Shown here: piece after piece, positions 1 through 31,750 of the stretch | Position numbering within the stretch: position 1 is the first letter of the stretch | Layout of the letters: the number at the start of each line of letters is the position of its first letter | Source: a virus | Strand: one strand, 5' to 3' | Length of the DNA stretch: 31,750 nt | IMG/VR virus record: IMGVR_UViG_3300021957_000170 | Location: 1-31,750 of that record | Program-made: the position numbers and the translations under genes | Notes under the pieces: model-generated | Seen by the model: the letters and a program-made list of their open reading frames with translations, nothing else | What the model was told of the DNA's origin: nothing | Databases searched by the model: none

Positions 1-1
1 A

Positions 2-415
2 GGTGCTTGGGTTGACCAAGGTGCGTTTACATATCCGATAGCTGGTGACAGTCTAGGATTTGTGTATGAGCATGAGTCAACAACCTTGTCTAACTCTCCA
101 GATTTAGGCACTGCTGTTCCATTTGCAACCTCTGGGCCTATCCAAATTGGTAATGGCGATAACTATGTCCAATGCAATCAAATACTACCAGACGAAGAGG
201 CTAACACGCTTCCGGGTGTCACCCTTAGTTTCAAAGGTAAATTCACTCCACTAGGCCCTACAACGGACTTTGGATCATTTACTTTTGAAAGTGATGGCTA
301 CACAGACGCGAGGTTTACAGCAAGACAAGTACAAATGACTGTAACAGGTAGCACAGACCAAGACTTCCAAGTGGGTAATATTCGCTTGGATGTTAAGAAC
401 AGAGGTAAAAGATAG
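2..415 (+). CDS. Tail hub / DNA-stabilisation-type virion protein, C-terminal part (5' end outside window)
   Basis: The frame is open from base 2 with no start needed, so this is the last 137 residues of a longer protein whose beginning lies before the window. An internal ATG at 62 exists but the coding sense continues upstream of it. The protein is rich in Thr, Gly and Phe and looks all-beta. It ends in FQVGNIRLDVKNRGKR, a tail resembling the V/I-R-L-D-V...G-R-R ending I recall from P22 gp10-like and other podovirus tail stabilisation proteins. That family assignment is from memory. It sits at the head of the internal-virion-protein genes, where a tail tube or hub gene is expected. Its stop overlaps the next start by one base. 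Confidence 0.6.
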   Translation, partial: GAWVDQGAFTYPIAGDSLGFVYEHESTTLSNSPDLGTAVPFATSGPIQIGNGDNYVQCNQILPDEEANTLPGVTLSFKGKFTPLGPTTDFGSFTFESDGYTDARFTARQVQMTVTGSTDQDFQVGNIRLDVKNRGKR

Positions 416-777
416 TGCATTTAGCATCAAAAGATCAGTACCTACAAAGAGCTGTTAATGCCAAGGTTAATGTAAGCACAACCAATCTTACAACTGTTTA
501 TACAGCACCCACAGGCGGTGATTTTGATTTTGCTATCATTGAGTCTATTTTGGTTTGCGATCATGGTAATCAACAAACAAATGTTGATTTAACCATTGTT
601 GATACTAGCTCTGCTTCTTTTTCAATTTTTAAACAACACAACATAACAGCACACGCAACCGATGAGATGTTAACAAAAGATTTAATTCTAACCGCAGGTG
701 AAATACTTAAAATACAGGTATCACACGCAAACATTCATGTAACCGCAAGTATTATTGAATATGGAAAAGGCGATTAA
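415..777 (+). CDS. Small beta-rich virion-associated protein, unknown
   Basis: This 120-residue protein starts at GTG 415, whose G is the last base of the upstream TAG stop, indicating translational coupling. The sequence alternates short hydrophobic strands with polar turns (for example TTNLTTVYTAPTGGDFDF and IIESILVCDHG), as in small beta-sandwich structural proteins. There is no signal peptide or membrane segment. Position between a tail protein and internal virion proteins suggests a minor head or tail component, but I do not recognise a named family. The 3' end overlaps the next gene by 17 bases if that gene starts at ATG 761. Confidence 0.7.
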   Translation: MHLASKDQYLQRAVNAKVNVSTTNLTTVYTAPTGGDFDFAIIESILVCDHGNQQTNVDLTIVDTSSASFSIFKQHNITAHATDEMLTKDLILTAGEILKIQVSHANIHVTASIIEYGKGD

Positions 778-1165
778 TAAAGTTACCCCGATAAAGAAAG
801 AACCAGAAGACTGGGAAATTCAATGGGATAGGTGCAAACCATATATAGCAAAAGCTATCAAACATCAAGATTCCTATACAATTGACGATGTAGAGGATAA
901 AATAAGGCATGGAATATTCCATTTATGGCCAGCCGAGAAGGCAGCTATGATAACTGAATTTGTGGTATTCCCCCAGAACACAGCGATGAACTTGCTGTTT
1001 TGTGGTGGTAACTACAAGGAGTTAGAGAATATGTTGCCATCTTTAGAAGCATTTGCTAAAGCCGCTGGATGTAAAAGAATATATGGCGGTGGCAGAAAAG
1101 GATGGTTAAAAAAAATAAGCCACTTAGGCTTTAAATCAGAAAATTTAATAAGTAAAGAATTATGA
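761..1165 (+). CDS. GNAT-like small virion or accessory protein
   Basis: This is a 134-residue protein from ATG 761; an in-frame TTG at 755 is a less likely start. The C-terminal part resembles acetyltransferase-like phage proteins: a strand FVVFPQNTAMNLLFCGGN, a helix ENMLPSLEAFAKAAGCKRIY, then GGGRKGWLKKISHLGFKSE, matching the GRxGW...LGF ending of GNAT-like proteins encoded beside internal virion proteins in podoviruses such as T7 gp13 relatives. That comparison is from memory. No clear acetyl-CoA loop (Q/RxxGxG/A) is visible, so enzymatic activity is doubtful. The start lies inside the previous gene and the end overlaps the next by four bases (ATGA). Confidence 0.55.
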   Translation: MEKAINKVTPIKKEPEDWEIQWDRCKPYIAKAIKHQDSYTIDDVEDKIRHGIFHLWPAEKAAMITEFVVFPQNTAMNLLFCGGNYKELENMLPSLEAFAKAAGCKRIYGGGRKGWLKKISHLGFKSENLISKEL

Positions 1166-2034
1166 GCAAAGGCAAATCAACACAATCAGTCAGTCTTCCA
1201 GCGTACCAGGAAGCACAAGCAAAAGAATTATTCCAAGCTGGTAAATCACTGGCTGGAACACCTTTTGTTCCATATACAGGCCCTAGAGTTGCTGGATTTA
1301 ACCCAGATCAATTACAACAATTTCAAGCCACTCGTGGTTTATTTGAAACTGGTATGCAGTATGACCCACTCACAGGTCTACAAGGATTAGCACAACAAGA
1401 AGCTCCGCAAGTCGGTCAAGTTGGCTCATTACTTAGTGCTGATATTGGTGCATATCAATCACCTTATCAACAGCAGGTGATCGATCAATCCATGGCTGAT
1501 ATTCAACGACAGGCTGATTTAGCAAGAGGGCAATCACAATCCAGAGCAATTGGTGCTGGCGCATTTGGTGGATCTCGTTCTGCTTTACTAGAAGGAGAAT
1601 CACAAAGACCTTACATAGAACAAATGGCAAGAACATCTGCTGGGTTAAGAGAGTCTGGATTCCAACAAGCTCAAAGAGCAGCCGAATCAGACATCGCAAG
1701 ACAACAGCAAATGGCAATGTTTGCCCCAGAATTAGAGCTACGCGCAAGACAACAACAAGCAGGATTGCTTGGGGGCGTGGGTATGGAGCAGCAAGCAAGA
1801 CTTGGACAACTGGGTCAGATTGGTCAGCAACAACAACAACTACAGCAAATGGGTTTACAAGCACCTTACGAAGAGTTCCAAAGAGCTTTGGCTTATGGGC
1901 CTCAACAGTTTGGTTTATTGGCTGCGGGTCAAGGAGTTACAACTCCAACGACCACTACATCAAAAAAAACAGGGTTGGGTGATATTTTAGGATCTGCTGC
2001 TCAATTAGGCAGTATGTATTTTTTAACAAAGTAG
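1162..2034 (+). CDS. Gln-rich internal virion protein (probable ejection protein)
   Basis: This 290-residue protein starts at ATG 1162, overlapping the upstream stop. It is strongly enriched in Gln and Ala, with long predicted helices (residues about 85-180, SPYQQQVIDQSMADIQRQ) and a Gln run near 220-230. There is a Gly/Ala patch RAIGAGAFGGSRSA near residues 128-140 and a weakly hydrophobic C-terminus (GLGDILGSAAQLGSMYFL). Such proteins occupy the internal core of podovirus capsids and are ejected with the DNA. No lytic transglycosylase motif is visible. Membership of the three-gene block 1162-4689 supports a structural role; the exact function is inferred. Confidence 0.65.
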   Translation: MSKGKSTQSVSLPAYQEAQAKELFQAGKSLAGTPFVPYTGPRVAGFNPDQLQQFQATRGLFETGMQYDPLTGLQGLAQQEAPQVGQVGSLLSADIGAYQSPYQQQVIDQSMADIQRQADLARGQSQSRAIGAGAFGGSRSALLEGESQRPYIEQMARTSAGLRESGFQQAQRAAESDIARQQQMAMFAPELELRARQQQAGLLGGVGMEQQARLGQLGQIGQQQQQLQQMGLQAPYEEFQRALAYGPQQFGLLAAGQGVTTPTTTTSKKTGLGDILGSAAQLGSMYFLTK

Positions 2035-2044
2035 GAGTTTTATA

Positions 2045-3196
2045 ATGGCATTTTCAATGCAAGATTTAATGACAAGATTACCGGGTTCACAATCTGGTCA
2101 ACCTATGGTTGCGCCTAGTTTTAATCCACAAATAAACAAACAAAACTTGTTAACTAATGTTAATAAAGCAAATATAGCTAAAGATGCTAAAAGCCAAAAG
2201 ATGGCTATGCTGCTTTACGCATTGGGTGGCGCATTAAAAGGACAAGATCCTTTAGAGTCAGGTATGGCTATTAGACAAATGCAAATGCAACAACAGGTTC
2301 AAGCACAACAAAAAAGATTACAAGAATCTGCCTCAAATTATTTAAAATCTATTGGCGCGAGTGAAGAGCAACAAGTGTTGGTAAGAGATAACCCGGATTT
2401 AGCATCATCAATTTTAACGCAATCATTCAAAGAAACAGTTGATAAACCTGCATCTGTGCAAGAGTTTTTATTTGCTAAAGAAGAGGGATACACAGGCAAA
2501 TATGATGATTTTAGAACATCAAAGTCTCCAATGGTAAGCATTAATCAGGAACAAGAGTCTGAGTTTATCAAAAGATCTGTTGAATTAGGCACAGACGATA
2601 TAAAAGAAAGCAGAAAATCTTTTGCTGCATCTTCTGAATTATTACCAAAATTAGAAACAGCGCAAACTATTATGCAAAGTCCTAATTTTTTAACAGGCCC
2701 AAGTCAAGAAATAACATTACCTCTTAGAAGGTTATATAACGATATCACTGGACAAGATCAAGAAAAGGTTAGTCAACAAGAGTTATTTAATGCTATGGCA
2801 AATTACTCTATACCAAGAATGAGACCACCGGGTTCTGGTGCAACTTCTGATTTTGAAGCTAATTTATTTAGTCAAGCAACCATTGGTTTAGGAAATTCAA
2901 AAGAAGGAAATGAATTGATCGCTGGAACAATGGTACAACAAGGTAAAAGAGATAGAATTTTATTGGATTTAAAAGAAGATTATTATAAAAAAAATCAAGG
3001 TGACACAACTGGATTTGAAAAATATCTTAGAGATAATAATTTAGTTCCATCTTTATATCAGCAATTGAATCTTAAGCAGCAAAATCTAGGCGAAATGTAT
3101 GACCAAGGTAAAATTAAAAATGGTGAAGTGTATATTGATTTAACCAACCCACGCTCACCACAATTAACAGTATTTAGACTTTCAGACTTTGATTAA
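2045..3196 (+). CDS. Internal virion protein (probable ejection protein)
   Basis: This 383-residue protein starts at ATG 2045 with an AGGAG Shine-Dalgarno sequence seven bases upstream. The N-terminus is polar, followed by a short helix KMAMLLYALGGALKGQDP near residue 52 and a Gln-rich segment (MQMQQQVQAQQKRLQE, about 79-94). The rest is mostly helical and charged, without signal peptide or recognised enzyme motif. The GGALKGQDPLESGMA stretch is similar in style to small core proteins seen next to portal or ejection proteins. It lies two bases before the next large gene, consistent with co-expression of the internal core set. Function is inferred from context. Confidence 0.65.
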   Translation: MAFSMQDLMTRLPGSQSGQPMVAPSFNPQINKQNLLTNVNKANIAKDAKSQKMAMLLYALGGALKGQDPLESGMAIRQMQMQQQVQAQQKRLQESASNYLKSIGASEEQQVLVRDNPDLASSILTQSFKETVDKPASVQEFLFAKEEGYTGKYDDFRTSKSPMVSINQEQESEFIKRSVELGTDDIKESRKSFAASSELLPKLETAQTIMQSPNFLTGPSQEITLPLRRLYNDITGQDQEKVSQQELFNAMANYSIPRMRPPGSGATSDFEANLFSQATIGLGNSKEGNELIAGTMVQQGKRDRILLDLKEDYYKKNQGDTTGFEKYLRDNNLVPSLYQQLNLKQQNLGEMYDQGKIKNGEVYIDLTNPRSPQLTVFRLSDFD

Positions 3197-3198
3197 TT

Positions 3199-4689
3199 AT
3201 GGCTGAAGAATTTAAAAACAAACAATACAATCCAAATAAAACTATACAGAAGCAAGAAGAATCTGTTAGTTTTAAAAATATTTTAAGGTCAGCTTTAGGT
3301 CAAGGTTTGGCATTTGGTTTTGGAGATGAAGTTGAGGCATTTACAAGATCTCTGTCGGGTGATGAAAAGTATGAAGATATAGTCCAAGAGATTAGATCAG
3401 AATTAAAAACATTTAAAGAACAAGCACCTGCTCTTGCTTATGGATCAGAAATCTTAGGCGGAGCTTTAACAGGCGGTTTGGGTGTTGGCAGAACAGCATT
3501 AGGCACAGCAGCAAGAAGTGCAGGCGTAGGAGGCTTATATGGTGCTGGCATGGCTGAAGGAGATATTGCAGAAAGAGCAAAAGGTGCAGCAATCACAGCC
3601 CCTATATCTGGCGTAGCTGGTGGTGTAATGCAAAGGTTATTACCTAAAGTAACGCCACAAGCCAAAGAAATAATGGAAGAGGGTGTAGAACTTACCCCGG
3701 GACAAGCATTAAGTGGCCCAATTGGTGGCGGTTTAAGAAGAGTAGAAGAAACAGCAACATCTTTACCTATACTTGGAACAAAAGAAGCATTAGAAAGAAG
3801 CAAAGAAACATTTAATAAAGCAGTTTTAAATAGAACTTTGGATAAAATTGGTTATCAATTGCCAAAAAACATTAAAATAGAAGAAGCACCAAAGGTTTTT
3901 GCAGATACAATTACCAAACAGTTAAATTCATCTGTCAGAAATCTTAAAATTAAAAATGTTAATGAAATAAAAACAAAAATAAATGATGCTTTGCTTGACA
4001 GTCCATTGACTAAAGCTGAAATAAAAAGAATTAATACTCAACTAGACAAAATGATTTTTAACAAAGCTAAAGATGGAAAATTATCTGGCACAGACTTGCA
4101 AAAAGCTGACTCATTTTTAAATCGTCAAACTAGAAATTACTCAACAAGTTTAGATGCAGCGCAAAGAGAAATCGGTGATGTGTATTCTGTTGTTTATAAT
4201 AATTTTAGCGATTACTTAGTAAATAATAATCCTAAAAGTTTAGTTAAAAATTATAAAAATGCTAAAGATGCTTATGCAGATTTGTTAATTATTTCAAAAG
4301 CTGGAACAAGGGGCGCAGGAGATACTACATTTACACCCAGACAGCTTCTAGCACAATCTCGTGGTTTTGATCCTACCAGTGCCAAAAGAAGAACTTTTGT
4401 TGGCGAAGGAAGATTACAAGACATCGGCAGAAAGGGTGAGCAAGTAATAGGAAGAGAAATACCAGAATCAGGAACATTGCCAAGATTTCTTACAGCAACA
4501 ACTGCATTAGGCGGATTAGGAGCTGTTGACCCTGTATCAGCAATGATTTCAGGTGGCGTTTTAAGCGCATATCAATCTCCACTAACACAACGAGCATTAT
4601 TAGAAGCATTAGCAGGAACATCAGCAATTGCACAAAGAGCAACACCAGTCATTACATCGGAATTTACACCAAAGCCAAGACAAGAATAA
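3199..4689 (+). CDS. Large internal virion protein with Gly/Ala-rich membrane-active segment
   Basis: This 496-residue protein starts at ATG 3199, two bases after the previous stop. Residues about 27-45 (SALGQGLAFGFGDEVEAF) and about 78-145 form a Gly/Ala-rich stretch with low charge (GSEILGGALTGGLGVG onward), typical of phage ejection proteins that insert into the host envelope. The middle (about 200-360) is helical and lysine-rich, and a second Gly-rich hydrophobic region is at about 430-455. This resembles internal virion proteins of podoviruses that form the DNA-translocation conduit. No transglycosylase catalytic motif is evident. The family is recognised by general character only. Confidence 0.65.
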   Translation: MAEEFKNKQYNPNKTIQKQEESVSFKNILRSALGQGLAFGFGDEVEAFTRSLSGDEKYEDIVQEIRSELKTFKEQAPALAYGSEILGGALTGGLGVGRTALGTAARSAGVGGLYGAGMAEGDIAERAKGAAITAPISGVAGGVMQRLLPKVTPQAKEIMEEGVELTPGQALSGPIGGGLRRVEETATSLPILGTKEALERSKETFNKAVLNRTLDKIGYQLPKNIKIEEAPKVFADTITKQLNSSVRNLKIKNVNEIKTKINDALLDSPLTKAEIKRINTQLDKMIFNKAKDGKLSGTDLQKADSFLNRQTRNYSTSLDAAQREIGDVYSVVYNNFSDYLVNNNPKSLVKNYKNAKDAYADLLIISKAGTRGAGDTTFTPRQLLAQSRGFDPTSAKRRTFVGEGRLQDIGRKGEQVIGREIPESGTLPRFLTATTALGGLGAVDPVSAMISGGVLSAYQSPLTQRALLEALAGTSAIAQRATPVITSEFTPKPRQE

Positions 4690-4692
4690 CCC

Positions 4693-5091
4693 ATGCCCCA
4701 AGCATCCGAACGAGTTGGTCGTTTTGGTGAATACCTCACAGCAGCAATCTTGTCTCAAGTCTCTGATACAGTAAGCATCGTTCCACACAACGCATCCGCA
4801 GACATTATCTTTGAACACAACCTGAAGCTCTATAAGTGCCAGGTCAAAACCCAATCCAAAATAGAAAAGGCTAGAGGCAATTGGCGATTTGATATGCGTA
4901 AGGGCCAACGACTAGAACACAGAAAGTATAAGAAAGGTGAGATAGATGTGTTTGCGTTCGTCTCTATACCACACAGAAATGTGGTCTTTTCTCAACCCTT
5001 AGAACAAGCTCAATTAACCATTGTGGATGAACACATGAAGAACAATGATGCTGTCAAGAACATCACCGACATACTCAAAGATTTGCAATAA
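4693..5091 (+). CDS. PD-(D/E)XK-fold nuclease-like protein
   Basis: This 132-residue protein fits the minimal PD-(D/E)XK core. It has an N-terminal helix with Glu13 (RVGRFGEYLTAAIL), Asp37 in SADIIF, and the strand KLYKCQVKTQ giving Q50-V-K52 in place of E-x-K. This pattern is found in group-I-intron-endonuclease-like and phage-encoded resolvase or nicking families. A basic segment (RKGQRLEHRKYKKGE) follows and could contact DNA. The substrate cannot be told from the sequence. It starts three bases after the internal virion protein stop, so it is transcribed with the virion genes although it looks like a DNA enzyme. Confidence 0.6.
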   Translation: MPQASERVGRFGEYLTAAILSQVSDTVSIVPHNASADIIFEHNLKLYKCQVKTQSKIEKARGNWRFDMRKGQRLEHRKYKKGEIDVFAFVSIPHRNVVFSQPLEQAQLTIVDEHMKNNDAVKNITDILKDLQ

Positions 5092-5103
5092 TATATAAAA
5101 CCC

Positions 5104-5133
5104 CTTAAACTACGCTAATACACTATAGGGAGA
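5104..5133 (+). promoter_or_regulatory. T7-promoter-like core with phage-specific upstream motif
   Basis: The 46-base gap holds CTACGCTAATAC (5110-5121) running into CACTATAGGGAGA (5121-5133). The latter is identical to the last 13 bases of the T7 RNA polymerase promoter consensus; the upstream T7 specificity bases are not conserved. The initiating G run would double as the Shine-Dalgarno sequence of the next gene (GGGAGAG before ATG 5138). The CTAC-R-CTAATAC motif recurs upstream of TerS (16994-17005). No RNA polymerase gene is seen here, so this may be a promoter for an RNA polymerase encoded elsewhere or a host-read element. Confidence 0.4.
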
Positions 5134-5137
5134 GAGT

Positions 5138-5362
5138 ATGACAAAAATAACTTTTAAAAGAATTGGGACACCCCAAGAATCTAGGTTGACTAGACAATGG
5201 CAATATGTAGAAGGTCTTTCAAAATATCAATACAAAGATTGGATCATTGAAAATCCTTGTGGGTGGGATGTCTATAAAGGTGGTGAATTAAAGAAAATGG
5301 GATGCTCTTATAAGGAAGCTAGAGAGTTTGTTATTAATGCAGTTAAACAAGAGGGGGCGTAA
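5138..5362 (+). CDS. Hypothetical protein
   Basis: This 74-residue protein is the first gene behind the promoter-like element, with GGGAGAG as ribosome binding site. It has many aromatic residues (WQYVEGLSKYQYKDWIIEN, then WDVYKGGELKKMG) in a probable small alpha/beta fold ending in a helix (YKEAREFVINAVKQ). No known domain is recognised and no membrane segment is present. Its stop TAA overlaps the start of the next gene by one base. It begins an operon of two small genes, a cytosine methyltransferase and an integrase. Confidence 0.65.
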   Translation: MTKITFKRIGTPQESRLTRQWQYVEGLSKYQYKDWIIENPCGWDVYKGGELKKMGCSYKEAREFVINAVKQEGA

Positions 5363-5601
5363 TGTATTACAAAACCACAGATAGTGAAGGCAATGAATGG
5401 GCAACCTCAAGGTCTAATCCAACTAAAATTGTAAATTATGCTGGCGAGTATTCTGGGCATCCAAAAATGCGTTGGACAGCATCAAAACCAAAATCAATCA
5501 AAAATAGAGTAGGTGGAGATTTGTTGGCCGTTCATTCAGTAATTGAGATTGAAGCAAAAGAATACAGAGCAATCATTAAAAAAATAAAGGAGCAGTTATG
5601 A
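5362..5601 (+). CDS. Hypothetical protein
   Basis: This 79-residue protein starts at ATG 5362, overlapping the upstream TAA by one base and preceded by a purine-rich GAGGGGG. It is polar and basic, with a Trp-containing N-terminal half (NEWATSRSNPTKIVNYAG) and a charged C-terminal helix (IEAKEYRAIIKKIKEQL). I do not recognise it. The end overlaps the methyltransferase start by four bases, and AAGGAG in its last codons is the ribosome binding site of that gene, so the two are coupled. Confidence 0.65.
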   Translation: MYYKTTDSEGNEWATSRSNPTKIVNYAGEYSGHPKMRWTASKPKSIKNRVGGDLLAVHSVIEIEAKEYRAIIKKIKEQL

Positions 5602-6653
5602 ATGTATTAAGTTTATTTGACGGAATGAGTTGCGGAATGATTGCTTTGGATCGTTTAGGTATCAAGGTAGATAATTATTACGCCAGTGAGATTGATAAAT
5701 ATGCAATCCAAGTAAGCCAAGCCAATTACCCAGAGATTATTCAAGTGGGTGATATTACCAAGTTAGATTTATCTACATTGCCACAGATTGATTTGGTTAT
5801 GGGTGGTTCACCCTGTCAGGGATTTAGTTTTGCAGGTAAGCAGTTGGCGTTTGATGATCCAAGGTCAGCTTTGTTCTTTGAGTTTGTTAAATGCGTTAAA
5901 GAACTTAACCCTAAATATTTTTTATTAGAAAATGTAAAAATGAAGAAAGAATACTTAGATATTATTTCTGAGTACATGGGAGTTGAACCCATCTTTATAC
6001 AAAGTTCTTTAGTATCTGCTCAATCAAGACAGCGTTACTATTGGACTAACATTCCTAATGTTGAGCAACCTGAAGAGCGAGGGATTGTCTTGCGTGATAT
6101 TTTAGAAGATCATCCAAATGAAAATCCTGTTAAACACACAGAGCGTAATGCTAGACACCTCAAGCAGCTTGACGATAAATCACTTTGCATGACTGCAAGT
6201 ATGTACAAGGGTGCAGGTAACAATGATATGACTTTAGTGCCTCAACACATAGGAACAGCAGTTGATGTTAATGGACACGATGTATTAAAGCGTGTGTATT
6301 CGCCTGATGGTAAATCTCCAACAGTTAATACGATGGGCGGTGGTAACAGAGAACCGAAAGTGGTTATGGGTGCTTACAGAGGCCGTTACAACGAAGATGG
6401 TTCTACAAGTCAGAAGTTAGAGTTACGCAAAGACCAAAAAACCAATACTATTACTACAGTGCAAAAAGATAATGTTATAACCAAAGATGAAGTCTATTGG
6501 AGAAAGCTCACACCCTTAGAGTGCGAGAGATTGCAAACAGTACCAGATAATTACACGAACCATGTCAGCAACACTCAGCGTTATAAAATGCTTGGCAATG
6601 GTTGGACGATAGAAGTTATTGCACACATTTTACAGAACATGGAGTCAGTATGA
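5598..6653 (+). CDS. C5-cytosine DNA methyltransferase (Dcm-like)
   Basis: This 351-residue enzyme would transfer a methyl group from S-adenosylmethionine to carbon 5 of cytosine in a short DNA target. The conserved motifs appear in order: motif I FDGMSCG (about 7-13), motif IV GGSPCQGFSF with catalytic Cys73, motif VI ENV (111-113), motif VIII QSRQRYYW (142-149), a target-recognition region at about 160-295, motif IX LTPLECERLQTVPDNYT (about 304-320) and motif X LGNGW (about 333-337). All key residues are present, so it should be active. No partner endonuclease is next to it, as is usual for phage orphan methylases that evade restriction. The target site cannot be predicted. It is coupled to the integrase by a four-base ATGA overlap. 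Confidence 0.93.
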   Translation: MNVLSLFDGMSCGMIALDRLGIKVDNYYASEIDKYAIQVSQANYPEIIQVGDITKLDLSTLPQIDLVMGGSPCQGFSFAGKQLAFDDPRSALFFEFVKCVKELNPKYFLLENVKMKKEYLDIISEYMGVEPIFIQSSLVSAQSRQRYYWTNIPNVEQPEERGIVLRDILEDHPNENPVKHTERNARHLKQLDDKSLCMTASMYKGAGNNDMTLVPQHIGTAVDVNGHDVLKRVYSPDGKSPTVNTMGGGNREPKVVMGAYRGRYNEDGSTSQKLELRKDQKTNTITTVQKDNVITKDEVYWRKLTPLECERLQTVPDNYTNHVSNTQRYKMLGNGWTIEVIAHILQNMESV

Positions 6654-7504
6654 CATCTAGTATGACACTCAACGAATTATTTGACTTATACACAAAAGAT
6701 CTAAACAGGCGTGGTGCTAAGACTGTTAAACGCATTAAACAGTTTTACGACAACGACATCAGATTAGCCCTTGGCGATAGAGAAATAGACAGCATCATAA
6801 GAGGTGACGTGGCAACACTACACTTCGATGTGTCTGGAAGATCCCCCTATACTTCCAACAAGTGTCTCTCTATCCTCAAGGCTATGTTCAATTTGGCTAT
6901 CACTTTTAGCTACATAGAAAACAACCCGGCATTTAACATTGGCAAGAACCGAGAGATTAAACGCAAACGCTACTTAACCAACGAGGAGCTGGTTGAGGTC
7001 ACCGAGCAGCTTAACCTCTTGAGCAAGAACAAACGCCACAAGCAGGGTTGCGATTTTATATGGATGCTTATCTATACAGGGGCGCGAGTGGGGGAGATTA
7101 AAAACGCCAGGTGGTCAGACATCAAAGGCAACGCGTTAATCATTAAAGATCATAAGACCGATAACCTAGGCGATGATCGAATCATCTTTATTACTCCCGG
7201 GGTGCAAAAGATTTTAGATCGTTGCGACAAGTCAAGCGAGTATATCTTTAGCATTGGTTCACCCAGATACACATGGGACTTAATTAGAGAGCGCGTGGGG
7301 TGCGCGGATGCGCGGTTGCATGATATACGACACTCTTACGCATCGTGGTCGCTTGAGAAGATTAATCTCTCAGAGGTTGGTAACTTATTGGGCCATTCAG
7401 ATGTTGCTACCACTCAAAGGTATGCACACATCCATAAAGAGAAGGCGATAGGCAATGCCAATGTTGTGAGCCAACACATTAACAGCATCGTATCTAATAG
7501 ATAG
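6650..7504 (+). CDS. int: Tyrosine-family site-specific integrase
   Basis: This 284-residue protein starts at ATG 6650, overlapping the methyltransferase stop; an upstream in-frame ATG at 6602 lies inside that gene. The N-terminal half (about 5-95) is the SAM-like core-binding domain. The catalytic domain carries the full set: Arg146 (TGARVGEI), Lys169 (DHKTDN), His224-x-x-Arg227 (LHDIRHSYAS), His249 (LGHSD) and nucleophile Tyr258 (TQRYAH). It would integrate the phage genome at an attachment site, making the phage potentially temperate. No tRNA-like attP is recognisable beside it. The 3' half is unusually rich in GCGC and CGCG compared with its neighbours. The end abuts a convergent minus-strand gene with no spacer. 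Confidence 0.93.
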   Translation: MTSSMTLNELFDLYTKDLNRRGAKTVKRIKQFYDNDIRLALGDREIDSIIRGDVATLHFDVSGRSPYTSNKCLSILKAMFNLAITFSYIENNPAFNIGKNREIKRKRYLTNEELVEVTEQLNLLSKNKRHKQGCDFIWMLIYTGARVGEIKNARWSDIKGNALIIKDHKTDNLGDDRIIFITPGVQKILDRCDKSSEYIFSIGSPRYTWDLIRERVGCADARLHDIRHSYASWSLEKINLSEVGNLLGHSDVATTQRYAHIHKEKAIGNANVVSQHINSIVSNR

Positions 7505-7711
7505 TTATAAGCTCTTAATATCTATACAAACATTATCCTCATTGGTGGTGTGAATACCTAGCTTTAATAGGTACTCAGCCACGCAGTGAGGATCTTTGTT
7601 TTCTGTACGACAAAATTTTATAAACTCAGATACCAAAAAACTGTCCATGTAGACAGGTTTTCTACCATTTCTTTCATCAAGAATTGGATCTTCAAAGTCT
7701 GATAAATTCAT
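7505..7711 (-). CDS. Hypothetical protein
   Basis: This 68-residue protein is read from ATG 7711, preferred over ATG 7717 because the GAGG ribosome binding site sits seven bases before 7711 and only one before 7717. The sequence NLSDFEDPILDERNGRK is followed by a helical region (SFLVSEFIKFCRTENKD, then VAEYLLKLGIHT). The arrangement is loosely like a small ribbon-helix-helix or helical regulator, but no family is assigned. It lies downstream of the DUF3310 gene on the same strand and ends exactly at the integrase stop, so the two transcripts converge without a spacer. Confidence 0.6.
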   Translation of the reverse strand: MNLSDFEDPILDERNGRKPVYMDSFLVSEFIKFCRTENKDPHCVAEYLLKLGIHTTNEDNVCIDIKSL

Positions 7712-7723
7712 ATACATACCTCA

Positions 7724-7984
7724 TTACAAGTTTTCGTAATACTCTACCAATTTGTTTAAGTACCACCTGGCTTTTTCTAAGTCTTGGATGTTTGCATCCT
7801 TGTACTTATGCCTGTGTATATACTTAATAATTGATCCTTCTAAGTAAGATGGAAACTGATCGCCTAATTGCTGCTTGATGTAGTCAATACACTCCAAGCC
7901 ACCCTCATTGTAATGAGGCGGGTGATCCACCATATTATCTTTTGCATTGTCCCATTGTGTTGGGGTTGCATTATCTATACTCAT
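7724..7984 (-). CDS. DUF3310 protein (small phage nucleotide-metabolism-associated family)
   Basis: This 86-residue protein starts at ATG 7984; an ATG at 7990 directly abuts the AGGAG site and is too close to be used. The signature of DUF3310 is clear: VDHPPHYNEGG (19-29), LECIDYIKQQL, and then IIKYIHRHKYKDANIQDLEKARWYL (about 53-77). Members are common in phages, sometimes as part of nucleotide kinase proteins; biochemical function is not established. It is the first gene of a short minus-strand unit and is divergent from the excisionase-like gene at 8069. Confidence 0.85.
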   Translation of the reverse strand: MSIDNATPTQWDNAKDNMVDHPPHYNEGGLECIDYIKQQLGDQFPSYLEGSIIKYIHRHKYKDANIQDLEKARWYLNKLVEYYENL

Positions 7985-8008
7985 ATTCATCTCCTAATTA
8001 ATTAATAC

Positions 8009-8037
8009 TTGATTATGATAGTGGACACGCGTATATT
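8009..8037 (+). promoter_or_regulatory. Sigma70-type promoter with possible overlapping operator
   Basis: TTGATT (8009-8014) and TATATT (8032-8037) are separated by exactly 17 bases, a good -35/-10 pair for the gene block starting at 8069. The predicted start point near 8044 falls on CTATAGTT (8041-8048), the reverse complement of the AACTATAG core of the iterons at 14318-14391, so a regulator binding that core could block transcription. The 5' leader then carries GGGAGA before ATG 8069. Confidence 0.6.
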
Positions 8038-8068
8038 AGTCTATAGTTAAATCACAACAGGGAGAATA

Positions 8069-8272
8069 ATGCATACCGAGAGAAAATTTATTGACACCAA
8101 AGAACTAGCTAAGAGGTGGGGCAGAAGCTCCAGGACTCTGGAAAATTGGCGCGGCAAACAAGTTGGGCCTACATACTACAAGATTGAAGGAAAGATTCTT
8201 TATGACATAGAAGATGTACAAAATTTTGAAACTGGTTCTAGGGTGTTATACAGTGGCTCACGCGATATTTAG
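8069..8272 (+). CDS. Excisionase/AlpA-like helix-turn-helix protein
   Basis: This 67-residue protein has an N-terminal MerR/excisionase-type DNA-binding fold: FIDTKELAKRWGRSSRTLENWR (8-28), then GPTYYKIEGKILYDIEDVQNF, the beta-wing pattern (Y-K-I/x-G-K-I-L-Y-x-I-E-D-V) of HTH_17 proteins. Such proteins act as recombination directionality factors or small transcription regulators. Being the first gene after the divergent promoter and encoded in a genome with an integrase, it is a reasonable Xis candidate, though a purely regulatory role is equally possible. GGGAGA lies six bases before the start. Its 3' end overlaps the next gene by 20 bases. Confidence 0.75.
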   Translation: MHTERKFIDTKELAKRWGRSSRTLENWRGKQVGPTYYKIEGKILYDIEDVQNFETGSRVLYSGSRDI

Positions 8273-8984
8273 TCCTTCATCATCTGACCGATGGTTTAAT
8301 TGCCCGGCAAGTGCGTATCTGAATTATTCAGCAGAATATACAGTTAATATCGCAGCAGCTACGGGTACTTTAATCCATGAAATGTGTGAGATGCTTCTAA
8401 AAGGCAGGCTCAATAACATGACCTTAGAAGAGTATTGGCTCGGTAAAGTTGTAGACATTGAAGATTTCCAAATAGAAGTAACCGAAGACATGGTTAAGTG
8501 TGCCGAGACTTACGTTGAATATATCTATAAAAGAAAAGAAGAGCTGAACGCTACCATGGTTATTGAAGAGAAAGTCTATATGGACGAGATCTCTGATAAA
8601 TGCTTTGGTACTGCTGACTGTATTCTTATAGCAGAAGATCGTATCTGCGTTATAGATTTAAAGTCTGGTAAATGGCCCGTAGAAGCTGTTAAAAATAAAC
8701 AGCTTATGATTTATGGTACTGGTGCTTTTATTCGCTATGGCAACGAGAACCCAGACATCACCATGGAGCTGACCATAGTTCAGCCAAGAATTAAAAACCC
8801 TATTAGAACATTTGAAATTACTACGCCTAATCTATTGAGTTGGGCTACCACCAATTTGAAACGAGCAACTGATGCTTGTGACGAAGAAAACCCACAACGA
8901 GTCGCGGGAGACCATTGCAGATTTTGTGCTGCAAAGACAGATTGTGATAAATATAAACAAGCCTTTGGAGAGTCAAATGGTTGA
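8253..8984 (+). CDS. DUF2800-type PD-(D/E)XK (RecB/Cas4-like) nuclease
   Basis: This 243-residue protein starts at GTG 8253, chosen because the family begins M-x-H-A-x-x-SPSS..RW..CP and the sequence from here reads AHAIFSPSSSDRWFNCP. Conserved points are GTLIHE (38-43), E105/E106, GTAD (Asp122) and the catalytic strand VIDLKSGK with Asp135 and Lys137. Cys17 together with Cys222, Cys225 and Cys231 (HCRFCAAKTDC) makes a four-cysteine set that in AddB and Cas4 proteins binds an iron-sulfur cluster. The likely role is DNA end processing for recombination, together with the Sak4-like ATPase and SSB downstream. The gene ends inside the next one (ATG 8977). Confidence 0.85.
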   Translation: MAHAIFSPSSSDRWFNCPASAYLNYSAEYTVNIAAATGTLIHEMCEMLLKGRLNNMTLEEYWLGKVVDIEDFQIEVTEDMVKCAETYVEYIYKRKEELNATMVIEEKVYMDEISDKCFGTADCILIAEDRICVIDLKSGKWPVEAVKNKQLMIYGTGAFIRYGNENPDITMELTIVQPRIKNPIRTFEITTPNLLSWATTNLKRATDACDEENPQRVAGDHCRFCAAKTDCDKYKQAFGESNG

Positions 8985-9198
8985 TAAAAATAAAGAGCCT
9001 ATGTTGTCTTACAGCATAGGTGAAGAAGAACACACGCTCTACGAAAGTGATATTACGCCTGTAATAGCACCTTTGTATGACAAGGTGTCAGCAACTTTAA
9101 AGTTGCAAAACATAGTCCATGATTTTTTTAATGGAATTATAGATGAGAAAATTAACGCACTACATCATCTGGTGCATAACAGCGAGGGAAAAAAATGA
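8977..9198 (+). CDS. Small acidic hypothetical protein in recombination operon
   Basis: This 73-residue protein starts at ATG 8977 with a GGAGAG site six to eight bases upstream, inside the end of the nuclease gene. The sequence is acidic, with a strand-like N-terminus (MLSYSIGEEEHTLYESDI) and a helix (VSATLKLQNIVHDFFNGIIDEKINALHHLV) that could mediate dimerisation. No known family is recognised. Overlaps on both sides (8 bases upstream, 4 downstream) show it is a fixed part of the nuclease-ATPase unit. Confidence 0.65.
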   Translation: MVDKNKEPMLSYSIGEEEHTLYESDITPVIAPLYDKVSATLKLQNIVHDFFNGIIDEKINALHHLVHNSEGKK

Positions 9199-9929
9199 GC
9201 ATATTAGATAAAGTATTATCGAAAGCTAAAATGAAACCACCAATCATTTGCCTATATGGTAAAGGCGGTATTGGTAAAACAACATTTGCATCAACAATGA
9301 ACAATCCAATCATTGTCCAATGCGAAGATGGTATTGGTAAGATTGAGTGTCCACACACTGATGTTGCTAAGACTTATCTTGAATTTGAATCATATCTTTT
9401 GGCATTGCTAAATGACGAGCATGACTTTAAAACTGTGGTCGTGGACAGCTTAGACTGGTTAGAAAGATTGATTAATGACCATGTGTGCAAAGAAAATGGT
9501 TGGTCTGATATCCAAAGTCCTTCATTTGGAAAAGGTTATGGCGCATCACTTGTAGTCTTCAAGGATTACTTAGACATCCTAACCAGACTGCGTAATGAAA
9601 AAGGCATGACCATTTTGCAAATTGCTCACAATGAAGTTAAGCGTTATGAAGATCCATCTAACGATCCTCACGATAAGCATCAAATTAAATTGTACAGAAA
9701 AAGTGCTGACTTAGTGGTTGAACACGCTGACTGTGTGTTCTTTGCTAACTATAAAACTGGTTCTGTGCAAAAGAAAAATGCTAAAGGCGGCATGACCACT
9801 CAGGTCTTGCAAGGCGATAGAAAAATTTACACTCAGGAAGCTCCTGGCTACCACGCCAAGAACAGATATGGCTTACCTGGTGAAATGGATTTTGATTGGC
9901 CCACGATTCGTGAGGAAATGATCAAATGA
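9195..9929 (+). CDS. Sak4-like RecA-fold ATPase (AAA_24 phage nucleotide-binding protein)
   Basis: This 244-residue ATPase has a Walker A motif GKGGIGKTT (22-30) and a Walker B strand VVVDSLDW (81-88), with later conserved pieces ILQIAHNEVKRYEDP and DLVVEHADCVFF that match the AAA_24 family. Members including Sak4 are truncated RecA-like proteins that promote single-strand annealing in phage recombination, usually next to an SSB. Here the SSB follows two genes later and a RecB-like nuclease precedes it, which supports this role. The start at 9195 has GAGGG upstream and overlaps the previous stop by four bases. Confidence 0.85.
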   Translation: MSILDKVLSKAKMKPPIICLYGKGGIGKTTFASTMNNPIIVQCEDGIGKIECPHTDVAKTYLEFESYLLALLNDEHDFKTVVVDSLDWLERLINDHVCKENGWSDIQSPSFGKGYGASLVVFKDYLDILTRLRNEKGMTILQIAHNEVKRYEDPSNDPHDKHQIKLYRKSADLVVEHADCVFFANYKTGSVQKKNAKGGMTTQVLQGDRKIYTQEAPGYHAKNRYGLPGEMDFDWPTIREEMIK

Positions 9930-10126
9930 GTAAATTGGGAGATGTAGAAGAGGGGAAGGTTATGCTTGGAGAGATCAGAGAGAAGCTCAATGCTTTTATC
10001 AATAAAATTAATCCAGACGATAACTCTTTGCCTCTTGACGGATTGCATTGGTTTATCTCAATAGAGGCGGATTGTGAGGATTTAGTCGAACACTTGTCTG
10101 ACTATAATTCTTATGACCCAGGTTAA
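9926..10126 (+). CDS. Hypothetical protein
   Basis: This 66-residue acidic protein starts at ATG 9926, overlapping the ATPase stop by four bases. It contains a helix GKVMLGEIREKLNAFINKIN and a second, acidic segment LHWFISIEADCEDLVEHLSDY. No known domain is recognised. Its place between the annealing ATPase and the SSB suggests an accessory role in recombination or replication, but nothing in the sequence proves this. Confidence 0.6.
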   Translation: MSKLGDVEEGKVMLGEIREKLNAFINKINPDDNSLPLDGLHWFISIEADCEDLVEHLSDYNSYDPG

Positions 10127-10146
10127 TTTAATAATAGGAAAATGAT

Positions 10147-10635
10147 ATGACAGACTTGACACAATATAACAATGGCAACGCTTATGATGCCAATGAAACA
10201 GAAACTGGGGGCGGTAGCTTAGAACCCGGTAGATACACCATGCACTTTGCAGGGGATGAAATTATTAATGGTAAAAACAATTGGGTAGCACTCAAGATGT
10301 ATTTTGAAATCGATGGTACTACCATTGTGATGAATACAACCTTCACTTTAGGATCAGATAATCCTAAAGCTGTAGAGATTGGTGATATATCACTTAAACT
10401 GCTGCTTAAAGCCATGGGTGTTACTTCTATGAAGAACACTGAAGAGCTGTTAGGTAAAGCAGTTTCAGGACAGCTTATTAGAGACCCTGACAACGAGCGT
10501 TACATGAAGATAGACCAGAACTATGGAAAGAATTGGCAACCAGTAGAGGCAGCCAAAGCACCGAGTCCAACACCTGCAGCTAAACCTGTAGAGGAAAACA
10601 AAGAAGACGATCTCGGTGACAAGATCCCTTTTTAA
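10147..10635 (+). CDS. ssb: DUF669-type single-stranded DNA-binding protein
   Basis: This 162-residue protein matches the DUF669 phage family: SLEPGRYTMHFAGDEIINGKNNWVALKMYFEI at about 25-55 forms the OB-fold start, and a low-complexity Pro/Ala linker follows after residue 138. The last residues, EDDLGDKIPF, are the acidic tail of a bacterial-type SSB (D-D-x-I-P-F), which recruits partner enzymes. It would coat single-stranded DNA during replication and annealing. AGGAAA lies upstream of ATG 10147. Its 3' end overlaps the next gene by 20 bases. Confidence 0.85.
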   Translation: MTDLTQYNNGNAYDANETETGGGSLEPGRYTMHFAGDEIINGKNNWVALKMYFEIDGTTIVMNTTFTLGSDNPKAVEIGDISLKLLLKAMGVTSMKNTEELLGKAVSGQLIRDPDNERYMKIDQNYGKNWQPVEAAKAPSPTPAAKPVEENKEDDLGDKIPF

Positions 10636-10999
10636 CCCATTAGTATCAACTCCATCGCTGTGCGCTTATTGTGGCGCACCAGCGAAAGGTTTTATCTATG
10701 GCGGTAACGACAAATGGTTTGGAGCGTGTAGTATGGCCCATCTAAAGAAAGTGCGCGAGGGTGAGAGACTCAAGAATGTTGCACAGATGAGTAACGAAGG
10801 TTTAGACTACGCAATCAAGCAAACCAAAGAGACCTATTTAGAGATAGCAAAAGACACAGGTTCTTATGTTATGCACGAATGGGGCAGAGAAAAGAGAGAG
10901 TTGCTTTTTGGAAAAGTAATAAGGGAATACCTGAATTGGGCCAATGAACAAGCCGAGACAGGAAAATTAGAGAGAACAATTAGAGATGGATCTAACTAA
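10616..10999 (+). CDS. Putative zinc-binding protein, unknown function
   Basis: This 127-residue protein probably starts at GTG 10616, within the SSB tail; the reading frame has no earlier ATG after the SSB body and the Cys-rich start would be lost at the ATG of residue 39. Near the N-terminus is CAYC (16-19), then CSMAH (about 38-42), a C-x2-C...C-x3-H zinc-site pattern. The remainder is charged and helical (KQTKETYLEIAKDTGSY, then a basic HEWGREKRELLFGKVIREYL). It overlaps the primase-helicase gene by 14 bases, so a replication-associated job is likely but unproven. Confidence 0.6.
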   Translation: MTRSLFNPLVSTPSLCAYCGAPAKGFIYGGNDKWFGACSMAHLKKVREGERLKNVAQMSNEGLDYAIKQTKETYLEIAKDTGSYVMHEWGREKRELLFGKVIREYLNWANEQAETGKLERTIRDGSN

Positions 11000-12830
11000 A
11001 TTTTATGGAGAGAAAGGATTAGTCATTGATAAGAATTTTACTTTTGCCGTACAAGGCAACAGTACAGATGATTTAATGCGAGAGATGAACAATCAAGGTT
11101 TGGTTGTTAATCACCTAGACACCGCAGGTGTCGTAACCAGAGTCCCCGTTCGTGGGATACCTGGCGTTAAACCAGACATGGGAAATCAACGCTCTGGTTG
11201 GTATGTATGCAATGAGCTATCTGGTAATTACTTTGCCACCTATGGCAACTGGCGTACCGGGGAACAGCACAAGTGGTCAAGCATCAACACCAATGAGCTA
11301 ACACCCATTGATCGCAAGGCACTACAAAAACAAATGGATGAAGCTGTTAAGAGGGCCAATGAAGCGAAGCAAATTAGGCACAACGAAGTAGCTGTAGAAG
11401 TTCAAGAAAGGTATAAGAAATGTCAGCCTGTGATATCGCATGAATATCTAAAAAGTAAAAATGTAAAAAGTTATGGTTTGAAACAAATGAACGAGAGTTT
11501 AATTGTTCCTGTCTACTCACCTGCGTCTGGTGAGCTGCGTAGTTTACAGTACATCGACAAGAAGGGGCAGAAAAGATTTGTTTCTGCAAGTGAAATCAAA
11601 GGAAATATTTTTTTAATTGGTTGTGATTTCACAACATTAGCTACCCAAGAATCTTTGGTTGTGGTAGAGGGCTACTCCACCGCAGCGACAGTTTTTGAAT
11701 CTACGAATATACCAACAGTTTGCGTATTTTCAGCGAACTTTACCCTGGATGCTGTGACCAATTTACGCAAGGTTTCTCAGGCTCGTTTATACATAGCCCT
11801 AGATAATGATGAGAATGGCGTGGGCGAGAGGAAAGCTAAAGAGGTAGCATCTGCTATTACTAATACTTTCGTGCGCATACCGAGCGCGAGAGGAGACTTT
11901 AACGATATGGCCCAAGAACATGGGTTAGACCGGGTTAAATACGAAATACTCAATCTGGGTTTAGGCATCACGCAGCACACTATTCGCGCCATGGTAAAAG
12001 AACCACCACCGAAAGAATGGTTGGTGGAAAACCTATTAGAGAAATCAAAGCCAGCACTCCTGGCATCTATTGGGGGCGTGGGAAAATCTATGATGGCGTT
12101 AGATCTTGCAATCAAGATTAGCCAGGGACATGGCAATTGGTTTGACCATGCTATTACCAAAAGTGGCAATGCAGTCATCATTAGCGCAGAGGATGACTTG
12201 GTAGAAATACACAGACGAATCGGTGCGTTAGATCCTGACAACAAACGATTCAATGCACCCTACGATGTCTACACTTACACGATACCAGATCAACCTAAAC
12301 CATTGACTCTGATTAATGATACCTCTGCTGGTATGGGCCTAACTGAACAAGCGCAGGAGCTGTTAGCAGAACTAGAAACCATACCAAACTTAGAGTTAGT
12401 GGTGATTGACCCCATACAAGCTGTGTGTGGATCTGCAAAGATTAGCAGCGATAACGAAGCCGGGCAGATGTATGGTCAGTTAGCTGCATCAATCTCCAGT
12501 AAGTTTAAGACCACCTGTTTAAGTATTCACCACATGAGCAAAGGCGCGTTAGCAACAGACGATGACCCTATGAGCGTTAGAAGCAAAATAAGGGGCGCAA
12601 GTTCATTGGTCGATAGTCACAGATGTGTACTAGCTCTGTGGCTGGGCGAGGAAGAAGAAGCCGAGCGCATCTGTCTGGACAACAAGGTTGAGTTTGACAG
12701 ATTAAGAGTAGTCAAGGGCGCGGTGGTGAAATCAAACAGCAGTGAGGTTGATACTAAGACTAAGACATTGTTTAGAAAAGGCGCGGTGTTAGAGCCGTAT
12801 AAAGAAACGTATAACTTTGGAGATTTTTAA
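10986..12830 (+). CDS. Toprim primase fused to RepA-type hexameric helicase
   Basis: This 614-residue bifunctional replication protein has an N-terminal region with GNWRTGEQHKW (87-97), seen in TraC-like primases. The Toprim domain follows: VVVEGYST with Glu228, then ALDNDENG with Asp273 and Asp275, the metal-binding acids of primer synthesis. The C-terminal half is an AAA_25/RepA-like ATPase with Walker A ASIGGVGKS (360-368), SAEDD at 400-404, Walker B LVVIDP (471-476) and the sensor-like CLSIHH (511-516). It would unwind DNA and make primers at the phage fork. It is the central replication enzyme here, as no DNA polymerase gene is present. Its stop TAA overlaps the next ATG by one base. Confidence 0.9.
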   Translation: MDLTKFYGEKGLVIDKNFTFAVQGNSTDDLMREMNNQGLVVNHLDTAGVVTRVPVRGIPGVKPDMGNQRSGWYVCNELSGNYFATYGNWRTGEQHKWSSINTNELTPIDRKALQKQMDEAVKRANEAKQIRHNEVAVEVQERYKKCQPVISHEYLKSKNVKSYGLKQMNESLIVPVYSPASGELRSLQYIDKKGQKRFVSASEIKGNIFLIGCDFTTLATQESLVVVEGYSTAATVFESTNIPTVCVFSANFTLDAVTNLRKVSQARLYIALDNDENGVGERKAKEVASAITNTFVRIPSARGDFNDMAQEHGLDRVKYEILNLGLGITQHTIRAMVKEPPPKEWLVENLLEKSKPALLASIGGVGKSMMALDLAIKISQGHGNWFDHAITKSGNAVIISAEDDLVEIHRRIGALDPDNKRFNAPYDVYTYTIPDQPKPLTLINDTSAGMGLTEQAQELLAELETIPNLELVVIDPIQAVCGSAKISSDNEAGQMYGQLAASISSKFKTTCLSIHHMSKGALATDDDPMSVRSKIRGASSLVDSHRCVLALWLGEEEEAERICLDNKVEFDRLRVVKGAVVKSNSSEVDTKTKTLFRKGAVLEPYKETYNFGDF

Positions 12831-13765
12831 TGAGTATAGAAATATTACAAGGCGATTGTATTGAATCGTTAAATAAACTAGAAGATCAATCTATTAATAC
12901 CTGTATAACAAGCCCACCTTATTGGGGATTGCGTGATTATGGTGTTGATGGTCAGTTGGGATTAGAAGAGACAGCAGAAGAATTCATCGATGGCATGGTT
13001 AATGTTTTTGCAGAAGTCAAACGAGTTTTGCGAGACGATGGAACTCTTTGGCTTAACATGGGTGATAGCTATGCAATGAGCAGCATAAGAGGTAAAGACT
13101 CAAAGTTTTCTGGTCATTTAGGATCTATGAAGCATTGGGGAAAAGAAGGCTCAATTAGATTAGGAAAAAGAAATTTACCATTTAATTTGAAGCCTAAAAA
13201 TCTTATTGGTATGCCCTGGAGACTTGCTTTAGCTTTACAGGCTGATGGTTGGTATTTACGCCAAGATATTATTTGGCATAAGCCTAACCCAATGCCAGAG
13301 AGTGTGAGGGATAGATGCACTAAATCTCACGAGTATATTTTTTTATTAAGTAAGAAAGCTAAATACTATTACGACCATGAAGCTATTAAAGAGGATGCTA
13401 AGTATCCGCAAGGGCCTAACTCACCCCAAAGTATTAAGAAAGGTCAAGGTCAGTTCGGTATGGACACAAGAGGTGGTTTACATAAGATTGGCGCAAATCT
13501 TAAAAAGAATAAAAGATCTGTTTGGAAGGTTTCAACTAAACCATTTAAAGGCGCACACTTTGCCACCTTCCCCAAAGATTTAATAGAACCATGCGTATTG
13601 GCTGGTTGTCCTGAAGGCGGAACAGTTCTTGATCCCTTCGGTGGTTCTGGAACAACAGGTATTGTTGCAGCACAACACAGTAGAAATGCAGTTCTATTGG
13701 AGCTGAACCAAGAATACATAGATTTAGCTAAAGAAAGAATTAAAAAGGAGATAGGAAATGATTAA
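12830..13765 (+). CDS. DNA N4-cytosine/N6-adenine methyltransferase
   Basis: This 311-residue methylase has the order of the beta group: motif IV TSPPYWGLRDYG (27-38) near the N-terminus and motif I DPFGGSGTTG (268-277) followed by NAVLLELNQEYIDLAKERI near the C-terminus. A variable target-recognition part lies in between. SPPY is typical of N4-cytosine methylases and also occurs in N6-adenine ones, so the base cannot be fixed. No cognate nuclease is present. Together with the C5 methylase, the phage may mark its DNA with two chemistries. It overlaps the primase-helicase stop by one base, so it is made with the replication genes. Confidence 0.9.
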   Translation: MSIEILQGDCIESLNKLEDQSINTCITSPPYWGLRDYGVDGQLGLEETAEEFIDGMVNVFAEVKRVLRDDGTLWLNMGDSYAMSSIRGKDSKFSGHLGSMKHWGKEGSIRLGKRNLPFNLKPKNLIGMPWRLALALQADGWYLRQDIIWHKPNPMPESVRDRCTKSHEYIFLLSKKAKYYYDHEAIKEDAKYPQGPNSPQSIKKGQGQFGMDTRGGLHKIGANLKKNKRSVWKVSTKPFKGAHFATFPKDLIEPCVLAGCPEGGTVLDPFGGSGTTGIVAAQHSRNAVLLELNQEYIDLAKERIKKEIGND

Positions 13766-13838
13766 TTACCCATGCGGATGGTTTGACGAAGAACAATTAC
13801 CAATACACCAGGAGGTGCAAAATGCCAATGAAGTATAA
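13758..13838 (+). CDS. 26-residue mini-protein
   Basis: The frame from ATG 13758 has a strong AAGGAG site eight bases upstream and overlaps the methylase stop (ATGATTAA). It encodes 26 residues: MINYPCGWFDEEQLP followed by IHQEVQNANEV. Its end overlaps the next gene, whose AGGAGGT ribosome site lies within it. It may be a real small acidic peptide or a leader that delivers ribosomes to the next start. No family is recognised. Confidence 0.45.
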   Translation: MINYPCGWFDEEQLPIHQEVQNANEV

Positions 13839-14028
13839 GAAAAGCCAAAAGACCAGAGATAAGAACACAGGTAAAACAGTTACCGAGCATTTTTATGTCA
13901 AGCAGTTAATGAACAGCCAGTTAAAAGATTTGCTGGTATCAGCAGCAACTAAACCAAAAGTTAAACTTAAAATTCTCAATGAGATTGTTAGGCGCAAACT
14001 CAATGGCATTAATACGAGGGTGAACTAA
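13822..14028 (+). CDS. Small basic hypothetical protein
   Basis: This 68-residue protein starts at ATG 13822, which has a near-perfect AGGAGGT site (13810-13816) six bases upstream. The earlier in-frame start at 13783 lacks one. It is lysine- and arginine-rich (MPMKYKKSQKTRDKNTGK), then has a helix MNSQLKDLLVSAATKPKVKLKILNEIVRRK. Such composition suggests nucleic-acid binding, but no known fold is seen. Its TAA overlaps the next ATG by one base. Confidence 0.7.
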   Translation: MPMKYKKSQKTRDKNTGKTVTEHFYVKQLMNSQLKDLLVSAATKPKVKLKILNEIVRRKLNGINTRVN

Positions 14029-14168
14029 TGAGCGGTAAAGGCGATAAACCCCGGGACTTGATATACACCCAAGAGTATCGAGATAACTTCGATAAGATCT
14101 TTGGCAAAAAGAAGAAACCAGCAAACAAGGAGAAGAAGGATGGCCCTAAAGATACTAGCAAGCGATAA
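14028..14168 (+). CDS. Small phage protein of the GKGD..R...Y..N(W/F)D.IFGK type
   Basis: This 46-residue protein starts at ATG 14028, overlapping the previous TAA. It has the recurrent phage pattern SGKGDKPRDLIYTQEYRDNF followed by DKIFGKKKK and a Lys-rich tail. Very similar short proteins occur in many phages of proteobacteria, by my recollection, always without known function. The conserved GKGD/PR start and D-x-IF-GK end argue that it is a real gene despite its length. Its last 29 bases overlap the next gene. Confidence 0.7.
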   Translation: MSGKGDKPRDLIYTQEYRDNFDKIFGKKKKPANKEKKDGPKDTSKR

Positions 14169-14319
14169 AGAAAAACAGCTCTTGATTGATGCATTAGCCG
14201 ACAAAGGTAAACCCTTAGTCGAGAAAGAAAAGAAACAGAAACTTACCAAAGAAGAGCAACGAACCATGGCATCTATTTCTAATTTAATATCGCAAATTGC
14301 CTTTGGCAACGATAAGTAA
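14140..14319 (+). CDS. Small charged hypothetical protein
   Basis: This 59-residue protein starts at ATG 14140 with AAGGAGAAGAAGG just upstream; the TTG start at 14101 is less likely. The sequence is a charged helix pair (ILASDKEKQLLIDALADKGK, then EKKQKLTKEEQRTMASISNL) ending in a hydrophobic SNLISQIAFG. It could be a small DNA-binding or adaptor protein, but is not recognised. Its stop codon lies at the edge of the iteron array, so it is the last gene of the replication block. Confidence 0.65.
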   Translation: MALKILASDKEKQLLIDALADKGKPLVEKEKKQKLTKEEQRTMASISNLISQIAFGNDK

Positions 14320-14403
14320 CTATAGTAAAAATGTCACACAACTATAGTAAATATGTCCCAAACTATAGTAAATATGGGACACAACCATAGTAAGACTTAC
14401 TAT
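14318..14403 (+). repeat. Iteron-like array upstream of the initiator gene
   Basis: AACTATAGTA occurs at 14318, 14340 and 14361, with AACCATAGTA at 14383; spacings are 22, 21 and 22 bases, two DNA turns, so bound proteins would line up on one face. Each exact copy contains the perfect palindrome ACTATAGT and is followed by AAAATGTC or AAATATG. TGTCCCA (14354-14360) and TGGGACA (14375-14381) form an inverted pair around the third copy. ATAGTAAG-A-CTTACTAT (14387-14403) adds a fifth, inverted element. This is the architecture of a replication origin or multi-operator control region. Confidence 0.75.
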
Positions 14404-14415
14404 AATATCCATAAC

Positions 14416-14429
14416 ATAACATATGTTAT
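14416..14429 (+). promoter_or_regulatory. 14-base perfect palindrome and small hairpin before initiator gene
   Basis: ATAACATATGTTAT (14416-14429) is a perfect palindrome, a likely dimer-binding operator. Ten bases on, AATGCC-TTTG-GGCATT (14439-14454) can form a six-base-pair hairpin in the leader of the gene starting at 14477. Together with the iterons they form a 137-base control region between the replication block and the initiator gene. Confidence 0.5.
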
Positions 14430-14476
14430 AGGTGGTGAAATGCCTTTGGGCATTTACACCCCCAAAGAGAGAGAGT

Positions 14477-14920
14477 ATGAGAAGAAAAAACGAACACGAT
14501 AAATACTGGTGGCTAGTGCCAACCGAAGTTGATAATGGGCGCGAGAGTGGACTAGTTCCACTCTCACTCGCGCGGTCGAGCAAAGACTTCTCTAAGCTGC
14601 GTAATATCGTTTGGAAGTGGTATCGCTGGGAAGTAGCAAGTCGCACTGATCTGAGCGCGAGCGCGAAACTATTTGGGTGGTCACTGGTTGAGCGTTGGCG
14701 TTACGAGACGTTCAGCTCACACGATGCGTTGAACTACTATACCCAGATGATAGGACTCAATAGAAAAACCTGTGGGCGGGCGTTGCAGGAGTTGAGCGAT
14801 GCTAATCTAGTGTGGATCGTACTAGAGGATGAGAAGAAGCGATTAAAGAAAAGCCAGGCGCGAGGGCGGAAACATTTTCTGTTGGTGGGCCTAGGTCACT
14901 ATTTAGGGGAAGGAGAGTAG
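14477..14920 (+). CDS. Winged-helix replication initiator or repressor-like protein
   Basis: This 147-residue protein starts at ATG 14477, six to seven bases after AGAGAGAG; a GTG at 14432 in frame would put the leader hairpin into coding sequence and is less likely. Residues about 60-115 form a winged-helix domain of the HTH_36 kind: LSASAKLFGWSLVERWRYET, then SHDALNYYTQMIGLNRKTCG and RALQELSDANLVWIV, the pattern of helix-turn-helix plus wing. The tail is basic (KKRLKKSQARGRKH). Such domains are found in phage replication initiators and in regulators. The iterons directly upstream make it the obvious ligand. It may start replication, repress itself, or both. Composition is GCGC-rich. Confidence 0.65.
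   Translation: MRRKNEHDKYWWLVPTEVDNGRESGLVPLSLARSSKDFSKLRNIVWKWYRWEVASRTDLSASAKLFGWSLVERWRYETFSSHDALNYYTQMIGLNRKTCGRALQELSDANLVWIVLEDEKKRLKKSQARGRKHFLLVGLGHYLGEGE
14539..14573 (+). repeat. Large imperfect inverted repeat inside initiator gene
   Basis: GAGAGTGGA (14543-14551) and TCCACTCTC (14557-14565) form a nine-base-pair stem with a five-base CTAGT loop. The flanking GCGCGAG (14539-14545) and CTCGCGC (14567-14573) are also complementary, so a longer bulged stem can form. It lies at codons about 21-33 of the initiator gene, 150 bases after the iterons. It could be an origin structure, an operator or an mRNA hairpin that limits translation. Confidence 0.5.
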
Positions 14921-14943
14921 CAACCTATTTAATAGCCCGTGAT

Positions 14944-15129
14944 TTATGCGATAACTTTTCCGTCTTTCATTACCTTCCCCATCTTATGTCCGTTGAAGGA
15001 TATTAAGAGCCAATTGCCCTCGCTGTCTTGTTGTGAGTGTTTCCTGCTTGGGTATTCAATGTCACCTGTAAGTCCGTAAACTGTTTTCATGTGCGTTGCG
15101 TATTTGTATTCTGCTATTTCGTAAGTCAT
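14944..15129 (-). CDS. Small hypothetical protein, paralogue of the 15339-15527 product
   Basis: This 61-residue protein is read from ATG 15129, with GGGAGA seven bases upstream, the start overlapping the stop of the 33-residue gene (TAATG). The C-terminal half shows YPSRKH, then NWLLISFNGHKMGKV; the 62-residue protein of 15339-15527 has IPSMTH then YWLLTYPCGKIVKTY at the same spacing, so both probably derive from a duplication. The fold is likely a small beta sheet. No function is known. It is the last gene of the minus-strand cluster and converges on the initiator gene. Confidence 0.65.
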   Translation of the reverse strand: MTYEIAEYKYATHMKTVYGLTGDIEYPSRKHSQQDSEGNWLLISFNGHKMGKVMKDGKVIA

Positions 15130-15230
15130 TACATATTCTCCCAATAGTTAGCGACTAACCATAGTATGAAAATTATGATTAGCCATATTAAAAAACCAAT
15201 ACCAAATATTTGCCCTATTATCTCAATCAT
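15129..15230 (-). CDS. 33-residue single-span membrane peptide
   Basis: From ATG 15230 the frame encodes MIEIIGQIFGIGFLIWLIII followed by FILWLVANYWENM. Nearly the whole peptide is one hydrophobic helix of about 24 residues, with a charged residue near each end. Its start lies in the last codons of the zinc-finger gene and its stop shares a base with the next start (TAATG). These couplings at both ends and the clean membrane profile argue for a real gene. It could be a membrane-active toxin-like peptide, a small holin-like or superinfection-exclusion protein. Confidence 0.6.
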   Translation of the reverse strand: MIEIIGQIFGIGFLIWLIIIFILWLVANYWENM

Positions 15231-15342
15231 AGCCTGAACCCATGCAATCGGTACAATGTTCTCCGTCTGGTAATGATCCTACGCCTTTGCAGTTAGGACA
15301 CTTACCCATGTAGGATCTAACCCATTTTTTTATCTTGCTCAT
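15223..15342 (-). CDS. 39-residue DnaJ-type zinc-finger mini-protein
   Basis: From ATG 15342 the frame encodes 39 residues: a basic start MSKIKKWVRSYMGK, then CPNCKGVGSLPDGEHCTDCM and GSGYD. This has two CxxCxGxG-like knuckles (C15-x2-C18-x-G-x-G and C30-x2-C33-x-G-x-G), the zinc-binding pattern of the DnaJ/Hsp40 central domain, without any J domain. ATG overlaps the upstream TGA (ATGA), and AGGAG lies eight bases upstream. It is well supported as a gene and could bind unfolded protein or host factors. Confidence 0.7.
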   Translation of the reverse strand: MSKIKKWVRSYMGKCPNCKGVGSLPDGEHCTDCMGSGYD

Positions 15343-15527
15343 GTGTATGACTCCTGGACAACTACATCGTTCTTGCGCTTGTCCTCGTAGGTTTTAACAA
15401 TCTTTCCGCATGGATAGGTTAAGAGCCAATAATCCTTTTTCATATCGTGTGTCATGCTTGGTATGTTTTCTTTTTTTGTGCTGAGTAACATCCTTGCCTC
15501 ATCAATCATTTCTTTATGCTGCGTCAT
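15339..15527 (-). CDS. Small hypothetical protein, paralogue of the 14944-15129 product
   Basis: This 62-residue protein starts at ATG 15527, directly after the TAA of the previous gene, whose final codons AAC-AAG-GAG supply the ribosome site. The N-terminal helix MTQHKEMIDEARMLLSTKK is followed by IPSMTHDMKKDYWLLTYPCG, sharing P-S-x-x-H and W-L-L-x4-G/C-K with the 61-residue protein encoded two genes further along. No function is known. Its TGA overlaps the next ATG. Confidence 0.65.
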   Translation of the reverse strand: MTQHKEMIDEARMLLSTKKENIPSMTHDMKKDYWLLTYPCGKIVKTYEDKRKNDVVVQESYT

Positions 15528-15743
15528 TTATAACTCCTTGTTTTTGTAGCTTGTTAATATAGATTTGTTTTTGTTAATAATATCCTGGAACTGTTTAGCA
15601 CTGATTCCAAGCTCGGTTAATACATCAAGGGCCTTGGGATTAATCAAGGCATTGAAGTGTGGGTGTGTAAAGATCTTATTGATCGACTCGTGTTCTTGTC
15701 GATTGATCTTTGGTTTTCTAAAGTTGTATCTGGTAACTGACAT
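15528..15743 (-). CDS. Small basic hypothetical protein
   Basis: This 71-residue protein starts at ATG 15743, sharing a base with the upstream TAA (TAATG), with GGGAGA before it. It has a basic N-terminus (TRYNFRKPKINRQEHES), a middle with KALDVLTELGISAKQFQD, whose LTELGIS-x-x-Q-F pattern resembles a helix-turn-helix, and ends in KNKSILTSYKNKEL. A DNA-binding role is possible but uncertain. It is coupled on both sides within the minus-strand cluster. Confidence 0.6.
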   Translation of the reverse strand: MSVTRYNFRKPKINRQEHESINKIFTHPHFNALINPKALDVLTELGISAKQFQDIINKNKSILTSYKNKEL

Positions 15744-16000
15744 TACGCTATCTCCCTTTTGTTTTTCTTGTGTAGTTTATAAAGATCCTTTTGTCGTTGA
15801 ATATCTTCTTGCATATCTTCCCAAATCTCGTTCTTAACTTCTTGCTTAACATCAGCATCAAGTTTGGTAACGATCTCAAAGTCAGATTTGTTTGGTGTCC
15901 ACCATTGGTGATTCACTGATTTGTATGCAGGTGATACTTCACCTTCAGTTTTCCATTGCCACTGAATAACACCATGTTCGGTTTTACTATATAGATACAT
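15743..16000 (-). CDS. Hypothetical protein, Trp-rich N-terminus and charged coiled-coil tail
   Basis: This 85-residue protein starts at ATG 16000, sharing a base with the upstream TAA and preceded by AGAGGT. The first half has several tryptophans (VIQWQWKTEGEV, then VNHQWWTPNKSD), suggesting a small beta domain. The second half is a highly charged helix (VKQEVKNEIWEDMQEDIQRQ, KDLYKLHKKNKRE) able to form a coiled coil. No known family is recognised. The reading frame extends to 16048, but the nearer start fits the gene overlap pattern of this cluster. Confidence 0.65.
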   Translation of the reverse strand: MYLYSKTEHGVIQWQWKTEGEVSPAYKSVNHQWWTPNKSDFEIVTKLDADVKQEVKNEIWEDMQEDIQRQKDLYKLHKKNKREIA

Positions 16001-16170
16001 TACGCTACCTCTACTTCTACTTCTGAGCGATCTTCTAAATGTTGCCATTCAAACTCATTCTCGCAAGCCTGGTCTTCTGCAGCTTCCCAATTATCAGCTT
16101 CAATATAGACCTCTTCTCTGATAATGGTTGTTCTAATAACTCTAAACTCTGTTAATGTGTCCGCGCTCAT
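16000..16170 (-). CDS. 56-residue acidic hypothetical protein
   Basis: From ATG 16170 the frame encodes 56 residues, MSADTLTEFRVIRTTIIREE, then VYIEADNWEAAEDQACENEF and an acidic end EDRSEVEVEVA. The pattern FRVIRTTIIREEVYIEADNWEEA is that of a short beta hairpin plus helix seen in small phage proteins. The start shares a base with the previous TAA, and the stop shares one with the next ATG. Strong negative charge could indicate a DNA-mimic or protein-inhibitor role; that is speculation. Confidence 0.6.
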   Translation of the reverse strand: MSADTLTEFRVIRTTIIREEVYIEADNWEAAEDQACENEFEWQHLEDRSEVEVEVA

Positions 16171-16454
16171 TACAGCACCTCCTTTTGTTTGGTAAAGGTT
16201 AAAGTTCCGCTAGGGTCTGAATATGTAAGCGTTGCATCATCTTTAAGAAAATGTAACTGGGCAATAAATTCATCATCTAAACCCCAATCATCCGAGTTGA
16301 TGAGCGTATAGAGAGAAACCTTTTCTTTTGGTACTTCTCCATAACCATCAACCCAATTAACTAGGTATATCTTGCGCTCTAGCTTAATTCTTTGTTTAAG
16401 TTCTTTAGCGTTTCCGTAAAAGCGTTTATTTCTAAAGTTAGTAATGATATTCAT
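16170..16454 (-). CDS. Hypothetical protein
   Basis: This 94-residue protein is read from ATG 16454, which shares a base with the TAA of the 45-residue membrane peptide gene upstream. The frame is open to 16493, but that start ignores the overlap. The sequence begins basic (NIITNFRNKRFYGNAKELKQ RIKLERK), then has beta-like segments (IYLVNWVDGYGEV, VSLYTLINSDDWGLDDEF, DATLTYSDPSGTLTFTKQ). No known domain is recognised. The mixed alpha/beta size is typical of phage early host-interaction proteins. Confidence 0.65.
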   Translation of the reverse strand: MNIITNFRNKRFYGNAKELKQRIKLERKIYLVNWVDGYGEVPKEKVSLYTLINSDDWGLDDEFIAQLHFLKDDATLTYSDPSGTLTFTKQKEVL

Positions 16455-16591
16455 TAGACCACCCACGATATGAGAGTTAACAAGGACACACAAAAGAATA
16501 TAATAATTATGTTCTCGGTGATTCTCCGCGCTTGGTCAGTCCATGGTTTTGGTTGTTGTGGTTTATGCAGTTTGTTTGCAAAGTCTTTCAT
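16454..16591 (-). CDS. 45-residue C-terminally anchored membrane protein
   Basis: From ATG 16591 the frame encodes MKDFANKLHKPQQPKPWTDQ, a basic proline-rich cytoplasmic part, then ARRITENIIIIFFCVSLLTL and ISWVV, a single membrane helix at residues about 27-45. AGGAGAG lies six bases upstream, a good ribosome site. The TAA overlaps the next ATG. The tail-anchor topology, with a soluble N-terminus, is unusual for a holin and suits a membrane-tethered regulator or exclusion factor. It is too short for common gene finders. Confidence 0.6.
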   Translation of the reverse strand: MKDFANKLHKPQQPKPWTDQARRITENIIIIFFCVSLLTLISWVV

Positions 16592-16621
16592 TTATCTCTC
16601 CTATAAAATGAGTTGGTTATA

Positions 16622-16654
16622 CCACGAAAGCCGAGCATAAGACTCGGCTAGTGG
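16622..16654 (-). terminator. Hairpin after the first minus-strand gene (possible attenuator)
   Basis: AGCCGAG (16629-16635) and CTCGGCT (16643-16649) form a seven-base-pair GC-rich stem with a seven-base loop, and CCAC/GTGG (16622-16625 and 16651-16654) can extend it. On the minus strand the stem is followed by only TTTC, a weak U-tract. It lies between the stop at 16672 and the next start at 16591, and would partly separate the first gene from the rest of the cluster. Confidence 0.5.
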
Positions 16655-16671
16655 ATTGTGTATTTGTTTAA

Positions 16672-16914
16672 CTAAGCTGCATTCTTAATTGCCTGTTTTA
16701 AAAAGAATTTCCAAGAGGTAAAACCTTTATCTTTTTCCTTTTCAATTAAATCTGAAAAACCAATTTCTTTTGGTTTCCAAATTTTTAAAGCAAGGTCAAT
16801 ATAGATTTTGATTAAGTCATGGTTGCCACCTAAGTCATGAATAACTATTTCATGGTCACCTTTATCATTGATTAAGAACCTTGTTGCTTGGTCTATATGG
16901 TATGTATTTCTCAT
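16672..16914 (-). CDS. Hypothetical protein, first gene of minus-strand cluster
   Basis: This 80-residue protein starts at ATG 16914, with AGGAGAG seven bases upstream; the earlier in-frame ATG at 16956 falls inside the promoter. The sequence MRNTYHIDQATRFLINDKGD is followed by EIVIHDLGGNHDLIKIYIDL and a basic-acidic C-terminal part (EIGFSDLIEKEKDKGFTSWK, FFLKQAIKNAA). A mixed alpha/beta fold is likely. No known family is recognised. It is the gene closest to the extended -10 promoter and is set apart from the others by a hairpin. Confidence 0.65.
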   Translation of the reverse strand: MRNTYHIDQATRFLINDKGDHEIVIHDLGGNHDLIKIYIDLALKIWKPKEIGFSDLIEKEKDKGFTSWKFFLKQAIKNAA

Positions 16915-16958
16915 TCTATCTCTCCTTTTAAATGGTAGCTTTTCTTGGCTACACAATA

Positions 16959-16986
16959 ATTATATCAAATAGAACGCACAATGCAA
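16959..16986 (-). promoter_or_regulatory. Extended -10 sigma70 promoter for the minus-strand cluster
   Basis: On the minus strand TGATATAAT (plus 16959-16967) is a perfect extended -10 element (TGnTATAAT). TTGCAT (plus 16981-16986) is a partial -35 at 16-base spacing. The leader to ATG 16914 is about 40 bases. The strong -10 suggests host RNA polymerase reads this cluster on entry or in the lysogen. Confidence 0.65.
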
Positions 16987-17063
16987 CTCTTTTCTACACT
17001 AATACCTAATTAAGTATGTCAAAATCTATAGGGGAATGTTGCGACATCGAGTAGAATTTTCGT
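16987..17063 (+). promoter_or_regulatory. Putative late-operon control region before TerS
   Basis: The 77 bases between the minus-strand promoter and TerS hold CTACACTAATAC (16994-17005), 11 of 12 bases identical to the motif at 5110-5121, and CTATAGGGG (about 17027-17035), which shares CTATAGGG with the promoter-like core there. The two elements are adjacent at 5110 but about 20 bases apart here. No good sigma70 pair is seen on the plus strand. A phage-specific late promoter is likely somewhere in this stretch. Confidence 0.4.
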
Positions 17064-17531
17064 ATGGAGAAGAAAGATTACAGTTACTTAATCGGTAAAG
17101 CTGGTCGTAAAAAGATTAAATTTAACGATGAAGACTTTGAAAACATTGAGAGATGGGCTGGTAATGGTTTGTCTGAAAAACAAATTGCAGAGCTGTTGAA
17201 CACATCAACTTCCACAATCTCTCGCAGAAAAAGAGAATTGGCACAATTTGATAACGCTTTAAAGAGAGGAAGAGCAAAAGCAATTGCTGCGGTGACAAAC
17301 GCGCTTTACACTTCAGCTCTCGATGGAAACACTACGGCCCAGATATTCTTTTTAAAGAACCGAAGCAGTGACTCCTGGATGGACAAAGCCGAGGTCAATC
17401 ACAACCTTAACCTTGCCGAGATCCTAGATACAGCAAAGAATCGTGTGATCGAGGGCAAAGTAGTAACTGAGCAGCTTGATTCACAGCGTGTCCTTTCAGA
17501 GGACGCGTTGCCAAACAAAAATACGGGCTAG
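17064..17531 (+). CDS. terS: Terminase small subunit
   Basis: This 155-residue protein recognises phage DNA and brings it to the large subunit. An N-terminal helix-turn-helix at about 37-57 (LSEKQIAELLNTSTSTISRR) is the DNA-binding domain. Then comes the oligomerisation helix region (RGRAKAIAAVTNALYTSALDG) and the phrase NTTAQIFFLKNRSSDSWMDK, the T-A-x-x-FFLK-x-R...W motif of TerS families in podoviruses and siphoviruses. There is no good Shine-Dalgarno sequence before ATG 17064. It is followed by a 162-base spacer and the large subunit. Confidence 0.88.
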   Translation: MEKKDYSYLIGKAGRKKIKFNDEDFENIERWAGNGLSEKQIAELLNTSTSTISRRKRELAQFDNALKRGRAKAIAAVTNALYTSALDGNTTAQIFFLKNRSSDSWMDKAEVNHNLNLAEILDTAKNRVIEGKVVTEQLDSQRVLSEDALPNKNTG

Positions 17532-17693
17532 GCGTGGGAACTCTCTCATCTCCCCTACTGTATCCATGCCACGACTGGGAAGCCCGGCGAAATCAACTCT
17601 CCGATTTTGCAACCCCCCCAGTCACTTTTACGGCGGGGGCTATAAATTTAGAACACTTGAGCTAAAATTTTTTAATTTTTTTAATTTTTTTTT
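17532..17693 (+). other. Non-coding TerS-TerL spacer, possible packaging (cos/pac) site
   Basis: This is the longest plus-strand gap in the packaging block. Its first 110 bases are GC-rich against the AT-rich surroundings and include CCCCTACTG, AAGCCCGGCG, ACCCCCCCAGTCAC and ACGGCGGGGGCTAT (near 17615-17643), a C-run/G-run pair that can also fold. The last 30 bases are T-tracts separated by AA, directly before ATG 17694. Terminases often cut in such spacers, but no symmetric nicking site can be demonstrated. A small frame from ATG 17566 has no ribosome site and low-complexity end, so I do not call it a gene. Confidence 0.4.
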
Positions 17694-19226
17694 ATGAAGT
17701 ACGAGCCTAAACAAGAACAACAGTTGATGACTGAAATATGGTCACTCAACATTAAAGACGATCCAGTAAACTTTGTTAAGTTCGCCTTCCCATGGGGACA
17801 AAAGGACACCCCCCTAGAAGACTTTGAAGGCCCAAGAAAGTGGCAGGAAAAAATTTTACGAGATATCGCAGTACATATACAAAGAAACCAAACAATTGAC
17901 TTACCAGAGATGTTTAGATTGGCTGTGGCTTCAGGTCGTCGTATTGGTAAATCAGCATTAGTAGCTTGGTTAATACTTTGGATGTTATCGACAAGGCTAG
18001 GCGCAACCATTATCGTTACTGCTAACACTGAACAGCAGCTTAGAAGTAGAACATGGGCTGAACTTGGTAAGTGGCTCACCCTCTCAATTAATTCTCATTG
18101 GTTTATGAAAACTGCCACCACGATTAAACCTGCTCCATGGTTTCAAGAAGCACTAGAGCGAGATCTTAAAATCGATACCGGGTATTACTACGCGCAAGCG
18201 CAGTTATGGTCAGAAGAAAACCCAGATGCTTTTGCTGGTATTCACAGCTCCTACGGAGTTTGTTTAATCATGGATGAGGCATCAGGTATTCCCGCGCCCA
18301 TCTACTCTGTTTCTGAAGGTTTCTTTTCTGAGCCTACCAAAGATCGCTATTGGTTCACCTTCTCCAACCCGCGCAGAAACACTGGCCCGTTTTACGATTC
18401 CTTCCACAGCAAACGCGCCTTTTGGAAGTCGCTACAAATAGACTCGCGCACAGTCGAAGGCACGGATCAAAAATTGTTTCAGTCTATGATCGAGCAGTAT
18501 GGCGAAAACTCCACTGTCTCGCGCGTGGAAGTTATGGGCGAGTTTCCCCAGGCAGACGATGACACTGTTATTCCCATGGAATTAATCCGCGCAGCCGTAG
18601 ACAGAGATGTCGCGCTCACCGCGAGTGAGCCTATTATTTGGGGCTTGGATGTTGCGCGTTTCGGTGGCGATAATTCTGCTCTGTGCGTGCGCCAGGGAAA
18701 TACTGTTTTTGAGATCACGTCTTTTGCTTCAATGGACTTAATGCAGTTGTGTGGTGTGATTAAGAATCGCTACGATGATGCCACTGTGCTAGAGCGCCCC
18801 CAAGAAATATTGGTGGACGTGATTGGTATTGGCGCGGGCGTGGTCGATAGACTGCGCGAGCAAAATCTCCCAGTGCGTGGCGTGAATGTGTCTGAGTCCT
18901 CTAGCGTGAAAAAAAACTATTTGAACTTGCGAGCTGATTTATGGTTTGCAATTAAAGATTGGCTGGCGCAGCGAGATTGCCGACTTCCTATAGATGATGA
19001 GCTTGCCTCGGAATTGGCTGCGCCATTGTATAAATATACTTCGACTGGAAAGATAAAGATAGAGAGTAAGGATGAAATGAGGAAAAGGGGTATAAAATCA
19101 CCAGATAAGGCAGACGCTTTAGCACTAACCATGGCAAGTTCTGCCGCAAGTTTTAGTGGAAGCGAGAGTGTTTTCGGTTATAATTTCAAAAAACCTTTAA
19201 AATCTCGAATAATTCGAGTGGGATAG
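17694..19226 (+). CDS. terL: Terminase large subunit
   Basis: This 510-residue packaging motor has an ATPase and a nuclease domain. Walker A SGRRIGKSA is at 80-88, Walker B VCLIMDEAS at 189-197 (catalytic Glu196 side), and the coupling motif FSNPRRNTG at 223-231. The RNase H-like nuclease has Asp319 (WGLDVARFGGD), Asp375 (EILVDVIGIG) and the KADALA acid pair at 471-474. All key acids are present, so both activities are expected. The start is the first ATG after a T-tract without Shine-Dalgarno sequence. The central part (about 18290-18910) is unusually rich in GCGC and CGCG. Confidence 0.96.
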   Translation: MKYEPKQEQQLMTEIWSLNIKDDPVNFVKFAFPWGQKDTPLEDFEGPRKWQEKILRDIAVHIQRNQTIDLPEMFRLAVASGRRIGKSALVAWLILWMLSTRLGATIIVTANTEQQLRSRTWAELGKWLTLSINSHWFMKTATTIKPAPWFQEALERDLKIDTGYYYAQAQLWSEENPDAFAGIHSSYGVCLIMDEASGIPAPIYSVSEGFFSEPTKDRYWFTFSNPRRNTGPFYDSFHSKRAFWKSLQIDSRTVEGTDQKLFQSMIEQYGENSTVSRVEVMGEFPQADDDTVIPMELIRAAVDRDVALTASEPIIWGLDVARFGGDNSALCVRQGNTVFEITSFASMDLMQLCGVIKNRYDDATVLERPQEILVDVIGIGAGVVDRLREQNLPVRGVNVSESSSVKKNYLNLRADLWFAIKDWLAQRDCRLPIDDELASELAAPLYKYTSTGKIKIESKDEMRKRGIKSPDKADALALTMASSAASFSGSESVFGYNFKKPLKSRIIRVG

Positions 19227-19232
19227 TTTTAC

Positions 19233-21422
19233 ATGGCAAAAGATTACGAAGATAAAATAGAAGACATACTTGAGAAAGAAGAGATTGAATCTTCTGAGAT
19301 GGAAGTAGAAGTCAATGAAGAAATGGACATGGAACATCTTGCTGGGGTTATTAAATCCGAGATGGATGACGCTAAAGATTTTATTCATCAAGTAGGTGCA
19401 GAACGCGCAGAGTCCACAGAATACTATCTTGGTAATGAGCCTGAAGGCACTAGCTCCATGCAATCTGAATACGTCTCAACAGACGTACGGGATAGCGTCT
19501 TGTTTATGCTTCCGTCTATCATGCGCACTTTCTTTGGTACTAAAAAGATTGTTGAATTCGTACCGCACGGCCCTGAAGACATTGCTGTCGCAGAGCAACA
19601 AACCAACTACGTCAACTACATCATCCAAGAAAAGAATCAAGGTTTCCAAGTTTTATACAGTGCGTTTAAAGATGCGTTGGTTAGAAAAACTGGTTTTGTT
19701 AAAGTCTTTTGGGATGACTCTATTTCAGCAACCACTCACGAATACACAGGCTTAGATCCACAATCGTATCAGGCATTAACACTTGATCCGAATGTGGAGA
19801 TAGTCGAAGAAACAGTCACCATGGAAACCATCACACAGGTTGACCCTATGACTGGCGAGGAAATCACACAAGAGATCCCAGCAACATACGACCTCACGAT
19901 TCGCAGAATTAAATCTAAAGATCAGGTATGTATTGAGAGCGTTCCACCAGAAGAAATATTAATCTCACGCAACGCGCGCGATTTAGAAACTGCTTCTTAT
20001 GTGGCGCACAGAATGATTAAGTCTGTCTCTGACTTAGTAGCCATGGGTTACGACCAAGAAGAAATGGAGCAATACGCAACGCAAACCAGCAGTGCGATTG
20101 ATGCAGAAAGCTACGAAGAAGTGGAAGCTAGGAATCCATTTGACAATATGATCTATCCAGATCGAAACGACTCAGGCGCAAAAGATGTGCTGTATGTCGA
20201 ACATTATTTATTTTATGACTTTGACGATGACGGCATCGATGAAAGAATTAGAGTTTGTTCAGTTGGTGATGGTGTTCATGTGGTGAATGTTGAGCAGTGG
20301 GATGATCTTCCTATTGCCATGTTCTGCCCTGACCCTGAACCGCACACCGCAATTGGCTCATGCCCTGCGGATTACCTAAAGCCTATTCAAGCGGCTAAGT
20401 CTCAGATTATGCGAGACACCCTTGATTCTTTGGGTCACTCAATCTTTCCTCGGATGGCTGTTGTTGAAGGTCAAGTCAATATTGACGATGTACTCAATAC
20501 TGATATTGGACAACCAATTCGAGTTCGCGCCCCTGGAATGGTTCAGCCCTTTACAGTACCCTTCGCTGGTAAAGAGGCATTTCCTGTTCTTGGATACCTC
20601 GATGATGCAAAAGAGAATAGAACAGGTGTGTCCAAAGCCTCTGCTGGCTTAAATGCAGACGCTTTGCAATCAAGCACAAGTGCAGCAGTATCCGCTACCA
20701 TGTCTGGGGCGCAAGGCCGTATTGAATTGATTTGTAGACATTTCGCAGAAGGCGGACTCAAGCAGATCTTTAAAGTAACCAACAACCTCATCATCAAGCA
20801 TCAAAATGCTCAAGATGTCTTTAGGTTAGAAGGTAAGTTTATCCCGGTTGATCCTAGATATTGGAACAACGACAAAGACATGATTGTGAACGTAGCTATC
20901 TCCAAGTCTTCAGACGAAGAGAAGTTTGCTATCCTCTCACAGCTTGCTGGTAAGCAAGAACAAATCATGCAAACACTTGGGCCACAGAATCCATTGGTAT
21001 CTATGCAGCAATACTCCAACACGCTCACGCGCATGATAGAGATTGCCGGGTTTAAAGACGCGCAATCGTTTATTAACACTGAAGTTCCGCCAATGCCACA
21101 GACTCCGCCTGAACAGCAAAAACCAGATCCTGCGGCAATGTTGGCGCAAGCAGAAGCTATGAAGGCTCAGAACTTAGGACAAAAAGCGATCATTGATGCT
21201 GAAACTGACAGAATGAAAATCATCATGGATGATGACAGAAACAGAGATGAAGCCGAGGCACAGATTAGACTTAAAGCTGCTGAACTATCAGCTAAGTATG
21301 GCGCACAAGTAAACATCGCAGAGATTAACGCTATTATGGAAAGAGATCGTGAAAACATTAGGCAAACTGCAAAAGATCAAGCTCAAGGACTATTTACTGG
21401 CAATGGCAATCAAACTCTATAA
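19233..21422 (+). CDS. Portal protein (p19-like, podovirus type)
   Basis: This 729-residue protein forms the dodecameric ring at the capsid vertex. The N-terminus is an acidic coiled coil (about 1-55), then comes SEYVSTDVRDSVLFMLPSIM (near 80), the S-x-x-V-D-x-V-x-x-x-M-P-x-L/I signature of p19 portals, followed by FKDALVRKTGFVKVFWDDS at about 144-163. The clip and stem regions follow, with QIMRDTLDSLGHSIFPRMAV near 390-410. The C-terminal 120 residues are a charged helix (DDDRNRDEAEAQIRLKAAEL), the barrel. It starts seven bases after the TerL stop, as in most tailed phages. Confidence 0.93.
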   Translation: MAKDYEDKIEDILEKEEIESSEMEVEVNEEMDMEHLAGVIKSEMDDAKDFIHQVGAERAESTEYYLGNEPEGTSSMQSEYVSTDVRDSVLFMLPSIMRTFFGTKKIVEFVPHGPEDIAVAEQQTNYVNYIIQEKNQGFQVLYSAFKDALVRKTGFVKVFWDDSISATTHEYTGLDPQSYQALTLDPNVEIVEETVTMETITQVDPMTGEEITQEIPATYDLTIRRIKSKDQVCIESVPPEEILISRNARDLETASYVAHRMIKSVSDLVAMGYDQEEMEQYATQTSSAIDAESYEEVEARNPFDNMIYPDRNDSGAKDVLYVEHYLFYDFDDDGIDERIRVCSVGDGVHVVNVEQWDDLPIAMFCPDPEPHTAIGSCPADYLKPIQAAKSQIMRDTLDSLGHSIFPRMAVVEGQVNIDDVLNTDIGQPIRVRAPGMVQPFTVPFAGKEAFPVLGYLDDAKENRTGVSKASAGLNADALQSSTSAAVSATMSGAQGRIELICRHFAEGGLKQIFKVTNNLIIKHQNAQDVFRLEGKFIPVDPRYWNNDKDMIVNVAISKSSDEEKFAILSQLAGKQEQIMQTLGPQNPLVSMQQYSNTLTRMIEIAGFKDAQSFINTEVPPMPQTPPEQQKPDPAAMLAQAEAMKAQNLGQKAIIDAETDRMKIIMDDDRNRDEAEAQIRLKAAELSAKYGAQVNIAEINAIMERDRENIRQTAKDQAQGLFTGNGNQTL

Positions 21423-21576
21423 CTTAGAAGTGTTGGTTGACGATTTAGTTTATGTAGGCTCTGAGATTAGAGCTAAAAGCCAAGAAGAAGCAATTAAAAT
21501 ACTTGGCATTATTTCTGGTGGTGAAGTCACCGAAAATTCAGAAGTTTTAAGTTGTGAGGAGAAAACTTTACACTAA
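21403..21576 (+). CDS. Small hypothetical protein after the portal
   Basis: This 57-residue protein is read from ATG 21403, overlapping the portal end by 20 bases; AAGGA is about 12 bases upstream. The sequence MAIKLYNLEVLVDDLVYVGS then EIRAKSQEEAIKILGIISGG suggests a small beta-alpha fold (strand-hairpin-helix) with a short acidic end. I do not recognise a family. The A of the next start is the last base of its TAA, so it is coupled to the next gene. Confidence 0.65.
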   Translation: MAIKLYNLEVLVDDLVYVGSEIRAKSQEEAIKILGIISGGEVTENSEVLSCEEKTLH

Positions 21577-21848
21577 TGGCAATTACATACAGAGGCGAAA
21601 AGTTTTCAGGTTTTAACAAGCCTAAAAGAACGCCTGGTCATAAAACAAAATCACACGCAGTTCTAGCTAAAGTTGGAGAAACCATTAAACTAATACGCTT
21701 TGGTCAACAAGGCGTTAGCGGTGCTGGTAAAAATCCAATGACTGCAAAAGATAAAGCTAGAAGAAAATCCTTTAAAGCAAGACACGCTAAGAACATTGCA
21801 AAAGGTAAACTGTCAGCCGCTTACTGGGCTGATAAAGTAAAATGGTAA
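21576..21848 (+). CDS. Conserved basic phage protein
   Basis: This 90-residue basic protein starts at ATG 21576. It has a distinctive sequence: YRGEKFSGFNKPKRTP, then KLIRFGQQGVSGAGKNP and RRKSFKARHAKNIAKGKLSA-AYWADKVKW. I recall near-identical small proteins with the R-F-G-Q-Q-G-V and KARH-x-KNI-x-KGK-x-SAAYWA-x-KVKW patterns in marine phages, always near portal genes. Function is unknown; high positive charge suggests contact with packaged DNA or the portal. Its strict conservation implies a structural or assembly role. Confidence 0.7.
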   Translation: MAITYRGEKFSGFNKPKRTPGHKTKSHAVLAKVGETIKLIRFGQQGVSGAGKNPMTAKDKARRKSFKARHAKNIAKGKLSAAYWADKVKW

Positions 21849-21859
21849 GGAGATAAATT

Positions 21860-22009
21860 ATGCCAAAAGGACTATACGCAAACATTCAAGCTAAACGCAA
21901 AAGGATAAAAGCTGGATCAAATGAAAAAATGAGAAAGCCAGGCACTAAGGGTGCGCCAACTGCTAAAGCATTTAAAAAAGCAGCTAAGACTGCAAAAAAG
22001 AGGAAGTAA
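21860..22009 (+). CDS. Small Lys-rich phage protein
   Basis: From ATG 21860, with AAGGAG seven bases upstream, the frame encodes 49 residues: MPKGLYANIQAKRKRIKAGS, then NEKMRKPGTKGAPTAKAFKK and AAKTAKKRK. The pattern Y-A-N-I-x-A-K-R-x-R-I-x-x-G-S-x-E-x-M-R-x-P-G-x-x-G-A-P-x-A-x-A-F is common in marine phage genomes near head genes. It is probably a DNA-binding small virion or assembly protein. It is well supported by ribosome site and codon sense. Confidence 0.7.
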   Translation: MPKGLYANIQAKRKRIKAGSNEKMRKPGTKGAPTAKAFKKAAKTAKKRK

Positions 22010-22011
22010 CC

Positions 22012-22119
22012 ATGCCAAAAGTAGGAAAACAAAAATTCAGCTATACAACAGCTGGAATGAAAAAAGCTAAAGCTGCCGCTAAGAAAAGCGGTAAAAAAGT
22101 TTCTTATAAGAAAAAGTAA
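22012..22119 (+). CDS. Small Lys-rich phage protein
   Basis: From ATG 22012 the frame encodes 35 residues, MPKVGKQKFSYTTAGMKKAK then AAAKKSGKKVSYKKK. Short proteins of the M-P-K-V-G-x-x-x-F-x-Y-T-x-x-G pattern followed by Lys/Ala repeats are familiar in phages next to the previous type. The AGGAAG site upstream is in the end of the preceding gene. It probably binds DNA or acid surfaces; function is unknown. It stops directly at the GTG of the next gene. Confidence 0.65.
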   Translation: MPKVGKQKFSYTTAGMKKAKAAAKKSGKKVSYKKK

Positions 22120-22497
22120 GTGCGACCATCCTCGGCAAAAGCCAAGGGTCGTAAACTCCAGCAATGGGTTGTTGAGAAACTCGTTGCTTTACTTGGTTTT
22201 GATCCTGAAGATTTAGAATCAAGACCTATGGGATCTTCTGGTGAAGATGTCATTATGGGTGTTCAATCCCGCAAACAATTCCCTTACTCTATTGAGTGCA
22301 AAAACCAAGAAGCAGTTAATGTGTGGAAGGCTATGGAGCAATGCCAAACAAACTGTAAAGATTATGAGCCTTTGGTTATAATAAAGAGAAATAAAAGCAA
22401 ACCACTAGCATTAGTGGATGCTGAGTATTTTATTAAACTGCATGAGGATCAAGATGGAACAAGAAACAAAGATAGAGATACATCAACATCAGAATAA
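22120..22497 (+). CDS. Holliday-junction-resolvase-like PD-(D/E)XK nuclease
   Basis: This 125-residue protein starts at GTG 22120, directly after the stop of the preceding gene. It shows a compact PD-(D/E)XK core: Glu19 in KGRKLQQWVVEKL, Glu42-Asp43 in SSGEDVIMG, and Glu59-x-Lys61 in YSIECKNQEAVNVW. The first 12 residues are basic. It resembles phage proteins related to archaeal Hjc resolvases and may resolve branched DNA before packaging. It sits between small head-assembly genes and lysis genes, as in many marine phages. The 3' end overlaps the holin-like gene by 44 bases. Confidence 0.75.
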   Translation: MRPSSAKAKGRKLQQWVVEKLVALLGFDPEDLESRPMGSSGEDVIMGVQSRKQFPYSIECKNQEAVNVWKAMEQCQTNCKDYEPLVIIKRNKSKPLALVDAEYFIKLHEDQDGTRNKDRDTSTSE

Positions 22498-22708
22498 AAC
22501 TTGGTACAACTTAGCCGAGGGTTTTGATAAGTGGCGAGTCTTTCCTAGATTGCTTATTACTTTATATGGGTATGCTTTCTATCAAACCACCCAATGGTTT
22601 ATGACCTTACCTGATCCAACAAACGCACAATCAGCATTTGTTTCTATTATTGTTGGTGCAGGTGCTGCATGGTTTGGTTTGTATGTTGGCGGCACACCAA
22701 GAAAATGA
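22454..22708 (+). CDS. Putative holin with two membrane segments
   Basis: This 84-residue protein starts at ATG 22454 (GAGGATCAAG just upstream). The first 27 residues are polar. Two membrane helices follow: LLITLYGYAFYQTTQWFMTL at about 33-52 and SAFVSIIVGAGAAWFGLYVG at about 60-80, joined by a short loop, with a basic end (TPRK). This is a class II holin layout, and it lies directly before a second holin-like gene and the endolysin. It could instead be a holin antagonist. Its TGA overlaps the next ATG. Confidence 0.65.
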   Translation: MEQETKIEIHQHQNKTWYNLAEGFDKWRVFPRLLITLYGYAFYQTTQWFMTLPDPTNAQSAFVSIIVGAGAAWFGLYVGGTPRK

Positions 22709-23085
22709 TTGATAAACTTATTGATCCAGTAAGCAATATTTTAGATAAATTTATTGTTGATAAAGATTTAAAACAAAAATTAAATCATGAGATTGAGCTT
22801 GAGATACAAAAAGCAAATACCTCACAAATAGAAGTTAATAAAGTTGAGGCTGGTCATAGATCTATTTTTGTTGCTGGTTGGAGGCCTTGTTGCGGATGGA
22901 TTTGTGCTATAGCTCTTGGGTATCATTTTGTATTACAACCAATTATTTTATTTTTTTTATCTCTTAATAATATGCAATACGAACTACCAGTATTTGACAT
23001 GGGTGCATTGCTGTATGTCTTAGGCGGTATGTTAGGTCTTGGTGGGTTAAGAAGTTATGAAAAGTCTAAAGGCTTAACCAAATGA
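22705..23085 (+). CDS. GTA_holin_3TM-type holin
   Basis: This 126-residue protein starts at ATG 22705 (ATGA overlap). The N-terminus is an amphipathic region (IDKLIDPVSNILDKFIVDKD), followed by the family signature QIEVNKVEAGHRSIFVAGWRP (about 47-67), which I recognise from 3TM holins of gene transfer agents and marine phages. Membrane helices are at about 68-90 (CCGWICAIALGYHFVLQPII, continuing) and 103-118 (ALLYVLGGMLGLGGL). It should form the pore that releases endolysin. It is four-base coupled to the endolysin gene. Confidence 0.82.
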   Translation: MIDKLIDPVSNILDKFIVDKDLKQKLNHEIELEIQKANTSQIEVNKVEAGHRSIFVAGWRPCCGWICAIALGYHFVLQPIILFFLSLNNMQYELPVFDMGALLYVLGGMLGLGGLRSYEKSKGLTK

Positions 23086-23456
23086 GCGAATGGAAGAACT
23101 TTAGGTTAGACGAGTTTAATTGTAAGCATTGTGGTGAAAATAGGATTGAACATGAGCTAGTAGATAAGTTACAATCGCTTAGAGAGGACTTAGGTTTTCC
23201 ATTTATTGTTTCTTCTGGTTATCGATGTTCAGAACATCCAGTAGAAAAAAAGAAAAGTAAACCAGGTACTCACAACTTAGGGATTGCGGTTGATATAGCC
23301 TGTAGTCACAAACAAGCATTACAAATAGTATCCGCAGCCGAAGGTTATGGATTTACAGGAATTGGAGTTAATCAAAAAGGCGATGGAAGATTCATACACC
23401 TCGATATCAGCAAGACTACACATGATCGTCCAAGGCCTCATATCTGGAGCTATTAA
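23082..23456 (+). CDS. Endolysin, peptidase M15 family
   Basis: This 124-residue protein is an M15-type zinc peptidase that cuts the peptide cross-links of peptidoglycan. Zinc ligands and catalytic points are present: SSGYRC (44-49), H64 and D71 in GTHNLGIAVDIA, and H106 with D108 in FIHLDIS. A CKHC pair at 14-17 may bind a second metal. There is no signal peptide, so release needs the holins encoded just upstream. Length fits a single-domain phage endolysin without cell-wall-binding domain. Confidence 0.9.
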   Translation: MSEWKNFRLDEFNCKHCGENRIEHELVDKLQSLREDLGFPFIVSSGYRCSEHPVEKKKSKPGTHNLGIAVDIACSHKQALQIVSAAEGYGFTGIGVNQKGDGRFIHLDISKTTHDRPRPHIWSY

Positions 23457-23462
23457 TTTCTA

Positions 23463-23702
23463 ATGGAACTTTCATTCTATGTGGTTTGGAATATCTTTGT
23501 CACTTTGGTCATAGCACCACTTTTTTATTCCATACGCAAAAATGAGAATGAAGCAAAAAGAATTGACATACTTGTTAACAAAACAAGAGAAGAAATAGCT
23601 AGAGACTATGTGACCAGACAAGCGCACAATGTTGAATATTCAAGATTAATGGACAAAATAGACAAACTTGATGCTAAAATAGATAAACTAATTACAAATT
23701 AA
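23463..23702 (+). CDS. Membrane-anchored coiled-coil protein (possible i-spanin)
   Basis: This 79-residue protein has an N-terminal membrane helix (SFYVVWNIFVTLVIAPLFYS, about 4-23) and then a long charged helix (IRKNENEAKRIDILVNKTRE and RLMDKIDKLDAKIDKLI) with heptad spacing. This is the topology of an inner-membrane spanin and its position six bases after the endolysin stop fits the lysis cassette. No embedded or separate outer-membrane lipoprotein is visible, so another function is possible. Confidence 0.55.
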   Translation: MELSFYVVWNIFVTLVIAPLFYSIRKNENEAKRIDILVNKTREEIARDYVTRQAHNVEYSRLMDKIDKLDAKIDKLITN

Positions 23703-23703
23703 T

Positions 23704-24666
23704 ATGGCAATAGGAATACCAGGACAATCAAGGGCAGGGCCAGTGGCTACTGGTCAAGCATACGCACAAAGTATAGCTGGTGGTATGCCGATGGAACAAA
23801 TCATTGCGCCAGGCGTTAGTTATTCTCCAGAACAATCAGGTGGTTACACACAAAAAGATTTAGATTTTATTGCAAAAGGGCCAGCTCCAGTAATGCCTAT
23901 TGCACCTACGACTGGTGAGGTTGCAACCATACCAAATCAAATGCCTTATGCTCCCCCAGGCGTAACGCAACCAACTCCCTTTCCTGCTGTTGGTAATTTT
24001 GATTTTTTAACAGGCTTAGATTTTAGTAACTTGCCTGATTTTAGCGATATAGATTTTAGCAATATAGAGATAGACGCAGCACTTAAAGAATACTCTGATA
24101 GGATAGATGCTGGTGAACCAGAGCCGTTTGAAAGTTTCCTTACAGAACCTTATCAAGTACCAGTCATGCCACAAGCACCTGCTTACCAAGAGCCAGTAAA
24201 CTTTACTGCTGTTCCTCAAGCACCTATTCTTGCACCAGTAATGCCGAGTATGCCTGGAGAACCTGAGCCTATAGTCCAACCAATAGCCGCCCCAATATCT
24301 CCAGTACAAACATTGCCGCAAAATATTTTTGCAAACATACCACAACCAGTAATACCACAACCAGTAATACCACAACCAGTAATACCACAACCAGTAATAC
24401 CACAACCAGTAATTCAAAAACCTATTCCTCAAGAACCAATTGAATTACCATTCATACCTGATTTTTCAAATATACCTGATTTATCAAACATACCAATGAA
24501 CTTTACTGGTTTACCAAATATGCCAGTTATGCCTCAGATACCACAAACAACATACATACCCCCGGCATCGTCTTTTATACAACCTAGGGTAGAAGAAATA
24601 GTTTCTCCTATTAGCAGGGGTAGAACAAGACAGCTACCACAACCAGGTTTATTTAACTTAGTATAA
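23704..24666 (+). CDS. Proline-rich protein with tandem PVIPQ repeats
   Basis: This 320-residue protein is Pro-, Gln- and Ile-rich throughout. It begins with MAIGIPGQSRAGPVATGQ and ends in a basic RGRTRQLPQPGLFNLV. A middle section repeats FSNLPDFSDIDFSNIEID, and again PDFSNIPDLSNIPMNFTG near 252-270. At about 213-237 are five tandem copies of PQPVI. It has no membrane or catalytic motif; it may be an extended virion or assembly linker. It lies between lysis genes and the scaffold. The start overlaps nothing and follows a one-base gap. Confidence 0.65.
   Translation: MAIGIPGQSRAGPVATGQAYAQSIAGGMPMEQIIAPGVSYSPEQSGGYTQKDLDFIAKGPAPVMPIAPTTGEVATIPNQMPYAPPGVTQPTPFPAVGNFDFLTGLDFSNLPDFSDIDFSNIEIDAALKEYSDRIDAGEPEPFESFLTEPYQVPVMPQAPAYQEPVNFTAVPQAPILAPVMPSMPGEPEPIVQPIAAPISPVQTLPQNIFANIPQPVIPQPVIPQPVIPQPVIPQPVIQKPIPQEPIELPFIPDFSNIPDLSNIPMNFTGLPNMPVMPQIPQTTYIPPASSFIQPRVEEIVSPISRGRTRQLPQPGLFNLV
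24340..24414 (+). repeat. Five tandem 15-base repeats (PQPVI)
   Basis: Five direct copies of CCACAACCAGTAATA run from 24340 to 24414; the last base of the fifth differs. They encode repeats of P-Q-P-V-I. Exact identity at the DNA level shows recent expansion and makes the copy number likely to vary between relatives. Confidence 0.95.
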
Positions 24667-24933
24667 ATGTCAATCACACACGAAGAAGTAGTTAAAGCAG
24701 CAGAAGCCGAAAGAATTTTAAATTCTGATGTCTTTAAAGAAGCAATAGAAAATCTTAAAAACGAATACATAACTTACTGGTTAAACTCTCGTGGCATCGA
24801 TGATGTTGCAGTTAGAGAAGACTTCCACAGATCCTTATTACTTCTTCCTGAAGTAGAAAGACACCTACGCATCATGGCTGAGAAAGGAAAACTCACAAAA
24901 GCCAACATCAACAAAATCCGTAACATAGCCTAA
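24667..24933 (+). CDS. Small helical phage protein
   Basis: This 88-residue protein starts at ATG 24667, one base after the TAA region of the repeat protein. It is largely helical: EEVVKAAEAERILNSDVFKE, then AIENLKNEYITYWLN and a C-terminal RHLRIMAEKGKLTKANINK. The order A-E-x-E-R-I-L-x-x-x-x-x-K-E-A-x-E is found in small phage proteins placed before scaffold or capsid genes, by recollection. It may be a head-assembly helper. No enzyme motif is present. Confidence 0.65.
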   Translation: MSITHEEVVKAAEAERILNSDVFKEAIENLKNEYITYWLNSRGIDDVAVREDFHRSLLLLPEVERHLRIMAEKGKLTKANINKIRNIA

Positions 24934-24995
24934 AACTTTCCCTTTTCTACATTATTGGTTTAAAATATCCCTAAATACAAAATAGGAGTATTTAT
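24934..24995 (+). promoter_or_regulatory. Control region before scaffold and capsid genes
   Basis: The 62-base gap holds TAAAAT (24961-24966), a possible -10 with only a poor -35. It also has CTTTTCTACATTATT (24942-24956), resembling CTTTTCTACACTAAT before TerS. An AGGAG site lies seven bases before ATG 24996. The gap probably contains a capsid-gene promoter, but no strong consensus is seen. Confidence 0.3.
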
Positions 24996-25994
24996 ATGAG
25001 CAATAACGGAAAACCGACTGCTTTACAAACAGATGGTGAATCAACCACCTCAGCGTTTGAAAGTTTCTTAGCCCCTGAAGAGGACACGCAAGAAGAAGCA
25101 GTCATAGAGGAAGTTGAAGAGTCAATCGAACCAGAAGTTGAAGACTTTGAAGAGCAAGACGAAGAGCTTGTCGATGAGGAAGAACTCGAATACGATGACG
25201 AAGAAGATGGTGAAGAAGAAACGGAAGTTGAAGAGTTAGAAGAGCAACCCGTCTACAAAGTCACAATTGATGGCGATGAGATAGAGGTCACGCAGGACGA
25301 ACTCCTTAATGGTTATTCACGCCAACAAGATTACACGCGGAAGACACAGGAACTTGCTAATCAAAGAAAAACGATTGAGCAACAAGCCCAAGAGCTTCAG
25401 CAAAGAGATGCGATTTACGCACAGTTGTTACCGAAGATGGAAGCCCAGTTAAAGGGCGAATTGGTAAACGAACCAGATTGGGATAGTTTATACAATGATG
25501 ATCCGATAGCATACGTTCGCGAAAAACAAGTCTGGGATGAAAAGAAGGAAAAACTAACTGCCGTTAGTGCTGAACAGCAAAGACTTCAACAAGAAGCCTA
25601 CGCTCAACAGCAACAACAAATTGCACAACAAGTGCAAGAAGGGCAGCAAAAGATTCTTGAAATCATACCAGAATGGAAAAATGCAGAGATTGCCTCGAAA
25701 GAGAAATCAGCAATTCGTGACTATGGTATTAATGTTTTGGGCTATTCAGTTCAAGAGATGGATGCAATTTATGACTATCGTGCTTTGCTTGGTTTAAGAA
25801 ACGCTTGGTTAAACTCTAAAACAGTTGAAGCCACGAAGAAAAGACCGACACAGAAAGCACCCGCAAGAGTGGCCCGACCCGGAACGACTACTAGAAAAAA
25901 ATCAGTAGCACCAGCGAAAAGAGCAAAACAGGTTTTAGCAAAAACTGGAAAAGTCCAGGATGCTGCTAAAGTTTTTGAACAATTTTTAAAATAA
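24996..25994 (+). CDS. Capsid scaffolding protein
   Basis: This 332-residue protein has the typical scaffold composition. Residues about 25-85 are extremely acidic (EEDTQEEAVIEEVEESIEPE onward); about 90-105 is YKVTIDGDEIEVTQDELLNG, a small domain found in podovirus scaffolds; 115-220 is a Gln/Glu-rich coiled coil (QQAQELQQRDAIYAQLLPKM). The C-terminal 60 residues are basic (KKRPTQKAPARVARPG and KKSVAPAKRAKQ), the usual capsid-binding end. It lies directly before the major capsid gene, as in T7-like and related phages, and guides prohead assembly. Confidence 0.88.
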   Translation: MSNNGKPTALQTDGESTTSAFESFLAPEEDTQEEAVIEEVEESIEPEVEDFEEQDEELVDEEELEYDDEEDGEEETEVEELEEQPVYKVTIDGDEIEVTQDELLNGYSRQQDYTRKTQELANQRKTIEQQAQELQQRDAIYAQLLPKMEAQLKGELVNEPDWDSLYNDDPIAYVREKQVWDEKKEKLTAVSAEQQRLQQEAYAQQQQQIAQQVQEGQQKILEIIPEWKNAEIASKEKSAIRDYGINVLGYSVQEMDAIYDYRALLGLRNAWLNSKTVEATKKRPTQKAPARVARPGTTTRKKSVAPAKRAKQVLAKTGKVQDAAKVFEQFLK

Positions 25995-26011
25995 TTTTAT
26001 AGGAAAATATA

Positions 26012-26947
26012 ATGGCTAAAGTAACAAACGCATTTGATACATACAGCGCGAGTTCAGACAGAGAAGATTTAAGTAATATCATTTACAACATCTCTCCAAT
26101 GCAAACTCCGTTTATGTCTTCAATTGGAAAAAGAAGTATTAGGAATGTTGTCTTTGATTGGCAAACAGAAGATCTAGCATCTCCAGTCTCAACTGGTGAA
26201 TTAGAAGGTTTTGAACTTTCAAGATCTGCTGCTGTTGGCACAAGTCGTGTTAGCAATGTTGCTATGATCTCAAAAAGAGATGCAACTGTATCAGGCTCAC
26301 AAGAGTCTTCAGACCCTGCTGGTAAGAGATCAGAAATGGCTCACCAACTAGCTATCATGTCTAAAGCTCTAAAGAGAGATATGGAAGAAGCTCTTTGTCA
26401 AAAGAATGGAAAAACTACTGGTAATGCGACAACTGCTCGTAAGACTGGTGCTTTTGAATCTTGGATGAAATCTAATGTTAACAACGCAGCAGGATCAACT
26501 CCTACTGGCGGTGGAACAGCTCCAACAGACGGAACTCAAAGGGATCTTACAGAAGCCTTATTGAAGTCTGTACTACAAGATTGCTTTGAAAGTGGTGGCG
26601 AACCATCATTAGCAATTTGTGGGCCACATAACAAACAAGTTATCTCTGGTTTCACAGGTAGATCTCAAGCAAGACAAATGATTGACGCTAATACTGTTGA
26701 AGCATCAGTATCTATCTACTCTTCTGACTTTGGTGAGCTAAAAATAGTTCCATCAAACAGATCAAGAGAAAGATCTTTATTGTTGGTTGATCCTGAAATG
26801 GCAAAAGTATCTTACTTGCGTGATTTCAAAACAGTTGACATTGCAACAATCGGTGATGCAGTCACTAAAATGATCGTAGTTGAGTATGGATTAGAAGTAT
26901 CCAACGAAGCTGCTCATGGTTTAGTTGCTGACCTTAACGTAAGTTAA
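26012..26947 (+). CDS. Major capsid protein (DUF5309/SU10-like, HK97 fold)
   Basis: This 311-residue protein matches the DUF5309 (SU10-type) capsid family: NAFDTYSASSDREDLSNIIY near the N-terminus, ISPMQTPFMSSIGKRSIRN (27-45), FDWQTEDLASP, ISKRDATVSGSQ, and the helix GKRSEMAHQLAIMSKALKRD followed by AICGPHNKQVISGFTGR. The C-terminal part (RSRERSLLLVDPEMAKVSYLRD) is also characteristic. It forms the icosahedral shell. The start has AGGAAAATATA upstream. A strong terminator follows 19 bases after the stop, consistent with very high expression. Confidence 0.93.
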   Translation: MAKVTNAFDTYSASSDREDLSNIIYNISPMQTPFMSSIGKRSIRNVVFDWQTEDLASPVSTGELEGFELSRSAAVGTSRVSNVAMISKRDATVSGSQESSDPAGKRSEMAHQLAIMSKALKRDMEEALCQKNGKTTGNATTARKTGAFESWMKSNVNNAAGSTPTGGGTAPTDGTQRDLTEALLKSVLQDCFESGGEPSLAICGPHNKQVISGFTGRSQARQMIDANTVEASVSIYSSDFGELKIVPSNRSRERSLLLVDPEMAKVSYLRDFKTVDIATIGDAVTKMIVVEYGLEVSNEAAHGLVADLNVS

Positions 26948-26965
26948 GTTCTCGGTTAATAACCT

Positions 26966-26994
26966 TAAAGGGATGTTTCGGCATCCCTTTTTTT
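26966..26994 (+). terminator. Rho-independent terminator after capsid gene
   Basis: AAAGGGATG (26966-26974) and CATCCCTTT (26981-26989) form a nine-base-pair stem with a TTTCGG loop, and the T-run continues to 26994. This is a textbook intrinsic terminator. It would end or attenuate the scaffold-capsid transcript before the head-completion and tail genes. Confidence 0.95.
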
Positions 26995-27011
26995 TGTGTT
27001 AAAATTTGCCA

Positions 27012-27302
27012 ATGACTAAAAGAACTGTTATCGATCATAAGACTGGATTAACCAACGAGTTTATTACCGAAGACAATAAAGATATCTTCCACACCACTCA
27101 AGACATTCAGCCTGTGATAGAGCATTGCAAAATTCTTGCAGACAATAAGCCTGGCAAGGACATTCGCCATGTTGCGGAAGTTCCAATGGTGGTTTATCAA
27201 AGAGCTTGTCGCGAAGGATGGGCGAACGATATGAAACAGTGGAGAAGGTGGTTAAACAATTCAGACAATAAAGTTTTTAGAACATGGCAAGGTAAACTAT
27301 GA
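27012..27302 (+). CDS. Conserved phage protein of the capsid-adaptor region
   Basis: This 96-residue protein is read from ATG 27012; a TTG at 27006 is in frame and no clear ribosome site exists for either. The sequence DHKTGLTNEFITEDNKDIFH then TTQDIQPVIEHCKILADNKP shows the I/V-T-x-D-N...QD-x-x-P-x-x-E pattern and ends in YQRACREGWANDMKQWRRWL-NNSDNKVFRTW. Small proteins of this kind often lie just after the capsid gene in podoviruses. Function is not established. It has a four-base overlap with the adaptor gene. Confidence 0.7.
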   Translation: MTKRTVIDHKTGLTNEFITEDNKDIFHTTQDIQPVIEHCKILADNKPGKDIRHVAEVPMVVYQRACREGWANDMKQWRRWLNNSDNKVFRTWQGKL

Positions 27303-27949
27303 CATACGCAGAATTAAAATCTAATATCGCAAGTTATCTGAATCGTTCAGATTTAACAGATGTGATTGATTCATTTATTGATAGCACAGAAGCAGAATTT
27401 AACCGCAGACTAAGAGTTAAAGGCATGATTAAACGTGCTACTGCAACACTAGCAACACAATATCTTGCAGTACCAACCGACTGGTTAGAAGCAATTAACC
27501 TACAAATTGATGGCGATAATTTTTCACCATTATTTCAACAGTCTATTGAGTCCATGGATGTGTACAGAAAGTCTAATGACAACATAACAGGGCAACCTAT
27601 TTATTTTGCAATGGTTGATGATTCAATTGAATTTGCACCTACCCCAGACGGAAGTTATACAGTACAATTAACCTACTACGGAAAGATTGACTCATTGAGC
27701 GATTCTAATACTAGCAACTTTTTATCCACAGGATATCCAGATGCTTATCTTTACGGATCACTAAAACACGCTTCAATCTATTTAATGGAAGACGAACGAG
27801 TGCCATTATTTACAGCACAGTTCGAGAAGGCTCTGGAAGAAATGAGACTAGAGCAAGAAAAAGCCGAGTTTGGCAAAGGTTCTTTAATGCAAAGAAGAAG
27901 AACATACGGCAAACAACGCAAAAACAATTATTATTTTGGTAATAACTAG
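27299..27949 (+). CDS. Head-tail adaptor (Gp4-like) protein
   Basis: This 216-residue protein is of the phage adaptor type: MTYAELKSNIASYLNRSDLT followed by IDSFIDSTEAEFNRRLRVKGM, the helical start of Gp4-like and gp11-like adaptors that dock below the portal. Later segments (YLAVPTDWLEAINLQIDG, QPIYFAMVDDSIEFAPTPDG, YTVQLTYYGKIDSLSD) form the beta part, and the C-terminus is basic and Asn-rich (RRRTYGKQRKNNYYFG). It likely seals the head and joins the tail hub. The start overlaps the preceding stop by four bases. Confidence 0.82.
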   Translation: MTYAELKSNIASYLNRSDLTDVIDSFIDSTEAEFNRRLRVKGMIKRATATLATQYLAVPTDWLEAINLQIDGDNFSPLFQQSIESMDVYRKSNDNITGQPIYFAMVDDSIEFAPTPDGSYTVQLTYYGKIDSLSDSNTSNFLSTGYPDAYLYGSLKHASIYLMEDERVPLFTAQFEKALEEMRLEQEKAEFGKGSLMQRRRTYGKQRKNNYYFGNN

Positions 27950-27960
27950 GAGTATATGAA

Positions 27961-28353
27961 ATGGCTGGATTTAGTGATTATTTAGAAGACAAGGTACTTG
28001 ACCATGTATTTGGTGGAGTTGCTTATACAGCACCAACAACACATTATGTTGCTTTGTATACAGTAGCACCTACTGATACTGGCGGTGGTACTGAAGTAAC
28101 AGGTGGAGCTTATGCAAGACAAACCTCTACTTTTACTGTTTCAGGAACAAACCCTACTACAGCAACAAGTGCTGCGGCAGTTGAATATCCAACAGCTACA
28201 GCCGATTACGGAACTGTGGTTGCGGTTGGAATCATGGATGCATTAACTAGCGGCAACTTACTTGCCTATGCAAACTTAGATACATCTAAAGTTGTAAGCA
28301 ATGGTGATGTATTTAGATTTGACGCTGGTGATTTAGACATCACATTAGCCTAA
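27961..28353 (+). CDS. Tail-fibre-like small beta protein
   Basis: This 130-residue protein starts at ATG 27961, with AGGAG nine bases upstream. It has a distinctive pattern: DYLEDKVLDHVFGGVAYTAP, then HYVALYTVAPTDTGGGTEVT and GGAYARQTSTFTVSG, the recurrent motif of a phage family often annotated as tail fibre or virion protein. The rest is Thr/Ala-rich beta sequence, ending in SNGDVFRFDAGDLDITLA. No enzyme motif is present. It lies between the adaptor and the repeat-bearing fibre proteins. Confidence 0.75.
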   Translation: MAGFSDYLEDKVLDHVFGGVAYTAPTTHYVALYTVAPTDTGGGTEVTGGAYARQTSTFTVSGTNPTTATSAAAVEYPTATADYGTVVAVGIMDALTSGNLLAYANLDTSKVVSNGDVFRFDAGDLDITLA

Positions 28354-28357
28354 GACC

Positions 28358-28915
28358 ATGGCCTCAGTAGGCTATGGCTCATACAACTTCGGAATTGCCG
28401 CTTATGGCACTCCGCAGTATCAAGAAGCATCCGCAACAATAGCACAGACATCAGGTGCATCTGCTATAGGCAGACAGCTTGATCGTGGTGTTGCAACCAT
28501 TGCTCAGACATCTGGTATGTCTGCAATTGGTAGACAGGTAGATCGTGGATCTGCAACCCTAGCACAAACCAGTGGCATGAGTGCCGTTGGCATTCAAATT
28601 GATTTAGGATCAGCAACGATTGCTCAAACCTCTAGCATGACTGCTATTGGAACGCAGATTGATAAAACAACTGCAACCATAGCTCAAACATCATCGATGA
28701 CAGGTGTTGGTCGATATACGATTTCAGCACACGCAACAGGTGCAGAAACCTCAGACATGACTGCTTTAGGTAGACAAATAGACCGAGGTAAAGTAACAGG
28801 TGGTATCCCTGGTCAAGAAACAAGTGGATTTTCAGCAAGTGGTGGTCTAAAATGGGAAGTGATACAGAATCCCGATACTACATGGACTCAATTAACAAAA
28901 GAACAAGCGGCATAA
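28358..28915 (+). CDS. Repeat-containing virion protein, six 20-residue repeats
   Basis: This 185-residue protein starts at ATG 28358. After a 25-residue Gly/Tyr-rich start ([17 protein letters not shown]) come six consecutive 20-residue units from residue 26 to 145 with the consensus ATIAQTSxMxAxGRQIDRGx. The sixth unit is degenerate ([20 protein letters not shown]), then the pattern fades into [17 protein letters not shown] and a Trp-containing end. The regular short period fits a beta-solenoid or a fibrous shaft. No known family is recognised. Position among fibre genes makes a tail-spike or neck-fibre shaft likely. Confidence 0.75.
28433..28792 (+). repeat. Six 60-base repeat units in fibre-like gene
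   Basis: Six in-frame 60-base units run from 28433 to 28792, each encoding 20 residues. They share GCAAC(A/C)ATxGCxCAxAC followed by TC(A/T)x(G/C)xATG at the same offsets but differ at many third positions, so the duplication is old and the protein pattern is under selection. Unit 6 diverges most at its first half. Confidence 0.85.
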
Positions 28916-28919
28916 CAAT

Positions 28920-29555
28920 ATGGCAGATACATTTACAACGAATTTAAACTTAACAAAACCTGAAGTCGGTGCATCCACCGATACCTGGGGTGGAAAATTA
29001 AACACCGACCTCGATACTTTAGATGGTCTTTTTGCTAGTGCAGGAAACGGAGCAAGTGTGGGCCTCAATGTTGGCTCTGGCAAAACTTTAACAGTTGCAG
29101 GAACATTAACCTCAACTGGTTCAGCAAGTTTTACTACTATTGATGTTAATGGTGGCGCAATTGATGGCGCACCCATTGGTGCTAACTCAGCATCAACTGG
29201 AATCTTTACAGTCGCAACTGCATCAACTTCAGCAAAAATTACTCAAGTTGCAATTACCTCAAGCTCTAACACAGTAGCTTGGGATTCAACAGCAGCAGCA
29301 AATGCTTATCACGTCACCACAGAAAACACGACTTTCTCAGCACCAAGTAATGCTGTAGAAGGTGCAATCATCTCTGTAGAACTGGCCCAAGGTGGTACAC
29401 CAAGAACAATAGCCTGGAACACAGTGTTTGAATTTGCAGCTAGTACAGCTCCTACGGTGACTGCTACAGCTAACAAAACAGACATCTTTAGTTTTAGATA
29501 CAACGGATCAGTCTGGCAAGAAATCGGCAGAGTTCAAAACCTAGCACAAGCATAA
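28920..29555 (+). CDS. Tail fibre / tail protein, [13 protein letters not shown] type
   Basis: This 211-residue protein starts at ATG 28920, five bases after the previous stop. The N-terminus [20 protein letters not shown] then [14 protein letters not shown] is the hallmark of many phage fibre or tail proteins (N-L-x-L-T-K-P-E-x-G-x-S-T-D-T-W-G-x-K-x-N-x-D). The middle is Gly/Thr/Ser-rich beta sequence ([20 protein letters not shown]), and the last 110 residues look like an interaction domain of fibre C-termini ([20 protein letters not shown]). It likely is part of the adsorption apparatus. Its TAA overlaps the next mini-frame. Confidence 0.82.
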
Positions 29556-29623
29556 TGCTTGAATTATTTTTAGCGACTTGGATTATAATAGGATTTCTTG
29601 CACCTAATCCAGAGGACAGTTAA
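29555..29623 (+). CDS. 22-residue hydrophobic mini-protein between fibre genes
   Basis: From ATG 29555 the frame encodes [18 protein letters not shown] followed by PEDS. The first 16 residues are strongly hydrophobic, like a small signal-anchor. Both ends share bases with neighbours: TAATG at the start and again at the stop with ATG 29623. CAGAGGACAG near its end supplies the ribosome site of the next gene. Either a translated coupling leader or a true tiny membrane peptide; no other evidence is available. Confidence 0.45.
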   Translation: MLELFLATWIIIGFLAPNPEDS

Positions 29624-31047
29624 TGGAAACACTACAGCGTACAGCAAATAGAGGAAGTATATCTACTGGTGGGTATGAGATTGATAACTCTTTGAAGTTT
29701 GAAGCTGATAACTCTGAACAACTGTCAAGAGATGTATCTAGTGCTGGAAGTAGAACAACTGCTACTATAAGTATGTGGATTAAAAGAACAGAAATCACTA
29801 ATGCTCAATATTTATTTACTTATGGCAATACTGACAATGACGATGGAAGAACTTTTGCTAGATTTCAAGCTGATGATACTTTAAGAATTGCAGGTGGATC
29901 TACAGTTTGGCGAAATACAAGTAGAGTATTTAGAGACACCTCTGCTTGGTATCACATAGTTATTGCATTTGATACAACGCAAAGCACAGCAAACAATAGA
30001 ATAAAGTTATATATAAATGGAGTACAAGAAACTTCTTTTAGTACTACAAATAATCCAAGTGAAGACGGAACTTTAGGCTTAAATTTTCAAAAACAAGCTA
30101 TAGGTTATAATAGTGTAGATGGCGGTTCATATTTTTGTGGCTATATGACAGAAATTGTCCATCAAGATGGAACAGCATCAGCACCTACAGAATTTGGTGA
30201 AACAGATAGCGATACAGGAATTTGGAAACCCATAGATGTATCTAGTGTAGCATCAGGCACTAACGGATTTTATTTAGACTTTGAAGATGGCTCTAACATG
30301 GGCAATGATGCTAGTGGTGGTACAGACTTTACAGAAACCAACATAGCAGCAGCCGACCAAGCTCAGGATTCGCCAACCAACAGCTTTTGTACTATGAATG
30401 TGTTGGATAGAACTGATGGAAATATCAAAAATCAAGAAGGGGCAACTAAAATTACAACAGATGGAGGGTCAAGTTGGTGTAACATGATTGCCACTATGGG
30501 TATTACTAAAGGCAAATGGTATTGGGAAGCTCAAAGAGCATCAAGCGATGGAAACAATGTATTTGCTGGAGTAGCGGATTCACAAGATTTTTACATACCC
30601 TATAATTCTGCCGCCAAGTATTATTTAGGAAATGTTGCAAATACAACAGCTGTAGGTTGGTATTTTGACAACGGACAAGTCTATAACGGAGATGCAACTT
30701 TTGCCGCACCTTCAGCAAATGATAAGGTAATGATAGCTTTAGATTTTGATAATCAAGCTATATATTTTGGTGTAAATGGAACTTGGGGAAACAGCAGCGA
30801 TCCTGAAAGCGGTGCTTCTAAAACTGGTGCTTCTGTTTATGCTTTCAATAATGCAGATTGGGATAATTTTTGTATGCCTGCATTTACAGTCTATCAAGGA
30901 CAATCTGTAAAAGTTAATTTTGGTGGTTATACTTGTATGTCAATCGCATCAGGCAACACAGACGAAAACGGCTACGGAACTTTTGAATATGCACCCCCAT
31001 CAGGCTACTACGCCTTATGCACTAAAAACTTAGCGGAGTACGGATAA
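29623..31047 (+). CDS. Receptor-binding fibre with LamG-like and SPRY-like domains
   Basis: This 474-residue protein starts at ATG 29623. Residues about 25-190 look like a concanavalin A/LamG-type lectin: LKFEADNSEQLSRDVSSAG, TATISMWIKRTEITNAQYLF, WYHIVIAFDTTQ and RIKLYINGVQETSF, the W-H-I...D...L-Y-I-N-G-V pattern. Residues about 285-410 resemble a SPRY domain: GKWYWEAQRASSDG, FAGVADSQDF, VGWYFDNGQVYNGD and DKVMIALDFDNQAIYFGVNG. Both folds bind sugars or proteins, so this is a strong candidate for host adsorption. It ends in a TAATG overlap with the next fibre gene. Confidence 0.8.
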   Translation: METLQRTANRGSISTGGYEIDNSLKFEADNSEQLSRDVSSAGSRTTATISMWIKRTEITNAQYLFTYGNTDNDDGRTFARFQADDTLRIAGGSTVWRNTSRVFRDTSAWYHIVIAFDTTQSTANNRIKLYINGVQETSFSTTNNPSEDGTLGLNFQKQAIGYNSVDGGSYFCGYMTEIVHQDGTASAPTEFGETDSDTGIWKPIDVSSVASGTNGFYLDFEDGSNMGNDASGGTDFTETNIAAADQAQDSPTNSFCTMNVLDRTDGNIKNQEGATKITTDGGSSWCNMIATMGITKGKWYWEAQRASSDGNNVFAGVADSQDFYIPYNSAAKYYLGNVANTTAVGWYFDNGQVYNGDATFAAPSANDKVMIALDFDNQAIYFGVNGTWGNSSDPESGASKTGASVYAFNNADWDNFCMPAFTVYQGQSVKVNFGGYTCMSIASGNTDENGYGTFEYAPPSGYYALCTKNLAEYG

Positions 31048-31750
31048 TGGCTTATACAAATATAGATGACCCTTCTGCATATTTTCAGACTAAATTATGG
31101 ACTGGTAATGCAAGTTCAAATGAAATTACCTTTGATGGTAATAGTGATTTACAAGCAGATTGGATTTGGCATAAAGAACCAAATGACACTAATGGTTGGC
31201 ATCAAACTGATACTAGTATAGGAATTGCTAATTATCTTGCTTCTGAAAGTAGTGCTGCGGAGTATGGGGTTGGTAGTGCTTATGTATCTGCAATAGGTAG
31301 CAATTCAATTACCTATGGCAGTGGTGATAGCTCTTTTAATTCTAATTCAGTAGCACAGGCTACATGGGCGTGGAAAGCCAATGGTGGTACGACAGCTAGT
31401 AATACGGATGGTTCTATAACTTCTACAGTTCAAGCCAATCAAGATGCTGGATTTAGTATTGTTACTTATACAACAGCAGGTTCAACAGCAACAATTGGGC
31501 ATGGTCTCGGTGCAAAGCCTGATGTAATTTTGTTAAAGAAAAGGAACGGAGCAATAAGCTGGTATGTTAGACACGTTTCTACTGGAACTTCATACTTAAA
31601 CTTGAACTTAACCAGTGCTGCTGCTGCTAATCCTACTGCAACTTGGACAACTACTGAGCCTACTACATCAGTATATTCAATAGGAACTTCAACTGATTTC
31701 AATATAAATGGTGGAGAATATGTAGCCTACTGCTTTGCAGAAAAACAAGG
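31047..31750 (+). CDS. DUF7483-type tail fibre protein, N-terminal part (3' end outside window)
   Basis: The frame starts at ATG 31047 and is open to the end of the window, giving at least 234 residues. The start MAYTNIDDPSAYFQTKLWTG is followed by AQATWAWKANGGTTASNTDG and the phrase ITSTVQANQDAGFSIVTYTT. Then comes IGHGLGAKPDVILLKKRNG, WYVRHVSTGTSYLNLNLTS and SIGTSTDFNINGGEYVAYCF. This ordered set (W-x-W-K-A-N-G-G, GHGLG-x-x-P, YIAYCFAE) is how I recognise the DUF7483 domain of marine phage fibres. It is likely a receptor-binding or lectin-like fibre, partner of the preceding gene. Confidence 0.8.
   Translation, partial: MAYTNIDDPSAYFQTKLWTGNASSNEITFDGNSDLQADWIWHKEPNDTNGWHQTDTSIGIANYLASESSAAEYGVGSAYVSAIGSNSITYGSGDSSFNSNSVAQATWAWKANGGTTASNTDGSITSTVQANQDAGFSIVTYTTAGSTATIGHGLGAKPDVILLKKRNGAISWYVRHVSTGTSYLNLNLTSAAAANPTATWTTTEPTTSVYSIGTSTDFNINGGEYVAYCFAEKQ

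Follow-up and report, generated by a model that had tools for sequence, protein, structure and literature searches.

Positions 14318-14463 of the window, i.e. of the whole analysed stretch of 31,750 nucleotides, probably contain a phage replication origin, and the adjoining gene at 14477-14920 (REP) probably encodes its initiator. Such an origin with its own initiator would be similar to those of RSF1010/IncQ plasmids or of lambda and is likely copied by a host polymerase. A replication origin was the best fit for this locus because phased repeats diverge together with the adjoining winged-helix gene and are accompanied by an AT-rich palindrome and a second hairpin held by pairing, while the phage encodes a RepA-type helicase and no phage polymerase was detected among the families searched.

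The source record is an IMG/VR virus contig without end repeats, and the phage carrying the locus is uncultured and marine. In profile searches its portal and major capsid proteins matched PHROG head families. TerL of the window showed about 36% identity to epsilon15-type podoviruses and up to 49% to uncultured relatives. Furthermore, an integrase is encoded. The following features are discussed:

10986-12830, plus strand: Toprim primase fused to an RSF1010-RepA-like (AAA_25) helicase, the proposed partner
14318-14404, plus strand: iteron array of four units with starts at 14318, 14340, 14361 and 14383, spacing of 22/21/22 bp and the core ACTATAGT
14354-14381, unstranded: inverted half-sites TGTCCCA (14354-14360) and TGGGACA (14375-14381) in neighbouring units
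14387-14403, unstranded: inverted repeat ATAGTAAG-A-CTTACTAT, adjoining the ATATCC motif
14405-14412, plus strand: motif ATATCCAT at the junction of array and hairpins, an anchor present in the relatives compared
14411-14429, unstranded: SL1, an AT-rich hairpin with a perfect stem of 8 bp and a loop of 3 nt, which may act as unwinding element or form a cruciform
14431-14463, unstranded: SL2, a GC-rich hairpin with a bulged base in the 3' arm, candidate single-strand initiation site or helicase-primase loading site
14477-14920, plus strand: REP, a winged-helix protein of 147 aa, proposed origin-binding initiator

The iteron array in the window and in related phages

Three exact copies of AACTATAGTA start at 14318, 14340 and 14361, and a fourth unit, AACCATAGTA, starts at 14383. 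The repeats reported in the original prediction at distances of 21-22 bases were thereby recovered, and both inverted repeats named there are present at the array. The array directly precedes the REP gene, and its start overlaps the stop codon of the upstream ORF (TAA, 14317-14319). Dinucleotide shuffling of the whole window, repeated 200 times, never produced a comparable triple of 10-mers (three exact copies within 60 bp, spacing of at least 15), which rules out chance repeats. Besides the array, the window contains just one such cluster, a tandem coding repeat of 15 bp (PQPVI units) at about 24337-24413 in the ORF 23704-24666. By lag autocorrelation over whole genomes the array ranked first in the window and in G001; elsewhere other stretches scored equally high. 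An extra copy of AACCATAGTA lies at 15157-15166 in the minus-strand gene block; chance expectation covers copies with one mismatch.

For REP, 20 close relatives were found in IMG/VR, and an alignment query yielded at least 114, of which the best 80 were retained. More distant relatives were reached via the DNA pattern ATATCC...ATAGGAG. Contigs found by this pattern that contain array and hairpins also have REP, with the exception of L164, whose stored stretch stops within SL2. Pattern matches without REP showed neither array nor palindrome. No REP homologue was detected among the phage isolates or in the GTDB genome contigs searched, and the search in plasmids gave nothing further than a single insignificant stretch (E=0.1). 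For the related Toprim-RepA phages 1N2-2, ct76p945, CGphi29 and PB15 a REP counterpart was not obvious from the annotations.

The same layout was identified in 93 viral loci: four units with a spacing of 21-22 bp, the invariant ATATCCAT, then SL1 and SL2, a variable spacer and finally REP. Among the loci compared, 82 distinct array-plus-hairpin sequences occur. When upstream regions were anchored at ATATCCAT, 68 distinct ones showed this layout, to which a fourth clade could be added. Conservation of the spacing in relatives had been named as a check of the original prediction, and the four units of 21-22 bp are indeed fixed. Mapping of the origin by skew, suggested there as well, gave no origin signal: in eight records, no clean switch at the array was seen for third-position GC or TA skew. 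The earlier description of the origin as an iteron array only turned out to be too narrow, as the hairpins are a constant part as well.

The sequence of the iteron unit depends on the REP clade, with ACTATAGT in clade A, GGGACATACTAGGGAA in clade B, CATAACTATAGTAAGTTCTAC in clade C and TGCGACAAAAATGGTA in clade D. Half-sites were found both ways round (TGTCCCA/TGGGACA, GTAAGTTCTAC/GTAGAACTTAC and ACCATAGT/ACTATGGT), and for any one unit the orientation of its half-site can differ from relative to relative. Symmetric recognition, e.g. by a dimer, would account for this tolerated flipping. Further loci from clades A, C and D also have an inverted repeat at the position of 14387-14403, and most of clade B lacks one. 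In L131 (5861 bp), one entire iteron unit (TGCGACAAAAATGGTACCTGCTT) of the array before ATATCC is inverted compared to the relatives.

The divergence of the array follows that of REP. Array and REP distances were correlated with a Mantel r of 0.91 (49-locus TerS set), and the partial Mantel correlation was 0.89 given TerS or TerL and 0.88 given the primase. TerS, TerL and primase added no explanation of array distance once REP was controlled. This supports REP as the reader of the array without proving it, since adjacency contributes to the correlation and could by itself lead to joint inheritance of the two. The same comparison bears on the reading of the repeats as a DNA packaging site (pac or cos) recognized by TerS. 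The terminase genes are located about 2.7 kb past the repeats, and cos sites contain repeats. However, given REP, the partial r of the array with TerS and TerL was only -0.09 and -0.13, and the same clade A array accompanies different TerS lineages. A packaging site is hence ruled out as the main reading, as array divergence tracks REP and not TerS, and a function of this kind is extremely improbable.

In the 20 close loci the position of REP is constant, 3' of the Toprim/RepA primase-helicase where the contig reaches that far, and minus-strand small genes followed by TerS-TerL-portal are located downstream. The gene content between primase and REP is variable among relatives. The corresponding stretch from primase-helicase to array in the window (12830-14319) is hypervariable, with frequent DNA methyltransferases among the genes of the relatives, and looks like an insertion hotspot, since the array starts at the stop codon of whichever gene is upstream. 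A variable block of small minus-strand genes is also found between REP and TerS (14944-16956), several of them without detected match to window genes. For TerS itself (17064-17531), several diverged lineages exist, the most distant with 30-57% identity; TerL is nearly constant across them, and they do not depend on the type of array. Among the eight long or near-complete records, G002 and G003 carry end repeats (99 and 84 bp, respectively) and are therefore probably complete.

Two hairpins conserved in shape

The 14-base palindrome of the original prediction, ATAACATATGTTAT (14416-14429), is present, but is better described as part of a hairpin with an 8-bp stem and a 3-nt loop at 14411-14429 (ATAACATA-ACA-TATGTTAT, SL1). 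The second hairpin, SL2 (14431-14463), had been missed. For SL1, 16 different arm pairs were found, with Watson-Crick pairing throughout. Of 23 arm-loop combinations, 22 have a stem of 7-8 bp and one a stem of 6 bp; stems of at least 7 bp occurred in 0.7% of the shuffles used for comparison. L004 and L005 share an identical REP but differ in the SL1 stem, the change in one arm being matched in the other, and between L085 and L086 SL1 differs at six positions per arm. As the sequence of the palindrome varies, it represents no fixed operator here, unlike in iteron plasmids. The SL1 loops also vary freely in sequence. A rolling-circle nick site was ruled out on this ground and because REP showed no match to HUH or relaxase proteins.

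For SL2, 31 distinct stems were counted in 53 segments. The folding program read a single-base bulge in the 3' arm in 41 of them (A in 36, G in 5), and the other 12 fold without a simple one-base bulge. With the loop-closing pair set aside, wobble pairs made up 8 of 688 cells (about 1%). For clade B, 11 sequences could be aligned cleanly; all cells of this alignment pair (100%) and six pairs change on both sides, whereas no pair with change on both sides was left when the partners were slid by 1 to 3 columns as control. Because one-pass MAFFT across clades breaks the palindromes, pairs were tallied for each sequence separately in Python and in this one clade alignment. Folded as single-stranded DNA, SL1 plus SL2 reached z values between -4.6 and -5.9 in each of the four sampled clades. 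The array's own single-strand fold was good in the sampled loci of clades A and C, weak in clade D and in L102, and none was found in clade B (z 0.14 and -0.75); thus, self-folding of the array is not the conserved feature.

RNA helices hold more wobble pairs than the approx. 1% found in SL2. This favours a role of the hairpins at the DNA level, although it is suggestive only. The Rfam scan gave one match with 20.3 bits, compared to a gathering score of 50, and thus no structured RNA family.

The hairpins could nevertheless belong to an autoregulatory operator with a structured 5' leader, an explanation we consider unlikely. REP bound at four phased sites ahead of its promoter would then repress or activate its own expression, SL1 and SL2 would act in the mRNA leader on stability or translation, and replication would start elsewhere. 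The array is invariably located directly upstream of REP, the hairpins sit between array and start codon, and the predicted fold of REP resembles MarR-type regulators. Selection on secondary structure would also fit an mRNA leader, and the few wobble pairs of SL2 read as G-T on the plus strand. A promoter-like GGGACA-19-TATAAT of modest score (z about 1) with a weak -35 was found in the window and in some relatives of clade A; TATAAT falls at the place corresponding to 14401-14406. Across the clades, however, the sigma70 scan revealed no conserved promoter position. The best sites were located at 19 different offsets and were no better than those of shuffles (mean z -0.30, with sigma70 alone scanned). 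Depending on the locus, ATATCC and the start codon are separated by about 72 to 104 nt (75-107 nt with the start codon included), a variation that is odd for a leader controlling translation, and the wobble content is below the expectation for an RNA helix. Moreover, the upstream ORF ends at the array, so REP could be expressed by read-through without a promoter of its own, which also counts against an operator with leader. The self-repressing operator offered as alternative in the original prediction could coexist with an origin, as in many iteron plasmids.

REP and the replication proteins

For REP a single winged helix was predicted with moderate confidence (AlphaFold2; pLDDT 69, pTM 0.71). 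The HTH_36-type domain proposed earlier holds for the family, where it was the best Pfam family and matched 18 of the 23 aligned relatives (best E 1.3e-5); the window protein alone gave no Pfam match above the cut-off. A RepC model was absent from the Pfam and NCBIfam matches of the 23 REP members, and no Pfam match to Rep_3-type or RepA_N initiators was obtained for them. The proposed plasmid-like Rep was thus not supported, REP matching no plasmid Rep family in Pfam. The best, although weak, PHROG matches were phage replication-initiation families: the 'replication initiation protein' family phrog_270 was matched by 13 of the 23 members (best 3.2e-4), and the window REP itself reached 0.068 to phrog_19658. 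These weak matches may reflect the shared HTH only. A PDB profile search with REP gave nothing significant, and Foldseek listed generic winged helices including MarR-type regulators, all of them weak (E >= 0.02).

TubR was among these weak fold matches (4asn_A, E 0.14). A partition or centromere-like site in the style of TubR/ParR, at which a winged-helix binder on iterons upstream of its own gene would segregate a plasmid prophage, is nonetheless very unlikely. Sites of this kind typically have iterons ahead of the gene for the binding protein. In contrast, no partner NTPase was recognized next to REP, and hairpins conserved in shape would be unexpected. The integrase of the window makes an integrating rather than a plasmid prophage likely, which counts against partition as well.

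The Toprim-RepA primase-helicase of the original prediction has Toprim and AAA_25 domains and a match to RSF1010 RepA. The AAA_25 match had an E value of 4.9e-32, and residues 333-416 matched RSF1010 RepA (1g8y, E 1.3e-8), the sole PDB sequence match. An AAA_25 helicase was present in all eight long or near-complete records. In these records no polymerase of family A, family B or PolIII-alpha was found, so the predicted lack of a DNA polymerase stood for these families; the search for DNA_pol_B_2, run without positive control, was also empty. The related phage DSL-LC05 (TerL 47.5%) encodes its own PolB and a primase/polymerase.

Comparison with known origins and proposed mechanism

Theta origins of the plasmid type are characterized by several direct repeats of 17-22 bp in helical phase beside the initiator gene. 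In iteron plasmids such as pSC101, R6K, pPS10 and RK2, iterons spaced by 21-22 bp are located directly upstream of rep, with inverted repeats between them and an AT-rich region. The locus described here shares the direct-repeat spacing of 21-22 bp, the helical phasing and the adjoining gene of a proposed initiator. Rep_3-type initiators contain two winged helices in 230-350 aa; REP, in contrast, has one winged helix in 147 aa and no Rep_3 match.

In RSF1010, RepC binds to the iterons, RepA unwinds, hairpin ssi sites are primed by RepB' (PMC4234260) and the host polymerase extends (PMC4234260; PMC4538821). Phased iterons of about 20 bp, palindromic hairpins and an AT-rich segment are common to the RSF1010/IncQ oriV and the phage locus, and both systems have a RepA-type helicase and a dedicated protein for the iterons, in the phage the putative binder REP. 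They differ in that REP lacks a match to RepC, and the phage primase is a Toprim enzyme fused to the helicase, whereas IncQ has the separate AEP primase RepB'. Furthermore, the phage hairpins lie side by side between the iterons and the initiator gene, and the locus is part of a tailed phage. Membership in IncQ is not claimed, since RepC and RepB' are absent.

Lambda-type origins consist of four iterons and an AT-rich tract (PMC7466680). The origins of lambda and Stx phages with O protein resemble the present locus in the AT-rich tract beside the iterons (four in lambda) and in the phage-coded initiator, which here is proposed to be REP. However, the lambda iterons are located within the O gene, whereas in all relatives examined here the array precedes REP, and O recruits the host DnaB through P, whereas here a helicase-primase of the phage itself is available. 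For phage P4, alpha combines Toprim primase, helicase and winged-helix binding to repeats at ori (PMC4234260). The same three activities are predicted here, but one P4 protein does all three, while in the present phage the proposed initiator is separate from the primase-helicase and the helicase is RepA-like. The origin stem-loop of pRN1 is kept in structure and not in sequence (PMC4234260), comparable to hairpins conserved by shape rather than by letters; unlike the locus described here, pRN1 has one stem-loop of about 100 nt downstream of the rep gene, no iterons and an AEP primase.

The earlier proposal of an iteron origin with its own winged-helix initiator and dependence on a host polymerase gained comparative support from the layout in 93 loci, the co-divergence with REP, the compensatory changes in the hairpins, the unconserved sigma70 position and the RepA-like helicase. 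From these comparisons we infer that REP binds to the array, that the DNA is unwound and the hairpins are used for loading, and that replication starts at this locus. REP, probably as dimers, would occupy the four iterons; spaced by two helical turns, these sites point to the same side of the DNA. Binding would strain and open the adjoining AT-rich stretch of ATATCCAT and SL1. The exposed strands could then fold as SL1 and SL2 and, together with REP, load the Toprim primase/RepA-type helicase. Primers would be made by the phage primase and extended by a host DNA polymerase; extension by the host is proposed because phage polymerases of family A, family B and PolIII-alpha were not found. REP may additionally repress its own gene from the iteron sites.

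More tentatively, the locus could represent a previously undescribed type of phage origin, in which phased iterons, read by a small initiator with a single winged helix, are joined to two DNA hairpins under selection for shape only. These hairpins would load the fused Toprim primase/RepA-type helicase with no need for a loader from the host. If true, tailed phages would possess an IncQ-like initiation machine whose iteron specificity diverges by lineage, while the hairpin landing pad remains constant in form. The comparison suggests RSF1010-type initiation in tailed phages and provides a prediction of origin and initiator at base-pair level for a large group of uncultured marine phages apparently without their own replicative polymerase. 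About 80 natural variants suggest a division into parts read by sequence (iterons, ATATCCAT) and parts read by shape only (SL1, SL2), which makes the proposed mechanism directly testable. Apart from this, ATATCCAT at 14405-14413, lacking the conserved C at position 8, resembles a DnaA box core (TTATCCACA, 7/9 identical positions with ATATCCATA).

Follow-up and report, generated by a model that had tools for sequence, protein, structure and literature searches.

In phage lambda, the leftward early operon is an opposing transcript that carries small accessory genes together with recombination and integration genes, and a placement opposing the late genes is, according to the earlier note, typical of genes for early host takeover or lysogeny. 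Elements named PeSL were reportedly described in T4-type phages by Arbiol in 2010 and Comeau in 2014. As far as the accessible part of one account describes them, they are promoter/stem-loop elements that shuffle genes in these phages (PMC4503421). P2/P4-type hotspots in E. coli phages and their satellites are presented, in the available portion of the source, as reservoirs of anti-phage systems (PMC9122126). For archaeal viruses, predicted anti-defence genes with a conserved strong promoter are put forward, in the sections open to us, as a hypothesis based on early transcription (PMC11065993).

The locus considered here lies in the window, i.e., the whole stretch of 31,750 nucleotides that was analyzed, between TerS and a neighbour gene. 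It seems to represent, in an uncultured marine phage group, a small opposing operon at one fixed locus, whose very short genes appear to vary like swapped cassettes. What the comparison of sequences establishes is a conserved place and strand, overlapping coding genes (eight of the ten), a recurring leader, presence or absence of one gene (o3), and replacement of the gene in slot 1. The region is probably an accessory operon for host takeover or counter-defence that is built of exchangeable mini-gene cassettes, although we hold this reading with some reserve. For the comparison, 90 loci were fetched in addition to the window; nine were removed because they duplicated or overlapped other contigs, and three (L052, L089, and L090) were without TerS and the neighbour gene, leaving 79, among which near-identical contigs remain, so that the locus counts are not independent. 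The earlier note had called a flanking gene an "initiator", a label that found no backing, as no PHROG matched at 0.01 and the only Pfam match was sub-threshold and unrelated. The ten minus-strand frames between 14944 and 16914, all confirmed where the earlier note had placed them and all with ATG starts, are the following.

o1, 16672..16914, minus strand: slot-1 cassette of 80 aa, its ATG with AAAGGAGAG upstream
o2, 16454..16591, minus strand: 45 aa, one membrane span in the C-terminal half (19-residue hydropathy 2.5); 32 of 79 loci
o3, 16170..16454, minus strand: presence/absence cassette of 94 aa; 19 of 79 loci
o4, 16000..16170, minus strand: 56 aa, acidic (net -13), predicted beta-alpha-beta; 22 of 79 loci
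o5, 15743..16000, minus strand: 85 aa, first half Trp-rich, tail charged; 4 of 79 loci
o6, 15528..15743, minus strand: 71 aa, basic; 43 of 79 loci
o7, 15339..15527, minus strand: 62 aa, widespread, predicted N-terminal helix and four strands; 71 of 79 loci
o8, 15223..15342, minus strand: DnaJ-type CXXCXGXG microprotein of 39 aa; 25 of 79 loci
o9, 15129..15230, minus strand: single-span membrane peptide of 33 aa, widespread (19-residue hydropathy 3.0); 67 of 79 loci
o10, 14944..15129, minus strand: last gene, 61 aa; o10-like gene in 62 of 79 loci

Two single-span membrane peptides had been proposed for the set, and o2 and o9 are indeed of this kind. A simple gene caller overlooked o2, o9, and the neighbour gene. 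Stop and start codons overlap as TAATG at o2/o3, o3/o4, o4/o5, o5/o6, and o9/o10 and as ATGA at o7/o8, in agreement with the earlier claim, to whose list two junctions are added: o6 and o7 abut (TAAATG), and o8 and o9 share 8 nt. The sole uncoupled pair is o1/o2, separated by an 80-nt gap that holds a hairpin. We infer that the ten frames form one operon and are transcribed as a single unit, in an orientation opposite to the late genes.

Place and strand of the cluster are kept in all 57 records that span from TerS to the neighbour gene, with a locus length of 1.1-4.5 kb and variable content. Among frames of at least 30 codons in these records (158,622 bp), the cluster strand contains 148 TAATG, 220 ATGA, and 9 TGATG overlaps, whereas the opposite strand has 7 TAATG, 13 ATGA, and 6 TAGTG. 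Five Markov randomizations of one strand gave means of 4.8, 19.8, and 2.4 for TAATG, ATGA, and TGATG, respectively, so that TAATG is about 31-fold and ATGA about 11-fold above expectation. ATG frames of 30 or more aa cover on average 0.85 of the cluster strand (lowest value 0.45) versus 0.34 of the other strand, and in 57 of 57 records, the window included and near-duplicates kept, the higher coverage is on the cluster strand, which opposes TerS and the neighbour gene. The order o2 [o3][o4][o5] o6 o7 [o8] o9 o10, with gaps, is found in 32 of the 57; in 22 an o10-like gene lies ahead of o7, two records have only the o10-like gene, and in L008 o3 precedes o2. Relatives of o6 and o9 are carried by 17 of the 19 assessable contigs that were fetched by the neighbour gene alone, without cluster bait. 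Relatives of o7 also occur in L052 and L089, in stretches without TerL, TerS, or the neighbour gene. No match was found in INPHARED to o3, o6, o7, or o10, the four genes searched, nor to the region by DNA, and crude ORF tiling of two of the Kiloniella loci, L115 and L118 (TerL about 40%), did not reveal a comparable array.

Own-frame pN/pS values, obtained from pairs differing at 3-25% of bases, are 0.15 for o2, 0.15 for o3, 0.10 for o4, 0.15 for o6 (299 pairs; 0.92 and not clean for the window versus L042 alone), 0.19 for o7, 0.27 for o8, 0.27 for o9, and 0.31 for o10. In other frames the ratio is at least 0.91, except for the reverse frame that mirrors third positions, which gives 0.19-0.50 and contains stops. 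By this measure, eight frames (o2-o4 and o6-o10) are under purifying selection, and most of the mini-genes appear to be real. It is extremely improbable that these frames are artefacts or the antisense of a plus-strand gene: they are short, and the selection test found no partner for o1 and a single pair for o5 (pN/pS 0.35), but overlaps, own-frame selection, and strand coverage contradict such an explanation for the eight genes. A search of viral contigs for a relative of o1 found none, and its coding status is judged from ribosome site, position, and codon score. The earlier note would have held an absence of frames and overlaps from relatives against the module; they recur there together with the promoter, save for o1.

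Three elements recur at the head of the operon: promoter, leader hairpin, and ribosome site. The promoter that the earlier note had described lies exactly at 16986-16959, and the elements of the window in this part are as follows.

16959..16986, minus strand: extended -10 promoter TTGCAT-16-TATAAT, read from the sequence, with TG one base ahead of the -10
16935..16952, minus strand: leader hairpin GTAGC/GCTAC, directly after the promoter
16622..16654, minus strand: second hairpin, in the o1/o2 gap, resembling a terminator apart from its poor T tract

The identical top-scoring promoter site, at equal distance from TerS, is shared by 9 of 57 records, one of them the window; other subgroups have different promoter sites, and in 10 of 57 records the best upstream promoter score does not exceed the regional mean. 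Conservation of the hairpins was judged by predicted folds instead of column counts, because MAFFT gaps fell inside or beside the stems. The leader stem folds in 27 of 28 distinct leader strings, which were extracted by pattern from 35 of 76 scanned loci; in the other 41 the extraction pattern matched no leader. A hairpin similar to the second one precedes o2 in 10 of 32 o2 loci, and in L023 and L024 its stem is swapped with pairing preserved. In L030-L032, promoter and leader directly precede o2. A candidate operator palindrome near 17010 (TACTTAATTAGGTA) was, by eye, not conserved across subgroups. Rfam gave no match at gathering scores, and no tRNAs were found.

Gene content changes in discrete units, a cassette structure that, like the two hairpins and the linkers, the earlier note does not mention. 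Slot 1 holds entirely different genes in the window and in its closest relative, and in L042 an unrelated 61-aa ORF occupies it, with the same leader on one side and the same second hairpin on the other. The o3 gene, 88-96% identical across 14 aligned relatives, is cleanly missing at the o2|o4 junction of L042, L045, L049, L051, L057, and L074. The window has the following linkers on either side of o3.

16452..16464, minus strand: o2/o3 linker GGGTGGTCTAATG, with the stop/start overlap, read from the sequence
16168..16184, minus strand: o3/o4 linker AAGGAGGTGCTGTAATG, read likewise

Relatives with a window-type o2 mostly have the linker GGGTGATCTAATG, ahead of o3, o4, or other genes, and after o3 mostly AAGGAGGTGATCTAATG. 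These linkers might reflect selection for strong ribosome sites and coupling only, with turnover by ordinary recombination filtered by function, and we regard this as a serious possibility, if somewhat short of an even one; it is compatible with a counter-defence role. In line with it, GGAGGTGATC is the complement of the 16S rRNA tail, the 17-mer AAGGAGGTGATCTAATG occurs once each in 22 viral-contig stretches beyond the phage group, and the flanks of o3 in the window have TAATG alone in common. Against it, o3 is bordered on both sides by exact direct repeats of 16-18 nt, including ribosome site and TAATG, in 11 of 19 loci, and GAGGTGGCG, which lies outside the rRNA complement, comes after 8 different upstream families. 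Furthermore, for 16 of 44 upstream family labels inside the cluster, the most frequent ending is a linker of class nnG[AG]T[AG]GCG or nnGGTGATC directly ahead of TAATG, whereas 0 of 40 TAATG junctions in other parts of these contigs have one (Fisher 7.5e-6). The classes were picked after viewing the data, upstream ORFs absent from the ORF list were pooled under one label, and the control junctions belong to longer genes and were not collapsed by family. An expandable counter-defence array, in which the linker of ribosome site and stop/start overlap doubles as exchange site and mini-genes ending in it are spliced in and out by phage annealing recombination, to be transcribed and translated at once, is conceivable but in our opinion doubtful.

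Neither Pfam nor PHROGs recognizes any of the ten window genes with a trustworthy score, in agreement with the earlier note, and no function could be assigned to them from sequence or predicted fold. The supposed zinc-knuckle protein is o8, in which two CXXCXGXG motifs of DnaJ type are visible in place of a classical zinc knuckle; its match to Pfam PF00684 (E 3e-4, 21.4 bits) stays under the curated cut-off of 32.7. AF2 models of o4 (beta-alpha-beta; pLDDT 85.7, pTM 0.48) and o7 (pLDDT 87.1) matched no solved structure convincingly, o4 being without a convincing match in PDB. For o7, PDB gave nothing at E 0.001 and nothing convincing among the matches listed (best 50 of 532, E <=10), and no viral model matched at E 0.001. 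A candidate role of o4 as T7 Gp2-like RNA polymerase inhibitor was suggested by a weak match of its profile to Gp2 and by a relative in L006 matching PHROG 1307, "RNA polymerase inhibitor" (E 0.002). PDB sequence and fold searches gave no support for it, and the E-value of the o4-Gp2 match means little as it stems from a one-sequence search. The gene o3 was rejected as SAM-domain protein or Csm2 relative, the only matches being at E 0.059 and 0.48.

Hints at function come from the operons of relatives. In one relative only, L003, the operon encodes an Ocr-like anti-restriction protein (PHROG 2568, E 6.7e-6), for which a PDB search gave nothing useful; in the window, the Pfam and PHROG searches found neither such a protein nor any other known anti-defence family. 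Further single matches are to a DNA methyltransferase, endonuclease VII/HNH, Srd anti-sigma, and a "decoy of host sigma70", although rescanning 27 of 62 representatives one by one did not reveal which of them give the Srd and sigma70 matches. These representatives were picked from the families on the cluster strand of relatives that have low pN/pS or large ORFs, other than the window's families and family 52. Eleven relatives, near-duplicates included, encode a peptide of 57-66 aa, which in most of them fuses two look-alikes of the phage's own proteins, one of the start of its DUF2800 nuclease and one of the Walker A region in its Sak4 protein; in an exchangeable array as considered above, some of the mini-genes might be decoys of this kind.

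As a host-takeover or counter-defence operon, the locus might work in four steps. First, the extended -10 promoter would be read by host RNA polymerase early after entry, from 16986-16959 toward the replication-gene side. Second, a short hairpin would stand at the start of the mRNA together with a strong ribosome site, and ribosomes would be handed from gene to gene by the stop/start overlaps, each ribosome site lying within the end of the preceding gene. Third, each small product would bind a host or defence target. Fourth, genes could be gained, lost, or swapped at the ribosome-site/TAATG linkers, whose short direct repeats may allow phage annealing recombination to exchange a cassette with coupling intact; the phage does encode a DUF2800-type nuclease and a Sak4-type protein. 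Timing, counter-defence role, and recombination route are inferred.

A lysogeny module, which would be expressed from the prophage to exclude superinfecting phages or to bring about lysogenic conversion, its membrane peptides o2 and o9 being active at the envelope, seems to us unlikely, yet the presence of an integrase (PF00589, E 4e-13) keeps it under consideration. The operon opposes the late genes and encodes two single-span peptides, and in the distant relative DSL-LC05 a gene in the opposing cluster is annotated as "repressor protein C". However, the integrase maps to another part of the genome (6602-7504), the searches with the ten genes gave no repressor family at a trustworthy score, and a TerL scan of genome contigs yielded a single close match (89% TerL), on a 19-kb MAG contig labelled Candidatus Pelagibacter. 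The GC of this contig, 0.389, does not fit the label in view of the GC of SAR11, and Candidatus Pelagibacter is not trusted as host. Lysis genes (holin PF11351 and peptidase PF08291) are situated elsewhere, on the plus strand.

A fixed and easily recognized locus in uncultured marine phages gives access to dozens of compact, co-located gene families with turnover. If these serve counter-defence, anchor genes and linker would allow a simple harvest of new anti-defence microproteins from metagenomes; a true linker would mean that short translation signals shape gene shuffling, and a true array would be a natural plug-in system.

Like the leftward operon of lambda, the locus is an opposing transcript with small accessory genes, but recombination and integration genes, part of that operon in lambda, are here on the plus strand. 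With the archaeal-virus genes, as far as the available text presents them, it shares a recurring promoter, the lack of an assigned function, and a proposed anti-defence role (PMC11065993), whereas those genes belong to viruses of archaeal hosts and the proposal is based on early transcription, the present locus being known from its sequence. The P2/P4 hotspots, in the part of the paper at hand, are likewise small loci, about 1-5 kb long, where genes between two conserved ones show high turnover (PMC9122126). Unlike there, PADLOC gave one weak match (E 6.5e-4) among the 62 representatives from relatives, which argues that the locus is not a store of known defence systems, and the genes are tiny and overlapping. 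In T4-type PeSLs, to the extent that the accessible account covers them, a promoter adjoining a stem-loop also recurs and gene content shuffles. Such a promoter/stem-loop composite is present in the window, with its hairpin in nearly all of the distinct leader strings, but dense elements between shuffled genes are not, the window having one promoter-hairpin at the head of the operon and a second hairpin after slot 1. The recurring junctions of this podovirus-like phage are instead ribosome-site/TAATG linkers within the operon. In its overall plan, the operon resembles known phage accessory hotspots as well as the gene shuffling of T4-type phages.

The ten minus-strand frames of the operon (o1, the first, to o10, the last; 33 to 94 residues), their overlaps and the promoter all agree with the earlier note when checked in the sequence. 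Genes o2 to o10 follow each other without gaps: five junctions are TAATG overlaps and one is an ATGA overlap, o8 and o9 overlap by 8 nt, and o6 and o7 abut. Gene o1 alone is set apart, 80 nt ahead of o2. The cluster opposes both of its anchors, TerS on one side and a neighbour gene (the initiator of the earlier note) on the other.

14944-16914, minus strand: o1 to o10
16959-16986, minus strand: extended -10 promoter at the operon head
16935-16952: leader hairpin
16622-16654: second hairpin, between o1 and o2
7724-7990, minus strand: DUF3310 gene, the sole minus-strand gene recognised outside the cluster

The 3' ends of operon and converging neighbour gene are 23 nt apart (window 14921-14943), and since a terminator scan of this interval found none, the two transcripts may overlap.

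In their own frame, eight genes (o2-o4, o6-o10) have pN/pS values of 0.10-0.31 in pairs that differ at 3-25% of bases and are not independent of each other. The other frames give at least 0.91, except for the reverse frame mirroring third positions, which yields 0.19-0.50 but holds stops. For o6, the window against the relative L042 alone gives 0.92, o5 has 0.35 from one pair, and o1, without a relative found in viral contigs, has no pair.

The window (GC 0.397; its 31,750 bases are the entire IMG/VR virus record) encodes an integrase, a DUF2800/PD-(D/E)XK nuclease, a Sak4-like AAA protein, a primase/helicase and two methyltransferases, with a holin and a peptidase M15 on the plus strand. Among phage records, the best identity for its TerL is 49% (Manatee Spring podoviruses, DSL-LC05); epsilon15 reaches 36%. 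With o3, the neighbour gene and o7 as baits, 90 viral loci were obtained; after removal of nine same or overlapping contigs and three anchorless loci, 79 were analysed, window included, 57 of them spanning both anchors. In all 57, the opposing strand is the more open one (mean open frame 0.85 vs 0.34). Regarding bait bias, 20 contigs were fetched by the neighbour gene alone, of which 19 are assessable, one ending inside that gene; 17 contain relatives of o6 and o9 (L021, which is L042's contig, and 16 others), and in the remaining two (L037, L038) an o10-like gene is all that is shared with the cluster. The more distant phages MW202483 and DSL-LC05 likewise have a cluster of small opposing genes between the replication genes and the terminase; a third, MW202898, has just three opposing genes at that place. 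Gene o7 is also found amid other small genes in L052 and L089, where no TerL, TerS or neighbour gene can be recognised in the stretch. The relatives' TerLs are mostly 83-95% identical (minimum 71%), whereas the adjoining TerSs (window 17064-17531) show 30-92% identity, so that TerS itself, judging from sequence, seems to have been exchanged beside the operon.

Occurrence of o1 to o10 among all loci and among spanning loci
o1: 1/79; 1/57
o2: 32/79; 26/57
o3: 19/79; 9/57
o4: 22/79; 12/57
o5: 4/79; 4/57
o6: 43/79; 31/57
o7: 71/79; 52/57
o8: 25/79; 21/57
o9: 67/79; 54/57
o10: 62/79; 53/57

Allowing gaps, the window's gene order is kept in 32 of the 57 spanning records; an o10-like gene lies upstream of o7 in 22 and is the sole window-family gene in two, and o3 precedes o2 in one (L008). 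L042, by most genes the closest relative, has an unrelated 61-residue frame in the position of o1, bounded as in the window by the leader and the second hairpin. Gene o2 is followed directly by o4 in L042, L045, L049, L051, L057 and L074; in the window and in L013, o3 lies between them. Identical stretches of 16-18 nt ending in TAATG, mostly AAGGAGGTGATCTAATG, flank o3 on both sides in 11 of 19 o3 loci; in the remaining eight, the identity spans 0-12 nt (TAATG only in the window). This 17-mer occurs in 38 viral-contig stretches, 16 from this phage group, ten of which have two copies, and once in each of the 22 others. Linkers (ribosome site plus TAATG) with the classes nnG[AG]T[AG]GCG and nnGGTGATC ahead of TAATG are the commonest ending of 16/44 upstream family labels, vs 0/40 TAATG junctions elsewhere in the same contigs (Fisher 7.5e-6), a p-value that is merely a guide, as the classes were picked after the data were seen and the control used frames of at least 60 codons (28 in the cluster), not collapsed by family.

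At the operon head, the promoter is followed by a short hairpin, which begins roughly 6-8 nt after the -10, by CATTT and by a strong ribosome site. A leader pattern with CATTT and, near TerS, a ribosome site as built-in requirements matched in 35 of 76 TerS-bearing loci, which gave 28 different strings and 14 different hairpin stretches. The hairpin folds in all distinct strings but that of L022 (27/28; z-scores -0.7 to -3.5). Its stem is GTAGC/GCTAC among loci close to the window, and a different subgroup has CCTAGG/CCTGGG or CTCGGG/CCCGGG. A similar promoter-leader stands directly ahead of o2 in L030-L032, beyond the stretch scanned. The best upstream promoter score averages 10.6 vs 9.2 within regions, failing to exceed its own region's mean in 10/57. 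The second hairpin precedes o2 in 10 of 32 o2 loci; between AGCCGAG/CTCGGCT in the window and AACCCTC/GAGGGTT in L023/L024, compared by eye, four of seven pairs are altered on both sides.

Family searches gave no trustworthy match for any window product, and the predicted folds of o4 (pLDDT 85.7) and o7 (pLDDT 87.1) have no significant match. Two CXXCXGXG motifs are present in o8, scoring under the Pfam cut-off, and o2 and o9 are predicted single-span membrane peptides. Sixty-two representative operon proteins from relatives matched 23 PHROG families at 0.001, one member each. These include an Ocr-like anti-restriction protein (L003:1062-1370, PHROG 2568, E 6.7e-6), a DNA methyltransferase and an endonuclease VII/HNH, by eye probably the larger inserts L048:3177-3809 and L045:10425-11006, and Srd anti-sigma and sigma70 decoy families, whose members were not pinpointed among the 27/62 representatives rescanned singly. 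Pfam returned one domain of unknown function and PADLOC one weak match for the 62. Together, these results favour, short of proof, a role in counter-defence or host takeover rather than a store of defence genes. At the hotspot edge, between TerS and operon, six loci (family 86, L032 and the like) have a gene of 410 residues in the orientation of TerS; by eye it looks like a ParB/DNA methyltransferase fusion.

In two families from the relatives' operons there are peptides whose beginning is like that of the phage's own DUF2800 nuclease.

Family 52, 11 loci: L020, L022-L024, L027, L028, L035, L081, L085-L087; later half mostly resembling the Sak4 Walker A region
Family 38, 14 loci: L053, L065, L083 and others

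In six contigs where both are comparable, these peptides share 50-71% protein identity but 0.47-0.69 DNA identity with the phage genes, so they are not recent copies, and could represent decoys or relics.

Among the matches listed in a limited literature search, no report described exchange at ribosome-site/TAATG linkers or at short sequences marking boundaries. Shuffling of T4-type genes is described for PeSL elements (PMC4503421), and annealing recombinases are connected with phage mosaicism (PMC3945230, PMC5499656). The closest described plan to this operon locus is that of the P2/P4 hotspots (PMC9122126).
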